DNA of 64,000 nt, from positions 372,001-436,000 of the forward strand of contig JAZKBK010000001.1 of the NCBI GenBank assembly GCA_040388625.1, given 5' to 3'. Both the position numbers and the translations under genes were made by a program. Positions 1 to 64,000 of this stretch are shown here, in pieces (position 1 is the first letter of the stretch; every line of letters starts with the position of its first letter). The notes beneath the pieces are model-generated. The model worked only from the letters and a program-made list of their open reading frames with translations. It had not been told where the DNA came from and ran no database searches. This DNA is from Gemmatimonadota bacterium (GTDB lineage Bacteria; Gemmatimonadota; Gemmatimonadetes; Gemmatimonadales; Gemmatimonadaceae).

Positions 1-2
1 TC

Positions 3-377
3 TTCGCGGAATCGTATCAGGTGCCGTTCGAGCAACCGGGGCCACCTGACGAGGATCTCGCCCACGGCGACGTTCTCCGTGTCGGGAATCTATCGTTCGA
101 CGTCCTTCATCTACCGGGTCACAGCCCCGGCCACGTCGTGTTCCGCGGACATGGCATCGTGCTGGGCGGCGATGTTCTGTTTGCCGGATCGATCGGACGC
201 ACCGATCTCCCGATGGCGAATCCCGCACACATGCAAGAATCATTGCGCACGATGGCAGCACTTCCTCGTGAGACCGTCGTCTATCCCGGCCATGGCGCCC
301 CGACGACGATCGGCGACGAGCTCAACAGCAACCCTTTTCTGAACGGAATAGCAAATGTCAAACGCAACGCGGACTGA
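3..377 (+). CDS. Metallo-beta-lactamase-fold hydrolase (glyoxalase II-like), 5' end missing
   Basis: The reading frame is open from the first bases, so this is the C-terminal part of a gene that starts outside the window; the GTG at 21 is an internal valine. The visible 125 codons carry late metal-binding motifs of the family: LPGHSPGH, then GDVLFAGSIGRTDLP and PGHGAPT. This pattern matches the small YcbL-type hydroxyacylglutathione hydrolase-like branch, which hydrolyses thioesters or related substrates with two metal ions in the cytoplasm. The first HxHxDH motif would lie upstream. The last 23 bases overlap the start of the aspartase gene, so the two are probably co-transcribed. The exact substrate cannot be told. 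Confidence 0.85.
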   Translation, partial: FAESYQVPFEQPGPPDEDLAHGDVLRVGNLSFDVLHLPGHSPGHVVFRGHGIVLGGDVLFAGSIGRTDLPMANPAHMQESLRTMAALPRETVVYPGHGAPTTIGDELNSNPFLNGIANVKRNAD

Positions 378-1761
378 GAAGGACCCACTGGGCGAGCTTG
401 CCGTACCCGCTGACGCGATGTACGGCGTGCAGACTCTGCGCGCGGCCCAGAACTTCCCTATCAGCGGTATTCGTCCGCTTCCCGCGTTCGTCGATGCGGT
501 CGTACGTATCAAGCGGGGGGCAGCACTGACCCACAAGGAAACCGGCCGCCTGGAAGCTCGCCTGGCCGACGCAATCGTCGCAGCGGCCGACGAAGTGCTC
601 GGCGGCAAGTGGCGCGACCAGTTCATCGTCGATGTGTACCAGGCTGGCGCCGGCACGTCGCATAACATGAACATCAACGAAGTGCTCGCAAATCGCGCCA
701 ACGAGATGCTCGGCAGCGAGCGCGGCAAGTATTCACCCGTTCATCCGAACGATCACGTCAACATGGCGCAGTCCACGAATGACGTGATTCCAACTGCGAT
801 CCGAATCGCGTGCATCGCGCAGCTTCCACAGTTGAACGATTCGATTCAGTCGCTGATCGACGCGCTGGCAAAGAAGGGACGGGAATTCGACGGCATAGTG
901 AAGGCCGGACGCACGCATCTTCAGGACGCGATGCCGATCCGGTTGGGACAGGAGTTCACTGCATTCGCCGGAACGCTCGCGCGGAATCTCAAGCGCGTGA
1001 ACCAGTCCGCCGACTATCTGCGTGATCTGGGAATCGGCGGCAGCGCCGTCGGCACGGGCGTCAACGTCGAGCCGCAGTATCCCGCGCTGATGGTGAAGTA
1101 CCTCAACACCATGATGGACGGCAACCTCCGCGCAGGGTCGGATCGAATCCAGCTCATGCAGAGCATGGGTGACGCCGCTGCATTCAGCGCGGCGATGAAG
1201 GTGCTGGCGCTCGATCTCAGCAAGATCGCCAGCGATCTCCGTATCATGGTGAGCGGTCCACGAACGGGTCTCGACGAGATTACGTTGCCGGCTGTACAGC
1301 CGGGTTCGTCGATCATGCCCGGCAAGATCAATCCGTCCATCGCCGAGATGGTGAACCAGGTCTGCTTCCAGATCGTTGGTCTCGACGCCTGTGTTGCAGC
1401 GGCAGCCGAGCACGGTCAGCTGGAGCTGAACGTGATGATGCCGGTGATCGCATACAATGTTCTGCTCGCCGAGCACATACTCGCCACCGCGTCGCGCACG
1501 TTTGCGGAGAAGTGCGTCGCCGGAATTCAGGCCAACGCAGATCAGTGCGCGTACTGGGTCGAGCGCTCAGCAGCCCTCGCGACCGCACTCGCGCCGCAGA
1601 TCGGTTACGCGAAGGCGGCCGACATCAGCAAGCGATCGGTCAAGGAAGGAGTTCTGATTCGAGATCTCGTCAAGCGCGAGCACGTGCTGTCGGATAGCGA
1701 GATCGACGACGTGCTGGATCTCAAGCGGATGACAGAGATCGGGGTGCCTGGAACGCACTGA
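355..1761 (+). CDS. aspA: Aspartate ammonia-lyase (fumarase/aspartase superfamily)
   Basis: The protein has 468 residues, the usual aspartase length. It would convert L-aspartate to fumarate and ammonia in the cytoplasm. The N-terminus (RTEKDPLG, then VPADAMYGVQTLRA) and the stretch VDVYQAGAGTSHNMNINEV resemble aspartases more than class II fumarases, which have a VWQTGSGT type motif here. The superfamily signature GSSIMPGKINPS lies near residues 316-327 and contains the flexible catalytic serine loop. The ATG at 355 sits inside the end of the upstream hydrolase gene. Class II fumarase is the main alternative, because GSSIMPGK is shared by both; enzyme assay or phylogeny would separate them. 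Confidence 0.85.
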   Translation: MSNATRTEKDPLGELAVPADAMYGVQTLRAAQNFPISGIRPLPAFVDAVVRIKRGAALTHKETGRLEARLADAIVAAADEVLGGKWRDQFIVDVYQAGAGTSHNMNINEVLANRANEMLGSERGKYSPVHPNDHVNMAQSTNDVIPTAIRIACIAQLPQLNDSIQSLIDALAKKGREFDGIVKAGRTHLQDAMPIRLGQEFTAFAGTLARNLKRVNQSADYLRDLGIGGSAVGTGVNVEPQYPALMVKYLNTMMDGNLRAGSDRIQLMQSMGDAAAFSAAMKVLALDLSKIASDLRIMVSGPRTGLDEITLPAVQPGSSIMPGKINPSIAEMVNQVCFQIVGLDACVAAAAEHGQLELNVMMPVIAYNVLLAEHILATASRTFAEKCVAGIQANADQCAYWVERSAALATALAPQIGYAKAADISKRSVKEGVLIRDLVKREHVLSDSEIDDVLDLKRMTEIGVPGTH

Positions 1762-1776
1762 CGAATCTTGGTGACA

Positions 1777-1796
1777 GGCACGGATGCATTCGTGCC
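1777..1796 (+). terminator. Hairpin after aspA
   Basis: GGCACG at 1777-1782 pairs with CGTGCC at 1791-1796, and the centre contains ATGCAT. It lies 16 bases after the aspA stop. There is no T run, so it is at best a weak or Rho-assisted terminator. Confidence 0.3.
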
Positions 1797-1852
1797 CCGC
1801 ATTCGCTCGCCATCCGTGCGGGTGGTGAGCTGCGGTAGCGCCAGTTGAACTC

Positions 1853-1881
1853 TTGTCTCGCGGGCAGCAATTAGCTAATAT
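1853..1881 (+). promoter_or_regulatory. Sigma-70-like promoter of the hydrolase-sdpR-sdpI operon
   Basis: TTGTCT at 1853-1858 and TAATAT at 1876-1881 are separated by exactly 17 bases. Transcription would begin near 1888, about 20 bases before the ATG at 1909. The TAATAT box lies within an AT-rich palindromic patch in otherwise GC-rich DNA, so a bound repressor would block it. Confidence 0.5.
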
Positions 1882-1895
1882 GCTAAGTAACTAAT
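1870..1895 (+). promoter_or_regulatory. Palindromic operator, probable SdpR site
   Basis: ATTAGCTAAT at 1870-1879 is a perfect 10-base palindrome. TTAGC (1871-1875) also pairs with GCTAA (1882-1886), and CTAAT follows at 1891-1895. The cluster covers the -10 box of the operon that encodes an ArsR/SdpR-type repressor. Autorepression through this site is inferred from that position. Confidence 0.45.
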
Positions 1896-1908
1896 CCCTG
1901 AGACTCCG

Positions 1909-2886
1909 ATGCTCACAGCGCTTCTCCTGACCGCACTCTCGCTTGCGCCAATGTCTCCCCGCCAGGACAGCATTCCGTCCGTTCCCATCACTCTGACAAC
2001 GCCAACGGGCGATATCGCCGGGTCGCTGGTGGTCGGGCCCGGAACAGCCCCGCAGCCGGTCGTCCTGATCATCGCCGGATCCGGCCCCACGGATCGCGAC
2101 GGAAACTCGCCCGCGCCGGTCGCTCCGGGCAGGACGCTCGACACGGATTCTTACAAGCTGCTTGCCCAGGCGCTCGCGGCGAACGGCATCGCGTCGGTGC
2201 GTTACGACAAGCGCGGAATTGGTGCAAGCGCGAAAGCGATGTCGGGAATGAAGGAGGATGACTACCGGTTCGACATGGGAGTGGACGACGCCGCTGCCTG
2301 GATCCGCATGCTGCGCGCGGATCCGCGGTTCTCCAGGGTCGTCGTGGTCGGCCACAGTGAAGGGTCGCTGGTCGGCATGGTCGCAGCACAACGCGCGCAA
2401 GCCGACGGATTCGTCTCGCTCGAGGGTGCAGGGCGTCCCGCTGCCGCCATACTGCGGGAGCAGCTCACGGCGGCCGGAGTGCCACCGGCAATGTTCGAAT
2501 CCACGCTCGATTCGCTCGTTGCCGGCAAGACAGTCGCAAGCACGCCGCCCGCACTCGCTTCATTGTTCCGCGCGAGTGTGCAGCCTTACATGATCTCGTG
2601 GTTCAAGTACGATCCGGCCGCCGAGCTCCAGAAGTTGCCGTACGCGACGCTCGTGATTCAGGGGACGCACGACGTGCAGGTATCTGCCAAAGACGCCGCG
2701 CTGCTGGCGGCCGTGCCCGGTGCGACGCTCGTCACGGTCGACGGAATGACGCACGTCCTGAAGCTCGGGGCGGCTGACAAGGCGGAGCAGGCGACGACGG
2801 TGTATTCCGATCCGGGAATTCCGATCGCGCCCCAAGTCGTGTCCGCGATCGTGGCGTATGTTCGCGCCGCACCACACGCGCGGTGA
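1909..2886 (+). CDS. Secreted alpha/beta hydrolase, first gene of an sdpR-sdpI operon
   Basis: The 325-residue protein begins with a short hydrophobic segment (LTALLLTALSLAP) that looks like a signal peptide. An alpha/beta hydrolase fold follows. The nucleophile elbow GHSEGS lies near residues 148-153, a likely catalytic Asp in GTHDVQ near 250 and His in GMTHVL near 278. RYDKRGIGAS is typical of the serine aminopeptidase/S33-like hydrolases of the family once called DUF3887/alpha-beta hydrolase in envelope contexts. The substrate is unknown. The stop codon overlaps the GTG start of the ArsR gene by four bases, which implies translational coupling, so the enzyme shares regulation with SdpR and SdpI. 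Confidence 0.8.
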   Translation: MLTALLLTALSLAPMSPRQDSIPSVPITLTTPTGDIAGSLVVGPGTAPQPVVLIIAGSGPTDRDGNSPAPVAPGRTLDTDSYKLLAQALAANGIASVRYDKRGIGASAKAMSGMKEDDYRFDMGVDDAAAWIRMLRADPRFSRVVVVGHSEGSLVGMVAAQRAQADGFVSLEGAGRPAAAILREQLTAAGVPPAMFESTLDSLVAGKTVASTPPALASLFRASVQPYMISWFKYDPAAELQKLPYATLVIQGTHDVQVSAKDAALLAAVPGATLVTVDGMTHVLKLGAADKAEQATTVYSDPGIPIAPQVVSAIVAYVRAAPHAR

Positions 2887-3167
2887 CTGACGCCTTCCGC
2901 GCACTCGCAGATCCGACCCGCCGCGCGATTCTCGACCTTCTCCGCGGCGGCTCGCTCACATCGGGAGAAATCGCGGAGCAATTCGGTTCATCGTGGCCAA
3001 CGATATCGCGTCATCTGAGCGTACTGAAAGACGCAGGTCTCATCAACGCGGAAAAGGAAGGACAGTTCATGCGCTACGAACTGGCGACGACGGTGTTTCA
3101 GGATGTGCTGCAGAAGCTCGCGTCGTGGACCAAACCTCAGGCAGTGGAGTCGGAACAAGATGCGTGA
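2883..3167 (+). CDS. sdpR: ArsR/SmtB-family repressor, SdpR type
   Basis: The 94-residue winged-helix protein opens with DAFRALADPTRRAILDLL, the hallmark of the autorepressor branch of ArsR proteins (SdpR in Bacillus). The recognition helix is in SSWPTISRHLSVLKDAGL. No cysteine metal-binding site is present, so it is not a metal sensor. The GTG start overlaps the hydrolase stop, and its own stop lies inside the start of sdpI. By analogy with the Bacillus SdpR/SdpI pair it would repress its own operon until the membrane partner captures it. The palindrome over the promoter near 1870-1895 is the probable target. Confidence 0.85.
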   Translation: MTDAFRALADPTRRAILDLLRGGSLTSGEIAEQFGSSWPTISRHLSVLKDAGLINAEKEGQFMRYELATTVFQDVLQKLASWTKPQAVESEQDA

Positions 3168-3837
3168 CCACGGTCGACTGATTTCGTTTCTAATGGTCGT
3201 TGCGGCGTTTGCGATTTCGATCGTGGCATTTCCGCATCTGCCTGCGATTGTCCCGACGCATTGGGGAATTTCGGGAGCGCCGGATCACTTTGGCAGCAGG
3301 GTCCAGGGCGCATTTCTTCTTCCAGTGGTGATATTGGCCGCGTGGATCATCGTGGGCTTCGTGCCGCGTTACGATCGATCGTTGTTCATCAGGTATGACG
3401 ACCGCGAATCGGATGACTCCACTGCTCGTCCAGCGTACAACGTCGTCATCGTTGCCGTCATCGCATCGATGCTCGCGATACACGCGTTCGCGATAACGAG
3501 TTCGCTCGGACTGGTCGCGCAGAGAAGACTCCCGCTTCTCCTCGCGTTGATCGTCTCGATAGCCATGATCCTGATAGGCAACTACCTCCCGCAGGTAACG
3601 CGGCGCAACGCGTTCATCGGCGTGCGTTTTCCGTGGGCGTACGCAAGTGAGGAGGTATGGCGTCGAACCCAACGCGCTGGCGGGTATGGCATGGTCACGG
3701 CAGGAATCCTCGGGATGATCGGTGCGGTTGCGTTTCCACAGTCAGCCCTGAAGCCGCTCCTTGCGGCCCTTCTGGCGCAGTTGGTCGTCGTCGCCGTCTA
3801 CTCGTATTCGATCGCTCATTCCAGCAACGTGCCCTGA
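3160..3837 (+). CDS. sdpI: SdpI-family integral membrane protein (DUF1648 plus SdpI domain)
   Basis: The ATG at 3160 gives a 225-residue membrane protein; longer reading upstream lies inside sdpR and was rejected. The N-terminal part (FPHLPAIVPTHWGISGAPDHFGS) is the DUF1648 signature, and the C-terminal part (IGNYLPQVTRRNAFIGVRFPW) is the SdpI signature. Several hydrophobic segments are visible (around residues 5-25, 50-65, 105-130, 140-160, 185-225). In Bacillus SdpI gives immunity to the SdpC killing factor and sequesters SdpR at the membrane. No SdpC-like toxin is seen here, so a general membrane-stress or signalling role is equally possible. The start overlaps sdpR by eight bases. Confidence 0.85.
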   Translation: MRDHGRLISFLMVVAAFAISIVAFPHLPAIVPTHWGISGAPDHFGSRVQGAFLLPVVILAAWIIVGFVPRYDRSLFIRYDDRESDDSTARPAYNVVIVAVIASMLAIHAFAITSSLGLVAQRRLPLLLALIVSIAMILIGNYLPQVTRRNAFIGVRFPWAYASEEVWRRTQRAGGYGMVTAGILGMIGAVAFPQSALKPLLAALLAQLVVVAVYSYSIAHSSNVP

Positions 3838-3889
3838 GCCTCGGCCGCAAGGCCTTGCTCGGAGCCCTGCCGGCCGGTATCCTCCAAGG

Positions 3890-4348
3890 ATGCGGATCAC
3901 TACTTGGGCTGAATACGGTGTAATCTGCGCGCTGCACCTGGCGCGTCGGTCCGAAGACGGTCCCGTGACCGGACGCGACATCGCCGCACAGGAGCGCTTG
4001 CCGGCGGATTATGTCGAACAGATCCTCCTCAGGCTCCGTCGCGCCGACGTCATCAAGAGCGTCCGCGGTGCCCGCGGCGGTTACATGCTGGCGCGGCCGT
4101 CCAGCGAGATCACCATCCGCGACGTGATCCACGCCTCCGAGCTCGAGACGTTCGACCTGCACTGCGTCAGTCATCCCGTAGAGGAGACGCGTTGTGCTGC
4201 GTCACACAACTGCAGCATCCGCCCGATCTGGGTGATGCTCCAGCAGAAGATCGATAACGTCCTTGATAGCGTTCACCTGTCCGATCTCCTGCACGACGAG
4301 CCGACCGTGCGCGAGCGCATCGGGCTGCCCATTCTGGAAACGGTCTAA
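3890..4348 (+). CDS. Rrf2-family transcription regulator with a cysteine triad
   Basis: The 152-residue protein starts with MRITTWAEYGVICALHLARR and has an Rrf2 winged helix: RLPADYVEQILLRLRRADVI then KSVRGARGGYMLAR. Three cysteines near the C-terminal third are spaced C-x9-C-x5-C (HCVSHP...TRCAASHNC), the place where IscR, NsrR and RsrR hold a [2Fe-2S] or [4Fe-4S] cluster. It therefore probably senses iron-sulfur status, nitric oxide or redox state. The ATG at 3890 was preferred over the far longer open frame upstream because homologs start at this motif. No iron-sulfur assembly gene is adjacent, so its targets are unknown. Confidence 0.8.
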   Translation: MRITTWAEYGVICALHLARRSEDGPVTGRDIAAQERLPADYVEQILLRLRRADVIKSVRGARGGYMLARPSSEITIRDVIHASELETFDLHCVSHPVEETRCAASHNCSIRPIWVMLQQKIDNVLDSVHLSDLLHDEPTVRERIGLPILETV

Positions 4349-4429
4349 CAGGTTCGGATCGCCCGTTCCTGGACAGGGCGCGCCAGCGGGCGGCTGGCGG
4401 CTGGCACGGATCCATTTTGCAGGCGCGCA

Positions 4430-4513
4430 TGCTCGGGGCGGGACTCGAACCCGCACGGCCTTTCGGCCACAGCGTTCTGAGCGCTGCGTGTATACCAGTT
4501 TCACCACCCGAGC
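4430..4513 (-). tRNA. tRNA-Leu (CAG anticodon)
   Basis: Read on the - strand, the RNA starts GCTCGGG and ends CCCGAGC plus discriminator A, giving a 7-bp acceptor stem. The anticodon arm is CAGCG-CTCAGAA-CGCTG, with anticodon CAG. A long variable arm (TGGCCGAAAGGCCG), as required for leucine tRNA, and a T arm GCGGG-TTCGAGT-CCCGC follow. The 3' CCA is not encoded. The 324-base gap between the Rrf2 gene and smpB holds this gene and nothing else that I can recognise. Confidence 0.93.
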
Positions 4514-4671
4514 GAAGCGGCTGAGTGCCGCAGTGCGCCGCCTTCGATTCGAAAACCAGCCCGAACCGGACGCCAAATACCGAGAGCGGTGTACCACTCA
4601 CCGGAAGCCTCTCAACATAGCCGCACGGACAGGGTGGCGCAACGCCGCCCCACACACCTAACTTGACAGCC

Positions 4672-5142
4672 ATGCCCGACGTTACCGCCACGCCGGCGCG
4701 CCAGTCAATTGCGAAGAACCGCAGGGCGTCGCACGACTATCAACTCCTCGAGACCTGGGAAGCCGGCATCGCGCTCACCGGTACCGAAGTAAAGGCGCTG
4801 CGTGACGGGAAGGCTAACATCTCCGACGCCTACGGCATTGTTCGCGATGGTGAAGTCTATCTGCTCAATCTCCACATCTCTCCGTACGAGCGCGGCGGCT
4901 ACGTCAACCACGAGCCGACGCGCACGCGCAAGCTTCTGCTGCACAAGAAGGAGATTCGCAAGATGATCGGAGCCGTTGAGCGGCAGGGCCTTACACTCGT
5001 TCCCCTGGAGCTCTACTTCAAGGGCGGCCGCGCCAAGGTCGCTCTCGCGCTCGGCAAGGGCAAGAAACTTCACGACAAGCGCGAAGACGCTCGCAAGCGC
5101 GACGACGAACGTGACATGGCGCGCGCCATGCGGCGTTCGTGA
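4672..5142 (+). CDS. smpB: SsrA-binding protein SmpB
   Basis: The 156-residue protein binds tmRNA and brings it to stalled ribosomes for trans-translation. Typical segments are IAKNRRASHDYQLLETWEAG, then LTGTEVKALRDGKANISDAY, LHISPYERGG, and the basic C-terminal tail KLHDKREDARKRDDERDMAR, which enters the empty mRNA channel. The ATG at 4672 was chosen over a TTG at 4663. Its end is 18 bases before the amidase start. No tmRNA gene was recognised inside the window. Confidence 0.95.
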   Translation: MPDVTATPARQSIAKNRRASHDYQLLETWEAGIALTGTEVKALRDGKANISDAYGIVRDGEVYLLNLHISPYERGGYVNHEPTRTRKLLLHKKEIRKMIGAVERQGLTLVPLELYFKGGRAKVALALGKGKKLHDKREDARKRDDERDMARAMRRS

Positions 5143-5160
5143 GGCGTTCGTGAGGCGTTC

Positions 5161-6471
5161 ATGATCGTAGCGGGGCTCGTTCTCCTGCTCCAGACAGCTG
5201 CAACCGTTGGTCGTCAGACGAACGCTCGCGCGCAGCCTGTTCCGGCGCCTCCTGAGTCGGTCGTCGTGCGCACGCCGGCACGTACAACCACGTTGCGGCT
5301 CGTCAACACAGCTGGCGTTGTCGGCGTCGATGCCGGCAAGCTCGCAGCCGCACTCGGCGGAACGTTCAAGCTTACATCGCCAAGCCACTATTCACTGACC
5401 GTCGGCGACTCGCACATCAGCTTCACCGATGCGGTGCCGTTCGCGGGCGACGACTCGACGATAGTTCCGCTGACGTCACCGCCGCGCGTCGTCGGCAGGA
5501 ATGTCATCCTCCCGTTCTTCGTCGTGACGGAGCTGGTCCCGCGCTTTTTTTCGGGCTACATGTACGACCAGGACCTGCACGAGGTACGGCAGTTCGACAG
5601 TGCTGCGCGCCGAGTGCAGGCGCCAGCGACAGCGCCACCCGATACGCCCGCGGCTGGCGCCACGCCGCGCGAGATCGGCGAGTCTGCGGCCATAGCACGG
5701 GTCGCATCGGAGACCCCCGTCCGGGTCAAGCGGCCGGGCCATCGGCTGATCGTCGTCGATGCAGGACATGGCGGCGTCGATCCCGGCATGCATGGACCGA
5801 TCGGTGGCGGCCCGCAGATCCTGGAGAAGAACATCACCCTCGCAGTGTCGAAAATGCTCGCTACTGCGCTGCGGGAGGATGGTGCCGATGTGCTGATGAC
5901 GCGCACCACCGACACGCTGATCGGTCTCTACGATCGCGGCCCGATTGCGAACAAGGCGCGCGGCGACATCTTCGTTTCGATTCACGTCAACGCAACCGGC
6001 CAGCGCGGCGCCGCCGCTGCGCGCGACCGCGGCTATGAGACGTACTTCCTTGCCGAAGCGAAGACGGAAGATGCAAAGCGTGTGGAACGCATGGAAAACG
6101 AAGCGGTGCGCTTCGAGACCGCCGATCCAAACACGAAGAAGGGCGATCCGCTCAACTTCATTCTCAACGACATGGCGCAGAACGAGCACCTGCGCGAAAG
6201 CGCCGATCTCGCAGAGCAGATCGAGTCGGGATTCCGATCCTTCCATCCCGGCCCGGATCGCGGCGTTCAGCAAGCCAACTTCGCCGTCCTGCGCGGTGCA
6301 TTCATGCCTGCTGTGCTGGTCGAGATCGGGTTCGGCACCAACAGGTCCGAGGCTGCGTACATTAGTGATCCGGACAATGAGCGAAAGATCGCGCGGTCGA
6401 TAGCAAAGTCGATAATGGCGTACATGGATAGATACGACGCACGCGTTGGCGGCGGGAGCGCTACCAAGTGA
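5161..6471 (+). CDS. N-acetylmuramoyl-L-alanine amidase (Amidase_3)
   Basis: The 436-residue protein has an N-terminal export signal (IVAGLVLLLQTAATV), an N-terminal domain to about residue 150 that resembles copper-amine-oxidase/AMIN-like wall-targeting modules, a linker, and a C-terminal Amidase_3 domain from about residue 195. Zinc ligands are recognisable in VVDAGHGGVDPG (His), LEKNITLAV (Glu), FVSIHVNA (His), and the catalytic Glu in VEIGFGTNRSEA. It would cleave the bond between muramic acid and L-alanine in the periplasm during cell separation. The ATG lies 18 bases after smpB, and its stop overlaps the pyrD GTG start by four bases. Confidence 0.88.
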   Translation: MIVAGLVLLLQTAATVGRQTNARAQPVPAPPESVVVRTPARTTTLRLVNTAGVVGVDAGKLAAALGGTFKLTSPSHYSLTVGDSHISFTDAVPFAGDDSTIVPLTSPPRVVGRNVILPFFVVTELVPRFFSGYMYDQDLHEVRQFDSAARRVQAPATAPPDTPAAGATPREIGESAAIARVASETPVRVKRPGHRLIVVDAGHGGVDPGMHGPIGGGPQILEKNITLAVSKMLATALREDGADVLMTRTTDTLIGLYDRGPIANKARGDIFVSIHVNATGQRGAAAARDRGYETYFLAEAKTEDAKRVERMENEAVRFETADPNTKKGDPLNFILNDMAQNEHLRESADLAEQIESGFRSFHPGPDRGVQQANFAVLRGAFMPAVLVEIGFGTNRSEAAYISDPDNERKIARSIAKSIMAYMDRYDARVGGGSATK

Positions 6472-7391
6472 CCGACCTTCGGGTGACGGCAGCTGGTGTA
6501 CGGTTCCAGAACCCGATCATCCTTGCATCCGGAACCGCTGCATTCGGCCGCGCGCTGGACGGTGTCGTAAATCTCGATGCGCTCGGCGGCGTCGTCACGA
6601 AAGCCGTAAGCCTTGAGCCACGAGGCGGCAACCTGGCACCTCGCGTCGCGGAGTTCGAAGGCGGCATGCTCAACGCTGTGGGACTCGCCAATCCCGGCGT
6701 CGAGGCGGTGAAGCGAGATGATCTGCCGTGGCTCGCCGAGCACGTGAAGCGCGCGCGCGTGATCGTGAACGTCGTGGGTAGCCGGACCGAAGACTTCGCG
6801 GATGTAGTGCGTCATCTCGATGACGCCGACATCATCAGCGCGTTCGAGCTCAACGTCAGCTGTCCAAACGTTCGCGCCGGCGGAATCGAATTCTGCGCCG
6901 ACAGCACGTCGCTCGCGGCAGTCGTTTCCGGCGCCCGATCGGCGACGCGAAAACCGATCTTCGTCAAACTGTCACCCGTACTGCCGAATATCGGCGACGC
7001 GGCGCTCACGGCTGCGGCTGCTGGCGCTGACGGAATCACAGTCGTGAACACCCTGCCGGGACTCGTGGTGGACATCGATGCCCGTCGCCCGCGGATCGGG
7101 TTCGGCAGCGGTGGCGCGAGCGGGCCGGGACTGCTCCCCGTAGGCGTGCTGGCGACGCACCGCGTGCGCAGCGCGGTGTCGCTTCCGATTATCGGTGTGG
7201 GCGGGGTGACATCCGCGAGCGACGCACTTCAATACATGATCGCTGGCGCATCCCTGGTCGCAATCGGCACCGCAAGCCTGCGCGATCCGCGTACGGCGGA
7301 GCGTGTCGTGCGCGATCTGTCGCACTGGTGTGACGAGCACGATGTGAGTGCGATCCAGGACATCATCGGTACTCTGCAGTGGCCGGCGTGA
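6468..7391 (+). CDS. pyrD: Dihydroorotate dehydrogenase, class 1B type
   Basis: The 307-residue flavoprotein oxidises dihydroorotate to orotate in pyrimidine synthesis. The N-terminus (VRFQNPIILASGTAAFG), the motif FELNVSCPNV with the catalytic cysteine, FVKLSPVLPNIG, and IIGVGGVTSASDALQYMIAGA are those of soluble class 1 enzymes; class 2 enzymes use serine at that position. Class 1B enzymes normally pair with PyrK, an electron-transfer subunit, which is not seen here. The GTG start overlaps the amidase stop and the gene runs 13 bases into pyrF, so both pyrimidine genes are probably one transcript. Confidence 0.9.
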   Translation: MTDLRVTAAGVRFQNPIILASGTAAFGRALDGVVNLDALGGVVTKAVSLEPRGGNLAPRVAEFEGGMLNAVGLANPGVEAVKRDDLPWLAEHVKRARVIVNVVGSRTEDFADVVRHLDDADIISAFELNVSCPNVRAGGIEFCADSTSLAAVVSGARSATRKPIFVKLSPVLPNIGDAALTAAAAGADGITVVNTLPGLVVDIDARRPRIGFGSGGASGPGLLPVGVLATHRVRSAVSLPIIGVGGVTSASDALQYMIAGASLVAIGTASLRDPRTAERVVRDLSHWCDEHDVSAIQDIIGTLQWPA

Positions 7392-8098
7392 CGGGAGCCG
7401 GTGGCGTGACGCCGATCGTCGCTCTGGACTTCTGGATGCCCGACGCTGCCCTGCAGATGGTCGATCTGCTTGGCGACCGGTGCGACTTCTACAAGGTCGG
7501 AGGCGAGCTCTTCACCGTGGCGGGGCCGACCATCGTCCGGCAGCTGGTGGCGCGCGGCAAGCGGGTCTTTCTCGATCTCAAGTTTCACGACATTCCGAAT
7601 ACCGTCGAGAAGGCCGTCGCCGCGGCCGCGGAGCTGGGCGCCTCGATAGTCACCGTTCACGCGAGCGGCGGCGTACGAATGATCCGGGCGGCGGTGGAAA
7701 TCGCGGGACCGGATTGCGAGGTCTTCGCGGTGACCGTCCTGACGTCGCTTACCGGTGCCGATCTGGACGCCGCGTGGGGCGGGGACCGCGGCGATGGATC
7801 GGCCGATCTCACGCCCGATGTCCTGCGGCTGGCCAGGCTGGCGCAGGGGGCCGGCGCAGCGGGGGTGGTCTGCAGCGGGCTGGAGGCTCCGGTGCTCCGG
7901 GACAGCTTCGGCGCGGCCCTCAAGCTCCTGGTGCCCGGGGTCCGGCTGCCCGGTAGCGACCGGGGGGACCAGAGTCGCGTTGTGACGCCGGCCGAGGCGG
8001 CGCGGGCGGGCGCCACGTATGTCGTGTTGGGCCGGACCGTTACGTCGGCGCATGACCCTGCCGGAGCGATGGATCAGGCGGTTGCGTCCCTGGCCTGA
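7379..8098 (+). CDS. pyrF: Orotidine 5'-phosphate decarboxylase
   Basis: The 239-residue protein catalyses the last step of UMP synthesis. The catalytic Asp-Lys-Asp set is in FLDLKFHDIPNTV near residues 62-74; TVHASGG and the phosphate-binding end VTPAEAARAGATYVVLGR are also clear. GTG codons at 7379, 7388 and 7406 are all possible starts; the last would put TPIVALDF at the very N-terminus, as in most homologs. It overlaps pyrD. Confidence 0.92.
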   Translation: MAGVTGAGGVTPIVALDFWMPDAALQMVDLLGDRCDFYKVGGELFTVAGPTIVRQLVARGKRVFLDLKFHDIPNTVEKAVAAAAELGASIVTVHASGGVRMIRAAVEIAGPDCEVFAVTVLTSLTGADLDAAWGGDRGDGSADLTPDVLRLARLAQGAGAAGVVCSGLEAPVLRDSFGAALKLLVPGVRLPGSDRGDQSRVVTPAEAARAGATYVVLGRTVTSAHDPAGAMDQAVASLA

Positions 8099-8110
8099 CC
8101 GGACTATTTT
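8082..8110 (+). promoter_or_regulatory. Promoter candidate for the alpha ribosomal operon
   Basis: TTGCGT at 8082-8087 and TATTTT at 8105-8110 are 17 bases apart. The -35 box lies in the last codons of pyrF and the predicted start near 8117 gives a leader of about 24 bases before rpmJ. GGAG at 8131-8134 is the likely ribosome binding site. Confidence 0.45.
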
Positions 8111-8140
8111 CAAAGGCTGACCCAAAATTCGGAGCAGTTC

Positions 8141-8257
8141 GTGAAAGTACGTAGCAGCGTCAAGCCGATATGCGAGCATTGCAAGGTGATCAAGCGCCAG
8201 GGCGTGATCAGGATCATCTGCAGCCGCAATCCCAAGCACAAGCAGCGTCAGGGTTAA
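8141..8257 (+). CDS. rpmJ: 50S ribosomal protein L36 (bL36), zinc form
   Basis: This 38-codon gene starts with GTG and ends with TAA at 8255. The product starts [19 protein letters not shown] and ends in [10 protein letters not shown]. Cysteines at CEHC and IICSRNPKH give the C-C-C-H zinc ribbon of the zinc-containing form. It opens the alpha operon three bases before rpsM. Confidence 0.95.
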
Positions 8258-8260
8258 CTA

Positions 8261-8638
8261 ATGGCTCGTATTGCGGGCGTGGATCTTCCGCGCGACAAGA
8301 AGCTCGAGATCGGGCTTACTTACATATTCGGCATCGGTCGCAAGACCGCTCAGTCCATTCTCGAATCGACGGGAGTGAGTCCGTCGCAGCGCGTCCGCGA
8401 TCTGAGCGATGCTGACACGAACAAGCTTCGTCAGGCCATCGAGCGCGACCTCAAGGTCGAGGGCGCTCTTCGGACCGAAGTCGCGATGAACATCAAGCGC
8501 CTCATGGACATCGGCTCGTATCGCGGCACGCGTCATCGCCGCGGTCTGCCGGTTCGTGGGCAGCGCACGCACACTAACGCCCGCACCAAGAAGGGGCCGC
8601 GCCGCGCGATCGCCGGCAAGAAGAAGGTCACGAAGTAA
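8261..8638 (+). CDS. rpsM: 30S ribosomal protein S13 (uS13)
   Basis: The 125-residue protein carries the S13 hallmarks [29 protein letters not shown], and [20 protein letters not shown]. It sits in the head of the small subunit and touches the P-site tRNA with its basic tail ([16 protein letters not shown]). It is separated from rpsK by three bases in the conserved L36-S13-S11-S4-RpoA-L17 order. Confidence 0.97.
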
Positions 8639-8641
8639 CAC

Positions 8642-9019
8642 ATGGCAACTGCGAAGAAAGTAAAGAAGATCGTCGAGGCCGAGGGCCTCGCTCACGTGTC
8701 GGCGACGTTCAACAACACGACCATCACGATCACGGACAACCGCGGCAACACGATCTCGTGGAGCTCGTCAGGAAAGGCCGGATTCAAGGGGTCCAAGAAG
8801 TCCACGCCGTTTGCCGCGACTGTTGCGGGCGAGCAGGCTGGACGCGAGGCCTTCTCGGCTGGTGTCCGCCGCGTGAACGTGCGCGTGCAGGGACCGGGCT
8901 CCGGTCGCGAGTCCGCCATTCAGGCGCTCGCCACCGCTGGTCTGCAGGTCAAGTCGATTCGCGACGTAACACCGATTCCACACAATGGTTGCCGTCCGCC
9001 CAAGCGGCGGAGGGTTTAG
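8642..9019 (+). CDS. rpsK: 30S ribosomal protein S11 (uS11)
   Basis: The 125-residue protein shows [36 protein letters not shown], and the C-terminal [17 protein letters not shown]. It forms part of the platform of the small subunit where mRNA leaves. rpsD begins three bases later. Confidence 0.97.
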
Positions 9020-9022
9020 TAC

Positions 9023-9655
9023 ATGCGTTACACAGGACCAAGCTGCCGTCAGTGCCGCCGAGAGGGGACCAAGCTCTTCCTCAAGGGCACCAAGTGCTTC
9101 ACCGAGAAGTGCCCCGTCGAGCGTCGCCCGACACCGCCCGGCCAGCATGGCGCGAGCGTTGCCCGTCGCCGCAAGGTTTCGGAGTACTCCAAGCAGCTGC
9201 GTGAGAAGCAGAAGATCAAGCGCATCTATGGCGTGAGTGAGAAGCAGTTCCGCAACACGTTCGAGCGCGTCACGACGCTGCCTGGCGTGACCGGACACAA
9301 TCTTCTCGCCGCACTCGAGAGCCGTCTGGACAACATCATCTACCGCATGGGCTTCGCGCAGAGCCGCAAGGCAGCTCGCCAGCTCGTTCGTCACCGTCAC
9401 GTCGAGGTGAACGGAAAGTCGGTAGACGTGCCCAGCTTCCTCGTGCAGCCCGGACAGGAAGTGCGCGTTCGCGCCAAGTCGCGCGAGCAGGCCTCGATCA
9501 TCGTTTCGATGGATCAGGCTTCGCGCGGCGCTCCGCTCTCGTGGATCGCAGTCGACAAGGAGTCGTTCAGCGGCCGGATGCTCGAGCGCCCGACGCGTCC
9601 GAACATCCCGATCGCGGCCCAGGAGCAGTTGGTCGTCGAGTTGTATTCCAAGTAG
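9023..9655 (+). CDS. rpsD: 30S ribosomal protein S4 (uS4), zinc form
   Basis: The 210-residue protein has an N-terminal extension with four cysteines (SCRQCRREGT, then TKCFTEKCPVERR) that can bind zinc, followed by RRRKVSEYSKQLREKQKIKR and the S4 RNA-binding domain (RLDNIIYRMGFAQSRKAARQ). S4 starts small-subunit assembly and in many bacteria represses translation of its own operon. A 213-base gap with a repeat element separates it from rpoA. Confidence 0.96.
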   Translation: MRYTGPSCRQCRREGTKLFLKGTKCFTEKCPVERRPTPPGQHGASVARRRKVSEYSKQLREKQKIKRIYGVSEKQFRNTFERVTTLPGVTGHNLLAALESRLDNIIYRMGFAQSRKAARQLVRHRHVEVNGKSVDVPSFLVQPGQEVRVRAKSREQASIIVSMDQASRGAPLSWIAVDKESFSGRMLERPTRPNIPIAAQEQLVVELYSK

Positions 9656-9658
9656 GGC

Positions 9659-9760
9659 GTGGATGTTGTAGGGGCGGGCCCCGTGCCCGCCCGCCGTTCG
9701 ACGACGTTTTAGGATTTGTGCCAGCCCGGAGATGGGGCAGGCACGGGGGCCTGCCCTTAC
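9659..9760 (+). repeat. Hairpin-rich repeat, copy 1 (rpsD-rpoA gap)
   Basis: The element starts GTGGATGTTGTAGGGGCGGG and ends GGGCCTGCCCTTACG. Its ends are imperfect inverted repeats (TGTAGGGGCGGGCC against the reverse complement TGTAAGGGCAGGCC of the copy 2 end). Inside are two hairpins, GCGGGC with GCCCGC, and GGGCAGGC with GCCTGCCC. It is closely similar to the copy at 10958-11060. It looks like a REP or MITE-like mobile repeat. Confidence 0.7.
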
Positions 9761-9803
9761 GATTTCCGTATCGATCAGGCACCCGGCAGGTGTAGTGACG
9801 AGG

Positions 9804-9838
9804 CCCTAACCTTCGTACCGACTTACCACGCGTTAGGG
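9804..9838 (+). promoter_or_regulatory. Inverted repeat in the rpoA leader
   Basis: CCCTAAC at 9804-9810 pairs with GTTAGGG at 9832-9838 across 21 bases, ending 30 bases before the rpoA ATG. It could form a leader structure that affects rpoA translation, or be part of a decayed repeat. No promoter box with good spacing was found next to it. Confidence 0.3.
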
Positions 9839-9868
9839 GCGGGGTAACGGTTAAATCAGACAAACATC

Positions 9869-10945
9869 ATGGCTAACGCAATCGATCTCCGCGGGCTCGT
9901 ACGCCCGCAGCTGGTAGAGTCCACCAAGCGCGAGGACACACCCAATGTCGCCGAGTTCCGGCTGCAGCCGCTCGAGCGCGGCTTCGGCTACACACTCGGC
10001 AACGCAATGCGCCGCATGCTTCTGTCATCGCTGCGCGGCTCTGCCGTTTGGGGATTCCGCATCGACGGCGTCGTACACGAGCACCAGACCATTCCGGGTG
10101 TCGTGGAAGACGTCCATCAAATCATCGCGAACCTCAAGACGCTCGTCCTGAGCCTCGACGATGCGACCGAGACCACCGTCGTTCGCGTCACCAAGACCGG
10201 ACCGGCAGCGATCAAGGCCAGCGACATCACCGGAGCGGCCGGACTCACGGTTCTCGAGCCCGACCATCATCTCTTCACGCTGCAGGACGATCGCGACATC
10301 ACCTTCGAGCTGTACGTGAATCACGGCCGCGGTTATGTCGAGGCCGATCAGCACGTCGCCGACCGGAATCTTCCGGTCGACCTCGTTCGCATCGACTCGA
10401 TCTACAATCCGGTTCGTCGCTGCAACTTCAGCGTTGACGCGACCCGCGTCGGCCAGCGCACGGACTACGATCGTCTTACGCTGCTCGTCGAGACCAACGG
10501 CACGATCGCGCCCGAAGAAGCGGTGAGCTATGCCGCAGCTTTGGCGCAGACGCACTTCCAGTACTTCGCGGGCTTCGGCTCGCACACCTCGGCTCCGATC
10601 ACGGCGGCCAGCGAGATGGGCGGCAACGACGCAGCCCGGCTCGCGCAGCTGCTCTCGACGCCGATCGAAGACCTCGAGCTTTCCGTACGCTCGGTCAACT
10701 CGCTCAAGAACAGCGAGATCCGGACGCTCGGCGATCTCGTCAAGCGCACCGAGGATCAGATCCTCGATGTGAAGAATTTCGGCAAGAAGTCGCTCAATGA
10801 AATTGCAGAGCTGCTCGAGCGCGAGAATCTGAACTTCGGCATGAAGTTCGAGCAGTCGGAAGAAGGCGTGCGGATCACGGATCGGGGCACCCCCCCGAAC
10901 CGCGCCGCGCTCGCCGAGGCCGCCATCGGCGACGACGAGGATTAG
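9869..10945 (+). CDS. rpoA: RNA polymerase alpha subunit
   Basis: The 358-residue protein has the assembly domain in its first 240 residues (EFRLQPLERGFGYTLGNAMRR, LRGSAVWGFRIDGVVHE) and the C-terminal domain that contacts promoter UP elements and activators (ELSVRSVNSLKNSEIRTLGD, VKNFGKKSLNEI). It ends in an acidic tail. The 213-base upstream gap and the 149-base downstream gap both hold copies of the same repeat, which is unusual within this normally tight operon. Confidence 0.97.
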   Translation: MANAIDLRGLVRPQLVESTKREDTPNVAEFRLQPLERGFGYTLGNAMRRMLLSSLRGSAVWGFRIDGVVHEHQTIPGVVEDVHQIIANLKTLVLSLDDATETTVVRVTKTGPAAIKASDITGAAGLTVLEPDHHLFTLQDDRDITFELYVNHGRGYVEADQHVADRNLPVDLVRIDSIYNPVRRCNFSVDATRVGQRTDYDRLTLLVETNGTIAPEEAVSYAAALAQTHFQYFAGFGSHTSAPITAASEMGGNDAARLAQLLSTPIEDLELSVRSVNSLKNSEIRTLGDLVKRTEDQILDVKNFGKKSLNEIAELLERENLNFGMKFEQSEEGVRITDRGTPPNRAALAEAAIGDDED

Positions 10946-10957
10946 TAGTAGCGGTAG

Positions 10958-11060
10958 GTGGATTTTGTAGGTGCGGGCCTCGATGCCCGCCCGCAGCACG
11001 ACGACGATTGAAGCTTGGTGCCAGCCAGAAAATGGGCAGGCGCGGGGGCCTGCCCTTACA
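10958..11060 (+). repeat. Hairpin-rich repeat, copy 2 (rpoA-rplQ gap)
   Basis: This copy starts GTGGATTTTGTAGGTGCGGG and ends GGGCCTGCCCTTACA. Shared internal blocks with copy 1 include GTGCCAGCC and CGACGACG. Total length matches copy 1 within a base or two. Terminal inverted repeats and two internal hairpins are conserved, so selection or recent spread rather than chance explains the pair. Confidence 0.7.
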
Positions 11061-11094
11061 GGTTTGTAGTTCATGGATTTTAGAGGATATCCAG

Positions 11095-11457
11095 ATGCGA
11101 CATAGAAAAGTCGGCCGGCAACTTCGGCGCACCCCCGAGCAGCGCCTCGCTCTGCTTCGGAACCTTGCGCAGTCGCTGATCCAGCACGGCGCGATCGAAA
11201 CGACGGAAGCCAAGGCCAAGGAGCTGCGGCCTTTCGTCGAGAAGCTCATCACGAAGGCGAAGGAAGGCACGCTTCACTCGCGCCGTCTTGCGGCTCGTCA
11301 CGTGCAGCAGCGCACCGTGAACGATAAGCTGTTCCAGGAAGTCGCACCCAAGTTCGCGACGCGCCAGGGCGGCTACACACGCATCCTCAAGACTGGCCAT
11401 CGCAAGGGTGACGGCGCCGAGATGGCCCGTATCGAGCTCATGCCGGAGACCAAGTGA
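11095..11457 (+). CDS. rplQ: 50S ribosomal protein L17 (bL17)
   Basis: The ATG at 11095 gives 120 residues starting [20 protein letters not shown], the canonical L17 N-terminus; a longer frame from 11008 runs through the repeat and was rejected. AGAGGA at 11080-11085 is a plausible ribosome binding site. The end overlaps the GTG of rpmB by four bases. Confidence 0.96.
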
Positions 11458-11708
11458 AGATCAAGAGCCAACTCGCTGAAAAGCGCACCAAGGCGATCGA
11501 GCGGAACAAGTGTTACGCATGCGGCAAGGGCGTTACATTCGGTAACAACGTCTCGCACGCCAACAACAAGACGCGCCGCACCTGGAAGCCAAATCTTCAG
11601 GTAGCACGCGTCGCCGTCGCCGACAAGATCATCAAGGTCAAGGTCTGCACGAGCTGTCTCGCCGCCGGCAAGGTTGTCCGCGCGCCGCGGAGTCAGGCGG
11701 TAGCCTGA
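11454..11708 (+). CDS. rpmB: 50S ribosomal protein L28 (bL28), zinc form
   Basis: The 84-residue protein contains [27 protein letters not shown] and a second CTSC pair, giving the four-cysteine zinc ribbon of the zinc-containing form. It has about 18 residues before the first cysteine pair, longer than most L28 proteins. The GTG start overlaps the rplQ stop, attaching this gene to the alpha operon, whereas L28 is elsewhere often paired with L33. Confidence 0.9.
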
Positions 11709-11739
11709 ACGCCGTGCCGGCTTCAGATTCCTCCTCATT

Positions 11740-11768
11740 CGGGGCGACTCGTCAGTCGCCCCGTTTTT
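11740..11768 (+). terminator. Rho-independent terminator of the alpha operon
   Basis: GGGGCGACT at 11741-11749 pairs with AGTCGCCCC at 11754-11762 around a CGTC loop, and the next bases are GTTTTTG. It closes the ribosomal operon 32 bases after rpmB and isolates it from carB. Confidence 0.85.
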
Positions 11769-11786
11769 GTATCTTAGAAGGTCGAA

Positions 11787-14700
11787 ATGCCCAAGCGTAC
11801 TGATATCCACCGCATCCTCGTCATTGGCTCCGGACCGATCGTCATCGGTCAGGGCGCCGAGTTCGATTACTCGGGCACCCAGGCGACGAAGGCTTTGAAG
11901 GAAGAGGGATACGAGGTGATTCTCATCAACTCGAATCCCGCCACCATCATGACCGACCCGGAGTTCGCGGACGCGACGTACGTCGAGCCCGTCACGCCCC
12001 GGTTCGTCGAGCTCGTGATCGAGAAGGAGCGTCCCGATGCGCTGCTGCCGACGATGGGTGGCCAGACCGCGCTGAACGTCGCGATGGCGCTGTCACAGAA
12101 CGGCGTGCTCGAGAAATACGGTGTCGAGTTGATCGGCGCCGACCAGCGTGCGATACGCACTGCCGAGGATCGCGCGCTGTTCAACGAGGCGATGAAACGC
12201 ATCGGACTGCAGGTCGCTCGCGGCGGAACGGCGACGACGTTCGAGGAAGCACTCGTGCTGGTCGAGGACACCGGTTTCCCGTCGATCATCCGACCTGCGT
12301 TCACGCTCGGCGGCAGCGGCGGTGGCATCGCTTACAACCGCGATGAGTTCGAGGAGATAGTGAAGCGCGGACTCGATCTTTCGCCGATGAGCCAGGTGCT
12401 CGTGGAGCGCAGCCTCATCGGGTGGAAGGAATTCGAGCTGGAAGTGATGCGCGATGCGGCGGACAACGTCGTCATCGTATGCTCCATCGAGAATATCGAT
12501 CCGATGGGTGTGCACACGGGCGACTCGATAACAGTCGCGCCAGCGATGACGCTCACCGATCGCGAGTACCAGGTGATGCGCGACGCTTCCGTGGCAATCA
12601 TACGCGAGATCGGCGTCGCAGCCGGCGGATGCAACATCCAGTTCGCGGTGAATCCTGCCGACGGTGAGATGATCGTCATCGAGATGAATCCGCGCGTGTC
12701 GCGCTCATCCGCACTCGCGTCCAAGGCTACCGGATTCCCGATCGCGCGCATAGGCGCCAAGCTCGCTGTCGGCTACAGACTGGACGAGATCCCGAACGAC
12801 ATCACTGGCACCACGCCGGCGTCGTTCGAGCCCGTGCTCGATTACGTAGTCGTCAAGTGCCCACGCTTCGCGTTCGAGAAATTCACCTCCGCAAAGGCAC
12901 ACCTCACCACGCAGATGCAATCTGTCGGTGAGTCGATGGCGATCGGCCGTACATTCAAGGAAGCATTCCAGAAGGGGCTGCGCGCACTCGAGACTGGCCG
13001 CTCCGGTTGGGAAGTTGGCGCTCGTCTCATCGATGATCGCCTCGCCGATGACTCCGCGGATACGTTGCGTGCCGCGCTGCGCCAGCCGACGCCGGAGCGA
13101 ATGTTTCAGATCAAGCGCGCCATGCTCGCCGGCTTTACTGTTGCCGAGATATTCGAGCTGACGTGGATCGATCCATGGTTTCTGGAGCAGCTGCACGAGC
13201 TGACCGAAGCGGAGCGCAGGTGGACTGCGTTGCCGGAAGTCACGGCGACCGAAATGCGCCGCATGAAGCGCATGGGTTTTTCCGATCGCCAGCTCGGCGA
13301 CCTGCGCAGCGTATCCGAGGGCGAGATGCGCGCACAGCGCTGGGCGCTCGGCGTGCGTCCGGCCTACAAGATGGTGGATACGTGCGCCGGCGAGTTTCCG
13401 TCTGCGACTCCGTACCTGTACGGCTCGTACGACGAGGAGAGCGAGGCGCCGCCAACGGGCCGGAAGTCCATCGTGATACTCGGCAGCGGTCCGAATCGCA
13501 TCGGTCAGGGTGTCGAGTTCGACTACTGCTGTGTGCGCGCGTCACTCGCGCTGCGCGAGCAGGGTTTCGAGACGATAATGATCAACTCGAATCCGGAAAC
13601 TGTTTCGACCGACTTCGATATCTCGGACAAGCTGTATTTCGAGCCGTTGACGCTCGAGCACGTTCTCGAAATCGTCGACCGTGAACATCCGGTCGGAGTG
13701 ATCGTGCAGCTCGGTGGTCAGACGCCGCTCAAGTTGACGCGTGGTCTCGAAGCCGCAGGAGTTCCGATACTCGGTACATCGCCCGACGCGATCGATATCG
13801 CCGAGGACCGGCAGCGCTTCGACGCGATCGCGCGCAAGCTCGGAATTCGGCAGCCCGAAAACGGAACGGCCACCAGCATCGCTGGCGCGGTGGAAGCCGC
13901 GACGAGAATCGGCTATCCGGTGCTGGTACGACCGTCGTACGTACTTGGCGGCCGGGCGATGGAAATCGTGTACGACGAGGATTCTCTGCGCGATTACTTC
14001 GAGCGCGCGGTGCGTGTATCGGAAGACCGGCCAGTTCTGATCGACCAGTTTCTGGAAGATGCATTCGAGGCCGACGTCGATGCGATATCCGATGGTGATC
14101 AGGTTGTCATCGGCGGAATCATGCAGCACATCGAGGATGCAGGCATTCACTCCGGCGATTCCGCGTGCGTTCTCCCTCCGTACCTGATCGGCGAGGATGA
14201 GCAGGAAGCGATGCGCGCTCATACTGTTGCGCTAGCCGAGGCGCTCGGCGTCATCGGGCTGATCAACGTGCAGTACGCCATCAAGAACGGCGTGGTGTAC
14301 GTGCTGGAAGTGAATCCACGCGGCAGTCGCACGATTCCATTTGTGTCGAAGACAATCGGTGTTCCACTCGCGTCGATCGCGGCGCGTGTCATGGCGGGCG
14401 AGAAGCTCGCCGACATCGGTTTCACTGAAGAAGTGCTTCCGCCGTATGTCGCCGTGAAGGAAGCAGTCTTCCCATTCAACAAGTTCCGCGAGTTCGATCC
14501 CATTCTGGGGCCCGAGATGCGATCGACGGGCGAAGTGATGGGTGTATCCGAGTCGTTCGGAACCGCGTTCTACAAGGCGCAGCTGGCCGCCGATAACGGC
14601 TTGCCGATGAGTGGCGGCATATTCGTTTCGGTGAATGACTCCGACAAGGCATCGGTTACGCCGATCGTGCGCAGATTCCACGAGCTCGGCTTCACCGTCC

Positions 14701-15032
14701 ATGCAACCGAGGGGACCGGCCGTCATCTGCGCAAGCTCGGCATTCCTGTGACGCGGGTATACAAGGTGCATGAGGGCCGGCCACACGTGATCGACCTCAT
14801 CGTCAACGGAACGGTCCAGCTTCTCATCAACACGCCAATGGGCAAGCGCGCACAGAAGGACGACTACTCCATGCGCCAGGCGGCCATAGCGCACCACGTA
14901 CCGTACACCACGACACTGTCTGCGGCCAGCGCCGCTTGTGACGCCGTGCTGGCCATGCGATCGCGCCCCGCGTCGGTCACTTCGCTGCAGGAATGGCACT
15001 CGCGGATCGAGCGCCCCGTCGAGGCGCGATGA
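11787..15032 (+). CDS. carB: Carbamoyl-phosphate synthase large subunit
   Basis: The 1081-residue protein makes carbamoyl phosphate from ammonia, bicarbonate and two ATP for pyrimidine and arginine synthesis. The two homologous halves are evident: each has a pre-ATP-grasp motif ([20 protein letters not shown] near residue 10; [19 protein letters not shown] near residue 570) and an ATP-grasp region ([31 protein letters not shown]). The last 130 residues form the MGS-like allosteric domain. AGAAGG at 11776-11781 is a good ribosome binding site. The small subunit carA is not in the window. The stop overlaps the next gene (ATGA). Confidence 0.97.
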
Positions 15033-15598
15033 GCGACGACGTTTTCATTCACGAATCGGCGTTCGTCGATGAAGGCGCGCAGATCGGCGCCGGAACTCGG
15101 GTGTGGCACTTCTGTCACATACTCGGCGGTGCGGTAATCGGCGAGCGATGCTCGCTCGGCCAGAATGTCGTCGTGATGAACGGCACGCGTATCGGCGCCA
15201 ACGTGAAGATCCAGAACAACGTGTCCATCTACGAAGGTGTGACGCTCGAAGATGACGTGTTCTGTGGACCGTCGATGGTGTTCACCAATGTCATCAATCC
15301 ACGCAGCCATGTGTCGAGGAAGAACGAATACCGCGCAACTCTCGTGAAGCGCGGTTCGTCCATCGGAGCCAACGCAACGATCATCTGCGGCTCGACCCTG
15401 GGTGAGTTCTGTTTCATTGGCGCGGGAGCGGTCGTGTCGAAGGATGTTCCGGCGTACGCGCTGATGGTCGGCGTGCCGGCGCGCCGGGTGGGCTGGGTGT
15501 GCGAGTGCGGTGAGAAGCTTCCCGCTGGAGATGCGCCCGGGTGCGAAGCATGCGGCAAGCAATATGTGAATCACGGCAACTCCATTGCTCGTGTCTGA
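15029..15598 (+). CDS. wbpD: WbpD-like N-acetyltransferase (left-handed beta-helix)
   Basis: The 189-residue hexapeptide-repeat protein has the successive coils [41 protein letters not shown] and [20 protein letters not shown]. The sequence [10 protein letters not shown] is typical of the UDP-2-acetamido-3-amino-2,3-dideoxyglucuronate N-acetyltransferases WbpD/WlbB, which acetylate the 3-amino group with acetyl-CoA. The tail has two cysteine pairs ([14 protein letters not shown]), a small zinc-ribbon. The ATG overlaps the carB stop. Genes for the three preceding pathway steps follow, supporting this assignment. Confidence 0.85.
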
Positions 15599-16613
15599 GA
15601 AGTTTCGCGTAGCGCTGGTCGGATGCGGACGCATCGCGAAGAATCATTTCGACGCGATAGCGCGCGTCGACGGGCTGGATCTCGTCGCGGTCGCCGACGT
15701 GGTTCCGTCGCGCGCCGAAGCCGCGGCGACTGCGAATGGCGTTCCTGCCTTCGCGTCACTCGCGGAAATGCTGGCGGGGGTAGAGTGCGACGTCGTTACC
15801 GTTGCGACGCCGTCCGGATTGCATCCCGTGCACGGAATCGAAGCCGCGCGCGCGGGGAAGCACGTGGTGAGCGAGAAGCCGATGGCCATCTCACTGGCCG
15901 GTGCAGACTCGTTGATCGATGCGTGCTCCGAAGCCGGTGTGAGGCTGTTCGTGGTGAAGCAGAACCGGTTGAACCCGGCGATCCAGCTCGTGAAGCGTGC
16001 AGTGGAGAAGGGCCGCTTCGGACGGATCCATTCCGCCAACTGCACCGTCCGTTGGGCACGGCCTCAGGAGTACTATGACCAGGCTCCGTGGCGCGGTACG
16101 TGGGCCATGGACGGCGGTGCGTTCATGAACCAGGCCTCGCACTACGTGGACCTGATTCAGTGGCTTGCAGGGCCGGTCGAGAGCGTTGCAGCGATGACCG
16201 CCACGCAGGAGCGGAAGATCGAAGCCGAGGACTCCGGAGCGGCCGTGCTGCGGTTCCAGAACGGCGCGATCGGCGTGCTTGACGTGACGATGCTGACCTA
16301 TCCAAAGAACCTGGAAGGCTCGCTCACCATCCTTGGCGACCGCGGCTCCGTGAAGATCGGCGGCACAGCCGTCAACCGGGTCGATACGTGGCTGTTCGAG
16401 GACTACGACGACGACGACAAGCTGATCGAATCAGCGGCTACCACGCCCCCGACAGTTTACGGGTTCGGCCACCAAGGCTACTACCGGAACGTCCTCCGCG
16501 TGCTCAGGGGAGAGGCCGTGCCGGATACGGATGGGCGGGAAGGGCGGAAGTCGCTGGAGATCATTCTCGCGATCTACGAGTCGGCCCGGACCGGGAAGGT
16601 AGTCAGTCTGTAG
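15591..16613 (+). CDS. wbpB: WbpB-like UDP-N-acetylglucosaminuronate 3-dehydrogenase
   Basis: The 340-residue Gfo/Idh/MocA oxidoreductase has an NAD-binding motif [12 protein letters not shown] at the N-terminus, EKPMAIS near residue 93 with the catalytic Lys, and [20 protein letters not shown] with the conserved His near residue 183. In the pathway it oxidises C3 of UDP-GlcNAcA to a ketone. The GTG at 15591, inside the end of wbpD, was chosen over a TTG at 15585. The gene is followed by a short - strand gene and then by wbpE. Confidence 0.85.
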
Positions 16614-16661
16614 GGAAAGGCAGGCGATGCCACGCGTTGGCGGGAATCACGATCTGACGGG

Positions 16662-16958
16662 TCAGTCCTTATTCTCCGGCGGCTTGAGCCGGCCCGGCTC
16701 CGCCAGCAACTTGGTCATGAATCGCTGGCCCTCCGCCATCCGTTCCACTTCCAGCGCCATCGCCTCGACGGCCCTCTCTATCCGCTCCATCCGCGCCTCG
16801 GCAGCCTCCGCTGACTGGAGCGACCGTGGCAGGTTGGCGATCCCCTTCTCGACCCGCTTGCCATAGGCTCGCGCCATGGGATAGCCGATTCCCGCGATCG
16901 CCGCGATGGCAATGAAAGTGACATCGCGGATGATAGTGTGGGCGGTGTACGGATCCAT
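16662..16958 (-). CDS. Small membrane-anchored coiled-coil protein
   Basis: The 98-residue product starts MDPYTAHTIIRD, has one hydrophobic segment at about residues 9-24 (VTFIAIAAIAGIGYPMA), and then a heptad-rich, charged helix (residues 38-82) ending in PPENKD. GAGGAAGG stands just upstream of the ATG at 16958, which supports this start over longer ones. It resembles no named family that I know; a bitopic membrane protein with a cytoplasmic or periplasmic coiled coil is all that can be said. It lies on the opposite strand within the nucleotide-sugar cluster. Confidence 0.6.
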   Translation of the reverse strand: MDPYTAHTIIRDVTFIAIAAIAGIGYPMARAYGKRVEKGIANLPRSLQSAEAAEARMERIERAVEAMALEVERMAEGQRFMTKLLAEPGRLKPPENKD

Positions 16959-17107
16959 CCTTCCTCGCGGCAAGAGTTGCGGGGGCGCACACCTGGCGCC
17001 CATAGCGGAAATTAATTGACTTAGGGCGCTCCGACCGGCGATCTTTCCAGGCTGTATCGTCGTCTGTCCAGCCTCCTCGCTGGACGGCGCCCGCAACCCC
17101 GAATATC

Positions 17108-18229
17108 ATGGCCGTACCCCTTCTAGACCTCAAAGCCCAACACGGGACGATTCGCGACGAAGTCCTCGCCGCAATCATGCCCATCGTCGACGGGCAGACT
17201 TTCATACTCGGCGAGCCTGTCGAACGCCTCGAGAAACAGGTTGCCCAGCTCTCGCACACGACGCACGCGATCGGTTGTGCCAACGGCACAGACGCGATCC
17301 TGCTCGCGCTGCGCGCTCTTGACATCGGACGCGACGACGCAGTCGTCACGACTCCGTTCACGTTCTTCGCGACCGCCGGCGCAATTCACAACGTCGGTGC
17401 GCGAACGGTCTTCGCCGACATCGATCCCGATACGTTCAACATCTCTCCCGAAGCCGTTGACGAAACGGTGCGCAGCACGCCCGACGCCAAGGCTGTCATT
17501 GCGGTCGACCTGTTCGGACAGATGGCAGCGATCGACGAGATCCGGAACGTGCTCCCGCAGGGAATGCCCGTCATCGAGGACGCCGCGCAATCCATCGGCG
17601 CAAGCAGACACGTCGATGGACGTCAGGTGATGGCCGGTGAGATCGCTGACATCGGTACGTTCAGCTTCTTTCCCTCCAAGAACCTCGGCGGTTACGGCGA
17701 CGGCGGCATGACCGTCACTCAGAGTGATGAGCTCGCCGCGCGTCTCCGGAGACTCAGGACTCACGGCAGCGTCAAGACGTACTTTCACGAAGAGGTCGGC
17801 TACAACAGCAGACTCGATGCGCTGCAGGCCGTCGTGCTGTCGGCCAAGCTGCCGCACCTGGAAGCATGGAGCGCCGCGCGTCGTCGTAACGCATCGCTTT
17901 ACGACAGGGCATTCGCGGATCTCGACGGTGTGCGTACCCCCGTGATCGACAGCAGGAATCAGTCGATCTACAACCAGTACACGCTGCGCGCCGCGCGCCG
18001 CGACGAGCTTCAGGAATTTCTGAAGAAACGCGGCATCGGCAACTCTGTCTATTATCCGCTGCCGCTGCATCTCCAGCCGTGCTTCGCTTACCTCGGCTAC
18101 GAGGAAGGCGATTTTCCGGAGAGCGAGCGTGCGGCAAAGGAAGTTGTATCGCTGCCGGTATACCCGGAGCTTACCGACTCACAGCGCGACGAGGTAATCT
18201 CGGCGGTTCGCGCTTTCTACGGCCGTTGA
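17108..18229 (+). CDS. wbpE: WbpE-like aminotransferase (DegT/DnrJ/EryC1/StrS)
   Basis: The 373-residue PLP enzyme transfers an amino group to the 3-keto UDP-GlcNAcA made by WbpB. Family motifs are VPLLDLKAQH at the start, ALDIGRDDAVVTTPFTF, VIEDAAQSIGA with the PLP-binding Asp, and FSFFPSKNLGGYGDGG with the Schiff-base Lys near residue 190. The C-terminal YYPLPLHLQPCF is shared by sugar aminotransferases. The gene lies 15 bases before wbpA. A TTGACT at 17016-17021 could be a -35 box, but no convincing -10 follows. Confidence 0.87.
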   Translation: MAVPLLDLKAQHGTIRDEVLAAIMPIVDGQTFILGEPVERLEKQVAQLSHTTHAIGCANGTDAILLALRALDIGRDDAVVTTPFTFFATAGAIHNVGARTVFADIDPDTFNISPEAVDETVRSTPDAKAVIAVDLFGQMAAIDEIRNVLPQGMPVIEDAAQSIGASRHVDGRQVMAGEIADIGTFSFFPSKNLGGYGDGGMTVTQSDELAARLRRLRTHGSVKTYFHEEVGYNSRLDALQAVVLSAKLPHLEAWSAARRRNASLYDRAFADLDGVRTPVIDSRNQSIYNQYTLRAARRDELQEFLKKRGIGNSVYYPLPLHLQPCFAYLGYEEGDFPESERAAKEVVSLPVYPELTDSQRDEVISAVRAFYGR

Positions 18230-18244
18230 GGGCCCTCCAAACGA

Positions 18245-19573
18245 ATGGATAACAAGCAGCGTCTTCTCGACAAAATCGCCGACCGCACCGCCGTCATCGG
18301 CGTTGTCGGACTTGGCTACGTAGGACTTCCGCTCGCGGTCGAGTTCGCGAAAGCCGGATTCAAGGTCATCGGCTTCGACGTAACCAAGAGCCTGACCGAC
18401 ATGCTCAATACCGGCAAGTCACACATCCAGGACGTTCCATCGGCTGAGCTCGCCGACGTTGTCGGCAGGAAGTTGTTCGAGGCCACGACCGATCCCAAGC
18501 GCATCAAGGAGATGGATTGCGTCTCGATCGCCGTTCCGACTCCGCTCGTCAAGACACGCGACCCCGACATGAGCTACGTCGTCGCCGCGACCGCGACCAT
18601 CAGCGACTACGCACATCCCGGCATGCTCGTAGTGCTCGAGAGCACGACGTATCCCGGCACCACGCGCGAACTGATGCAGCCGAAGCTCGAATCCGCCGGT
18701 CTCAAGATCGGTAGCGACGTGTTCCTCGCCTTCAGCCCCGAGCGCGTCGATCCCGGCAATCCGGTCTGGCATACCAAGAACACACCCAAGGTGGTCGGCG
18801 GAATAACGCCCGCCTGCACGGAAGTAGCGACTGCGTTGTACCAGAGCTGCCTCGACACCATCGTGCCGGTCACTTCGACCGAGACTGCAGAGCTTGTCAA
18901 GCTGCTCGAGAACACCTTCCGTTCGGTCAACATCGGGCTGGCAAACGAGATGGCGATCGTCTGCGAGAAGCTCGGTGTCAACGTCTGGGAAGTGATCGAC
19001 GCCGCGGCCACCAAGCCGTTCGGCTTCATGAAGTTCACACCGGGCCCTGGAATCGGCGGCCACTGTATCCCGCTCGATCCGCACTACCTCGCCTGGAAGA
19101 TGCGCACGCTCAACTACAAGACGCGCTTCATCGATCTGGCCAGCGAGATCAATTCGCAGATGCCGGCCCTCGTCGTCGAAAAGGTCGCGCAGGCACTCAA
19201 TCACGAGCACAAATCAGTGAATGGCAGCAAGGTTCTCGTGCTCGGCGTCGCTTACAAGAAGAACATCGACGACATGCGTGAGAGTCCGGCACTCGACGTG
19301 ATCAAGCTGCTGGAGGGACGTGGTGCAAAGGTCTCGTTCCACGACCCGCACGTGCCGACGTTCAGGGAGGACGGTCACACCTTCACGAGCGTCGAGTTGA
19401 CGGATGCCGTGCTCAAGCACTCGGACGCAGTGGTCATCGTCACCGATCACGACGCGGTGAACTATCAGCGAGTCGTCGATCTGGCGCCTGTCGTAGTGGA
19501 TGCACGCAATGCCACCAAGGGTCTCACGTCCAAGACCGGGCGCATCGTGCCGCTGTCGGCAGACGCGGCCTAG
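18245..19573 (+). CDS. wbpA: UDP-N-acetyl-D-glucosamine 6-dehydrogenase (WbpA type)
   Basis: The 442-residue protein has the N-terminal Rossmann motif VVGLGYVGLPLAVEFAKAG, the central EKLGVNVWEVIDAAATKPFG, the catalytic cysteine in GPGIGGHCIPLDPHYL near residue 272, and the C-terminal VLGVAYKKNIDDMRESPAL. The GGHCIP form and VWEVIDAA are typical of the WbpA/WecC branch, which oxidises UDP-N-acetylhexosamines to uronic acids, and distinguish it from the next gene. It would supply UDP-GlcNAcA to WbpB. Six bases separate its stop from the next ATG. Confidence 0.88.
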   Translation: MDNKQRLLDKIADRTAVIGVVGLGYVGLPLAVEFAKAGFKVIGFDVTKSLTDMLNTGKSHIQDVPSAELADVVGRKLFEATTDPKRIKEMDCVSIAVPTPLVKTRDPDMSYVVAATATISDYAHPGMLVVLESTTYPGTTRELMQPKLESAGLKIGSDVFLAFSPERVDPGNPVWHTKNTPKVVGGITPACTEVATALYQSCLDTIVPVTSTETAELVKLLENTFRSVNIGLANEMAIVCEKLGVNVWEVIDAAATKPFGFMKFTPGPGIGGHCIPLDPHYLAWKMRTLNYKTRFIDLASEINSQMPALVVEKVAQALNHEHKSVNGSKVLVLGVAYKKNIDDMRESPALDVIKLLEGRGAKVSFHDPHVPTFREDGHTFTSVELTDAVLKHSDAVVIVTDHDAVNYQRVVDLAPVVVDARNATKGLTSKTGRIVPLSADAA

Positions 19574-19579
19574 CGCAAC

Positions 19580-20986
19580 ATGAACATCGCTGTAATAGGA
19601 ACGGGCTATGTCGGCCTGGTCGCCGGGGCGTGCCTCGCTGAAACGGGCAACGCGGTGATCTGCGCCGACCTGGACGAAGGGAAGATCTCACGCCTCAAGC
19701 GAAACGAGATCCCGATCTTCGAGCCCGGCCTGGACGCGATCGTCGAAAGGAACCAAGCTGACGGCCGGCTCGTCTTCACCACGGACGTCGAAGCCGCCAT
19801 CGCGGATGCGGAAGTGGTGTTCATCGCGGTCGGCACGCCGCCGGACGAAGACGGATCCGCTGACCTGTCCCATGTCCTTGCCGTCGCCGACACCGTCGGG
19901 CGCTCGATCACGCGCGAGACGGTCGTCGTTACCAAATCCACCGTTCCCGTGGGTACCGCTCCGCTGGTCAAGAAGGCGGTCGCCAGGCACGCGCGGTTTC
20001 CGTTCCACATCGTCAGCAATCCCGAGTTTCTCAAAGAGGGCGCCGCTGTCGAGGACTTCCTCAAGCCTGACCGCGTAGTCCTTGGTGTCGAGAGCGAGTT
20101 CGCCACCACTGTCATGGGCGAGCTCTACGCTCCGTTCGTGCGCACCGGCCGCCCGGTCATCTACATGGACATCGCGTCTGCTGAGATGACCAAGTACGCC
20201 GCAAACGGGATGCTGGCGACCCGGATCAGCTTCATGAACGAGATCGCCGCGCTGTGCGAGGCGACCGGTGCGGATGTCGATGAGGTTCGCCGAGGACTCG
20301 GGAGCGATACGCGCATCGGTCCAAGCTTTCTGTTCCCGGGGCCAGGGTATGGCGGAAGCTGCTTCCCCAAGGACGTAAAGGCGCTGGTGCGCACCGGTGC
20401 GCAGTCCGGCGTCCCGCTCGAGATACTCAGCTCGGTCGATAGCTCCAACGAGCGTCAGAAGCGACGGCTCGGCGAGAAAGTCCGTCACGCCTTACTGTCT
20501 CATGTAGTACATGAACCAGGGCGCGATAAATTGTTGCCGGATAGCGATTTGGGCGATTCAGAAAACAATCACCTCAAAGGCGTTCGCGTGGCCGTCTGGG
20601 GGCTTTCGTTCAAGCCGGGAACCGACGACATGCGGGAAGCACCTGCACTCGTTCTGATCGAACAGCTGCTTGGGTGGGGCGCAACTGTCTGCGCGCACGA
20701 CCCTGCGGCAATGGAAGAAGCTCGTCGCCGGATCGGCGATCGCGGGGGCAAGATCTGCTACGCCGAAACGGGGTACGATGCTCTGGCCGGCGCTGATGCG
20801 CTGGTAATCGTTACGGATTGGAACGAATACCGGCACCCGGACTTCAACCGTCTGAAGGCTACGCTCAAGCGGCCGATCGTGGTTGACGGTCGCAATCTGT
20901 ACGATCCCAAAAAGATGTCCAATGTCGGAATCACTTACTACTCGATAGGACGCCAGCACAACGGCGCCCAGGAAAAAACCGCGTGA
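19580..20986 (+). CDS. ugd: UDP-glucose 6-dehydrogenase with a small insertion
   Basis: The 468-residue protein has VIGTGYVGLVAGACLAETGN at the N-terminus, PEFLKEGAAVEDFLKPDR, the catalytic cysteine in GPGYGGSCFPKD near residue 262, and VWGLSFKPGTDDMREAPA at the start of the C-terminal domain. These are those of TuaD/Ugd enzymes, which make UDP-glucuronate. Residues about 307-331 form an extra polar segment between the central helix and the C-terminal Rossmann domain that most homologs lack; its DNA is visibly richer in A/T. The stop overlaps bamD by four bases. Confidence 0.88.
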   Translation: MNIAVIGTGYVGLVAGACLAETGNAVICADLDEGKISRLKRNEIPIFEPGLDAIVERNQADGRLVFTTDVEAAIADAEVVFIAVGTPPDEDGSADLSHVLAVADTVGRSITRETVVVTKSTVPVGTAPLVKKAVARHARFPFHIVSNPEFLKEGAAVEDFLKPDRVVLGVESEFATTVMGELYAPFVRTGRPVIYMDIASAEMTKYAANGMLATRISFMNEIAALCEATGADVDEVRRGLGSDTRIGPSFLFPGPGYGGSCFPKDVKALVRTGAQSGVPLEILSSVDSSNERQKRRLGEKVRHALLSHVVHEPGRDKLLPDSDLGDSENNHLKGVRVAVWGLSFKPGTDDMREAPALVLIEQLLGWGATVCAHDPAAMEEARRRIGDRGGKICYAETGYDALAGADALVIVTDWNEYRHPDFNRLKATLKRPIVVDGRNLYDPKKMSNVGITYYSIGRQHNGAQEKTA

Positions 20987-21765
20987 ACCGTGCTCGCCAC
21001 TCGTTTGTAGTTCTCGGACCGCTCCTGGCGCTCGCCCTCGCTACGGCGTGCCACGGCAACTTCGATCCAAAGGTGTACGCCAGCAATCCCGAGTCGCTAT
21101 TTGCGGCGTCACTCAAGCAGTTCAACTCGCATCACTACGACGACGCGGCCAAGGGCTTCGAGCAGCTCACGCACGACCTGCCTGCCCGCGACGCGTTGCT
21201 GCCGCTGTCCTACTACTACCTGGGAGAGTCTCAGGAAAAGAACGGTGACCACCTTCTGGCTGCGCAGAGCTTCACTCGCATCTCGGACGCGTTCCCCGAC
21301 GACAGTCTTGCTCCCACGGCACTTCTCGCCGGCGGGCGGTCGTACGCCAAGATGTGGCGCAAGCCGGAGCTCGATCCCACCTATGGCACGTCTGCGTTGA
21401 ATACGTTCGAGTCGCTGGTGTCACTGTATCCGGATTCGCATCTGGTGCCGCAGGCGAACGCCGCGATCGCGCGTCTGGACAACATGTTTGCGACCAAGGA
21501 TCTGGACGTCGGCGACCACTATCTCCGACGTGGCGCATATGATTCGGCGATCATCTACCTCAAGGACGTCATCAAGAAGCACCCGACGGCCACGGCGACA
21601 CATAAGGCGTACCTCGACTTGCTGACGGCGTATCGCGCGATCAAGTACGACGCAGATGCGAAGGATCTCTGTACAGCAGCGCTCAAGGCCTACCCCAATG
21701 ACAAGGAGGTTGCCAAGCAGTGCGGCTCGGCGTCTTCGGCGGAAGCTTCGACCCCCCGCACATAG
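20983..21765 (+). CDS. bamD: Outer-membrane assembly lipoprotein BamD-like
   Basis: The 260-residue protein has a lipoprotein signal (LLALALATACHG, with Cys near residue 24) followed by TPR-type helices: SLFAASLKQFNSHHYDDAAKG, SYYYLGESQEKNGDHLLAAQ, FPDDSLAPTALL. This is the YfiO/BamD arrangement, which with BamA inserts beta-barrels in the outer membrane. The C-terminal TPR part (residues 175-245) fits too. The gene begins inside the last codon of ugd, and its last 46 bases overlap nadD in another frame. Confidence 0.8.
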   Translation: MNRARHSFVVLGPLLALALATACHGNFDPKVYASNPESLFAASLKQFNSHHYDDAAKGFEQLTHDLPARDALLPLSYYYLGESQEKNGDHLLAAQSFTRISDAFPDDSLAPTALLAGGRSYAKMWRKPELDPTYGTSALNTFESLVSLYPDSHLVPQANAAIARLDNMFATKDLDVGDHYLRRGAYDSAIIYLKDVIKKHPTATATHKAYLDLLTAYRAIKYDADAKDLCTAALKAYPNDKEVAKQCGSASSAEASTPRT

Positions 21766-22265
21766 GGCACTATCTCGCGGCAGTGGATGCCGCCGAGCGC
21801 CTGGGGCTTGATCGCATGCTGTGGGTGCCGACCGCCCAGCAGCCGCTCAAGGCCGGAGCGCAGCACGTCGCGTCGGCTGATCAGCGCTTCAGAATGGTAC
21901 AGGCTGCGGTTGCAGAGAACTCGATCTTCGAGGCGAGCAGGATCGAAATCGACCGGCCCGGGTTATCTTACACGGTTGCGACCGTACAATCGCTTGTGGC
22001 GGCATTCCCGGGCGTGGAGCTGTATCTGCTCATAGGGGAAGATGCCTGGTCGCGCTTCGACGAATGGCGCGAGCCGGAGACTATTCGAACGCTCGTTCAT
22101 ATAGAGATTCTTGCGCGGAAGACGGAGAGTGAATTCGCCGGCCGCGTTGTTGAGGTTTCATCGACTGAGGTCCGCGCGCGGGCGCGTGCGGGGAAGTCGG
22201 TGCGCGGCTTCGTGCTGGACGCGGTCGCTGAGATCATCGAATCGGAAAGGTTGTATCAATGGTGA
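21720..22265 (+). CDS. nadD: Nicotinate-nucleotide adenylyltransferase
   Basis: The 181-residue protein begins RLGVFGGSFDPPHIGHYLAA, with the HxGH nucleotidyltransferase motif, and has MLWVPTAQQPLK, LYLLIGEDAWSRFDEWREPE and VSSTEVRARARAG near the end, equivalent to the ISSTxIR motif. It makes deamido-NAD from nicotinate mononucleotide and ATP. The GTG at 21720 is forced by the position of the first motif, which makes the 46-base overlap with bamD real. It runs seven bases into secA. Confidence 0.92.
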   Translation: MRLGVFGGSFDPPHIGHYLAAVDAAERLGLDRMLWVPTAQQPLKAGAQHVASADQRFRMVQAAVAENSIFEASRIEIDRPGLSYTVATVQSLVAAFPGVELYLLIGEDAWSRFDEWREPETIRTLVHIEILARKTESEFAGRVVEVSSTEVRARARAGKSVRGFVLDAVAEIIESERLYQW

Positions 22266-25200
22266 CAGAGGTTACTGGTCTGATCAAGAACGTCTTCGGC
22301 ACCCGGCACGACAGGGAACGGAGGCGTGTGCAGCCACTGGTCAATCAGATCAACGCTGAATACGAGCGACTGCACTCGCTGTCGGACGACGAGCTGCGCG
22401 GCCAGACGGCCAAGTTCCGCGCGCACATCAAGGAAGTCACGGGCGAGCTCGAAGCACGCATCGCCGAGCTGAAGGAGCAGAAGCACGTGGCGAGCTCCGC
22501 GGCGGAGCGCGAGAAGCTGGACGACGAGCTGGGCGGATCGGACGGCAGGGGCGGTCTCGAGGGGCAGCTACGCGACGTGGTCGCGCGCACGCTCGAAGAG
22601 ATCCTCCCAGAAGCGTTCGCCACGGTGCGCGAGGCTGCGCGCCGCCTGCTGGGCACGACGGTGAACGTCACGGGGCACGATCAGGAGTGGAACATGGTCC
22701 ACTACGACGTGCAGCTCATCGGCGGAATCCAGTTGCATCGCGGACGCATCGCCGAGATGGCGACGGGCGAGGGAAAGACGCTCGTCGCGACGTTGCCACT
22801 GTATCTCAACGCGCTGCCGGGCCGCGGCGCGCACCTCATCACCGTCAACTCATACCTGGCCCGCCGCGATTCGCAGTGGATGGGTCATCTCTACAAGTAT
22901 CTCGGCCTGACAGTCGGCTGTCTGGACGATACCGAGCCGGGCAGCTACGAGCGTCGCATGGTCTACGAGTGCGACATCACGTACGGTACCAACAACGAGT
23001 TCGGCTTCGACTATCTGCGCGACAACATGGTGGTGTCGCTGGATCAGCGCGTGCAGCGGACTCATGCGTACGCGATCGTCGATGAAGTCGATTCGGTGCT
23101 CATCGACGAGGCGCGCACTCCGCTCATCATCTCGGGGCCGGTCGGTAACGAGGTGGATGAGGAGTATGCACGTCACAACCCCGCAGTCGCGCGGCTCGTG
23201 CGCATGCAGGGCGAGATGGCCAACACGCTCGCCGCTGACGGCGAGCGCGCGCTGCGCGAGGGCGACACCGAGACCGCGGCGACGCTGCTGTACAAGGCGC
23301 GTCTAGGCGCCCCCAAGAACAAGCGACTCCTCAAGCTGCTGAACGAGCCCGGGGTCAAGCAGCTGGTGCAGGGCATGGAGCTCAAGCATATCGCTGATCG
23401 GCGCGTCACGGCGAGCCGTCAGGAAATGCGGGACATCGAGGAAGATCTGCTCTTCGTTCTGGACGAGAAGGGACAGGCGGTCCATCTCACGGACCGCGGC
23501 ATCGACTTCATGTCGCCGAACGATCGCGAGCAGTTCATCCTCCCCGACATCTCGCAGCAGGTTCATCTGATCGATCACGATCCGGAGATGACACCGGCTG
23601 AGAAGATCGAGCAGCGAAACAAGATCAATGCGGAGTACGCAGCCAAGTCCGAGAAGCTGCACATCATCCATCAGCTGCTGCGTGCGCACTCGCTGTACGA
23701 GAAGGACGTGAACTACGTCGTGCAGGAAGGCGAGGTTCTGATCGTGGATGAGTTCACGGGCCGTACCATGCCGGGTCGCCGCTGGTCGGAAGGTCTGCAT
23801 CAGGCCGTCGAGGCGAAGGAAGGCGTGAGCGTGAAGGGCGAGACTCAGACTCTCGCGACGATCACGATTCAGAATTACTTCCGCATGTATGACAAGTTGT
23901 CCGGTATGACCGGCACAGCAGAGACGGAAGAATCCGAGTTCCATCAGATCTACAAGCTTGGTGTCGCTGTAATTCCGACGAACCGTCCCGTCGTGCGCGA
24001 CGATCGCAACGATCTCGTCTTCAAGACACGCCGCGAGAAGTACAACGCGATAGCTGAAGAGACGCAGCGACTGCACGAGCTCGGTTTCCCGGTGCTCGTC
24101 GGAACGGTGAACGTCGATGTTTCCGAGACACTGTCCAAGCTGTTCAAGCGCGCCGGCATTCCGCACAACGTGCTCAACGCCAAGTACCACCAGCGCGAGG
24201 CCGAGATAGTCGCCGAGGCAGGTCATCCCGGCGCAGTCACGATCGCGACCAACATGGCCGGCCGCGGAACGGACATCAAGCTTGGCGAAGGTGTAACGAC
24301 GGCCAAGCCGTCCAAGGTGAAGGACGCCGAGGGCAAGATCGTCGACGTGATGGAGGATGGCGGACTTCACATAATCGGATCGGAGCGGCACGAGTCGCGG
24401 CGCATCGACCGGCAGTTGCGCGGTCGTGCGGGACGTCAGGGTGATCCCGGCGCCTCGCAGTTCTTCCTGTCGCTCGAAGACGATCTCATGCGTCTCTTCG
24501 GATCCGATCGCATCGCGAAGCTGATGGATGCGATGGGGGCGAAGGAGGGCGAGGTGCTCACTCACTCGCTCATTACACGGTCGATCGAGCAGGCACAGAA
24601 GCGCGTGGAGTTGCAGAACTTCCAGTCACGCAAGCGTCTGCTCGAATATGACGACGTGATGAATCAGCAGCGCGAGGTTGTGTACTCGCTGCGGTCGTTC
24701 GCGCTGGAAGGTGGTGAGGAACTGCGCGGCGAGGCGGAGCGCATGATCGAGAAGGCCGTCGGCAAGCGCGTCGAGACGGCACTTGCGGAGACCGAGGAGG
24801 ACGGCGCATTCGACATCGAGCTTCTGCGTCAGGAGCTGATGCAGAATTACATGCTGATCGTTCCCGAGTTCGAGAAGGCGGGCGAATGGCCGACGACGAT
24901 CGCATCCGCGCGCCAGGCTGCGGTGACTGCGGCTATCGCGGCGTTCGAAGCGAAGATGCGCGGACTCAACGAATTTGCCGGTCGTCTGCTGTCGCTCGTG
25001 ATGCTGAACGTTTTGGACGAGAAGTGGAAGGATCATCTCTACGATCTGGATCAGCTGCGTAACGCGATCCACTATCGCTCATGGGGCCAGCAGGATCCGC
25101 TCGTCGAGTACAAGCAGGAAGCGTACACGATGTTCGTGGACCTGATGCAGGACATGCAGCACACGTTCACCGAGCGCTTCGCGCGCGCGCAGATTGTGTT

Positions 25201-25576
25201 CGAGGGTCAGCAGGGTGGCGACGGTGGCCAGCCCGCGGCACCGCCAGCGCCGCCGCGCCCGACACGGCATTACAACGCGCTCGGAATTCTGGAAGACGTC
25301 GAAGACGTTACGCGCGCGGCGACGGGCACCGACGAGGACATGGACATCGGTCCCGCGGAAACCCCGACGCAGGAAGTCGCGGCAACGCGTGCCGATCCCG
25401 CGGTCGTCGGGCTGGGCCGGCAGAAGTCGCTCACGCCGCAAGCGCCCGCTGGTGTGCCAGGCGTCTCCGGCGGCGCACCCGCCGGTGCAGACTGGACGAA
25501 CGTGAAGCGCAACGATCCATGTCCGTGCGGTTCCGGCAAGAAGTTCAAGAAGTGTCACGGGGCCGTGATGGCGTAA
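22259..25576 (+). CDS. secA: Preprotein translocase ATPase SecA (long form)
   Basis: The 1105-residue motor protein drives secretion through SecYEG. Visible parts are the Walker A ATGEGKTLVATLP near residue 163, YGTNNEFGFDYLRDNM, DEVDSVLIDEARTPLIISGP, the second helicase domain with TNMAGRGTDIKLGEGV and GRAGRQGDPGASQFFLSLED, the scaffold helix, and the zinc tail NDPCPCGSGKKFKKCHG. It is about 200 residues longer than Escherichia coli SecA. Extra sequence lies between the DEAD motifs and the second helicase domain (residues 300-480) and in a Pro/Ala-rich linker before the zinc tail. Confidence 0.96.
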   Translation: MVTEVTGLIKNVFGTRHDRERRRVQPLVNQINAEYERLHSLSDDELRGQTAKFRAHIKEVTGELEARIAELKEQKHVASSAAEREKLDDELGGSDGRGGLEGQLRDVVARTLEEILPEAFATVREAARRLLGTTVNVTGHDQEWNMVHYDVQLIGGIQLHRGRIAEMATGEGKTLVATLPLYLNALPGRGAHLITVNSYLARRDSQWMGHLYKYLGLTVGCLDDTEPGSYERRMVYECDITYGTNNEFGFDYLRDNMVVSLDQRVQRTHAYAIVDEVDSVLIDEARTPLIISGPVGNEVDEEYARHNPAVARLVRMQGEMANTLAADGERALREGDTETAATLLYKARLGAPKNKRLLKLLNEPGVKQLVQGMELKHIADRRVTASRQEMRDIEEDLLFVLDEKGQAVHLTDRGIDFMSPNDREQFILPDISQQVHLIDHDPEMTPAEKIEQRNKINAEYAAKSEKLHIIHQLLRAHSLYEKDVNYVVQEGEVLIVDEFTGRTMPGRRWSEGLHQAVEAKEGVSVKGETQTLATITIQNYFRMYDKLSGMTGTAETEESEFHQIYKLGVAVIPTNRPVVRDDRNDLVFKTRREKYNAIAEETQRLHELGFPVLVGTVNVDVSETLSKLFKRAGIPHNVLNAKYHQREAEIVAEAGHPGAVTIATNMAGRGTDIKLGEGVTTAKPSKVKDAEGKIVDVMEDGGLHIIGSERHESRRIDRQLRGRAGRQGDPGASQFFLSLEDDLMRLFGSDRIAKLMDAMGAKEGEVLTHSLITRSIEQAQKRVELQNFQSRKRLLEYDDVMNQQREVVYSLRSFALEGGEELRGEAERMIEKAVGKRVETALAETEEDGAFDIELLRQELMQNYMLIVPEFEKAGEWPTTIASARQAAVTAAIAAFEAKMRGLNEFAGRLLSLVMLNVLDEKWKDHLYDLDQLRNAIHYRSWGQQDPLVEYKQEAYTMFVDLMQDMQHTFTERFARAQIVFEGQQGGDGGQPAAPPAPPRPTRHYNALGILEDVEDVTRAATGTDEDMDIGPAETPTQEVAATRADPAVVGLGRQKSLTPQAPAGVPGVSGGAPAGADWTNVKRNDPCPCGSGKKFKKCHGAVMA

Positions 25577-25856
25577 CGTCGCCGCGCGATGAATTGATGG
25601 TCATCCCGACGACGCTCGGTTACGCACCGAATTGGTGGTCATACGTAGGGCGCGGACGTATCCGCGCCTGGCCCGGTCGGCTGCAATCGGAATTGGATGA
25701 CGGTCGCGTCATCATGACCCAGCACGCGCCTGGCCCATTTACGCGCAATCGACATTCGAAATTACGTGCGTCAAATCGACACCGGCCGCTCGCGATTGCC
25801 CGATCTTAGCGGCCGTAGTTGCATGTATTCATGTGGGACCCCATTCCGGAGCTCAC
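25577..25856 (+). repeat. Gap between secA and radC with hairpins and a direct repeat
   Basis: The 280-base gap contains no credible gene. GGCGCGGA at 25649-25656 pairs with TCCGCGCC at 25661-25668 around CGTA. GATGACG at 25696-25702 pairs with CGTCATC at 25707-25713. The 12-base sequence CGCGCCTGGCCC occurs at 25663-25674 and again at 25725-25736. The GTAGGGCGCGGA start resembles the ends of the rpoA-flanking repeats, so it may be a degenerate relative. The hairpins may also end secA transcription. Confidence 0.45.
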
Positions 25857-26546
25857 ATGTCCGCCATTTCAATTCGCGAAATTCCCGTAACCGAACGCCC
25901 GCGTGAGCGGCTCAAGCAACATGGTGCTCAGGCGCTGAGCGCTGTCGAGCTGGTCGCGATCCTCTTTGGTTCAGGTGGCGAGGGGCGGTCCGCGATAGAT
26001 CTCGCACGTGACGTTCTCGCAGCGTCGCAAGGCTCTCTGCGACGGCTGTCATCGCGCCCCGTCGCTTCACTCACTTCCGTTGCGGGCGTTGGACCTGCGC
26101 GCGCGATCACGGTCCACGCTGCGCTCGAACTCGGCCGCAGAATGATGGCCGAGCAGCGGGAGCAGGGAAGGCCGATGCGCGAAGCGCGCGACGTGTACGA
26201 TGCATACTCGGCTCGGATGCAGGATCTTCCGGTAGAGGAGTTTCACATAGCGACGCTCGATGCACAACACAGGCTCGAGAACGACATTCTCGTCACGCGG
26301 GGAATACTGAACTCGTCGCTCGTTCACGCGCGTGAAGTATTTCGCCAGGCGATCGCGGAAAACGCATATGCGGTGATTCTCATCCACAATCACCCGTCCG
26401 GTGACCCGACTCCGTCGCCGGAGGACAGGGTGGTCACCTCGCAGCTGGTATCGGCCGGCAAGCTGCTCGGCATCGACGTCCTCGACCACATTATCATCGG
26501 CAGAGGTCGGTTCACCAGCTTCGCGGAGAGCGGCATCCTCGTGTGA
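25857..26546 (+). CDS. radC: RadC family JAB/MPN metalloprotein
   Basis: The 229-residue protein has an N-terminal helix-hairpin-helix-like part (RERLKQHGAQALSAVELVAILFGSG, then LTSVAGVGPARAITVHAALELG) and a C-terminal JAB domain with the metal motif HNHPSGDPTPSPED near residues 176-189. The RadC family is widespread; its older link to DNA repair is not well supported and the substrate is unknown. The ATG at 25857 begins SAISIREIPVTERPRERL, matching family starts. It is monocistronic, with 92 bases before rel. Confidence 0.9.
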   Translation: MSAISIREIPVTERPRERLKQHGAQALSAVELVAILFGSGGEGRSAIDLARDVLAASQGSLRRLSSRPVASLTSVAGVGPARAITVHAALELGRRMMAEQREQGRPMREARDVYDAYSARMQDLPVEEFHIATLDAQHRLENDILVTRGILNSSLVHAREVFRQAIAENAYAVILIHNHPSGDPTPSPEDRVVTSQLVSAGKLLGIDVLDHIIIGRGRFTSFAESGILV

Positions 26547-26638
26547 TGCGGCGACAGACTCGCCGATCCAACCATCTTTGTGATCTAAATATGCCTCCAG
26601 CCAGTTTGCCTGGCACGGTCATGGCGTCATATTGAAAC

Positions 26639-28828
26639 ATGGCGGTCAGTGTCGGTAGGCCAGAGGTTATGGCCGGGAGCGGGCTCATCCCCGGCTGGGA
26701 CTTCGTCGTCGATCCGCTTCCCGAGCGGATCGACGTGGAGCAGCTTCTGCGCGCCTACCGGTTCAGCGAGGATGCGCACCGGGGCCAGAAGCGGCAATCG
26801 GGAGAGGATTACGTACTCCACTGCGTCGCGGTCGCCAAGATCCTGGCGGGGCTCAACCTCGACACCACGACCGTCATCGCGGGTCTCGTTCACGATGTGA
26901 TCGAGGACACCCGCTTCACCCTCGCCGACATCGAACTGGAGTTCGGCAAGGAAGTCGCGGGGATCGTGGATGGGCTCACCAAGATCGAGCACCTGCCGGC
27001 GCATGCGCCGCGCGACGCGCAGGTCGAGAACTATCGCAAGCTGCTCCTCTCGATCGCCAAGGATGCGCGCGTCATCATCATCAAGCTCGCCGATCGCCTG
27101 CACAACATGCGCACGCTCGAGTCGCTTCCGGAAGAGAAGCGCCGGCGCATCGCGCAGGAGACGCGCGATCTGTACGCGCCACTGGCCCACCGTTTCGGAA
27201 TGGCGCAGGTCCGCTGGGAGCTCGAGGATCTCGCGTTCAAGCATCTCGAGACGGATGCATATCGCCACCTTGCGCGTCTCGTGGCGCAGAAGCGTGCGGA
27301 GCGCGACGATCTCGTCGAGCGGATGCGGAAGCCGCTCACCGCGGAAATGGCGCGAGCCGGAATCACCGACGTGGAGATCACCGGACGACCGAAGCATCTC
27401 TGGTCCATCTACAAGAAGATGGTGAATCGCGACAAGCCATACGAGGAGATATACGATCTTCTCGCGATTCGCGTGCTCGTGAACAGTGTGCCTGATTGTT
27501 ACCACGCGCTTGGCGTCATCCACGACGGGTGGACGCCGGTTCAGGAACGTATCAAGGACTACATCGCGCAGCCGAAGTCGAACGGATACCAGTCGCTGCA
27601 CACGACTGTATTCGGACCCGGCAGGCAATTGTTCGAGATCCAGATACGTACGCGCGAAATGCACCGCACGGCGGAATACGGAATCGCGGCGCACTGGCGC
27701 TTCAAGGAAAACGCGCGCAACTCCGACGAGCTCGACCGGCATCTCCAGTGGTTCCGGCAGGTGCTCGAACTTCAGCTCGATGCCAAGACGCCGGACGAGT
27801 TTCTCGAGTTCCTGAAGCTGGATCTGTACCAGGACGAGATATTCGTATTCACGCCGACTGGTGATGTGATCCAGCTTCCCAAGGGCGCGACGCCGATCGA
27901 TTTCGCGTTCGCCGTGCACACGGAAGTTGGCCTCCATTGCAACGGTGCGCGAGTGAATGGGCGCATGGCGCCGCTCTCGCGCGAGCTCAAGAACTCCGAC
28001 ACGGTCGAGATAATCGCGTCACCGTCGGCGCGTCCGAATCGTGACTGGCTCGCGCACGTACGCACGGGCCGCGCGCGGCATCGCATCAAGCAGCGCCTCC
28101 GGATGGAGGAGCAGAAGGCGTCGATCAAGCTGGGCCGCGAGATGATCGACAAGGAAGCAAAGCGTCGCCGGGTGCTGCGTCCGACCGATGACGACCTCGA
28201 CACGGCGGCGAAGACGCTCAAGCTCAACGATCGCGGACACCTCGTGAGCGCCGTCGGTCAGGGGGAGCTGAGTGGTCGCGACGTCATCCGCAGTCTGCAT
28301 CCGGAAATCGATACGGAACTCGAGCCGCCGCGGCCGAATCGGCTGGAGCGGTTGGTCGATCGCGTGCGGGGGACCGGTCGCGGCGTGCGGATTCAGGGCG
28401 CCGATGGGTTGCTCGTGCGCTATGCGCAATGTTGTCAACCGGTGCCCGGCGATCCTGTCTCGGGTTACGTAACGCGCGGACGCGGCGTGAGCATTCACCG
28501 CGCCGACTGCCCCAACCTCATGCTCCTGGACGACGAGCCGGAGCGCAGGCTCGAAATAGACTGGCAGGAGGTACAGGGCGAGCGATTCCTCGTGCGGTTG
28601 GCAGTCGAGGCGAGCGACCGCCGCGGGCTGTACGCGGACATTGCGACCGCGGTCAGCGAGACCAAGACCGATATCAGAAGCTTCGAGCTGCGCAGCGAGG
28701 ATGCGCGCGTGTTCGGCATGATAGAGGTGCAGGTCGAGAATCTTCCACATCTCCGCAAGACGCTGCGCGCAATCAGGCGCGTGAAGGGTGTCACAGAAGT
28801 GTCGCGGCGAGAGCAGACGTCGGAGTAG
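26639..28828 (+). CDS. rel: Bifunctional (p)ppGpp synthetase/hydrolase Rel/SpoT
   Basis: The 729-residue protein has an HD hydrolase domain with the intact metal motif LVHDVIEDTRF near residue 84, a synthetase domain with RIKDYIAQPKSNGYQSLHTT near residue 305, a TGS domain (FVFTPTGDVIQLPKGATPID near 405), a cysteine-containing zinc-finger part (CCQPVPGDPVSGYVTRGRG), and a C-terminal ACT domain. Both active sites look complete, so it should make and destroy the alarmone. TTGCCT at 26606 and CATATT at 26628 are a possible promoter that would give an almost leaderless message; this is weak evidence. Confidence 0.95.
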   Translation: MAVSVGRPEVMAGSGLIPGWDFVVDPLPERIDVEQLLRAYRFSEDAHRGQKRQSGEDYVLHCVAVAKILAGLNLDTTTVIAGLVHDVIEDTRFTLADIELEFGKEVAGIVDGLTKIEHLPAHAPRDAQVENYRKLLLSIAKDARVIIIKLADRLHNMRTLESLPEEKRRRIAQETRDLYAPLAHRFGMAQVRWELEDLAFKHLETDAYRHLARLVAQKRAERDDLVERMRKPLTAEMARAGITDVEITGRPKHLWSIYKKMVNRDKPYEEIYDLLAIRVLVNSVPDCYHALGVIHDGWTPVQERIKDYIAQPKSNGYQSLHTTVFGPGRQLFEIQIRTREMHRTAEYGIAAHWRFKENARNSDELDRHLQWFRQVLELQLDAKTPDEFLEFLKLDLYQDEIFVFTPTGDVIQLPKGATPIDFAFAVHTEVGLHCNGARVNGRMAPLSRELKNSDTVEIIASPSARPNRDWLAHVRTGRARHRIKQRLRMEEQKASIKLGREMIDKEAKRRRVLRPTDDDLDTAAKTLKLNDRGHLVSAVGQGELSGRDVIRSLHPEIDTELEPPRPNRLERLVDRVRGTGRGVRIQGADGLLVRYAQCCQPVPGDPVSGYVTRGRGVSIHRADCPNLMLLDDEPERRLEIDWQEVQGERFLVRLAVEASDRRGLYADIATAVSETKTDIRSFELRSEDARVFGMIEVQVENLPHLRKTLRAIRRVKGVTEVSRREQTSE

Positions 28829-28891
28829 GGCTCGCCGCTCGTCGTGTATGAGAGCCGCACGGGCATGGTGCGTGCTCAGGCAGGGATCTAG

Positions 28892-30382
28892 ATGCAATCC
28901 AAAATTCACGCAATGCTGGACCGGCCGCTCATACTGCTCTCCAATCGCGAGCCGTACGAGCACGTACACAAGCCCAATGGAATCGAAGTGCGATTCCCCG
29001 CAGGCGGTCTGGTCTCGGCGCTGGATCCGATTCTCCGTCGTACGCACGGAACCTGGGTCGCGTGGGCGTCCGGAAATGCCGATCGCACCGTCGCGGACGA
29101 CGTCGGGCGCCTGGCGGTTCCACCTGGCGATCCGTCATACACGCTACGCCGCGTGTGGCTGTCGGAGAACGACGTCGAGGGTTTCTACCTCGGCTTCGCC
29201 AACAGTGCGTTGTGGCCGTTGTGTCATCTGTTCGTGAGCAAGGTCGATATCCGGCGAAGTGATTGGGAGAGTTACGAGCACGCGAACCGAATGTTCGCCG
29301 CAGCCGTGGTGCAGGAGGCCGAGCGCGTGGGCGGCGCACCGATGGTGTGGGTGCATGACTATCACTTTGCGCTCGCGCCGTCACTGATACGACCACTGGT
29401 TCCGGACGCACTGATCCATCAATTCTGGCACATTCCATTTCCTCCGCCGGATGTCTTTGGCATTCTGCCGGTCGGAGTGCAGGACTCGCTGCTGCGTGGG
29501 CTGTTGGGAAACGATCTGATCGAGTTTCAGACGGATGGCTTCGCGTGGAATTTCATGGATTGTGTCGCGCGTACTCTGCCGGAGGCCCAGGTGAGTCTGG
29601 ATCAGAGTGTCATCCATCTGGATGGGCGGCAAACGCGAGTCGGAGCGTTTCCGATCAGCATCGATGTTGCGGAATGGCAACGACTGGCTGCGTTGCCGCA
29701 CACGACGGATGTGTGCAGAACGCTTCGTCAACGATACGCACCGCGCGAAAGGCAACTGGTCGTCAGCGTCGATCGAATGGATTACACCAAGGGAATCGAA
29801 CGGCGACTGCGGGCGCTGGAACACATGTGGACGGACAGTCCGGAACGCCGCGGAACGTTCACGATGCTGATCGTCGCGACGCCATCGCGTACTGACATTC
29901 CAGCGTACGCCAGGCTGGAGCGCGACGTGCTCGAAGCGATAGAGCGGCTCAACGATGAATTCCGCACGCTCGACTGGACGCCAATCGTGCTCGTGCACGA
30001 GAACGTCGACGCGGATCTGCTGGCTGCCGTGTACCGTGCTGCCGATGTGTGCGTCGTGTCGTCGCTTCAGGACGGAATGAACCTCGTGGCCAAGGAATTC
30101 ATCGCCTGCAGAACCGACGGAAACGGCGTGCTGGTTCTGAGCCGCTTCGCCGGTGCGTCGGATGAGCTGAGTGCGGCGCTGCTGGTGAATCCGTTTTTCA
30201 TCGACGCATTTGCGGATACACTCGCAGTCGCGCTCGACATGCCGCGGCACGAACGCGTGGAGCGCATGACTGCGCTCAGGGACCGCGTCACCAACGCCAC
30301 AATCGAGGACTGGCTGGAAGGGATACTCGCGGCTGCCGAGGCGGCCGACCACGCGGCGGAAGGCGGAGCGGCAGCTCTGTGA
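28892..30382 (+). CDS. otsA: Trehalose-6-phosphate synthase (GT20)
   Basis: The 496-residue enzyme joins UDP-glucose (or GDP-glucose) and glucose 6-phosphate. Motifs are LLSNREPYEH with the N-terminal glucose-phosphate site, WVHDYHFALAPSLIR, FWHIPFPPPDVF, VDRMDYTKGIERRLRALE, and SLQDGMNLVAKEFIACR near residue 400 that holds the nucleotide sugar. The N-terminal glycine loop is shorter than in Escherichia coli OtsA. Four bases separate it from otsB, and a GH15 enzyme follows, forming one trehalose operon. Confidence 0.92.
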   Translation: MQSKIHAMLDRPLILLSNREPYEHVHKPNGIEVRFPAGGLVSALDPILRRTHGTWVAWASGNADRTVADDVGRLAVPPGDPSYTLRRVWLSENDVEGFYLGFANSALWPLCHLFVSKVDIRRSDWESYEHANRMFAAAVVQEAERVGGAPMVWVHDYHFALAPSLIRPLVPDALIHQFWHIPFPPPDVFGILPVGVQDSLLRGLLGNDLIEFQTDGFAWNFMDCVARTLPEAQVSLDQSVIHLDGRQTRVGAFPISIDVAEWQRLAALPHTTDVCRTLRQRYAPRERQLVVSVDRMDYTKGIERRLRALEHMWTDSPERRGTFTMLIVATPSRTDIPAYARLERDVLEAIERLNDEFRTLDWTPIVLVHENVDADLLAAVYRAADVCVVSSLQDGMNLVAKEFIACRTDGNGVLVLSRFAGASDELSAALLVNPFFIDAFADTLAVALDMPRHERVERMTALRDRVTNATIEDWLEGILAAAEAADHAAEGGAAAL

Positions 30383-30386
30383 TCCC

Positions 30387-31175
30387 GTGACGCCCGCCGA
30401 GCCGGACGAAATTGCGCGAAGGCTGAGAGGAACGCCGCTCATCATCCTGCTGGACATCGACGGAACGCTATGTGACATCGTCGAACGTGCCGACGTGGCG
30501 AGCATCCCGGGATCAGCGCGCGAGTCGCTACGCGCGCTGATCGCCAGGCGCGACCGCGGCGTGCATGTTGCGTTTGTCACAGGTCGCTCCGTCGCAGATG
30601 CGCGCCGGATGCTGTCGATCGGCGGCGTGACGATTTATGGGAATCACGGAATGGAGCACCTGTCGGAGTCGGGAAACATTACAGGGCCGGAGGGGTGGGA
30701 AGATGCAGGACTCGCGCTGCGCGACGCCCGGAAGGATCTGGACGCGGTCGTCGCTCGGTTTCCCGGAACCAGTATCGAGGACAAGGGGTTCAGCTTGACA
30801 CTACACTTCCGCGAAATGGACATGGCGCTGCTTCCAGCACTCGACGCGCGCGTTGCGGAGATCGCGCGGGAGCGCGGCGTTACGCTCGCACCCGGCAAGT
30901 GCGTGATCAACGTCCTCGCCAGCGAGAGTCTGACCAAGGGCGATGCTGTGCTGGAAATAGTTCACGAGCTCGGCGGCGAGTCGCCCGATGCATCCATTCT
31001 GTTCGCCGGCGACGACGTGACCGATGAAGATGGCTTTCGCGCATTGCGGGCGTTTCCGCATGCGACAACCGTTCGCGTAGGGGCGCCGGACGCAACGACA
31101 GATGCACAATTCTCCGTGGACACTCCCCGCGAAATCCACGACCTGCTGGATTTGCTTGCCGCCTCGAGATCATGA
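30387..31175 (+). CDS. otsB: Trehalose-6-phosphate phosphatase
   Basis: The 262-residue HAD enzyme has the nucleophile motif LLDIDGTLCDIV near residues 21-32, FVTGRSVADARRML, YGNHGMEHLS, and FAGDDVTDEDGFRAL with the C-terminal acidic metal ligands. It removes phosphate from trehalose 6-phosphate. The GTG start lies four bases after otsA, and the stop overlaps the GH15 start (ATGA). Confidence 0.92.
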   Translation: MTPAEPDEIARRLRGTPLIILLDIDGTLCDIVERADVASIPGSARESLRALIARRDRGVHVAFVTGRSVADARRMLSIGGVTIYGNHGMEHLSESGNITGPEGWEDAGLALRDARKDLDAVVARFPGTSIEDKGFSLTLHFREMDMALLPALDARVAEIARERGVTLAPGKCVINVLASESLTKGDAVLEIVHELGGESPDASILFAGDDVTDEDGFRALRAFPHATTVRVGAPDATTDAQFSVDTPREIHDLLDLLAASRS

Positions 31176-33079
31176 CAGCGACGTCGATACCAGCGCTGCA
31201 ACCCTCGCAGAGCGCGACTGGCGGTGCGATTGCAGGTGCGACTTCGGCGAGTAATCAGGCGCCGGCAGCGTGGTCTTCGGCTGCGACTTCCGCGTACCCG
31301 CCGATCTCGGCGTATGCAGTGATCGGCGACATGCGGACTGCGGCGCTCGTCGGTCTCAACGGATCGATCGACTGGTGCTGCCTGCCGGAGTTCCCGTCTC
31401 CGTCCACGTTCGCGGCGATTCTGGACGAGTCGCGCGGCGGGCGTTTTCAGATCGTGCCTGCTGGAACGCACACGAGCGAGCAGAGATATCTGCCTGCGAC
31501 CAACGTGCTCGTTACAGCCTTTCATGACAGTACGGGCACGCTCGAGCTGTGCGACTTCATGCCCGTGGGGCAGGACGGACGGCGTCCGGGTCTCGCCGAG
31601 ATTCACCGGGAGGTGAAGTGCACGCGCGGGCAGATGGACATATCGATCTGCTTTTCGCCGCGATTCGACTACGCGGTTAAGCCAGCGCACATCATCCCGC
31701 GAAAGAACGGACTGCTCGCTACCGACGACGACAACGAAGCCGCAGCACTCTCCGGGCCACCCGACCTGTGGTGGCGCGTGGATGAGATGGGCGCGACGGC
31801 GCAATTGCGGATGCGCGCCGGCGAGTCCGCGTGGTTCGTGCTGCGATACGATGACGATGAGGTACTTCCGATCGCATCGTACAGATCGCAGGAGCGGTTG
31901 CAGCAGACCGTGGCGTTCTGGGATGGCTGGGTCGCGACACTCAAGTACGAGGGTACCCACCGCGCCGTGGTCGAGCGGTCGGCGCTCACTCTCAAGTTGC
32001 TGTGTTACGAGCCGAGCGGCGCGATCATAGCGGCGCCGACGACATCGCTTCCGGAAGAAATCGGCGGCGAGCGCAACTGGGATTATCGCTTCATCTGGCT
32101 TCGCGACGCCTCGTTCACACTCGACGCGCTGCAGGGACTCGGACGGCACGAAGAGGCGAGCGCGTTCATGGCGTTCCTGCGACGCATTACACGCAAGGCT
32201 ACCCATTCCCATCTGCAGATCATGTATGGAGTGGACGGATCGCGCGATCTGCCGGAGCGCACGTTGCCACACCTTTCTGGATACCGCAACTCCGCGCCAG
32301 TGCGAGTCGGCAACGCCGCGGTGAATCAGTTGCAGCTGGACGTGTACGGCGAGATTCTGAATACCGCCCACCGATGGAGTCGTAGCGCGACCGTCGGCGA
32401 GGGTACGTGGTGGTCGCTCAGTCGACTGGTGGACTGGATCGCCGTTCACTGGCGCGATCCCGACAGCGGCATATGGGAAGTGCGCGCGACCGAAGAGCAC
32501 TACGTGATGAGCAAGGTCATGTGCTGGGTCGCTCTCGACCGCGGTGTGAAGATGGGTCGCGAGTTCGACCTCCCGTGCGACATCGCGCGGTGGGAAGCTG
32601 CGCGCGACGCGGTGTGGGCCGAGGTGATGGAGCGAGGGTGGAGCGAGAAGCGCCAGAGCTTCGTGCAGTTCTACGGCACCGACGCGCTCGACGCGGCGAA
32701 TCTCATCATACCGATGGTTGGTTTTCTTCCGCCCGATCACGAGCGAGTGAAGGGGACGATAGCGGCAACGTTGCGCGATCTCACGAGCGAGGACAGGGAG
32801 CTGGTGTACCGTTATCGCAACGACGACGGCCTGCCGGGTTCCGAGGGCGTCTTCTCGATCTGCACATTCTGGATGGCGCAGGCTCTCGTGCTGTCGGGCG
32901 ATGCAGAGCAGGGCGAGCGCATCTTCTGTCGCATGCTGAAGCACGCCAACCATGTCGGCCTCTACAGCGAGGAGCTGGATCCCGGGACCGGCGGGTTCGC
33001 CGGGAATTTCCCCCAGGGTCTGACTCACATCGCGCTCATAAACTGCGCGCTGGCACTGGCGGAGGTTGGACGGGGGTAG
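31172..33079 (+). CDS. Glycoside hydrolase family 15 enzyme (trehalase or glucoamylase)
   Basis: The 635-residue protein has no signal peptide. The N-terminal beta-sandwich begins YPPISAYAVIGDMRTAALVG and LNGSIDWCCLPEFPSPSTFA. The (alpha/alpha)6 barrel has GGERNWDYRFIWLRDASFTL near residue 300 and DSGIWEVRATEEHYVMSKVM near 430, where the general acid lies, and EELDPGTGGFAGNFPQGLTH near the end with the general base. GH15 enzymes release glucose from alpha-glucans, and an actinobacterial branch hydrolyses trehalose. Its coupling to otsA-otsB makes trehalase a serious option; then the operon would both make and break trehalose. Confidence 0.85.
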   Translation: MTATSIPALQPSQSATGGAIAGATSASNQAPAAWSSAATSAYPPISAYAVIGDMRTAALVGLNGSIDWCCLPEFPSPSTFAAILDESRGGRFQIVPAGTHTSEQRYLPATNVLVTAFHDSTGTLELCDFMPVGQDGRRPGLAEIHREVKCTRGQMDISICFSPRFDYAVKPAHIIPRKNGLLATDDDNEAAALSGPPDLWWRVDEMGATAQLRMRAGESAWFVLRYDDDEVLPIASYRSQERLQQTVAFWDGWVATLKYEGTHRAVVERSALTLKLLCYEPSGAIIAAPTTSLPEEIGGERNWDYRFIWLRDASFTLDALQGLGRHEEASAFMAFLRRITRKATHSHLQIMYGVDGSRDLPERTLPHLSGYRNSAPVRVGNAAVNQLQLDVYGEILNTAHRWSRSATVGEGTWWSLSRLVDWIAVHWRDPDSGIWEVRATEEHYVMSKVMCWVALDRGVKMGREFDLPCDIARWEAARDAVWAEVMERGWSEKRQSFVQFYGTDALDAANLIIPMVGFLPPDHERVKGTIAATLRDLTSEDRELVYRYRNDDGLPGSEGVFSICTFWMAQALVLSGDAEQGERIFCRMLKHANHVGLYSEELDPGTGGFAGNFPQGLTHIALINCALALAEVGRG

Positions 33080-33127
33080 CAATGACGAGGCTGAGCGTGC
33101 TTTTTCGGGGATGAGGGTATGTCAATC

Positions 33128-33143
33128 TCGAACGCTCGTTCGA
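33128..33143 (+). promoter_or_regulatory. LexA-type SOS box upstream of uvrB
   Basis: The 16-base palindrome TCGAACGCTCGTTCGA has perfect 7-base arms. Its core CGAAC-N4-GTTCG equals the SOS box of Firmicutes and Actinobacteria. It lies 30 bases before the uvrB ATG, next to a TTAAAT at 33157-33162 that may be part of the -10 region. Confidence 0.6.
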
Positions 33144-33172
33144 ATACGATCTTCGGTTAAATTTCGGTACTC

Positions 33173-35230
33173 ATGGCAAAGTTCGACTTGGTGGCACCCT
33201 TTGAGCCGGCCGGAGATCAGCCGAAGGCGATAGCCGAGCTTACGCGCGGCCTCGAGCGTGGCGATCGGTTCCAGACGCTGTTGGGTGTAACGGGCTCTGG
33301 AAAGACGATGTCGATCGCGAACGTGATCCAGGCGTACGGCAAGCCGACGCTCGTTCTGTCCCACAACAAGACGCTCGCTGCGCAGCTGTATGGCGAGATC
33401 AAGTCCTTCTTCCCGCACAACGCGGTCGAGTACTTCATCTCGTACTATGACTACTATCAGCCCGAGGCGTACGTCCCGACGACGGACACCTATATCGAGA
33501 AGGACGCGTCGATAAACGAGGACATCGACCGGTTGCGACTGCGTGCAACGTCGAGCCTGATGGAGCGCGACGACGTGATAATCGTCGCAACCGTTTCGGC
33601 GATCTACGGCCTGGGCGATCCGGTGCAGTACCGTGAGCAGATGGTGACGCTGGTGCAGGGTCAGAAGATCGCGCGCGATGACATTCTGCGTTCACTCGTG
33701 AAGATCCAGTACGGCCGCAACGACGTTGCGTTCGAGCGCGGCACCTTCCGCGTTCGAGGTGACACGGTCGAGATTCTGCCCGCCTATGAGGAGCAGGGCG
33801 TTCGCATCGAGCTCTGGGGTGACGAGATCGAGCGCATCAGCAAGATCGACCCGCTCACCGGCAACGTCATCGCCGCGCTGGAACGTGCGGCGATCTATCC
33901 TGCCAAGCACTTCGTTACCAGTCGGCCGACCATCGAGCGCGCGGTGCGGCGCATTCAGGCAGAGCTGGCTGAGCGCCTGCAGGAGCTGCGCAACACCAAC
34001 AAGCTGCTGGAAGCGCAGAGGCTCGAATCGCGCACCAACTTCGATATCGAGATGATGCTCGAGATCGGCACGTGTGCCGGAATCGAGAACTATTCGCGGC
34101 ATCTGTCGGGACGCGAGATCGGCGAGCGGCCTGCCTGCCTGTTCGACTACTTCCCTGACGATTTCCTGGTGGTGGTCGACGAGTCGCACGTCACGCTGCC
34201 GCAGATCGGCGGAATGTTCAACGGGGATCGTGCACGCAAGCTGACGCTGGTCGATTACGGGTTCAGATTGCCGAGCGCGCTGGACAACAGACCGCTCACC
34301 TTCGACGAGTTTCTGTCGCTTACACCTCGAGCGATCAACGTGTCCGCAACGCCGGGTGACATCGAGCTGAGACTGTGCGAGGGAGTGGTGGTGGAGCAGA
34401 TTATCCGGCCCACGGGACTGATCGATCCGGAGATCGAAGTTCGGCCGGTGCGCGGCCAGGTTGACGATCTGCTCAAGGAGATCCGGCTTCGCGAGCGCAA
34501 GAGCGAGCGTGTGCTGGTTACCACGCTCACCAAGCGCATGTCTGAAGACCTGACTGACTATCTGCAGCAGATGGGCGTTCGCGTGCGCTACATGCACTCG
34601 GACATCGACGCGATCGAGCGCATGGAAATCGTCCGCGGTCTGCGCCTCGGCGAGTTCGACGTACTGGTAGGAATCAATCTGCTGCGTGAAGGCCTGGACA
34701 TGCCCGAGGTGTCGCTGGTGGCGATCCTCGATGCGGATCAGGAGGGTTTCCTGCGCAGCGACCGCTCTCTCATCCAGACGACCGGCCGCGCCGCGCGGCA
34801 TCTCAACGGCCGCGCGATATTCTATGCGGATCGCATCACGGGATCGATGAAGCGCTGCATGGACGAGACCGCACGTCGCCGTGCGACGCAGCTCGCGTAC
34901 AACACCGAGCACGGAATCACACCGCGCAGCGTGGTCAAGAGCACCGATCAGGTTCGTTTCATCACGCGCGTGGCCGATGCACGGTCGGAGCGGCAGGACA
35001 GACAGGCCGAGCAGTCGCGCAGAGTCGCGGAATCGTCCCCGGAATATTCGAAGATCGCGGACATCGATGCGTTGATAAAGACACTGGAGGATGACATGAA
35101 GGTGGCCGCGAAGGATCTCGATTTCGAGAGTGCTGCGCGCATTCGTGACCAGTTGTTCGAGCTGCGTGCTCAGCGCGACAACAAGTCCAGACGCGCCTCA
35201 CCGTCACTCGCTGCGCTCCGGAACGAATAA
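33173..35230 (+). CDS. uvrB: Excinuclease ABC subunit B
   Basis: The 685-residue helicase-like protein verifies DNA damage and recruits UvrC. Motifs include the Walker [14 protein letters not shown] near residue 39, the beta-hairpin region [20 protein letters not shown] near 90, [35 protein letters not shown], and [17 protein letters not shown]-terminal UVR domain ([20 protein letters not shown]) binds UvrC. The stop overlaps the tsaE start (TAATG), so tsaE, tsaB, rimI and ssb may share its DNA-damage-linked promoter. Confidence 0.97.
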
Positions 35231-35685
35231 TGGACGCGCATCATCACACGACGCCGCCGCGCGCGACGCGCGGCCATCTCGTCATGAGCGAGCAGGAGCT
35301 GATCGCGTGGGGCGAGCGATTGGGTGCCGATTCGCATCCACGCCTCGTCATCGCGCTCACGGGCGAGTTGGGTGCCGGGAAGACGACGCTCGCGCAGGCG
35401 ATCTGCCGCGGCTACGGCGTGACGGCACCCGTCACGAGTCCGACATATGCGCTCGTGCACGAATATGCGGCGCCGCACTCGCCGGTGTTTCACATCGATC
35501 TGTATCGCATCGAGCGCGTCGAGGAGCTGGAGCAGATCGGATGGAGCGACATTGTTGCTTCGAACGCGCTTGTGATCGTGGAATGGCCGGAGCATGCGGG
35601 CGAGCTCCTTCCGACCGATCATCTTCCCATCGCGCTCGATTACGATCCCGAGCGCGCCGACCGTCGTCTACTCCTGGCCGGCTGA
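35230..35685 (+). CDS. tsaE: tRNA threonylcarbamoyladenosine ATPase TsaE
   Basis: The 151-residue protein has a Walker A loop GELGAGKTTLAQA near residue 43 and the family motifs VTSPTYALVHEY, FHIDLYRIERVEELEQIG and VIVEWPEHA. TsaE works with TsaB and TsaD to make t6A at position 37 of tRNAs that read ANN codons. It overlaps uvrB by one base and tsaB by one base. Confidence 0.92.
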   Translation: MDAHHHTTPPRATRGHLVMSEQELIAWGERLGADSHPRLVIALTGELGAGKTTLAQAICRGYGVTAPVTSPTYALVHEYAAPHSPVFHIDLYRIERVEELEQIGWSDIVASNALVIVEWPEHAGELLPTDHLPIALDYDPERADRRLLLAG

Positions 35686-36350
35686 TGCTCGGAAGCGTGC
35701 TGGTACTCGAGACTTCGACGGAGACGGGATCCGTCGCAATCACGCGCGACGGCGTGCTCGTGAGCGATCTGTCGTTCGCGTCGCGCGACGCAACTGGCGC
35801 GCGCACCGAAGCGCTCGCACCTGCGGTCGTGCAGTGCCTCGGCCGCGCCACGATGCCGCTGCGTGAAGTTTCCGCTGTAGTGTGCGGAGCCGGTCCGGGT
35901 GGTTTCACGAGCCTTCGGTCAGCTGCTGCGTTCGCCAAGGGAATCTGTTCCGCGCTGAGTATTCCACTCTATGCTGTGTCGTCTCTGGAATTGCTTGCGT
36001 GGAGCGCGGCTACGTCCGACGGATATCTCATTGCTGCGCTGCAGGCCGGACGTGGCGAATGGTTCTGTCAGGATGCGAATCGCGACGGCGATCGCACGGA
36101 GTTGGTCGGCGTGACCTATCTCGTGGGCGACGACGAGTTGCGCGCGCGTGCGGTGCGGATGCACGCGCAATTGATCGGGCCGGGATTGGACATGGACGCC
36201 AGGCCGCTCGCGCGTGCCCTTGTTCCCAGATTGGGTGACATCGCTGCGCGCGGAGCGGTCGACCTGGATTCGTGGGAGCCGACATATGGGAGGCTCGCGG
36301 AGGCGCAGGTCAAGTGGGAGGCGGCGCACGGGCGGCCGCTGACGACGTGA
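35685..36350 (+). CDS. tsaB: tRNA threonylcarbamoyladenosine synthesis protein TsaB
   Basis: The ATG at 35685 gives 221 residues beginning LGSVLVLETSTETGSVAI; the open frame upstream lies inside tsaE and was rejected. GAGPGGFTSLRSAAAFAKG is the TsaB signature within an ASKHA fold. The partner TsaD is not in the window. Its stop overlaps the rimI GTG. Confidence 0.9.
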   Translation: MLGSVLVLETSTETGSVAITRDGVLVSDLSFASRDATGARTEALAPAVVQCLGRATMPLREVSAVVCGAGPGGFTSLRSAAAFAKGICSALSIPLYAVSSLELLAWSAATSDGYLIAALQAGRGEWFCQDANRDGDRTELVGVTYLVGDDELRARAVRMHAQLIGPGLDMDARPLARALVPRLGDIAARGAVDLDSWEPTYGRLAEAQVKWEAAHGRPLTT

Positions 36351-36901
36351 CGGCAACGGTGCGTGTTGCCGAGCGTTCGGATCTTGGGGCGGTCATCGCC
36401 ATTGAACGTGTTTCGTTCGGCGATCCATGGACACGCGGGATGTTTGGCACCCATCTGACGTCAGAGGACGGCAATAATTTTCTTGTCGCCGAAGAGGCCG
36501 GGAGCGTGGTTGGCTACGCCATCACGGTGGCCGTGTCGGAGGAATCCGAGCTGCTGAACATCGCCGTCGATCCCGAGCATCGATGTCAGGGGCTCGGCGC
36601 GTTGCTACTGGACGCTGCGATGGAGCTTTGCCGCCGAAGCGGTGCGAAGGAGATGTGGCTGGAAGTGCGTGCGTCGAACGTGGGAGCGCGCACGCTGTAC
36701 GGCAGTCGCGGATTCGCCGAAATGGGGGTTCGCAAGCGATATTATCATGCGCCGCGAGAGGACGCGATAGTGCTTCGATCGGACCTTCGCTCACTCGCGC
36801 GCAATGAAACGGTACCAGAAACGGCCACCGGCTTTCCCGCTGGAGTCCGAGATCCCATACTTTCATCGGCGAGCCACTTTCCTCGCCAGGAGAACAAATG
36901 A
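36347..36901 (+). CDS. rimI: Ribosomal-protein alanine acetyltransferase RimI-like (GNAT)
   Basis: The GTG at 36347 gives 184 residues with a GNAT fold: VRVAERSDLGAVIAIERVSF, SELLNIAVDPEHRCQGLGAL with the acetyl-CoA loop, and EVRASNVGARTLYGSRGFAE. The order tsaE-tsaB-rimI is very common and supports RimI, which acetylates the N-terminus of ribosomal protein S18. The protein runs about 35 residues past the usual end. It overlaps ssb by four bases. Confidence 0.85.
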   Translation: MTATVRVAERSDLGAVIAIERVSFGDPWTRGMFGTHLTSEDGNNFLVAEEAGSVVGYAITVAVSEESELLNIAVDPEHRCQGLGALLLDAAMELCRRSGAKEMWLEVRASNVGARTLYGSRGFAEMGVRKRYYHAPREDAIVLRSDLRSLARNETVPETATGFPAGVRDPILSSASHFPRQENK

Positions 36902-37404
36902 GCCGAAGCCTCAATAAAGCGATGTTGATCGGGAATGTCGGGCAGGACCCGGAAGTTCGTTCGACCACGAACGGTGGCCGCGTAGCGACGTTCTCGCTCG
37001 CGACGTCTCGTACCTGGAACGGGCCGTCGGGCGACCGTCAGGAAAAGACGGAATGGCACCGCTGCGTCGTCTGGAACGCCGGACGCGGCCAGGGTGCAGA
37101 GAAGGGAATGGGACTCGCCGACGTGGTCGAGAAGTACGTCAAGAAGGGCGACAAGCTGTACGTCGAAGGGCCTATCGAGTACCGCCAGTGGCAGGACAAG
37201 GAAAACCAGACGCGCTACACGACCGAGATCCGCGTTCGCGAGCTCGTTATGCTGAGCTCGCGCGGCGGCAGTGATTTCGACGGGGAGGCTCCGCCGGCAC
37301 GCTCTGCGCGACCAGCCGCCGCGAAGAGCGGCGCGGGCCAGGGCGGCGAGTTCGAGGATTTCCCGGCGGCGTTGCAGGACGAGGACGACGATCTGCCGTT
37401 CTAA
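36898..37404 (+). CDS. ssb: Single-stranded DNA-binding protein
   Basis: The 168-residue protein has the OB fold of SSB (SLNKAMLIGNVGQDPEVRST, RVATFSLATSRTW, LYVEGPIEYRQWQDKENQTR), a low-complexity linker and the acidic tip DEDDDLPF that binds repair and replication partners. It is the last gene in the uvrB-tsaE-tsaB-rimI-ssb run. An ATGA overlap with rimI supports co-translation. Confidence 0.95.
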   Translation: MSRSLNKAMLIGNVGQDPEVRSTTNGGRVATFSLATSRTWNGPSGDRQEKTEWHRCVVWNAGRGQGAEKGMGLADVVEKYVKKGDKLYVEGPIEYRQWQDKENQTRYTTEIRVRELVMLSSRGGSDFDGEAPPARSARPAAAKSGAGQGGEFEDFPAALQDEDDDLPF

Positions 37405-37412
37405 ACTGACTT

Positions 37413-37452
37413 GTTCAGCCGTCGACTTCGGTACCGAACTCGACGGCTGAAC
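37413..37452 (+). terminator. Hairpin between convergent ssb and S9 peptidase genes
   Basis: GTTCAGCCGTCGA at 37413-37425 pairs perfectly with TCGACGGCTGAAC at 37440-37452, and the loop itself contains TTCGGTACCGAA, another palindrome. It is eight bases after the ssb stop and 59 bases beyond the end of the opposing gene. No long T run follows, but the symmetric stem can stop both transcripts. Confidence 0.65.
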
Positions 37453-37510
37453 CGCTCACGCAGTTCCGGGCGCGCGTACCATGTCATACGTCGCGAAGCG
37501 CCGGGCGCCG

Positions 37511-39712
37511 TTACTTCACGCCGAACTGCTTGTTGAAGTAGCTGACCGTCGCCGAGTCAGCGCTCGCCCAGGACGCGTGTCGCAGAAAGCCATGGATCTC
37601 GTCCGGAATCACCATTTCCTCGTAGCTCACTCCGGCGGTGGAAAGGCGGCGCGCGAGGTCGACCGTTTCGTGAAAGTGCACGTTGCGATCGTCGTCACCC
37701 TGAATCAGCAACACCGGGCTCTTCCACCTTGCAATTGCCGACACTGGCGATGAAGTCCATGCAACGTCCAGCGCCTTCTTGATGTCACTCTTCTCGTAAC
37801 GCAGCTGTGCGTTGATGAGCCTGCTGCCCGATTCATCCAGCCAGTTGTGAACGCCGTGCATGTCCACGCCGGCCTTGAAGATGTCGGAGTTGTGCGCGAG
37901 CGCCATCGCGGTGAGGAAGCCGCCGTACGATCCGCCCCAGATTCCGATGCGCCGCGAATCGACCGACGCGAGCGAGCGCAGATACTCGCCACCCGCCGTC
38001 ACGTCCTGATACTCGGATGCGCCAGCCGATCCAGCGTGCGCCGGATGGTGAAAGTTGTGTCCGTACCCAATTCCAAGTCTGTAGTTCACCGACAGCACGA
38101 CGTAGCCGTGATTCGCGAGATACTGGTTGACCGCGTACGAGTTGGAGTAGTAATCCATGTAATGCCAACCGAGCATCATCTGGCGTGGCGGACCGCCGTG
38201 CACAAAAACGATGCCCGGCTTCCTCGCCGATCCCGCGCCATTGCGGTCGAACAGCTGGCCATGCACCAAGGTTCCGTCGGCCGCCTTGAACGTGACCGGC
38301 TTCGGGATCACCAGATCTGCCGTCGGGAACGACGCAGGAATCACTTCTTCTGCAAGGGCGCGGGGAGAGCCACCGTTGATTGGAATCACCATCGGCAGAG
38401 GCGGCCTCTGCGCGCCCGCACCGACGAACGCAACTGTGCTTCCGTCGCCTGTTACGAACGGTGTCCACTCGAGACCGGTGCCAGACGTGAGCGCAACAGG
38501 CGTGGCTCGATCGACCGGCACGCGGAAGATGTGACGCCGGTCGCCGTCGCCCGGAGTGTTACCGGTGTTTGCGCTGTATAGAAGCGATTTGCCATCAGGC
38601 GAGAGAGTGATGAACTCCGCCATGAACGATCCGGGAGTGAGCAGCAATGGCGCCCCGCCCGTTTCGGCGACGGAATACAGATGTGGCCATCCGTCCGTAT
38701 CGTTCAGGAAGACGATGCGTCCGCCGGAAGCCCACGAAAGGTTGGTGCCTCCGTCAGTGGTCGGTACGGAGCTCAACAATGTGTTGGCGCTCTGCCACAC
38801 GAGTCGACCCAGACCTGTTGCAGCATCGGCGGTCCAGATTGCCCAGGGGCGCGGATGCAGTTCCAGTACTGTTTCCGGCGCACCGCCAGTGCCAGGCGTG
38901 CGCACGAACGCGATACGCGTCCCATCCGGCGACCATTTCGGCGACCGGTCGTGCGACGTCGACGGAGCGAGGTAACGGATCGGCGTCGAGTCCGACGTGA
39001 AGATGCCGATGAAGCTGTGGTCGCCACGGTTGGAAACGAAGGCGAGCCGGTCGCCGTTTGGTGACCACGTAGGAGATCCATTGCTCCCTCGCGCGAAGAA
39101 GAGCTGCTTCGCCGCCGCCGATCCGTCGATTGGTACGGTCCAGATCGCCTGGCCCTTAGTGAATGCGACGCGATCACCGCGTGGGGAGATCACGGGCTCG
39201 TCACCCTCCGCAAGCAGTTTCGGCGGTTGGTTCGACGCGCCGTCCACGTGCACCGCCCATATCTCGACCTTGGGCTTGACCGGCGAATGATCCGGATCCG
39301 GTGGCAGCCCGCCCTCGGCGGCCCAGTTCGCGTCGTGATCACCGCCGCGCACGTATACAACCCACGTGCCGTCCGGCGATACGGCGAGATTCGTGAGCTC
39401 CTGTCCGTCGTCCGCACGGTAATCCGTGAGTGTGCGCGCCTCGAAGTCGGGCCCCGCAGCGGTCCAGACGTTACGCACACCGGATGCGTCGATGACCCAC
39501 GCAATTCGCGAAGATTTCGGCGAAGCCGTGAGTCCGGTCGCGAACGGGTAGCTCAGCACCTGCTCCAGTGTAAACGACGCGCTCGGCACCGCGACGCGAT
39601 TCGCCTGTGCCCCGGCGGCGATGGTGATTGCTGCCGACAGTAAGAGCCCGGCGACGGACATGGCAATGGCGTTACGTATCCCAGCACGACTTCTTGCACG
39701 GAGAGCCAACAT
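37511..39712 (-). CDS. Secreted S9-family peptidase (prolyl oligopeptidase type)
   Basis: The 733-residue protein has a signal peptide (AMSVAGLLLSAAITIAAGAQA). A beta-propeller with PD40/WD40-like repeats follows (AVSPDGTWVVYVRGG, PTWSPNGDRLAFVSN, PKWSPDGTRIAFVRT, TLSPDGKSLLYSAN). The C-terminal catalytic domain has Ser near 595 in GGSYGG, Asp near 674 in GDDDRNV and His near 707 in EIHGF. Such enzymes cut short peptides, often after proline or as dipeptidyl peptidases. The ATG at 39712 with AGAGGA upstream was chosen. It faces blaI across a 203-base gap, so the repressor there may control it. Confidence 0.9.
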   Translation of the reverse strand: MLALRARSRAGIRNAIAMSVAGLLLSAAITIAAGAQANRVAVPSASFTLEQVLSYPFATGLTASPKSSRIAWVIDASGVRNVWTAAGPDFEARTLTDYRADDGQELTNLAVSPDGTWVVYVRGGDHDANWAAEGGLPPDPDHSPVKPKVEIWAVHVDGASNQPPKLLAEGDEPVISPRGDRVAFTKGQAIWTVPIDGSAAAKQLFFARGSNGSPTWSPNGDRLAFVSNRGDHSFIGIFTSDSTPIRYLAPSTSHDRSPKWSPDGTRIAFVRTPGTGGAPETVLELHPRPWAIWTADAATGLGRLVWQSANTLLSSVPTTDGGTNLSWASGGRIVFLNDTDGWPHLYSVAETGGAPLLLTPGSFMAEFITLSPDGKSLLYSANTGNTPGDGDRRHIFRVPVDRATPVALTSGTGLEWTPFVTGDGSTVAFVGAGAQRPPLPMVIPINGGSPRALAEEVIPASFPTADLVIPKPVTFKAADGTLVHGQLFDRNGAGSARKPGIVFVHGGPPRQMMLGWHYMDYYSNSYAVNQYLANHGYVVLSVNYRLGIGYGHNFHHPAHAGSAGASEYQDVTAGGEYLRSLASVDSRRIGIWGGSYGGFLTAMALAHNSDIFKAGVDMHGVHNWLDESGSRLINAQLRYEKSDIKKALDVAWTSSPVSAIARWKSPVLLIQGDDDRNVHFHETVDLARRLSTAGVSYEEMVIPDEIHGFLRHASWASADSATVSYFNKQFGVK

Positions 39713-39830
39713 TTGCTTCCTCTGTTCAGACTGGAGAATCCTGCTTCGGGCATGTATGCACACGGCGAATGTGGCGCTAGCGGTGCGAACCGCAAGATCC
39801 GGGGACTGGGCCGTTCGGGATGCTCCCCCC

Positions 39831-39859
39831 TTGACAGTCACGCTGTAATGGTGAAAATT
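39831..39859 (+). promoter_or_regulatory. Promoter candidate for the blaI-M56 operon
   Basis: TTGACA at 39831-39836 is a perfect -35 box. A 17-base spacer leads to AAAATT at 39854-39859, a poor -10 match that lies in the left arm of the operator dyad. Transcription would start near 39866, 50 bases before the blaI ATG. Confidence 0.4.
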
Positions 39860-39878
39860 CAACACAGTTGATTTTTCA
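39852..39878 (+). promoter_or_regulatory. 27-base operator-like dyad between S9 peptidase and blaI
   Basis: Left arm TGAAAATTCAAC (39852-39863), spacer ACA, right arm GTTGATTTTTCA (39867-39878). The arms match at 11 of 12 paired positions. The site is AT-rich in a GC-rich genome and overlaps the predicted -10 box, as expected for the BlaI-type repressor encoded 38 bases downstream. It differs from the classic BlaI half-site TACA, so the recognition sequence would be new. Confidence 0.6.
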
Positions 39879-39915
39879 GCAGTACCAGACCGCCCTTCAT
39901 CAGTCGAGCATTCGA

Positions 39916-40323
39916 ATGGCTTCCAGGCGCACCGCAACAGCTGCTACCGCCCCTTCATTCTCCCGCCGCGAACGCCAGGTAATGGACATTCTGCACCGGC
40001 GAGGCGAGGCGACAGTCGCTGAAATCATGAACGATCTTCCCGATCCACCGACTTATTCTGCAGTGCGCTCGGTGTTGCGCATACTCGCGGAGAAGGGCGC
40101 CATCATCCACAAGGAAGATGGCCCGCGCTACGTATACTCGCCGGCGCGACCTACCGAAACAGCGCGCGAGGACGTTCTCGCACACGTCGTCAGAACTTAC
40201 TTCGCGGGATCTCCGGAGCAGGCGGTCACAGCGTTGCTTCGCATGTCCGACACCGACATGACCGAAGACGACGTGCAGCGCCATCGGGAAACGATTCGGC
40301 GCGCGCGCCAGGAGGGGAGATAA
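39916..40323 (+). CDS. BlaI/MecI-family repressor
   Basis: The 135-residue winged-helix protein has SFSRRERQVMDILHRRGEAT, VAEIMNDLPDPPTYSAVRSV and LRILAEKGAIIHKEDGPRYV, the BlaI/CopY arrangement, followed by a C-terminal dimer helix region (VVRTYFAGSPEQAVTALL). BlaI proteins bind operators as dimers and are destroyed by a BlaR1-type membrane protease after a signal. Such a protease gene starts two bases after this stop. The start is an ATG at 39916, chosen because the longer frame would include non-homologous sequence across the operator. Confidence 0.9.
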   Translation: MASRRTATAATAPSFSRRERQVMDILHRRGEATVAEIMNDLPDPPTYSAVRSVLRILAEKGAIIHKEDGPRYVYSPARPTETAREDVLAHVVRTYFAGSPEQAVTALLRMSDTDMTEDDVQRHRETIRRARQEGR

Positions 40324-40325
40324 TC

Positions 40326-42500
40326 ATGTCGCCACTTTCTCTTGCCAGCGTCGGCCCTTTCCACGGGGAAAACCTGTCACTGCTGATACTCATCGTGAAG
40401 GCGACGCTGATCCTGATTGGCGCGCTGGGCGCTACACTCGCCATGCAACGCGCGGCGGCGGGTGCACGTCACCTCGTCTGGCTCGTTACGCTCGGTGCGC
40501 TGTTGCTCATTCCCGCGCTCACGGTCTGGGCGCCGATCCATCTTCGGATTCTCCCAGCTCTGCCGGCGACGAGCGGCGTGGTGTCGAATGCTGGCGTTGC
40601 AGCGACGCGGCGCGCTTCTGCACTGCCGGGCGACCGGTCGGCAGCCGCAACGAAGCCGCTTGATATCGCGGCATCGCAACACTCAGTCGCACCTGAAACT
40701 TCGCCGGCGACTGAGACGTCAAGCATTGCCGACCGTATACGCAACACAGATCTGTTGACGATCTTGCTTGTCACCTGGCTCGCAGTCGTACTCGTGATCA
40801 CGGCCTCGCTCGCGTTTGCGGCGCTGTCCCTGCGACGCATCGTTCGTAACAGCATTCCTCTGACCGGGAGAGAATGGCTCGACACCGTGTGGGAGATCTC
40901 CGATCGCATCGGGCTCGAGAAGGCGCCGCGGTTGTTGCAGAGCAGGGAAACGAAGATGCCGTTCGCATGCGGTACGCTGCACCCAACTGTCGTCCTTCCG
41001 GTAGAGAGCGAGGGATGGTCGCCGGAGCGACGCAGCGCGGTACTGCTGCACGAGCTCGCGCACGTGCGCCGCAGGGATCTGGTCGGTCATACACTCGGCC
41101 GCATCACGTGCGCCGTGTACTGGTTTCATCCGCTGGTCTGGACGGCAGCAAAGCGACTGCGCTCGGAGAGCGAGCGAGCGTGCGATGATCTGGCCCTGAT
41201 GTGCGGCACGCGTGCGGCGGATTACGCCGAGCATCTCCTCGACATCGTTACTTCCGTGCGCGGCGATCGCACACCGATGGTCGCGCTCGCCATGGCGCGA
41301 AGGAAGGAATTCGAGGGTCGCATGCTCGCGATCCTCGATCCGCAGGCTCGGCGTTCGGCTCCAGGTCGTTGGAAGACCGCTGCGCTCGTTGGCTCGCTCG
41401 GCACACTCTCCATTGTCGTTGGCGCCGCTGCACCCATGCCTCGCGTGGCTCCAGCAACACCATCACCGATCGTGCGTGCGCCTCTCGCCGAGGCTTCGCA
41501 CGTCGCCACAACGTCACAGGTTGTGGCAACGCCTCGGGTTGCGCTCCCATCAGGAGGTTCTGATCGGACGGAAGACCACGGAGCGAACAACGCGCTTGCT
41601 GACGCTGCGGCTCGATTCGGAATGAAGGTCGCTTCCAGCGTATTGGCCGACGCACAGTCTGGCTTGCAGACTATAGCCCCGAAGGTGAGCGTGCGCGCTT
41701 CGGATTCTGACGGACGGAAGAGCGAGATCGCGGTCAAGCCCGCCTTTTCGTTCGATGCGACCTTCGATTCAAAAACTCCCGACGAGCGTGCAGATCTGCT
41801 CGCGAAAGTTCTTGCGACCGACGCGAACGCGGAATTGCGCAGAACAGCAGCGTGGGGACTCTCGAAGTACATCGAGAACCCGGTCGCCTCCTCGGCGTTG
41901 ACTCGTGCACTGCTCCACGATGCGAACGCATCGGTGCGGGAAACGGCCGCTTGGGCGCTCGCCCGCGATCATCGCAACGCCGCGCAGTCGGCCGTCAGTG
42001 CGCTAACGTCGGCGATTCGTACTGACGCCAGCGACTCCGTTCGCGCCACCGCCGCGTGGGCGCTGGGCAGCATTCACGATGACGCGGCAATCCCTGCGCT
42101 CACGGCGGCACTGGCCGACAGGAACGCAGACGTGCGTAGCAGGGCGGTGTGGGCGCTTGGGAGTGTGCGGCCGCGATCAGCGCCGAGCGCACTCGTTGCG
42201 AAACTGCATGATAGCGATCCGGATGTGCGGACCCTCGCTGCATGGGCATTGTTCACGATTCGCGATACGACTTCCATTCCCGCACTGCAGGCCGCGCTCC
42301 GCACCGAGACCAACAAGGACATCCAGGTCGATTACATCCGCGCGCTCGGCGCGATGGGTGAACAGTCACTGAGCGCCATTCGCGGTCTGCTCGAGTCGTC
42401 GGATCCCAAGGTCAAGTCGATGGCGGTGGATGCGCTGGCCGGCGGTAATGCGACCGGCCCGTGGCCGTGGCCATGGCCGCAGCCGCGACCGTTCCCGTAG
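40326..42500 (+). CDS. M56 (BlaR1-type) membrane metalloprotease fused to HEAT repeats
   Basis: The 724-residue protein begins with BlaR1-like transmembrane helices (about residues 18-40, 48-66, 138-164), a cytoplasmic zinc protease domain with HELAH at 242-246 and the family continuation FHPLVWTAAKRLRSESERACDD, then a fourth hydrophobic segment (residues 348-370). BlaR1 has a penicillin-binding sensor after this point. Here a low-complexity linker leads to about seven HEAT repeats (residues 484-705; repeating unit like DANASVRETAAWALA). The last 14 residues form the tail GPWPWPWPQPRPFP. It starts two bases after the BlaI gene, so it is the likely inactivator of that repressor. Confidence 0.88.
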   Translation: MSPLSLASVGPFHGENLSLLILIVKATLILIGALGATLAMQRAAAGARHLVWLVTLGALLLIPALTVWAPIHLRILPALPATSGVVSNAGVAATRRASALPGDRSAAATKPLDIAASQHSVAPETSPATETSSIADRIRNTDLLTILLVTWLAVVLVITASLAFAALSLRRIVRNSIPLTGREWLDTVWEISDRIGLEKAPRLLQSRETKMPFACGTLHPTVVLPVESEGWSPERRSAVLLHELAHVRRRDLVGHTLGRITCAVYWFHPLVWTAAKRLRSESERACDDLALMCGTRAADYAEHLLDIVTSVRGDRTPMVALAMARRKEFEGRMLAILDPQARRSAPGRWKTAALVGSLGTLSIVVGAAAPMPRVAPATPSPIVRAPLAEASHVATTSQVVATPRVALPSGGSDRTEDHGANNALADAAARFGMKVASSVLADAQSGLQTIAPKVSVRASDSDGRKSEIAVKPAFSFDATFDSKTPDERADLLAKVLATDANAELRRTAAWGLSKYIENPVASSALTRALLHDANASVRETAAWALARDHRNAAQSAVSALTSAIRTDASDSVRATAAWALGSIHDDAAIPALTAALADRNADVRSRAVWALGSVRPRSAPSALVAKLHDSDPDVRTLAAWALFTIRDTTSIPALQAALRTETNKDIQVDYIRALGAMGEQSLSAIRGLLESSDPKVKSMAVDALAGGNATGPWPWPWPQPRPFP

Positions 42501-42551
42501 GAAACGCACAAGTGCGCGCGTAACCCGGCCCGAGGCCGCTACGGGCGCATG

Positions 42552-42580
42552 CTTTTGACCCGAAGTGCTGATTTTTCACC
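42552..42580 (+). promoter_or_regulatory. Possible promoter and operator half-site before the secreted HEAT gene
   Basis: CTTTTGAC at 42552-42559 contains a -35-like TTGAC. GCTGATTTTTCACC at 42567-42580 is, in reverse complement, GGTGAAAAATCAGC, matching 12 of 14 bases of the left half of the dyad near 39850 (GGTGAAAATTCAAC). Another CTTTTGAC occurs at 44015-44022, ahead of the DUF5916 gene. Regulation by the same BlaI is suggested, not shown. Confidence 0.35.
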
Positions 42581-42624
42581 ATACAGCCCGGTGCGCAGAC
42601 ATGGGCAATCACGGAGGAGGAACG

Positions 42625-43992
42625 ATGTTGAGAATCATTGGAGCGGTTGCTGCCGCAGCGTTCGTGTCGACCGCAAGTGCGATCAGGCACGACCATTCGT
42701 CGCTCGCCGGCGTAGCCGACGACACCGCGTCGTTCGACGTGAGCGCACTGCTCGCCGCCGCGCGCGGAGTATCACCAAACGTATGCGCGCTCGCCGCGAG
42801 GGCCGTCGGCAACGGTAGTTGGGGGCGTTCCAGCGACGCGCCGGTGACACCGCTTGGCGCGTCGGCCGACCTGCACGGTATGCTGGACTCCCGCAATCTT
42901 CCTGCTGTTGATGTCACCAGGCTGATCGGTGCGCTCGGGTCGGACGATCCATGCGTGCGCGAGCTCTCAGTGCGTCTCATCGGCACCCAGAACAATGCGA
43001 GCGTTGCGCCGGAGCTGCTCACACGACTCACATCCAGCAATGCATCGCTGCGTGCGATTGCCGCATTCGGACTTGGTCTCGTCGATGCCAGGACAGCGGT
43101 GGATCAGCTCATTCACGCGCTCGGCGACGCAACGGCCGACGTGCGCGCCAACTCCGCGTGGGCGCTTGGCAGAATCGAGGACGGTCGCGCGCTGTCGTCG
43201 CTGGTTTCGCTGTTCAACGATGCGTCACCGGTAACGCGCGAAGCGGCGGTCATTGCGGTTGGCCGAATGGATTCCACGAGCACGTCGGCAGCCCTCATAC
43301 GCACGCTGCAACATGATGACGTCGCCTCCGTGCGCCGCGCCGCCGCGTGGGCGCTCGGAACGCTGGACGCGAAAGATGGCGTACCGGCACTCTCCACGAC
43401 GCTCACCAACGACAGCAATGCGGAAGTGCGCGAGATGAGCGCGTGGGCACTTGGCAACCTCGACGACAACGCTGGTGCGAGCGCGCTTCAGCGTGCGCTG
43501 CAAAAGGATTCAGACGACAAGGTGCGTGAATCCGCCGCGTGGGCGCTCGGCGAACTCGGGGACGCATCCTCGACTGACGCCCTTGCAAGTGCCACCGAGT
43601 CCGACAGAAGTGTGAAAGTGCGTGGTACAGCGGCGTGGGCAATCGGTCAGATCGGCCATGCCGATCGTCGTGCGGTTGCCGGCCTGACGCATCTGCTCAA
43701 GGAGTCCGATGACAACGTTCGGCTCCGCGCGGCGTGGTCGCTGGGCCAGATCGAAGACAGCACGGCGCTTCCGGAGATCGATTCCGCTCTCGGCGTCGAA
43801 AAGAACTCCGACGTGCGCCGCGCGCTCATTCGGGCTATCTCCAAATCAGGCGGCAATACCGCCGCGAGAATGCGCGTGCTGATCGACTCCAAGGATCCAC
43901 AGGTGCGCGAAGCCGCCATTCGCTCGCTCGCGGGCGGCCGGGCGTTCGGCCCGTGGCCATGGCCGGCGCCGCGACCGCGGCCGTGGCCGTAA
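42625..43992 (+). CDS. Secreted HEAT-repeat protein with a Trp/Pro tail
   Basis: GGAGGAACG just before the ATG at 42625 fixes the start. The 455-residue protein has a signal peptide (IIGAVAAAAFVSTASA) and about 11 HEAT repeats of 31-32 residues from residue 105 on, with the repeated core VRESAAWALGELGD, VRRAAAWALGTLDA, VREMSAWALGNLDD. It has no enzymatic motif. The end LAGGRAFGPWPWPAPRPRPWP closely matches the end of the upstream M56 protein (LAGGNATGPWPWPWPQPRPFP). It is probably a periplasmic binding scaffold and paralog of the sensor region of its neighbour. Confidence 0.8.
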   Translation: MLRIIGAVAAAAFVSTASAIRHDHSSLAGVADDTASFDVSALLAAARGVSPNVCALAARAVGNGSWGRSSDAPVTPLGASADLHGMLDSRNLPAVDVTRLIGALGSDDPCVRELSVRLIGTQNNASVAPELLTRLTSSNASLRAIAAFGLGLVDARTAVDQLIHALGDATADVRANSAWALGRIEDGRALSSLVSLFNDASPVTREAAVIAVGRMDSTSTSAALIRTLQHDDVASVRRAAAWALGTLDAKDGVPALSTTLTNDSNAEVREMSAWALGNLDDNAGASALQRALQKDSDDKVRESAAWALGELGDASSTDALASATESDRSVKVRGTAAWAIGQIGHADRRAVAGLTHLLKESDDNVRLRAAWSLGQIEDSTALPEIDSALGVEKNSDVRRALIRAISKSGGNTAARMRVLIDSKDPQVREAAIRSLAGGRAFGPWPWPAPRPRPWP

Positions 43993-44082
43993 ACCCGCGC
44001 CCGCGGCAAGCAACCTTTTGACTACTGGTACCATCTAACCACGCGATGGCTGAAACCAGACACTTATCTGACACAACTTCCA

Positions 44083-46824
44083 ATGCACGTATATCGGTCC
44101 GCAGTTCTGGCGTTGCTCGCCCTCGCACCAGTCGCAGTCCACTCTCAGGAAACTGCCACGTCGTCGATTCATCCGCGCACACCGCCGGTGGCGGTTGCGA
44201 CGCGGCGCGAAGGACCCATCACACTCGACGGAAAGCTTGACGACGCTGCATGGAAGGCAGCGACACCGATAACAAAGTTCATACAGCAGCAACCGCACGA
44301 AGGCCTGCCAGCGACGCAAGCCACCGAGATTCGCATTCTATATGACGATCAGGCCCTGTATATCGGGGCTCGCGTGAACGACTCGCTCGGGGCGAAGGGG
44401 GTTCGCGCTCCGCTGGCGCGACGCGACCAGCTGCTGGATGCCAGTGGGAATAACGGCTCGTTCAATTCGTTGACGACGGACAAGATCATAGTTGTCCTCG
44501 ATCCGTACCACAATCACATCGACGAGGCCTGGTTCGAGGTGAATCCGCAGGGCGTCAAGGGCGATCAGTTCGACGGCGATCCGTCCTGGGATCCCATATG
44601 GGAGGCCGCGACGCACGTCGATTCACTCGGCTGGACCGCGGAGATGCGTATCCCGTTTTCGCAGCTGCGATTCTCGCGCGACTCCGTGCAGACGTGGGGA
44701 ATGGAAGTCTGGCGCTACGTGGACCGGCTCAATGAGCAGGACATGTGGGCGTACTGGAAAACGAGCGAGTCTGGAGGGCCGGCATTCTACGGTCATCTCA
44801 CGGGTCTCAAGATCGGCGCGCAGCCACGCCAGTTCGAGCTGCTGCCATACGTCCTGAGCGGTGTGCATTCCAAGTACGCCGTGCCGACAGATCCATTTCA
44901 CAAATCGACGTCGACCAATCTCGCGACGGGCATGGACCTCAAGTATCTGTTGACATCGAATCTCACGCTCGATGCAACGGTCAACCCCGACTTCGGTCAG
45001 GTGGAAGTCGATCCCGCGACAATCAACCTGTCCGCGTACGAAACGTACTACGACGAGAAGCGCCCGTTCTTCGTGTCGGGTAGCAGCGCGTTCGATTACG
45101 GCGGAATGAACTGCAATTTCTGCAGCAATACTTCCAACCTTGGCCTCTTCTATTCCAGGCGCATTGGCAGAGCGCCGCAGCTGAACAGCTTCGTCAGCGG
45201 TCTCTCGGCGTTCAGCGATCTGCCCAATACCACATCGATACTTGGCGCTGCCAAGATTACCGGCCGCACCGCGGGTGGCATCACCGTGGGCATGCTCGAC
45301 GCGCTTACAAACCGGGAGAGCGCCGAGTACGTCGCGGCGCCAGGCGGACCCACGGTGACGCAGCCGGTCGAGCCGCTCAGCAACTATTTCGTCGGCAGGG
45401 CGAAGAAGGACCTGCGCGAGGGAGCAACGACCATCGGCGGAATGTTCACGTCCGTCGCGCGGCAGATGAACGACACGATTCTGTCCGATCGCCTACGCAG
45501 TCATGCGGAAGCCGTGGGACTCGATTGGAATCATCGGTGGAGCCATCGTGACTACGACTGGATGGGATCCATTGCCGCGTCGAACGTTGCCGGATCGACA
45601 CAGGCGATCGGACTGACCGAACAGTCGAGCGCACACTACTTCCAGCGGCCCGACCGGCGGGTTCGGAGCGACGGACTGTTCGGTGCAGCGTACGACAGCA
45701 ATGCGACGTCGCTGCGCGGATACGGCCTGTATACGCGAGTTGCAAAGACCAGCGGCAACTGGTTCTGGGAAACGGCCCAGAACTGGCGCAGCCCCGGGTT
45801 CGAAGTGAACGATCTATCGTATCTCGATCGCGCCGACTACAAGTGGATGAACTTCAACATCGGTCGCAACTGGAGTCTCCCGGGAAGCTGGTATCGCAGC
45901 GCCATGCTCATGGCGGGCGGCCAGCAGCAGTTCAACTACGACGGTGATCGCACCGATCAGCAGGGGCAGGTCTTCACGCAGATCAATTTTCTCAACTACT
46001 GGAGACTGCGCAGCTTCTACATCTATCATCCAGCTGTGCTGGACGATCGCCTGACGCGTGGTGGACCGGTGGTCATGCGTAGCGGCTACAAGGTCCTGAT
46101 GGGTCAGGTCTCGACGGATCCGCGCGCGCGCGCCGTGTTCGACGTCTCCGTGCAGGGTGGTCCGAGCGTCGGTGGCCAGGGCCATCAGCTATCCATCGCC
46201 CCGGGAATCGCGCTCAAGCCGGCGTCCAGCATCTTCGTCAGCCTTACGCCGACGTTCAGCTCGAACGAGGACAACGCGCAGTACGTGACCACGGAGACCG
46301 ATCCGACGGCGACGGCGTTTTACGGCCATCGCTACGTGTTCGCCTATCTCAGGGCTGAGACCTGGTCGCTCGACACGCGCATCAACTGGACATTCACGCC
46401 GAATCTCACGTTGCAGCTGTACGCGCAGCCCTACTTCTCGAGCGGCGACTACGCGTCGTTCCGTGAATTCGCGGCGCCCCGTGCACTCACGAAAGTCATC
46501 TATGGCAAGGATGCTGGCACCATTGTACGCACGCCGGCAACGGCGACGTCCGGAGCGACGTACACCGTCGATCCCGACGGCGCGGGACCTGCGAAGCCCT
46601 TCAGCTTCGGCGATCCGAACTTCGCATATCGCTCCCTGATCGGAAACGCCGTGCTGCGGTGGGAGTACCGTCCAGGCTCGACAGTGTTCTTCGTCTGGAC
46701 TCAGACGCGCTCCGGCACCAATGACGTAGGAAACTTCGACTTTACACGCGATCGCACCGCACTGTTGAGCGACAGACCGACGAACATTTTCCAGATCAAG
46801 GTGAATTACTGGTTGGGAAGATAG
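44083..46824 (+). CDS. DUF5916-type outer-membrane protein with a CBM9-like N-terminus
   Basis: The 913-residue protein has a signal peptide (VLALLALAPVAVHSQ) and a carbohydrate-binding family 9-like domain (residues 40-240; ITLDGKLDDAAWKAATPITKF, VVLDPYHNHIDEAWFEVNP, WTAEMRIPFSQLRF). A DUF5916 region follows (TVNPDFGQVEVDPATINLSA, YETYYDEKRPFFVSGSSAF), leading into a beta-rich C-terminal half with alternating aromatic residues and a final KVNYWLGR, as in outer-membrane barrels. Members of this family are found next to peptidases and TonB receptors; their function is unknown. It lies 91 bases after the secreted HEAT gene, with a -35-like CTTTTGAC between. Confidence 0.85.
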   Translation: MHVYRSAVLALLALAPVAVHSQETATSSIHPRTPPVAVATRREGPITLDGKLDDAAWKAATPITKFIQQQPHEGLPATQATEIRILYDDQALYIGARVNDSLGAKGVRAPLARRDQLLDASGNNGSFNSLTTDKIIVVLDPYHNHIDEAWFEVNPQGVKGDQFDGDPSWDPIWEAATHVDSLGWTAEMRIPFSQLRFSRDSVQTWGMEVWRYVDRLNEQDMWAYWKTSESGGPAFYGHLTGLKIGAQPRQFELLPYVLSGVHSKYAVPTDPFHKSTSTNLATGMDLKYLLTSNLTLDATVNPDFGQVEVDPATINLSAYETYYDEKRPFFVSGSSAFDYGGMNCNFCSNTSNLGLFYSRRIGRAPQLNSFVSGLSAFSDLPNTTSILGAAKITGRTAGGITVGMLDALTNRESAEYVAAPGGPTVTQPVEPLSNYFVGRAKKDLREGATTIGGMFTSVARQMNDTILSDRLRSHAEAVGLDWNHRWSHRDYDWMGSIAASNVAGSTQAIGLTEQSSAHYFQRPDRRVRSDGLFGAAYDSNATSLRGYGLYTRVAKTSGNWFWETAQNWRSPGFEVNDLSYLDRADYKWMNFNIGRNWSLPGSWYRSAMLMAGGQQQFNYDGDRTDQQGQVFTQINFLNYWRLRSFYIYHPAVLDDRLTRGGPVVMRSGYKVLMGQVSTDPRARAVFDVSVQGGPSVGGQGHQLSIAPGIALKPASSIFVSLTPTFSSNEDNAQYVTTETDPTATAFYGHRYVFAYLRAETWSLDTRINWTFTPNLTLQLYAQPYFSSGDYASFREFAAPRALTKVIYGKDAGTIVRTPATATSGATYTVDPDGAGPAKPFSFGDPNFAYRSLIGNAVLRWEYRPGSTVFFVWTQTRSGTNDVGNFDFTRDRTALLSDRPTNIFQIKVNYWLGR

Positions 46825-46830
46825 GCCTTC

Positions 46831-46866
46831 TACCAGTGGATCTGGCGAGCGCTAGATTCACTGGTA
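46831..46866 (+). terminator. Hairpin after the DUF5916 gene
   Basis: TACCAGTG at 46831-46838 pairs with CACTGGTA at 46859-46866, and ATCT with AGAT just inside, with one G-T pair between, making a 13-pair stem. There is no T run. It lies seven bases after the stop codon and probably ends or weakens the transcript from the HEAT cluster. Confidence 0.5.
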
Positions 46867-46888
46867 TACCGCCAGTCGGGAGGGGGAC

Positions 46889-47233
46889 ATGCAACACGTC
46901 GCACCTTTGGCCTCGCCGCGCGAGAGCATCTTCGCGGTTCTCGCGTCGGCCGCTCGAAGACTGTCTTACGGCGATCTGTCAGTGATCGCGGCCGCCAGCG
47001 GAGGCGTTGCACTTGCGGCCGCCGCAATCGACCGCGCATCGTGGATGCTGCTCTCCGCATGCTACGTCGTCTGGTGTTTCGCGGGTTGGGGGATTCTGTT
47101 TCACACCTCGACGCCGCGAACCGCCCGCTGGAAAGCCTTCCAGTGGACCATCGTCGGCTCGGCCAGCGTCGTCGCGGTCATCCTCGGCGTGGCTGTCTTT
47201 TTCTGGGCTCTTGGACCACGCTGGCAGTTGTAG
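46889..47233 (+). CDS. Small membrane protein with three hydrophobic segments
   Basis: The 114-residue product starts at an ATG preceded by GGGAGGGGG. Hydrophobic stretches are LSVIAAASGGVALAAAAI (residues 31-48), SWMLLSACYVVWCFAGWGIL (51-70) and WTIVGSASVVAVILGVAVFF (87-106). No family is recognised. It stands alone between the DUF5916 gene and the LysM gene, so its partner is unclear. Good ribosome binding site and membrane pattern argue that it is real. Confidence 0.6.
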   Translation: MQHVAPLASPRESIFAVLASAARRLSYGDLSVIAAASGGVALAAAAIDRASWMLLSACYVVWCFAGWGILFHTSTPRTARWKAFQWTIVGSASVVAVILGVAVFFWALGPRWQL

Positions 47234-47348
47234 CTCCGCCAGAACAGGGTACCGGCGGATGAGATCCGGTACCTCGCGAACGCATCGCTGATCGTAGGTT
47301 GGGCGCAGGTCAAAGTTGCCGCTTCACTCGCCCGGTCGTCCTCCAACG

Positions 47349-48476
47349 ATGCCAAACAGACACGCGAGAGCCACACGCGCGGCCGTAATCGTCGCGTCCC
47401 TTCTAGCCGTCACCGCGCCCGCGCTTCAGGCGCAGGTGGTGCCCGCGAAGAATGCGCAGGCTGCCAGAGCAACCCCATCGGTCGTCAAGCACACGGTCAA
47501 GCCGGGCGACACACTATGGGACATCGCCAAGTTCTACCTCAAGGACCCGTTCAGGTGGCCTGAAGTCTTTCACGCGAATACGGACATCGTCAAGAACCCG
47601 CACTGGATCTATCCCGGGCAGGTTCTCACCATCGACGGATCGGCAGTGAAGCCGGAAGTCGCGGCCCGGGTGGATTCCACAGGCTTTGTCGTCGCCCAGA
47701 TCCAGACGCGCGCGCAGGCGCCGACCGTATTCGCCGAGCACCAGAGCACAGTCGACGAAAGACTTGCGGCCGCAACGGCGATGCCGCCGGCCCTTACGGT
47801 GCGTCCCGGTGAATACGAAGCGGCGCCTTACGTGGTATCCGAGAACGGACGGCTCGAGGCGGGCCGCGTGATCGGGCCCGTCGACCGGCCAGCGCTCGGT
47901 CTTTCATCTGACGCAGGCTTCCGTCTGTTCGACCGGGTCTACGTATCGATTCCGGCAGGGGTGAACGTCGGCGACAAGGTGGTCGTCGCGAAAACCGGCG
48001 AAACCATCGCCGACGTGGGCCGTGTCATCGAGCCGACAGCCGTCATGCGCATCGACTCGCTCGCCGGTACGTCTCAGGCAATCGGCACTATCGTCAAGCA
48101 ATTTGGAACAGTCGTTCCGGGGCAGAGGATTGTCCTACCCGGACGAACGTTCGAAAGCACCTCTACGCGCCCTCTGGCCGGCAGCTACCCCCTTTCCGCC
48201 AAGCTGGTCTGGGTGCAGGGCTCGCCCAGGCTTCCGTCGGTGCAGACGTACGTGATTCTCGCAGTTGGCGAGGCGAAGGGTGTGCGGCCGGGAGACCAGT
48301 TCACGCTGCTCAGCGATGGGCAGTTCAGTGATGGAACGCCGGCACCCCTGAGCGCCACGGCGCGGGTGACGATCGTTCGCGTCACTCCGTTCGGTGCCAG
48401 TGGAATCGTCGTACATCAGGATCAACCCGAGATCCAGACGGGAATGGCGGCCCGTCTCACAGCGAAGATGCCATAA
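47349..48476 (+). CDS. Secreted LysM-domain protein
   Basis: The ATG at 47349 gives 375 residues with a signal peptide (AAVIVASLLAVTAPALQA) and one LysM domain at residues 45-95 (HTVKPGDTLWDIAKFYLKDP, then FHANTDIVKNPHWIYPGQVL), which binds peptidoglycan. The rest (residues 130-375) contains repeated beta-rich motifs such as RVIGPVDRP, GVNVGDKVVVAKTGETIADV and GVRPGDQFTLLSDG. It precedes the Tol-Pal genes by 72 bases and may anchor that envelope system to the wall, but no direct evidence shows this. Confidence 0.8.
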   Translation: MPNRHARATRAAVIVASLLAVTAPALQAQVVPAKNAQAARATPSVVKHTVKPGDTLWDIAKFYLKDPFRWPEVFHANTDIVKNPHWIYPGQVLTIDGSAVKPEVAARVDSTGFVVAQIQTRAQAPTVFAEHQSTVDERLAAATAMPPALTVRPGEYEAAPYVVSENGRLEAGRVIGPVDRPALGLSSDAGFRLFDRVYVSIPAGVNVGDKVVVAKTGETIADVGRVIEPTAVMRIDSLAGTSQAIGTIVKQFGTVVPGQRIVLPGRTFESTSTRPLAGSYPLSAKLVWVQGSPRLPSVQTYVILAVGEAKGVRPGDQFTLLSDGQFSDGTPAPLSATARVTIVRVTPFGASGIVVHQDQPEIQTGMAARLTAKMP

Positions 48477-48548
48477 CCGGATGTCGTAACAACGATGCCA
48501 CTATGCACGACGCCGGCTTAGATTTGGCGTTTTGCCGACGGAGTTGTA

Positions 48549-49268
48549 GTGATTCAGATATTGGCTTGGGCGCAGGTCGGCGTGGTGCCGACCACGCCTC
48601 TCGATATGGTGGTCAGCGCGACCGCGCCAACGAAGATCGTACTCGGCGTCCTCATCGCGTTGTCGCTCGTGAGCTGGGCGATCATGTTCGCGAAATGGGC
48701 GCAATTCCGTGGAATAACGCGCAAGTCGAGTGCGTTCATGCTGAACTTCGAGCGTGCGTCGTCGTTCGAGGCGGCAGTGGATGCCGCGCGACAATCGAGT
48801 GATCTGCCGCACGGCCGCGTACTGCGGCGTGCGAGCGAGTTCCTGCGCGAAGTGACGCCCGCGCTCGCTGCCACTGCGGGTCGCGCAGCGAAATTCAGCG
48901 GATCACAGGTCGAAGCTCTCCGCCTCGTGCTCGACGCGGAGACCAACGCTGCGCGAGACAGACTCTCGCGCTACGTCCCATCGCTCGGCACCATCGGGTC
49001 GGTGAGCCCGCTCATCGGTCTCTTCGGCACTGTGCTTGGCGTAATCGAGGCGTTCATCGGAATCGCGTCACAGGGCTCCGGCAACATCGGTGCTGTTGCG
49101 CCTGGTGTGGCAGAGGCACTGATAGCGACCGCCGCCGCGCTCGCCGTCGCTATCCCCGCGGTGTTCGGCTACAATCTGTTCGCAAACCGGTTGAATCGGA
49201 TCGACAGCGAGCTCGAAGGCTTCGGCACGGAGCTCATCGCGCTTCTCGTGCGCGAGGGACGGATCTAG
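48549..49268 (+). CDS. tolQ: TolQ/ExbB proton-channel protein
   Basis: The 239-residue protein has the family's membrane segments: VLGVLIALSLVSWAIMFAKWA near residue 33, then LGTIGSVSPLIGLFGTVLGV near 152 and GVAEALIATAAALAVAIPAV near 195. With TolR it forms the proton-driven motor of Tol-Pal. The TolQ rather than ExbB call rests on the neighbouring tolB, pal and cpoB. The GTG start follows a 72-base gap, and tolR begins directly after the stop. Confidence 0.88.
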   Translation: MIQILAWAQVGVVPTTPLDMVVSATAPTKIVLGVLIALSLVSWAIMFAKWAQFRGITRKSSAFMLNFERASSFEAAVDAARQSSDLPHGRVLRRASEFLREVTPALAATAGRAAKFSGSQVEALRLVLDAETNAARDRLSRYVPSLGTIGSVSPLIGLFGTVLGVIEAFIGIASQGSGNIGAVAPGVAEALIATAAALAVAIPAVFGYNLFANRLNRIDSELEGFGTELIALLVREGRI

Positions 49269-49691
49269 GTGGCGAACCGCGGCCGTCGGCGTGGTGAGCG
49301 TCTACCGATCAACGCCGAGATCAATGTTGTGAGTCTGATCGACGTGATGATGCTGCTGATGGTCATCTTCATGATCACGGCGCCCATCATGCAGGGCGGC
49401 GTCGATGTGGCGCTTCCCAAGGCTGAAGCGCGGCCGCTCGAGGCCAAGAGCGGATTGGTTGTGACGGTGAATCGTGCCGGTGAGATATTCGTCGACAAGG
49501 ACAAGCTTACCTACGAGCAATTCCGGGCGAGCTTCAAGGCCCTGGCGAGCCAGCACGGAAAAAACGGCGTGTATCTTCGCGCCGACCAGGGTGTACCGTA
49601 TGGCATGGTGGTGCGAGTACTGGCTGTAATGCGAGCGAGCGGGTCCACCGACGTCGGCCTCGTCGCCGAACCGGAGGACATGCCGCGTTGA
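49269..49691 (+). CDS. tolR: TolR/ExbD motor protein
   Basis: The 140-residue protein has a basic N-terminus (RGRRRGERLPINAEINVVSL), one transmembrane helix with the conserved Asp (IDVMMLLMVIFMITAPI), and a periplasmic domain ending YGMVVRVLAVMRASGSTDVG. It starts with GTG immediately after the tolQ stop and overlaps the next gene's TTG start by four bases. Confidence 0.9.
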   Translation: MANRGRRRGERLPINAEINVVSLIDVMMLLMVIFMITAPIMQGGVDVALPKAEARPLEAKSGLVVTVNRAGEIFVDKDKLTYEQFRASFKALASQHGKNGVYLRADQGVPYGMVVRVLAVMRASGSTDVGLVAEPEDMPR

Positions 49692-50389
49692 ATAGTAGCG
49701 AGCGCGATGGTGGACTCACCGGGTCGCTGGGTGTGTCCGCTGTGGTGCATCTGACGATTCTTGGGCTGGCTATCTGGGCACTCCGGCCGGGTCCGCCGGT
49801 AGTCCTTCCTCCGATCTACAAGGTCAATATCGTTGCGGCGCCACCGGGCCCGCGAGCCATTGGCGAGGTCACTCGGGCTCCGGCTCCGACGAATCCGGCT
49901 CCGACCCCGCCAAAGATGCGCGAGACACCGTCCTCAGTGCCTCCCGCGCCCAGCAAGGCCCCGCCAGCGCCCACGACGCGGGCGACGCCAGTGGAAGCTC
50001 CCCCAAAGAAGGCCGCGCCAGCTACCAAGGCCCCAAAGGCCGGAGGTGGCCCTACAGGCGGTCGTGGTACTGATGTCGCTACCGTACAGACGGCTGGTAT
50101 CGACTTTCCATTTCCCGGGTATCTCAACAACATCGTTCGGCAGATAGCGCTGAACTTTCGCGTCCAGAACCCGAACTCCCCGTTGAGCGCGACGATGTCA
50201 TTTCTCATTCACCGCGATGGCAGCGTCACGGACGTGAAATTCGTCCACCGGTCCGGAGTCTACTCCTTCGATCTGGAGGCTCAGGGAGCCGTCGAGCGCG
50301 CATCGTCGTCGTTCGGTCCGCTTCCCGACGGTTTCCGGGATGATGTCCTCCCCGTAGTTTTCAGCTTCGATCCTCGTTTCCTGCAGTGA
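49688..50389 (+). CDS. tolA: TonB/TolA-like energy transducer
   Basis: The 233-residue protein has one N-terminal transmembrane segment (GVSAVVHLTILGLAIWAL), a Pro/Ala/Lys-rich periplasm-spanning region (residues 50-125, with PAPTNPAPTPP), and a C-terminal TonB-type domain (FPFPGYLNNIVRQIALNF, then SFLIHRDGSVTDVKFVHRSG). Its place between tolR and tolB argues for TolA's job, while the C-terminal domain looks like TonB. The spanning region is short compared with Escherichia coli TolA. TTG is the predicted start, giving the overlap with tolR. Confidence 0.8.
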   Translation: MNSSERDGGLTGSLGVSAVVHLTILGLAIWALRPGPPVVLPPIYKVNIVAAPPGPRAIGEVTRAPAPTNPAPTPPKMRETPSSVPPAPSKAPPAPTTRATPVEAPPKKAAPATKAPKAGGGPTGGRGTDVATVQTAGIDFPFPGYLNNIVRQIALNFRVQNPNSPLSATMSFLIHRDGSVTDVKFVHRSGVYSFDLEAQGAVERASSSFGPLPDGFRDDVLPVVFSFDPRFLQ

Positions 50390-51705
50390 TGCAACTCAAA
50401 CAAATACTTATTGCCGCGGTCGCCAGCTCGGCGCTCGCGTTGGCGCCGGCTGCGGCCCGCGCACAGAACCCGACGGTGCCTGAAGGCGTCCGCCTCGGAC
50501 TCAACTACACGCTTGGCACCAAGCCCGGCGTGCTCGTGCTGCCCATGGATTCCACAGGCGGCGATTCCGTACGTGCGATACTTCAGCGCGACATCGATTA
50601 TGACGATCGAGCGACGGTCATAACGCTGGATGACCAATCGGCGCGCGCCATGATGCCCAAAACGGGTGACGACTTCAACTACCCGATCTTCGCCAAGCTC
50701 GGCGTCGTCGCCATCCTGCGTCCGCAGCGGTCGCTGACGGGAATCACCATCACGATGTACGACGTCGCGGCCAAAAAGCGAATTCAGATCGGCGGCTTTC
50801 CGCTCACGGATCAGGTCAACTCGCCCGCGTGGCGTATGGCCGTGCATCGCGCGAGCGATGAAGTGGAGCGCTGGATCTTCGGTACTCCGGGCGCAGCGAC
50901 GACGCGAATCCTGTTCAGCGGCGGCGACAAGCAGATATGGGTGATCGACAGCGATGGCGAGAACGCACGAAAGCTGACGTCGGTGACGCTCGCGATGTCG
51001 GCTGCATGGAGCCCGGACGCCACCAAGTTCGTCTTCTGCGGTTTCACGCCGAGCGGCTCGCAAATCGCCGTGTACAGCTTCATTACGGGCGATCTGCACT
51101 GGTTGAGCGGAACGGCGCGCGGTCTCAACATCACGCCGACCTATTCACCAGACGGACGAACCATCGCGTACGCGAGCGGAAGCGAAGGCGGCACCGACAT
51201 AATGGTCATGCAGGAGGGCGACGCATCGCCGTCACGCCGGATCACCGTCGGAAGGGGGAGCGACAATACGTCACCTGCATTCAGTCCGGACGGGCGACAG
51301 ATCGCTTTCATGTCCGGTCGCGCCGGCCATCCGGAGGTCTATACGATGGACGCTGACGGCACCAATCCTTCGTTGCTCACCGAATTCACGTACGGCGAGC
51401 AGGCCTATCGTGCGTCGCCGGACTGGGCGCCGGACGGCCGGCGGATTGCGTACGAATCGCGCATCGACGGCAACTTTCAGATCATGACGATCGACATGCG
51501 GGACCGCTCTACCAAGCAATACACGAGCGATGGCCAGAACGAAGATCCTGCGTGGGCGCCCGACTCGCGCCACATGGTATTCTCATCGACGCGTACGGGA
51601 CCACGCCAGCTGTGGGTGCTCGATGCCGAGTCAGGACGCATGCGTCAGCTGACTCACGCCGCCGGTGCGCGGCTCGCCGCGTGGTCGCCGATCCTCAAAC
51701 CCTAA
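50389..51705 (+). CDS. tolB: Tol-Pal system protein TolB
   Basis: The 438-residue periplasmic protein has a signal peptide (IAAVASSALALAPAAARA), an N-terminal domain (VRAILQRDIDYDDRATVITL) and a C-terminal six-bladed propeller with TolB repeats: IWVIDSDGENARKLTS, PTYSPDGRTIAYASGS, PAFSPDGRQIAFMSGR, DWAPDGRRIAYESR. It binds Pal and the TolA-type protein. An ATG at 50389 and a GTG at 50386 are both possible; the overlap with the upstream gene is one to four bases. Confidence 0.93.
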   Translation: MQLKQILIAAVASSALALAPAAARAQNPTVPEGVRLGLNYTLGTKPGVLVLPMDSTGGDSVRAILQRDIDYDDRATVITLDDQSARAMMPKTGDDFNYPIFAKLGVVAILRPQRSLTGITITMYDVAAKKRIQIGGFPLTDQVNSPAWRMAVHRASDEVERWIFGTPGAATTRILFSGGDKQIWVIDSDGENARKLTSVTLAMSAAWSPDATKFVFCGFTPSGSQIAVYSFITGDLHWLSGTARGLNITPTYSPDGRTIAYASGSEGGTDIMVMQEGDASPSRRITVGRGSDNTSPAFSPDGRQIAFMSGRAGHPEVYTMDADGTNPSLLTEFTYGEQAYRASPDWAPDGRRIAYESRIDGNFQIMTIDMRDRSTKQYTSDGQNEDPAWAPDSRHMVFSSTRTGPRQLWVLDAESGRMRQLTHAAGARLAAWSPILKP

Positions 51706-51717
51706 CCCCTCGCGTCA

Positions 51718-52320
51718 ATGCATCCGAGCAAAACCATAATCGCAGTCGTTGCGGTGACACTTGTCGCCGCGTGCCACAAGGTTCCGGCTCCGCTCTCCCC
51801 GTCTCCTGTTGCGGGGAACGATTCGCTGGATCGCGCACGCGCCGATTCCATCGCGCGCGCGAATGCAGCGCGGCAGGCCGAGATCGCGAGAGCGCAGGCG
51901 GAGCAGGACAGTCTGCGCGCAGTGCGTGAGCGCGAGCAGCGCGAGGCCGCTCAGAACGCGGACGCGATGAAGGTGCTTGCCGCGACCATCTACTACGACT
52001 TCGACAAGGCCGATCTGACCGAAGCGGCGCGGTCGCTGCTCCTTGCCAAGGTTCCGGTGTTGCAGGCACAGCCAACGATCCATTTGCGCATTACGGGGCA
52101 CACGGACGATCGTGGGTCCTCCGAATACAATCTTGCGCTCGGTCTCAGGCGCGCCGCTGAAGCAAAGGCGTTCCTGGTGAACAACGGCATCGATGCGAGC
52201 CGGCTCGAGATCACGAGCATGGGCGCGGAGCAGCCAGCGGTTCAGGGTGAGAACGAGGAAGCATGGTCGCGTAACCGTCGGTCCGAGTTCGCGCCGACAT
52301 CTGGAGGAGCCAGTCAGTGA
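51718..52320 (+). CDS. pal: Peptidoglycan-associated lipoprotein Pal
   Basis: The 200-residue lipoprotein has a lipobox LVAAC (cysteine near residue 19), a charged Ala/Arg/Glu-rich helical linker (residues 38-78), and an OmpA-like wall-binding domain with IYYDFDKADLTEAARSLL and ITGHTDDRGSSEYNLALGLR, containing the diaminopimelate-binding Asp and Arg. The helix before the OmpA domain is longer than in Escherichia coli Pal. The stop overlaps cpoB (GTGA). Confidence 0.93.
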   Translation: MHPSKTIIAVVAVTLVAACHKVPAPLSPSPVAGNDSLDRARADSIARANAARQAEIARAQAEQDSLRAVREREQREAAQNADAMKVLAATIYYDFDKADLTEAARSLLLAKVPVLQAQPTIHLRITGHTDDRGSSEYNLALGLRRAAEAKAFLVNNGIDASRLEITSMGAEQPAVQGENEEAWSRNRRSEFAPTSGGASQ

Positions 52321-53072
52321 GAAAGATGATTCTCGCGACGCCGCTGGCGATGTTGTTCGCCGGCTGCTTCGCAACACAATCGGACGTGCAGGTGCTGCAG
52401 AGCGACATCCGCACGATGCGCGGAGAACAACTTGCCGCCGACTCCGCTCGGAAGATTCAGTTGGATCGCGCGTTGGCGAGCATGCGCACGGCAAACGACT
52501 CGCTCGACGCGCTGAGCACGCGTCTCACGCGCTTTCGTTCCGACATGACGTCGAGCATGTCGTCCGTTCAGCAGCAACTCCTGCAAGTGCAGGAGCTGAC
52601 CGGCCAGAGTCAGCGCCGCATTCAGGAAGTGCGCGCGTCGCTCGAGGAGCGTCAGAGCGCGACCGCGGCGCCGGATTCGACTGGTGCGCCGGCAACACCC
52701 GGACCCAATGCGTTGTTCCAGGTCGCGCGTGAGCAGATGATGCAGGGAAGCAACGCCGCTGCGCGTCAGGCCTTCCAGGATCTCATTACCAAGTATCCCA
52801 AGTCGGATGTGGCACCCGACGCGGCGTTCTACATCGCGGAGACGTACGCTGCGGAAAACAATACCGCGGCTGCGGATTCCGTATACGCACGGGTCGCATC
52901 GCAGTATGCCGGTTCGCCGCGAGCGGCGACGGCGATCTACAAGCGCGGTGTTGCGGCGCAGGCGGCTGGCAACGGCGACAAGGCGCGTGACCTGTTCAAC
53001 CAGCTCATCAAGAAATACCCGCGCTCCGACGAGGCTGCGCTGGCTCGCGACCGCATAAAGACTATCAAGTAG
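52317..53072 (+). CDS. cpoB: CpoB/YbgF-like coordinator protein
   Basis: The 251-residue protein has a lipobox-like LFAGC near residue 17, a coiled coil at residues 25-100 (LQSDIRTMRGEQLAADSARK), and C-terminal TPR units (FQDLITKYPKSDVAPDAAFY, then KARDLFNQLIKKYPRSDEAA). Escherichia coli CpoB links Tol to the septal peptidoglycan machinery and is not a lipoprotein; lipidation here is predicted. It starts with GTG within the pal stop. Confidence 0.88.
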   Translation: MRKMILATPLAMLFAGCFATQSDVQVLQSDIRTMRGEQLAADSARKIQLDRALASMRTANDSLDALSTRLTRFRSDMTSSMSSVQQQLLQVQELTGQSQRRIQEVRASLEERQSATAAPDSTGAPATPGPNALFQVAREQMMQGSNAAARQAFQDLITKYPKSDVAPDAAFYIAETYAAENNTAAADSVYARVASQYAGSPRAATAIYKRGVAAQAAGNGDKARDLFNQLIKKYPRSDEAALARDRIKTIK

Positions 53073-53087
53073 CAGGCGGAGGCGATC

Positions 53088-53936
53088 GTGGCTAGGCGTC
53101 GCACGGCTGGCGGGATGGCCGAGATGGCGTTCCTCGATCACCTCGAGGAGCTGCGCCAGCGACTGTTCAGGTGTGCTGCGGCGTTCGCGTTCGGCGCGAT
53201 CATCGCGTTCCTTCTGTTCACGCAGGTGCCGCACTTCGACGTGATCGAGTTCCTCTCACGACCGATCACACCCTACCTGCACGGCGCCAAGCTGATCTAC
53301 CTGCATCCCGGCGATGCGTTTCAGATCGTGCTCGACGCCGGCTTTGCGCTGGCATTCGTCATCGCGTCACCGGTCATTCTGTACCAGCTGTGGGGATTCG
53401 TCTCCCCCGCCATGTATTCGCACGAAAAGAAGCTCGTCCTCCCGGTACTCGGCGGCATAGTCGTGCTCTTCATCGCCGGTGTGGCGATGGCGTTCACGCT
53501 GATCCTGCCGATGACGATCAAGTTCCTAGTCGGCGTCGAGTCATCCGCACTTCAACCCATGATCGCGGCGTCGGAATATTTCGGCTTCGCGATTTACATG
53601 TGTCTCGCGTTCGGCGCGGCGTTCGAGCTTCCGATCGTGATAATGGGACTCACCGCACTCGGTCTGACCAACCCGAACTTCCTCGCCAAGTACCGACGAT
53701 ACGCGGCAGTCGGCGGGCTGATCGTCGGCTGCTTCATCACGCCGGACCCGACCGCGATGTTCGCCATCGCGATCCCGATGTATGGACTGTTCGAGCTCAG
53801 CATCGTACTGTCACGCATGGTTTACAAGTGGCGCCAGCGAAGTGAGACGGGGGACGATAGCGGATCCGCCGATGAGCCGCCGCCTCCGCCACCGCCGGTC
53901 CGGGATGCACCGCGCCGGCTGGGAGCGCCGGCGTGA
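53088..53936 (+). CDS. tatC: Twin-arginine translocase subunit TatC
   Basis: The 282-residue protein has the cytoplasmic motif MAFLDHLEELRQRLFR, then six membrane helices, among them AAFAFGAIIAFLLFTQV, GFALAFVIASPVILYQLWGF, and LVGCFITPDPTAMFAIAIPM. TatC binds twin-arginine signal peptides. A proline-rich tail (EPPPPPPPV) extends past the last helix. TatA is found 8 kb downstream. The stop overlaps the lptD GTG. Confidence 0.93.
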   Translation: MARRRTAGGMAEMAFLDHLEELRQRLFRCAAAFAFGAIIAFLLFTQVPHFDVIEFLSRPITPYLHGAKLIYLHPGDAFQIVLDAGFALAFVIASPVILYQLWGFVSPAMYSHEKKLVLPVLGGIVVLFIAGVAMAFTLILPMTIKFLVGVESSALQPMIAASEYFGFAIYMCLAFGAAFELPIVIMGLTALGLTNPNFLAKYRRYAAVGGLIVGCFITPDPTAMFAIAIPMYGLFELSIVLSRMVYKWRQRSETGDDSGSADEPPPPPPPVRDAPRRLGAPA

Positions 53937-56900
53937 TTCGGACATCGCTCTACGCGATCATTGTGGCCGCGCTCGGAATGAGCGCGGCTTCAGTCGTTGG
54001 CGCGCAGGGCGTCGATAACGCTGCACGAAAGCCGGTGCGCGATACTATCCCAAAAGCGGTTGCGCGCGATACGACGCCAAAGCGCGATACGACGCCAAGA
54101 CGCGACACGACCGCCAGGCGTGATACGACCGCCCGCGACAGCACGCGTCGCGACACTGTTCCGCAGGCAGCGCCACTCGTCACCTGGTCGTCGGATTCCG
54201 ACTCGGTTGCGACGGCACTCATGAAGAGACCCGGGTTCCGCGCCACACGCTATCAGGGTGATAACGTCGTGTTCGACGCGCAGGCCAAGGCGCTCAGGAT
54301 CCGCGGCAAGCCGGCAGCGGTCGGACGCGACCAGACGATCGTGATCGGTGACACGGTGCTCTACAATGATTCGACCAAGTTCGTCACGGCCATGGGCGAC
54401 ACGGTGATTCTGCACGATCCGTCGCAGCAGACCGCCGACGTGATCGCGAGGGGCAAGGTCACGTACAACACCGCGCAGGGCCGCGGCACCGCGACGAACA
54501 TCAGCACGTCTGTCGAGAGCGGCCAACGCTATTATCTGTCCGGCAAGGAGACAGCGTTCGTGCGCGATACCACACCCGCGAAGCGCAGTGCCTACTACGT
54601 ACGCAATGGTATCATCACGAGCTGTGACGACAGCGTTCCGGACTATTACTTCAAGTCCAGCGAGATCAAGTTCGTCTCGAAGAACCTGCTCGTTGCACGT
54701 CCCGCGACTCTGTATGTTGGCGGCGTCCCGGTCTTCTGGCTTCCGTTTCTTTTCCAGGACGTGCGAAACGGCCGGCGCAGCGGCATCCTCACGCCACGTT
54801 TCGGGCTCAGTGAATTCGTTCGCAACAGCTCCGCGTACCGGCGCCATGTCGAGAACATCGGCTACTACGCCAACCTCGGCGACTACATGGACGCCGAGGC
54901 GTGGTACGACTGGCGAAGCAGTGCTCGCGGAACGCTATCGGATCCGGGCTTCTCGCGCGTCAACGGCCAGTTCAGGTATCGCTGGCTGGACCGCTTCATC
55001 ACTGGCGGAATCGCAGCGAACCACCTTGCGCAGCCGGGCGGAGCCAGCAACACCGCGGTCACCTGGTATCACTCGCAGGAATTTTCGTCGACAAGCCGTT
55101 TCAGCGCGAACGTCAACTTCACCACCAACACCACGGTGCTGCAGCGAACGACGTTCAATCCGCAGCAGCAGCTCTCGGCGATCAGCTCCGACGTCCGCTA
55201 CAGCAAGAAGGTTGGGCCCTTCTCCATGGATCTGGGCGGACACCGCGATCAGTACTCCGGCCGCACCCAGATTCAGGAGAACTATCCAACGTTGAGTGTG
55301 ACCAGCCCGACGATCGCGCTCGCCAGCTGGCTGGACTGGACCCCAAGCCTGAGCTTCCAGCGTCAGGCCAAGGTGAACATGGACGAGTCGCAGGCGCTGT
55401 TCTATCACTATTTCACGAACGCTGCCGGAGTGTCGGACAGCTCGCGCGTCAAGGCTTCGGAGACCACTCAGTCGACGTCGTTCTCGACGCCGATAAGCAT
55501 CCACGGATTCCGGCTCGATCTCTCGGGGAATGTGCAGAGTCTCGATCTCAACCATCCTGTAACGCGCACATTCGTCAGTCAGACCGACACCAGCCAACGT
55601 TACAACCGGACGTTCGCGCGATCCGCGACGAACCAGGCCGACTTCAATTTTGCATTCAGTCTGCCGGGCTTTTTCCCCGGCACGCTCAATCTCAACCCGT
55701 CCGTTTCATTCCAGAACGTATACGGCGGATCGTATTGGGTTCAGTCCGAGTTTTCCAATGGCCAGTGGGTACATCAGAGCAAGCGCCCGACGTTCTCGCT
55801 CGGGATCTCTCCGACGTTGTTCGCGCTGTTCCCGGGTATTGGACCGATCACGCGCATCAGGCATTCCATCACGCCGCGTATCAGCTTTGGATACTCACCT
55901 GCGGGCGAAGTTCCCGCTGCTTACCTCGCCGCGATCAACCACTCCGCCAGCGGTTTCCTCGGGAGTATGCCGCAGGAGCAGATCACGTTCGGCCTGACGC
56001 AGGTGTTCGAGGCGAAGATGCGCTCCGACACCGGATCGTCGGACGAAGGGCGCAAGATAAAGCTGCTGGGATTGGACTTCTCCGCAGCGACGTGGGATTT
56101 CGAGCGCGCCCGGGAAACGCATCGTACCGGGCTCACGACGAACTCCTTCACGTACAGCGCAACGTCGGATCTGCTCCCCGGATTCAGCTTCAACAGTACC
56201 TATTCGCTCTTCCAGGGCGACACTCAGAGCGATACGGCACGGTTCAAGCCTTTCCGCGAGGGAATCAACGCGTCGTTTACGCTCAACGGACAGACGGGGA
56301 TCGTCGCTGCCATCAGCAGACTGTTCGGCCACGGGCCGGCGGCGGCGACGCCCACGCCGACTGTGGAGCAGAGCGAACAGGACCAGCTCGCGGCGCGACT
56401 CTCGTCTATGCCAGTGGCGGGCAGCTACCGGCGCGACATGCAGTATGCGATCGACGATACACAGGGATGGTCGAGCCAGATCACATTCGCTTCGACCCGC
56501 CAGCGCCCACCCGTCGGCGGCCACGTCATCAACTTCGATCCGACGCTGGTTTGCGCGCCGTACTCGTCCAATCCGATCCTGTTCGAGCAGTGCCGGCAGA
56601 CGACACTCCTCAATCCGCAGACGACGGTCAACAACACCAACGACCCGATCGGCGGCGGCGTCTTTGTCCGGGTTCCGCCACGCGAAACGTTGAACGCGAA
56701 CACTACCTTCCACATCACGCAGAAGTGGTCTGCAAGCTGGGGGACGCTGTATGACGTTGTAAATCACGCATTCGCGAGCAATCAGGTGACACTGCAACGC
56801 GATCTGCACGACTGGCGTGCGATATTCTCGTTCAGCCAGAGTCCCAATGGCAACTCATACTTCAGCTTCATGATTGGCAACAAGGCCCAGCCGGACCTCA

Positions 56901-56947
56901 AGTTCAACTACGACAAGCCCACCTACCGGCAGCAGGACATTCGCTAA
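53933..56947 (+). CDS. lptD: LPS-assembly protein LptD with an Arg-Asp-Thr repeat
   Basis: The 1004-residue protein has a signal peptide, then a tandem RDTTPKRDTTPRRDTTARR run at residues 43-70, an OstA-type jellyroll (residues 100-260; GDNVVFDAQAKALRIRGK, YNTAQGRGTATNISTS, GIITSCDDSVPDYYFKSSEI), and a large beta-barrel region. LptD places lipopolysaccharide in the outer leaflet. Cysteines at TSCDDS and in the C-terminal CAPYSS...FEQCRQ could form disulfides. The usual partner lptE is not recognised. GTG start overlaps tatC. Confidence 0.87.
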   Translation: MIRTSLYAIIVAALGMSAASVVGAQGVDNAARKPVRDTIPKAVARDTTPKRDTTPRRDTTARRDTTARDSTRRDTVPQAAPLVTWSSDSDSVATALMKRPGFRATRYQGDNVVFDAQAKALRIRGKPAAVGRDQTIVIGDTVLYNDSTKFVTAMGDTVILHDPSQQTADVIARGKVTYNTAQGRGTATNISTSVESGQRYYLSGKETAFVRDTTPAKRSAYYVRNGIITSCDDSVPDYYFKSSEIKFVSKNLLVARPATLYVGGVPVFWLPFLFQDVRNGRRSGILTPRFGLSEFVRNSSAYRRHVENIGYYANLGDYMDAEAWYDWRSSARGTLSDPGFSRVNGQFRYRWLDRFITGGIAANHLAQPGGASNTAVTWYHSQEFSSTSRFSANVNFTTNTTVLQRTTFNPQQQLSAISSDVRYSKKVGPFSMDLGGHRDQYSGRTQIQENYPTLSVTSPTIALASWLDWTPSLSFQRQAKVNMDESQALFYHYFTNAAGVSDSSRVKASETTQSTSFSTPISIHGFRLDLSGNVQSLDLNHPVTRTFVSQTDTSQRYNRTFARSATNQADFNFAFSLPGFFPGTLNLNPSVSFQNVYGGSYWVQSEFSNGQWVHQSKRPTFSLGISPTLFALFPGIGPITRIRHSITPRISFGYSPAGEVPAAYLAAINHSASGFLGSMPQEQITFGLTQVFEAKMRSDTGSSDEGRKIKLLGLDFSAATWDFERARETHRTGLTTNSFTYSATSDLLPGFSFNSTYSLFQGDTQSDTARFKPFREGINASFTLNGQTGIVAAISRLFGHGPAAATPTPTVEQSEQDQLAARLSSMPVAGSYRRDMQYAIDDTQGWSSQITFASTRQRPPVGGHVINFDPTLVCAPYSSNPILFEQCRQTTLLNPQTTVNNTNDPIGGGVFVRVPPRETLNANTTFHITQKWSASWGTLYDVVNHAFASNQVTLQRDLHDWRAIFSFSQSPNGNSYFSFMIGNKAQPDLKFNYDKPTYRQQDIR

Positions 56948-56950
56948 CCG

Positions 56951-57946
56951 TTGTTATCAGCTCGCTTCGCGCCGTGGGACGTCCCGATTTTCCTGGCCAA
57001 ATACGCATACCTCACACTGGTCCGGAAACCGATCCTCGTCCACTTCGAGGTGACTCTTCGCTGCAACGCCCACTGCGGTTTCTGCGATTACTGGAAGACG
57101 GACTCATCCGAGCGCGACAACGAGCTCAAGAGCTTCGCCGACGCTGCACGGTTCTTCAATCCGATGATGATCACGTGGACGGGAGGCGAGCCGACGCTGC
57201 GACGCGATCTCGAAGATCTCGTATCGGCGGTGGACCGCGCGATTCGCGTGAAGTACATGACGCTCATCACTCATGGAGGGATGCTCACGCCCGAGCGCGC
57301 GCAATCCCTCTGGGACGCAGGAATAAATCAGTTCAACATCTCCCTCGATTTTTTGGATGAGCGGCACGACGATGCTCGTGGCATCCCGGGGCTCGTCGAG
57401 AGGATCATGCGCAACGTTCCCGCGATGCGCGAGCGTGGAATCGACGCGATCCGCTTCAACACCGTCATCAAGCGGTCCAACGTCGGTGAGCTCGTCTCGA
57501 TCGTGCACCGCGCAGCCGAACTCGGCGTGGGAGTCAACTTCAGCTGCTACACCGACAGCAAGAACGGCAACGCCGAGGGGCTGATTCCGGAATCAGAAGT
57601 CCGGCATCTCGAGGAGGTCATAGCGGAGCTCCTCGCGTTCAAGCGCGAGCGCCGCGGCATCATCACCAATTCGGATTACTACCTCGAGCAGATCCCCCGG
57701 TATGTCCGTGGGGAAACGTCCGAGCCATGCCGGTCTGGCATCCGAACCATCCATATCGACCCCGCCGGCTACGTGAAGCGCTGTCCGGACTTCCCGGTCG
57801 ACTTCCACTGGCGTGACTTCCGGAAGTATGAACCAGTCAACTGCAATGCATGCTACTACGCGTGCCGCGGCGAGGCTCAGGCGCCATTGCGCCTCTCCCG
57901 GATCCGCGATGTCATGGCATCTCCGCTCGATCATCAGGCCACTTAA
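56951..57946 (+). CDS. Radical SAM enzyme with a C-terminal cysteine cluster
   Basis: The 331-residue enzyme binds a [4Fe-4S] cluster through CNAHCGFC near residues 37-44; other radical SAM motifs are TWTGGEPTLRRDLEDL, MTLITHGGMLT and FNISLDFL. A later cysteine group (SEPCRSGI, KRCPDFPV, NCNACYYACRG) suggests a second cluster as in SPASM-type enzymes. The start is a TTG three bases after lptD. The substrate is not identifiable; similar enzymes modify peptides or lipids. The place just after lptD makes an envelope-linked role reasonable. Confidence 0.82.
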   Translation: MLSARFAPWDVPIFLAKYAYLTLVRKPILVHFEVTLRCNAHCGFCDYWKTDSSERDNELKSFADAARFFNPMMITWTGGEPTLRRDLEDLVSAVDRAIRVKYMTLITHGGMLTPERAQSLWDAGINQFNISLDFLDERHDDARGIPGLVERIMRNVPAMRERGIDAIRFNTVIKRSNVGELVSIVHRAAELGVGVNFSCYTDSKNGNAEGLIPESEVRHLEEVIAELLAFKRERRGIITNSDYYLEQIPRYVRGETSEPCRSGIRTIHIDPAGYVKRCPDFPVDFHWRDFRKYEPVNCNACYYACRGEAQAPLRLSRIRDVMASPLDHQAT

Positions 57947-57998
57947 GGGACCGGTCATTCTGGCCGACCTCACGCGTTCTCGTTAACTTCCCCTTGAA

Positions 57999-59774
57999 AT
58001 GTCCAAGTCCGCCCAGCTCAAGAGGAAAGCTGCCGAATTCGAGCAGAAACGACAGTACGATCGTGCCCTCACGTCATACGCGCAGGCCATAGAGGCTGCG
58101 GCCGGAATCCCCGACGAGCTCGATATTCCGCTCTACAACCGGGTCGGCGATCTCCACCTGCGCCTAGGCGAGCTGGACAAGGCCGTCGCCTACTACGAGA
58201 CAGCTGTGGACCTGTACTCCGAGGGTGGCTTCTTCAACAACGCCATCGCTCTCTGCAACAAGGTGCTCCGCCACGCGCCTGACAGGTCCGTCATCTACTA
58301 CAAGCTCGGAAAGATCAGCGCCAAGAAGGGCTTCAATTCCGACGCCAAGCAGAATTTTCTGGAATATGCCGCCAGGATGGAGAAGGCAGGCGACATAAGC
58401 GAGGCCTTCCGCGCCCTCAAGGAATTCGCCGATCTCTGCCCGGGGCAGGACGACGTCCGTCTGATGCTGGCGGAGCAGCTGGGACGCGCCGGTCGTACAC
58501 AGGAGGCGCTCGAGCAGCTCCAGATCGTCTACGAGGCGATGCTGTCGGAGGACCGCGGCGCTGAGGCTGCCGCAACTCTGGAACGTATTCGCACCCTCGA
58601 CCCCGACTTTGCGCCGCAGATCGGAATGTCGCGTCAGGAAGCCAAGCGGGAAGGGCTGGTCTTCATCGATGTCGACTACGGTAAACATGGCGCCAAGCCG
58701 TCCGGTCCGGCCGAGGAGACGGTGTCCCGTCCGCTCTCCGCCCAGGGCTTCGACGACGTCGAGCTTCCACCGTCGGCAGATGCGCGTTCGGAGCGAACTC
58801 TCGACGAGTCGCCGCTCGCCGGACTGACTCCTCTCGAAGACCCTCTGACGTCGATGATCTCGGAGCAGGCACGCGGCCCGGGGCCGACGATGGACGAGTT
58901 CGAGGCGACATCGTTCGCTACGAATGGGCCCGATCGCGAGATCGAACCGCTCGCGATCGAGCACACGTCATACGACACGCTCTCACCCCCGCCGGCTGCG
59001 GACGAGTCGGCACTGGGCGCTACGGCCGATCAGTCGGCCGCCGGCACCGAGGAGCCGCCGCAGGTCGCCGACCACACCGATCAATCCATGGCCGACGCGC
59101 TCACTGGATATGTCGCGGCGCTGTCGAGCGATGTCGGTGAGATGCAGGGCGGATTGCCCGATGATCTCGGCGTTCTACCCGTCGATGCAGTACGTGAGGA
59201 GCAGGCGGCGTCGCAGAAAGCCGCACGCACGGATGATGATTTTGTCGACCTCAACGAATGGCTTCTGGAGGGCGAGCCCCCCAAGAATCCGCGCATGACC
59301 GCGGAGGAAGAAGCGAAGACGCCGGGCGACGTACAGACGGATTTCTCGGAGATGCTCGAGACGTTCAAGGCCGGCGTCGCAGCCAATGTCGACGAGAGCG
59401 ATTCCGACAGCCATTACGATCTTGGCGTCGCGTACATGGAGATGGGATTGTTCGACGAAGCGATCGCGCAGTTCCAGAAAGCGATGCGCGGCGACGCGTC
59501 TCCCGAGCGACGCGTTCGCGCATATGAGTCGCTCGGGCAGAGCTTCATCGAGAAGAATGAGTACCAGGTCGCGATCAGCTCGCTCGGCGGTGCACTCAAG
59601 GAATCCGGACTGAATGACACCAAGCTTGTCGGCGTGCTGTACCTGCTCGGCTACGCAAGCGAGAAACTGGAACTGTGGCAGAACGCTGAAGGTTACTACC
59701 GCCGTGTTTTCGCGGTGGACATTCACTTCCGTGACATTGGTGAGCGATTGAAACGCGCCGAGCAGATGGCGTGA
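57999..59774 (+). CDS. Large TPR protein with an acidic middle region
   Basis: The 591-residue protein has no signal peptide. TPR units fill residues 1-200 (AAEFEQKRQYDRALTSYAQA, LGELDKAVAYYETAVDLYSE, AEQLGRAGRTQEALEQLQIV). Residues 215-440 are disordered, acidic and rich in Pro, Ala and Thr. TPR units return at residues 455-590 (DSHYDLGVAYMEMGLFDEAI, LELWQNAEGYYRRVFAVDIH). It looks like a cytoplasmic scaffold. The stop overlaps the prenyl synthase GTG. A second TPR gene at the window end has related composition. Confidence 0.8.
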   Translation: MSKSAQLKRKAAEFEQKRQYDRALTSYAQAIEAAAGIPDELDIPLYNRVGDLHLRLGELDKAVAYYETAVDLYSEGGFFNNAIALCNKVLRHAPDRSVIYYKLGKISAKKGFNSDAKQNFLEYAARMEKAGDISEAFRALKEFADLCPGQDDVRLMLAEQLGRAGRTQEALEQLQIVYEAMLSEDRGAEAAATLERIRTLDPDFAPQIGMSRQEAKREGLVFIDVDYGKHGAKPSGPAEETVSRPLSAQGFDDVELPPSADARSERTLDESPLAGLTPLEDPLTSMISEQARGPGPTMDEFEATSFATNGPDREIEPLAIEHTSYDTLSPPPAADESALGATADQSAAGTEEPPQVADHTDQSMADALTGYVAALSSDVGEMQGGLPDDLGVLPVDAVREEQAASQKAARTDDDFVDLNEWLLEGEPPKNPRMTAEEEAKTPGDVQTDFSEMLETFKAGVAANVDESDSDSHYDLGVAYMEMGLFDEAIAQFQKAMRGDASPERRVRAYESLGQSFIEKNEYQVAISSLGGALKESGLNDTKLVGVLYLLGYASEKLELWQNAEGYYRRVFAVDIHFRDIGERLKRAEQMA

Positions 59775-60790
59775 CGGCGTGGTCAGTCGACGCGCCGGAT
59801 GCGAGTGACGATCTGCACGTCGTGACGCTGGAAGAGGTGCAGGCGCCGGTGCGCGACGATCTGGAGCAGGTTCGCGAGGAGATGGAGCAGGCCATTACGC
59901 GCGACATACCCCTGCTCGCTATCGCCGCGCGACATCTCCTTGCAATGAAAGGGAAGATGTTTCGCCCGACGCTCGTGCTGCTCTCCAGTCACACTGCCGG
60001 CACGCCGACACGCGATGCAGTCGTCGTCGCATCGGTGGTCGAGATGGTGCATCTCGCCACCCTGGTGCACGACGACGCCGTCGATCATTCCATGCTGCGG
60101 CGCGGCATGCCGACGATCAACTCGTTGTTCAGCGACCAGATCTCGGTGATCATGGGCGACTTCCTGTACTCGACCGCGCTCACACAGCTCGTCGCGCTCG
60201 ATAACATGGCCGCGATACGCGCTCTCGTGGATGCATCGACGCAGATGTCGCTCGGCGAGCTGTCGCAGCTCTCGACGATCGAGCCACTCAGCTTTTCCGA
60301 ACAGGATTACGAATTTCTGATCCGCTCCAAGACGGCGTCGTTGATATCGGCGGCATGTCGCGTCGGCGCGATGTGCGGCGCTCCCGCCCACGTGGACGCA
60401 CTTGCCGAGTACGGCGATGCGCTCGGAATGGTCTTTCAGATCACCGACGATCTGATCGACTACACCGAAGCGTCCGAAACGACGGGCAAGCCCAGTGGAC
60501 TGGATCTGCGGGAGCACAAGGTCACGTTGCCGTTGATCGCCGCTCTTCGATCCATGTCGGCGACGGAGCGCAGTCGCATCAATGCGCTGTTCCAGGTAAC
60601 CGATCCTGCAGACGACGATGTCGCCGACGTGGCGCGCATCGTGGTGGAGCTGGGCGGGCTGGAGTACGCGCGCCAACGGGCCTCCGAGTATGCCGAAAAG
60701 GCGCGAACGGCGCTGCTTGGCCTTCCTGCAACTTCCGCCCGAGACGCCCTCGGCGCGGCCATCTTCTACGTAATGGAGCGACACGCCTGA
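59771..60790 (+). CDS. ispB: Polyprenyl diphosphate synthase (IspB type)
   Basis: The 339-residue protein has the first Asp-rich motif LVHDDAVDHSMLRRGMPTIN near residue 99, MGDFLYSTAL, GELSQLST, and the second motif FQITDDLIDYTEASETTGKP near residue 222. It condenses isopentenyl units to make long-chain prenyl diphosphate, for quinone side chains. Start is a GTG that overlaps the TPR gene; its stop overlaps the next ATG by one base. Confidence 0.9.
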   Translation: MTAWSVDAPDASDDLHVVTLEEVQAPVRDDLEQVREEMEQAITRDIPLLAIAARHLLAMKGKMFRPTLVLLSSHTAGTPTRDAVVVASVVEMVHLATLVHDDAVDHSMLRRGMPTINSLFSDQISVIMGDFLYSTALTQLVALDNMAAIRALVDASTQMSLGELSQLSTIEPLSFSEQDYEFLIRSKTASLISAACRVGAMCGAPAHVDALAEYGDALGMVFQITDDLIDYTEASETTGKPSGLDLREHKVTLPLIAALRSMSATERSRINALFQVTDPADDDVADVARIVVELGGLEYARQRASEYAEKARTALLGLPATSARDALGAAIFYVMERHA

Positions 60791-61071
60791 TGCCACCACG
60801 CGGAGCCGCCCGAAAGGGCGCATTCTTTTACGGGATGGTCCTGGCAACAGGATTCATCGCGGGTGGCCTGCTGACGCAGGTCTCCCGGCGCTTTCTCCCG
60901 CCCAGCGCGGTCAAGGAGTTCTTCACTACCGGAGTGACGCCTGCTTTCGGGCCGCTGACCGTGGATCTGGTGATCCTCAAGTTCGCCATCGGCCCGGTGG
61001 CGGTCGACGTGTCACTTTTGAGTCTCCTGGGGGTACTTCTGGCGTATCTGATTGCGCGTTCGTTATTTTAG
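60790..61071 (+). CDS. Small two-helix membrane protein (DUF4321 type)
   Basis: The ATG at 60790 gives 93 residues; a longer open frame lies inside the prenyl synthase gene and was rejected. Hydrophobic helices are at about residues 11-28 (FYGMVLATGFIAGGLLTQ) and 68-92 (VAVDVSLLSLLGVLLAYLIARS), joined by FLPPSAVKEFFTTGVTPAFG. This pattern fits the DUF4321 family; function unknown. It sits just before tatA. Confidence 0.75.
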   Translation: MPPRGAARKGAFFYGMVLATGFIAGGLLTQVSRRFLPPSAVKEFFTTGVTPAFGPLTVDLVILKFAIGPVAVDVSLLSLLGVLLAYLIARSLF

Positions 61072-61124
61072 AGCGGATATATTGCTGGACGTAGGCAGCG
61101 AACTTTTTTCCCCGTCAGGGAGTT

Positions 61125-61394
61125 ATGGAAATGCCGCATTTCAGTTTCATGGAACTGGTCATCATCATGGTGGTGATCCTGCTTCTATTCGGCGCCAAAC
61201 GCATCCCTGAGATTGCTGGCTCCGTAGGCAAGGGAATCAAGGAGTTCAAGAAGGAGATGAACGACATCGAGCGGAACGTGACGAACCGCGATGCCGGCCC
61301 TCCGCCGCGCCTTACCTCGGAAGATCTGCAGCGCCCATCGACATCTCAGACTACCGACGCTGAATCGACGCGCGAGCCGCGCAGATTGATCTAG
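61125..61394 (+). CDS. tatA: Twin-arginine translocase subunit TatA
   Basis: The 89-residue protein has one N-terminal membrane helix (ELVIIMVVILLLFGAKRIPE) followed by an amphipathic helix (IAGSVGKGIKEFKKEMNDIE) and a polar tail. TatA rings form the pore for folded proteins with TatC. An ATG at 61131 is an alternative start. GGGAG at 61115-61119 is a possible ribosome binding site. TatB is not seen; one TatA may do both jobs. Confidence 0.92.
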   Translation: MEMPHFSFMELVIIMVVILLLFGAKRIPEIAGSVGKGIKEFKKEMNDIERNVTNRDAGPPPRLTSEDLQRPSTSQTTDAESTREPRRLI

Positions 61395-61426
61395 CCCGCG
61401 TTAAGAAATCGGAAAGATTTTGAAAA

Positions 61427-61461
61427 GGGGGACGAGCGGCAATTCGCTCGTCCCCCTTTTT
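61427..61461 (+). terminator. Strong two-way terminator between tatA and ppiD
   Basis: GGGGGACGAGCG at 61427-61438 pairs perfectly with CGCTCGTCCCCC at 61445-61456 around GCAATT, and five T bases follow. AAAA just before the stem gives a T run in the other direction, so the same hairpin can end tatA and the opposing ppiD transcript. Confidence 0.92.
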
Positions 61462-61475
61462 CGTTCGCAGGACCG

Positions 61476-61502
61476 GTCATCCCCGCGGAAGGCGGGGATG
61501 AC
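61476..61502 (+). repeat. Palindromic repeat unit
   Basis: GTCATCCCCGC at 61476-61486 pairs with GCGGGGATGAC at 61492-61502 around GGAAG. This unit is like the widespread GTCATCCCCGC-type palindromic repeats seen in many bacterial genomes. It lies after the terminator and just beyond the stop of the opposing ppiD gene. Confidence 0.6.
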
Positions 61503-61514
61503 GACGGGGTCCAA

Positions 61515-63347
61515 TCAGGAGGACGTACGCCGCATCGCCGCTTCGACTTCCTTGCGGCGGTCGGTGATCTTCGCGGCCGACTTGAGGTTCGCGACGAATT
61601 CCTGAATCCGACCTTGCTGCATGGAGCTCAGGTACTGGCCACGCAGCTGATCCTTGGCAGCGTCGAACGTCTTCCGATCGGCATCGACGCGTCGATTCAC
61701 CTCTATCACGTATACCGCCTCGTCCGTGACGATCGGCTCGCTCACCGTGCCGACGGGAAGCGCAAACGCCGCACCCACGATCCTCGATGCATTCGGTGCA
61801 TCGGGGATTCCGGAGACGCGCGTGAATGCGTCGGTCCTGACTACCCGGGTGTTCAGCAACTGACCAGCCTGCGCCAGTGAGCTCGCCGACGCCGCGATCG
61901 CGAACTTGCGAGCCGGATCGACCTGCTTCTGAACCGCCTTCTTGCGTGCGAGCAACAGCTTGATATCGCGCTTCGCAGCATCGAGCGACGGTGTTCCACC
62001 GGGCGTCAGCGCATCAAGCCGGGCCAGATAATAACCAGCGTCGTCGTCGTACAGATCGCTGCTCTCGCCCACCTTCGCTCCACCGAACGCCCACGCCGAC
62101 ACGCTCGGAATCTGCTGCCCGTTGTAAACGAGCGTCTGGCCTTCAATCACGTCGGCCGTGTATGTCTTGAGCCCGAGCGCCTTTACCGCCGCATCGAACT
62201 TGTCCGGCGTTTCACTGGAGGCGCCCATCTTGGCGAGAGTATCAGCCTTGCGGTCCGTGCGATCGGCATCCGAATCGCTCTGAGCGATGTGCAGCAGGAT
62301 GTGGTGCATCGCGAGCGTATCGCCGTTGCGCGCATCCAGGCGGATGAGATGATATCCGAACTGCGTGAGCACCGGTGGCGATATCTCGCCAGGCTTGAGT
62401 GCTGCGGCGGCTGTCTCGAACGCAGGAACGAACCGCCCCTTCACACCCTTGCCCAGATCGCCGCCGCGAACCGCGGATGCAGAATCGACAGATTCAGCTT
62501 TTGCTGCGTCCTCGAACTTCACGGCGCCACTGACTATGCTGTCGCGCAACGCTGCCGCGTGATTTCTCACTGCCGCTGAGTCGGCCGCGGTGATAGTTCG
62601 CGGAATCTCGGTGAACGTCACGCGCGCACGTCCGGTGCGCGCCATGTCCTTCTTGTGCGCGTCGTAGTACGCGCGAATCTCCGCATCGCTCACAGGCTCG
62701 GCAGCGACGTCCGCATCGCTCGGCAGGAACGCCGCATAGCTGATTGCCGCACTGTCGTGCGCATCGCGGTAGTTCATCCACAGCGTCGCATCCGAGATCC
62801 AGAGTCCGGACGTTATCTGCTGATACAGTTTCTGCTTTGGAATAGCGTCGCGATAATAGCTCTCGAGCTGCAACAACAGTCCGCTCTGCTTCGCCGTGGG
62901 GCTGGCGAGGAAGCGTTGATACTTCTCGAGATCGAACTGTCCGTTGGTCTGCAGCTCGGGATCCTGCATGAGCTGCGGCGGCGGACTGTACTTTGCCGCG
63001 TTGGTGAGTTCGTCCACCGAAACGGTGATTCCGCGCCGCCGCATCTCCTGGCTCAGCAGTGCGTCGCTCACGAGCTGGTCGAAGGCCTGATTCTGAATCG
63101 CATCGCGCTCGTCCAGCGAGATCGACTCGCCGCTCGACGCGGTCCGCTGCTGTTCCAGCTGCGATGACAGAGCCTGCCAGGTGGTTACGAGGATGTCCTG
63201 CCCGTTGACAGTCGCCACAGCTGTGGTCGATGTTATCGGGGCACTACCGAAGAGGCCGGACGATTCGTATAGAAGGAATCCGCCGATGAAAGCGACGGTG
63301 ACGAAAATCCAGATGTATTTTGCGGAACTCCGCATCGATTGTAGCAT
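61515..63347 (-). CDS. ppiD: Membrane-anchored PpiD/SurA-type peptidyl-prolyl isomerase
   Basis: The 610-residue protein has one N-terminal membrane helix (YIWIFVTVAFIGGFLLYESS), a SurA-N-like chaperone region (residues 40-220; AVATVNGQDILVTTWQAL, DQLVSDALLSQEMRRRGITV), and a parvulin domain near residues 225-350 (GDLGKGVKGRFVPAFETAAA, LTQFGYHLIRLDAR). A further helical and isomerase-like region reaches the end. It would help fold outer-membrane or secreted proteins in the periplasm, fitting the envelope genes nearby. It faces the final TPR gene across 109 bases. Confidence 0.9.
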   Translation of the reverse strand: MLQSMRSSAKYIWIFVTVAFIGGFLLYESSGLFGSAPITSTTAVATVNGQDILVTTWQALSSQLEQQRTASSGESISLDERDAIQNQAFDQLVSDALLSQEMRRRGITVSVDELTNAAKYSPPPQLMQDPELQTNGQFDLEKYQRFLASPTAKQSGLLLQLESYYRDAIPKQKLYQQITSGLWISDATLWMNYRDAHDSAAISYAAFLPSDADVAAEPVSDAEIRAYYDAHKKDMARTGRARVTFTEIPRTITAADSAAVRNHAAALRDSIVSGAVKFEDAAKAESVDSASAVRGGDLGKGVKGRFVPAFETAAAALKPGEISPPVLTQFGYHLIRLDARNGDTLAMHHILLHIAQSDSDADRTDRKADTLAKMGASSETPDKFDAAVKALGLKTYTADVIEGQTLVYNGQQIPSVSAWAFGGAKVGESSDLYDDDAGYYLARLDALTPGGTPSLDAAKRDIKLLLARKKAVQKQVDPARKFAIAASASSLAQAGQLLNTRVVRTDAFTRVSGIPDAPNASRIVGAAFALPVGTVSEPIVTDEAVYVIEVNRRVDADRKTFDAAKDQLRGQYLSSMQQGRIQEFVANLKSAAKITDRRKEVEAAMRRTSS

Positions 63348-63387
63348 AGCCCGGTAAGCTGTTCCCCAGAGTGGACAAAATCAAGGT

Positions 63388-63406
63388 TGGGGAAGTATCT
63401 TCCCCA
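63388..63406 (+). promoter_or_regulatory. Palindrome in the divergent ppiD-TPR gap
   Basis: TGGGGAAG at 63388-63395 pairs perfectly with CTTCCCCA at 63399-63406 around TAT. Further TTCCCCA copies are at 63362-63368 and 63436-63442, about 37 bases apart. The spacing suggests a multi-site operator in the 109-base gap. No matching regulator is adjacent. Confidence 0.45.
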
Positions 63407-63456
63407 CTTCGCGCCGCAGTCGGCGAAACAAACGTTTCCCCAACGAGAGGACGTTG

Positions 63457-64000
63457 ATGGCCGATACGGGCCGGCTGGACGAGCTAAAACACAAGTTCGA
63501 CGAGAACCCAAAGCGCTACTTCGCACCGCTGGCCAACGAGTATCGTAAGGCCGGAGACGCCGAGCTCGCGATCGAACTCTGCAGGACCTACCTCCCGCAG
63601 CAGCCGAATCACATGAGCGGCTATATCGTGTACGGCCAGGCGCTGCACGATGCCGGTCAGACCGAGGAATCCGCCGCTGTCTTCAAGCAGGCGCTCAGTC
63701 TCGATCCGGAGAACATCATCGCCCTCAGGAACCTCGGCGACATCTCCCGAAACGCCGGCGACAACGTCGGCGCCATGCGCTGGTACGGCAAGGTTCTCGA
63801 GCTCGACCCGCGAAACGAGGAAATCTCGGCGTTCCTCACCTCGCTTTCCGCGCCCGGCACCAGGGCCTTCGGGCCTCCAGCCGCCACAACGCCCGAACGT
63901 CAGGCCCCGCCTACTATTCGCCCCGAACCGGCTCCGGATGCGTCGGCAGTGCGGCTGGAAGACATATTCTCCGAGCCCGACATGGCGCAGACTCCGTTCT
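63457..64000 (+). CDS. TPR-repeat protein, 3' end outside the window
   Basis: The ATG at 63457 follows AACGAGAGG and opens a frame that reaches the window end without a stop (181 codons seen). The product begins ADTGRLDELKHKFDENPKRY and has TPR units: ANEYRKAGDAELAIELCRTY, YGQALHDAGQTEESAAVFKQ, NLGDISRNAGDNVGAMRWYG. After residue 130 it turns into a Pro/Ala-rich region (PPAATTPERQAPPTIRPEPA), as in the middle of the larger TPR protein upstream. No signal peptide is seen. It may be a scaffold; the missing C-terminus could hold another domain. Confidence 0.8.
   Translation, partial: MADTGRLDELKHKFDENPKRYFAPLANEYRKAGDAELAIELCRTYLPQQPNHMSGYIVYGQALHDAGQTEESAAVFKQALSLDPENIIALRNLGDISRNAGDNVGAMRWYGKVLELDPRNEEISAFLTSLSAPGTRAFGPPAATTPERQAPPTIRPEPAPDASAVRLEDIFSEPDMAQTPF

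Follow-up and report, generated by a model that had tools for sequence, protein, structure and literature searches.

The window analyzed here is a 64-kb stretch of Gemmatimonadota DNA from a genome of 3.84 Mb (G000), and it contains five adjacent genes that encode a BlaI-family repressor, an M56 metalloprotease, a secreted HEAT protein, a DUF5916 protein, and a divergently transcribed S9 peptidase (Table 1). All five had been proposed in a sequence-only reading, and each was recovered by Pfam with the family named there. The blaI gene likely starts at the ATG at 39916, and its stop codon is separated from the start of the M56 gene by two bases. For the secreted HEAT gene, an upstream GTG at 42565 was dropped in favor of the ATG at 42625, which is preceded by GGAGGAGG. 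Downstream of these genes (47316-50389), a LysM-type protein and an apparent TolQ/TolR/TonB-type gene set were recognized by eye.

Table 1. Genes and predicted regulatory elements of the locus, in window coordinates.
Feature	Position	Strand	Evidence or status
Secreted S9 peptidase, divergent	37511..39712	-	PF00326
blaI promoter: TTGACA 39831-39836, 16-nt spacer, GAAAAT 39853-39858	39831..39858	+	Predicted
Operator O1, GGTGAAAATTCAAC, overlapping the -10 element	39850..39863	.	Predicted, conserved
Operator O2, GTTGATTTTTCAGC, 17 bp from O1	39867..39880	.	Predicted, conserved
blaI-family repressor, 135 aa	39916..40323	+	PF03965, E 4e-23; winged helix with recognition helix PTYSAVRSVLRIL (alignment)
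M56 BlaR1-type metalloprotease with C-terminal HEAT domain (residues 487-704), tail GPWPWPWPQPRPFP	40326..42500	+	PF05569, HEAT_2
Operator O3, GCTGATTTTTCACC, upstream of the HEAT gene	42567..42580	.	Predicted, conserved
Secreted HEAT protein, 455 aa, Sec-type signal peptide, tail GPWPWPAPRPRPWP	42625..43992	+	HEAT_2, models
DUF5916 and CBM9-like outer-membrane protein	44083..46824	+	Pfam

The repressor carries the PF03965 domain of the BlaI/MecI family, is encoded next to an M56 gene, and includes the region SPEQAVTALLRMSD, which is conserved in the alignment; conserved palindromes at its own promoter and at a putative target promoter (O1, O2, and O3) are likewise those expected of this family. 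The M56 protein matches PF05569 at 118.9 bits (cut-off 31; E 3.1e-34), and its zinc site comprises H242ExxH246 and E283xxxD287, of which H242, E243, H246, E283, and D287 are invariant in 17 relatives. The distance between the two motifs is 41 residues, as in BlaR1, where they are H201ExxH and E242xxxD (PMC9834060). Pfam detected only M56 and repeat families in this protein, with no penicillin-binding domain, and its match to the blaR1_generic model falls far under the cut-off (92 of 400 bits). The protein belongs to the M56 family but lacks the sensor feature that defines BlaR1/MecR1.

In its place, the AlphaFold model contains 16 helices at residues 487-704, mostly with pLDDT values near or above 90, which correspond to seven to eight HEAT repeats and agree with the roughly seven counted from the sequence alone. 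Both this protein and the secreted one contain PF13646, and both are modeled as solenoids with Foldseek matches to HEAT repeat structures. The M56 model is poor in its membrane and protease parts: four long helices (16-39, 45-67, 143-175, and 348-368) surround the protease, with low confidence there. By analogy with BlaR1, the protein would have four membrane helices, with the HEAT domain outside and the protease inside.

This sensor has a paralogue in the secreted HEAT protein, whose repeats are 41% identical to those of the M56 protein over 229 residues (E 2e-39); the two proteins have similar C-terminal ends, which bears out the earlier statement that they share the same repeat type and end. 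The modeled solenoid of the secreted protein is longer than that of the sensor, contains two invariant cysteines in the N-terminal region, and is similar to alphaReps, importin-alpha, and transportin; a tryptophan occupies one fixed position in about 70-75% of the scored repeats. Across loci, the repeats fall into a sensor group and a secreted group divided by a single split (support 99/98), which indicates an old duplication that was subsequently passed on as a unit. Identity between the two HEAT domains is 0.450 within a locus versus 0.447 between loci, which gives no hint of pairwise co-adaptation, and lineage-specific co-adaptation was discarded on the same values. A tail such as GPWPWPWPQPRPFP is present on both proteins and conserved across relatives, although it is lacking in L096, L099, and L040, where the HEAT partner is kept. 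A pattern search of G000 found the W/P/R tail on no other protein, which rules it out as a general sorting signal; the tryptophan repeats were also rejected as its partner because tryptophan and tail are not strictly concurrent.

To determine how widely this arrangement is conserved, M56 genes were collected from 99 genomes of the family using the M56 part alone as the query, so that the choice of genes was not steered by the HEAT domain. To these were added a whole-protein scan of public genomes and 298 genomes sampled across the phylum, giving a total of 169 distinct M56 genes whose flanking genes were scored by script. At least three HEAT repeats were present in 45 of the 169, and 34 of those, all from Gemmatimonadota, also carry a P/R-rich (mostly WP) tail. 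Where the flanks were long enough, the tail-bearing genes had an adjacent BlaI gene in 30/30 loci and a HEAT gene within 1 kb downstream in 32/32. The 11 tail-less M56-HEAT genes (one of which, L124, is merely cut by the contig end) had BlaI in 10/10 and a HEAT partner in 7/10, whereas M56 genes without HEAT repeats had BlaI in 120/121 and a HEAT partner in 0/96. The tail-bearing unit is also found in a second family of the same taxonomic order (L251-L254), where the L254 contig ends before the expected HEAT gene. BlaI, M56-HEAT, and secreted HEAT are a conserved unit in Gemmatimonadota. The system postulated from the sequence, a BlaI/BlaR1-like pair with a HEAT sensor and a secreted HEAT paralogue, is in this respect supported, and the absence of linkage that had been named as grounds for abandoning it was not observed.

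Among about 49 loci of other phyla, a scan seeded with the M56 sequence found no M56-HEAT protein. The C-terminal parts of M56 proteins are otherwise diverse: in L046, L048, L052:8024-10396, L124:5028-7400, and L144, many end in RVRTVNGDI-like sequences, and one, from Planctomycetota, carries CarboxypepD_reg domains. Short M56 proteins of about 400 aa (L066, L068, L070, L104, and L107) have AWARYAL-like ends that resemble one HEAT-type repeat and were left out of the HEAT scoring. In Krumholzibacteriota, L176:7971-9737 encodes an M56 protein with C-terminal ankyrin repeats, preceded by a BlaI gene and overlapped at its end by a DUF5916 gene; this is a second repeat-type sensor, in another phylum, with the same kind of partner.

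With at most one mismatch allowed, the palindrome TGATTTTTCANC has three copies in the 64-kb window, where 0.41 would be expected, and all three lie in this locus. The dyad previously noticed near 39852 is real, and it proved to be one of two operators before blaI, with a third before the HEAT gene. In relatives, the consensus TGYTGA-WWWW-TCARCA forms a tandem pair upstream of blaI, 17 bp apart in 18/21 loci, and the -35 box TTGAC lies 20 bases ahead of the O1 core in 23/25; the location of the predicted -10 element inside O1 fits repression. The strict pattern detected an O3-type site in 28 of 30 scored segments upstream of HEAT genes and in none of 6000 shuffled segments. The two misses are L086, which is off by one base, and L100, from a lineage with other operators. 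Four loci of the sister family also have a third copy ahead of the HEAT gene. In many relatives, a terminator-like hairpin in the M56-HEAT gap precedes the O3-type site and separates it from the M56 gene, so the HEAT gene is probably its own transcription unit. A strict scan found no terminator in this gap in the window, and an intrinsic terminator was not retained as a feature of the present locus.

Loci with differing operators (TGCTAGATATCTAGCA in L096 and L099, GTGCGAA..TTCGCAC in L040, GCTAC..GTAGC in L098) also differ in the BlaI recognition helix, which changes from TYSAVRS to SYSAVRA and others. This covariation ties the palindromes to BlaI at the sequence level; O1, O2, and O3 are its putative binding sites.

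The operators also point to which genes the repressor may control. With a relaxed pattern, G000 has seven sites, and a reversed-pattern control has none: three lie in the triad locus, two form a tandem pair at C5:378127, and two are single sites in or between unrelated genes (L228, L229). The pair at C5:378127 is intact (L249:4128-4733) and precedes a broken DUF5916 remnant, of which an intact relative exists in G030:C1. The strict pattern gave one to four sites in each of 23 related genomes with the triad, mostly within it, with a single control hit in all. Outside the triad, these genomes have 13 operator places, five of which lie just upstream of DUF5916/CBM9 genes (G030:C1, G009:C16, G014:C26, G051:C175, and G051:C510). 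Two others are at the start of MacB/FtsX-type permease genes. One each precedes an M1-like protein, a disrupted amidohydrolase-like frame, a small membrane or secreted protein (G022), and a disrupted secreted alpha/beta-hydrolase frame (G065), while one abuts a PF00144 (beta-lactamase/serine hydrolase) gene (G041:C105) and one is intragenic (G002:C149). Since DUF5916 has only 2-12 matches per genome, fragments counted, five of 13 is far above chance (p about 4e-10 by a rough binomial that ignores kinship). The 14 genomes of the same family with a weak or no match to this M56 protein have three sites in total, all apparently intragenic.

Because operators precede their genes, the HEAT and DUF5916 proteins are the probable outputs of BlaI. 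The secreted HEAT protein, whose gene sits behind a conserved operator copy in the position of blaZ, is most likely produced under the control of the circuit and not an accidental neighbor. The DUF5916 protein is also a probable output, as had been suggested, and operators before DUF5916 genes elsewhere in related genomes support this. The 90-bp HEAT-DUF5916 gap in the window yielded neither an operator nor a terminator, and transcription from the HEAT promoter may continue into the DUF5916 gene here. DUF5916 genes also lie near BlaI-M56 loci without HEAT in Gemmatimonadota (11/67, co-directional and within 4 kb downstream), which suggests an older link. Loci with DUF5916 behind a HEAT-less BlaI-M56 pair include L261, L262, L264, L266, L267, L045, and L047; in L261, GYTGAWWWWTCARC operators occur before blaI and before DUF5916. 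A full-text literature search found no paper on DUF5916, a family that gains a regulatory context here. The S9 peptidase, also suggested as an output, fared differently: it occupies the same divergent place only in a locus of the same genus (L074), and with an adjacency limited to this genus, its role as an output or part is not supported and it was ruled out as a conserved component.

Together, these findings lead us to consider it likely that the locus encodes a derepression circuit of the BlaI/BlaR1 type with a HEAT-repeat sensor. In the resting state, BlaI would occupy the tandem operators over its own promoter and the third over the HEAT promoter. Four predicted membrane helices would anchor the M56 protein, placing its zinc protease on the cytoplasmic side and its HEAT superhelix on the outer side of the inner membrane. 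The protease would be switched on by some change at the HEAT domain and, by analogy with BlaR1, would cleave BlaI, and BlaI-M56, secreted HEAT, and, here, the downstream DUF5916 protein would then be made. The secreted HEAT protein would be the regulated product, as beta-lactamase is for BlaR1, and would probably bind the same thing as the sensor, handling or sequestering it and so ending the signal. Of this, the gene order and its conservation, the operators and their placement, the operator sites at DUF5916 genes, and the ancient split between sensor and secreted repeats are observed. BlaI binding and cleavage, the topology, the signal, the feedback, and the functions of the outputs are inferred.

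As the signal we prefer an extended polypeptide, a reasonable guess based on the likeness to alphaRep, importin-alpha, and transportin and on the recurrent tryptophan. A fuller version, in which the system monitors the envelope for extended polypeptides (misfolded, cleaved, or foreign) through a HEAT groove outside the inner membrane and answers with a secreted sensor paralogue that binds the same polypeptides and with DUF5916 outer-membrane proteins, is speculative, and we think it rather unlikely to hold in full. If true, it would be a BlaR1-like alarm for a protein or peptide, not an antibiotic.

The secreted HEAT protein could itself be the signal partner: as a soluble antagonist or co-receptor, it would bind the HEAT domain of the sensor through its repeats or the shared tail and keep the protease inactive or active. 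The common repeats and tail, the strict linkage of the two HEAT genes, their predicted co-regulation through the same operator, and a model like those of extended-peptide binders are all consistent with this role, which is compatible with that of an output. However, identity within loci does not exceed that between loci, and L096, L099, and L040 keep the HEAT partner without the tail; we regard this role as possible but doubtful. The commonness of BlaI-M56 pairs without HEAT (120/121) would suit a simpler account, in which the pair is an ordinary one, the HEAT neighbor is kept for another reason, and the palindromes belong to another regulator. Such a regulator would need to account for palindromes that lie on the blaI promoter at a fixed spacing, recur before the HEAT gene, change along with the BlaI recognition helix, and are nearly absent from genomes of the same family that lack this M56 protein, which makes this account improbable.

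Kinship with BlaR1 also raises the question of whether beta-lactams or cell-wall damage are still sensed, with HEAT serving only as a scaffold to bring in a penicillin-binding partner. The extra operator that abuts a PF00144 gene in one relative would be in keeping with this, but that site is single, the probable outputs that recur are HEAT and DUF5916 proteins, and the M56 protein has no penicillin-binding domain of its own; we consider this very improbable. The derepression circuit with a HEAT sensor remains our preferred reading, and the concrete operators named here make it testable.

In the open-access literature, we found no paper joining M56 and HEAT repeats, although the architecture may already be listed in domain databases. 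In repeat type and fold, both HEAT domains resemble alphaRep and PBS-lyase-type HEAT proteins, which provide the best sequence and structure matches, but here they are fused to M56 or secreted and carry the W/P/R tail. The repressor shares its winged-helix family and palindromic operators with the CopY/CopR copper repressors (core TACANNTGTA; PMC7253601), and it matches TIGR02698 below the cut-off; CopY/CopR sense metals without a protease and use another operator, and no metal genes were seen here.

The closest parallels are BlaR1/BlaI/blaZ and MecR1/MecI of Staphylococcus aureus, in which a repressor and an M56 protease are likewise encoded together. The 41-residue spacing of HExxH and ExxxD (PMC9834060) and, by homology, a C-terminal extracytoplasmic sensor are shared with BlaR1; as in both systems, palindromes attributed to the repressor lie at its own promoter and at the promoter of the putative target gene. 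In the bla system, the BlaR1 sensor has class D beta-lactamases as relatives, and the regulated beta-lactamase is the product of blaZ, so that the sensor domain is homologous to the regulated secreted product, as it is here (PMC9834060, PMC7593790). Unlike bla and mec, the present system has HEAT repeats as its sensor instead of a class D beta-lactamase-like penicillin-binding domain, secreted HEAT and DUF5916 proteins as its probable products, an operator core of TGA-N4-TCA, and a Gram-negative-type host. By analogy, the circuit would follow the bla scheme with another sensor and another product, which suggests that the bla logic, in which a sensor akin to the regulated secreted product is combined with a protease that cleaves the repressor, extends beyond antibiotic resistance and represents a plan with exchangeable sensors.
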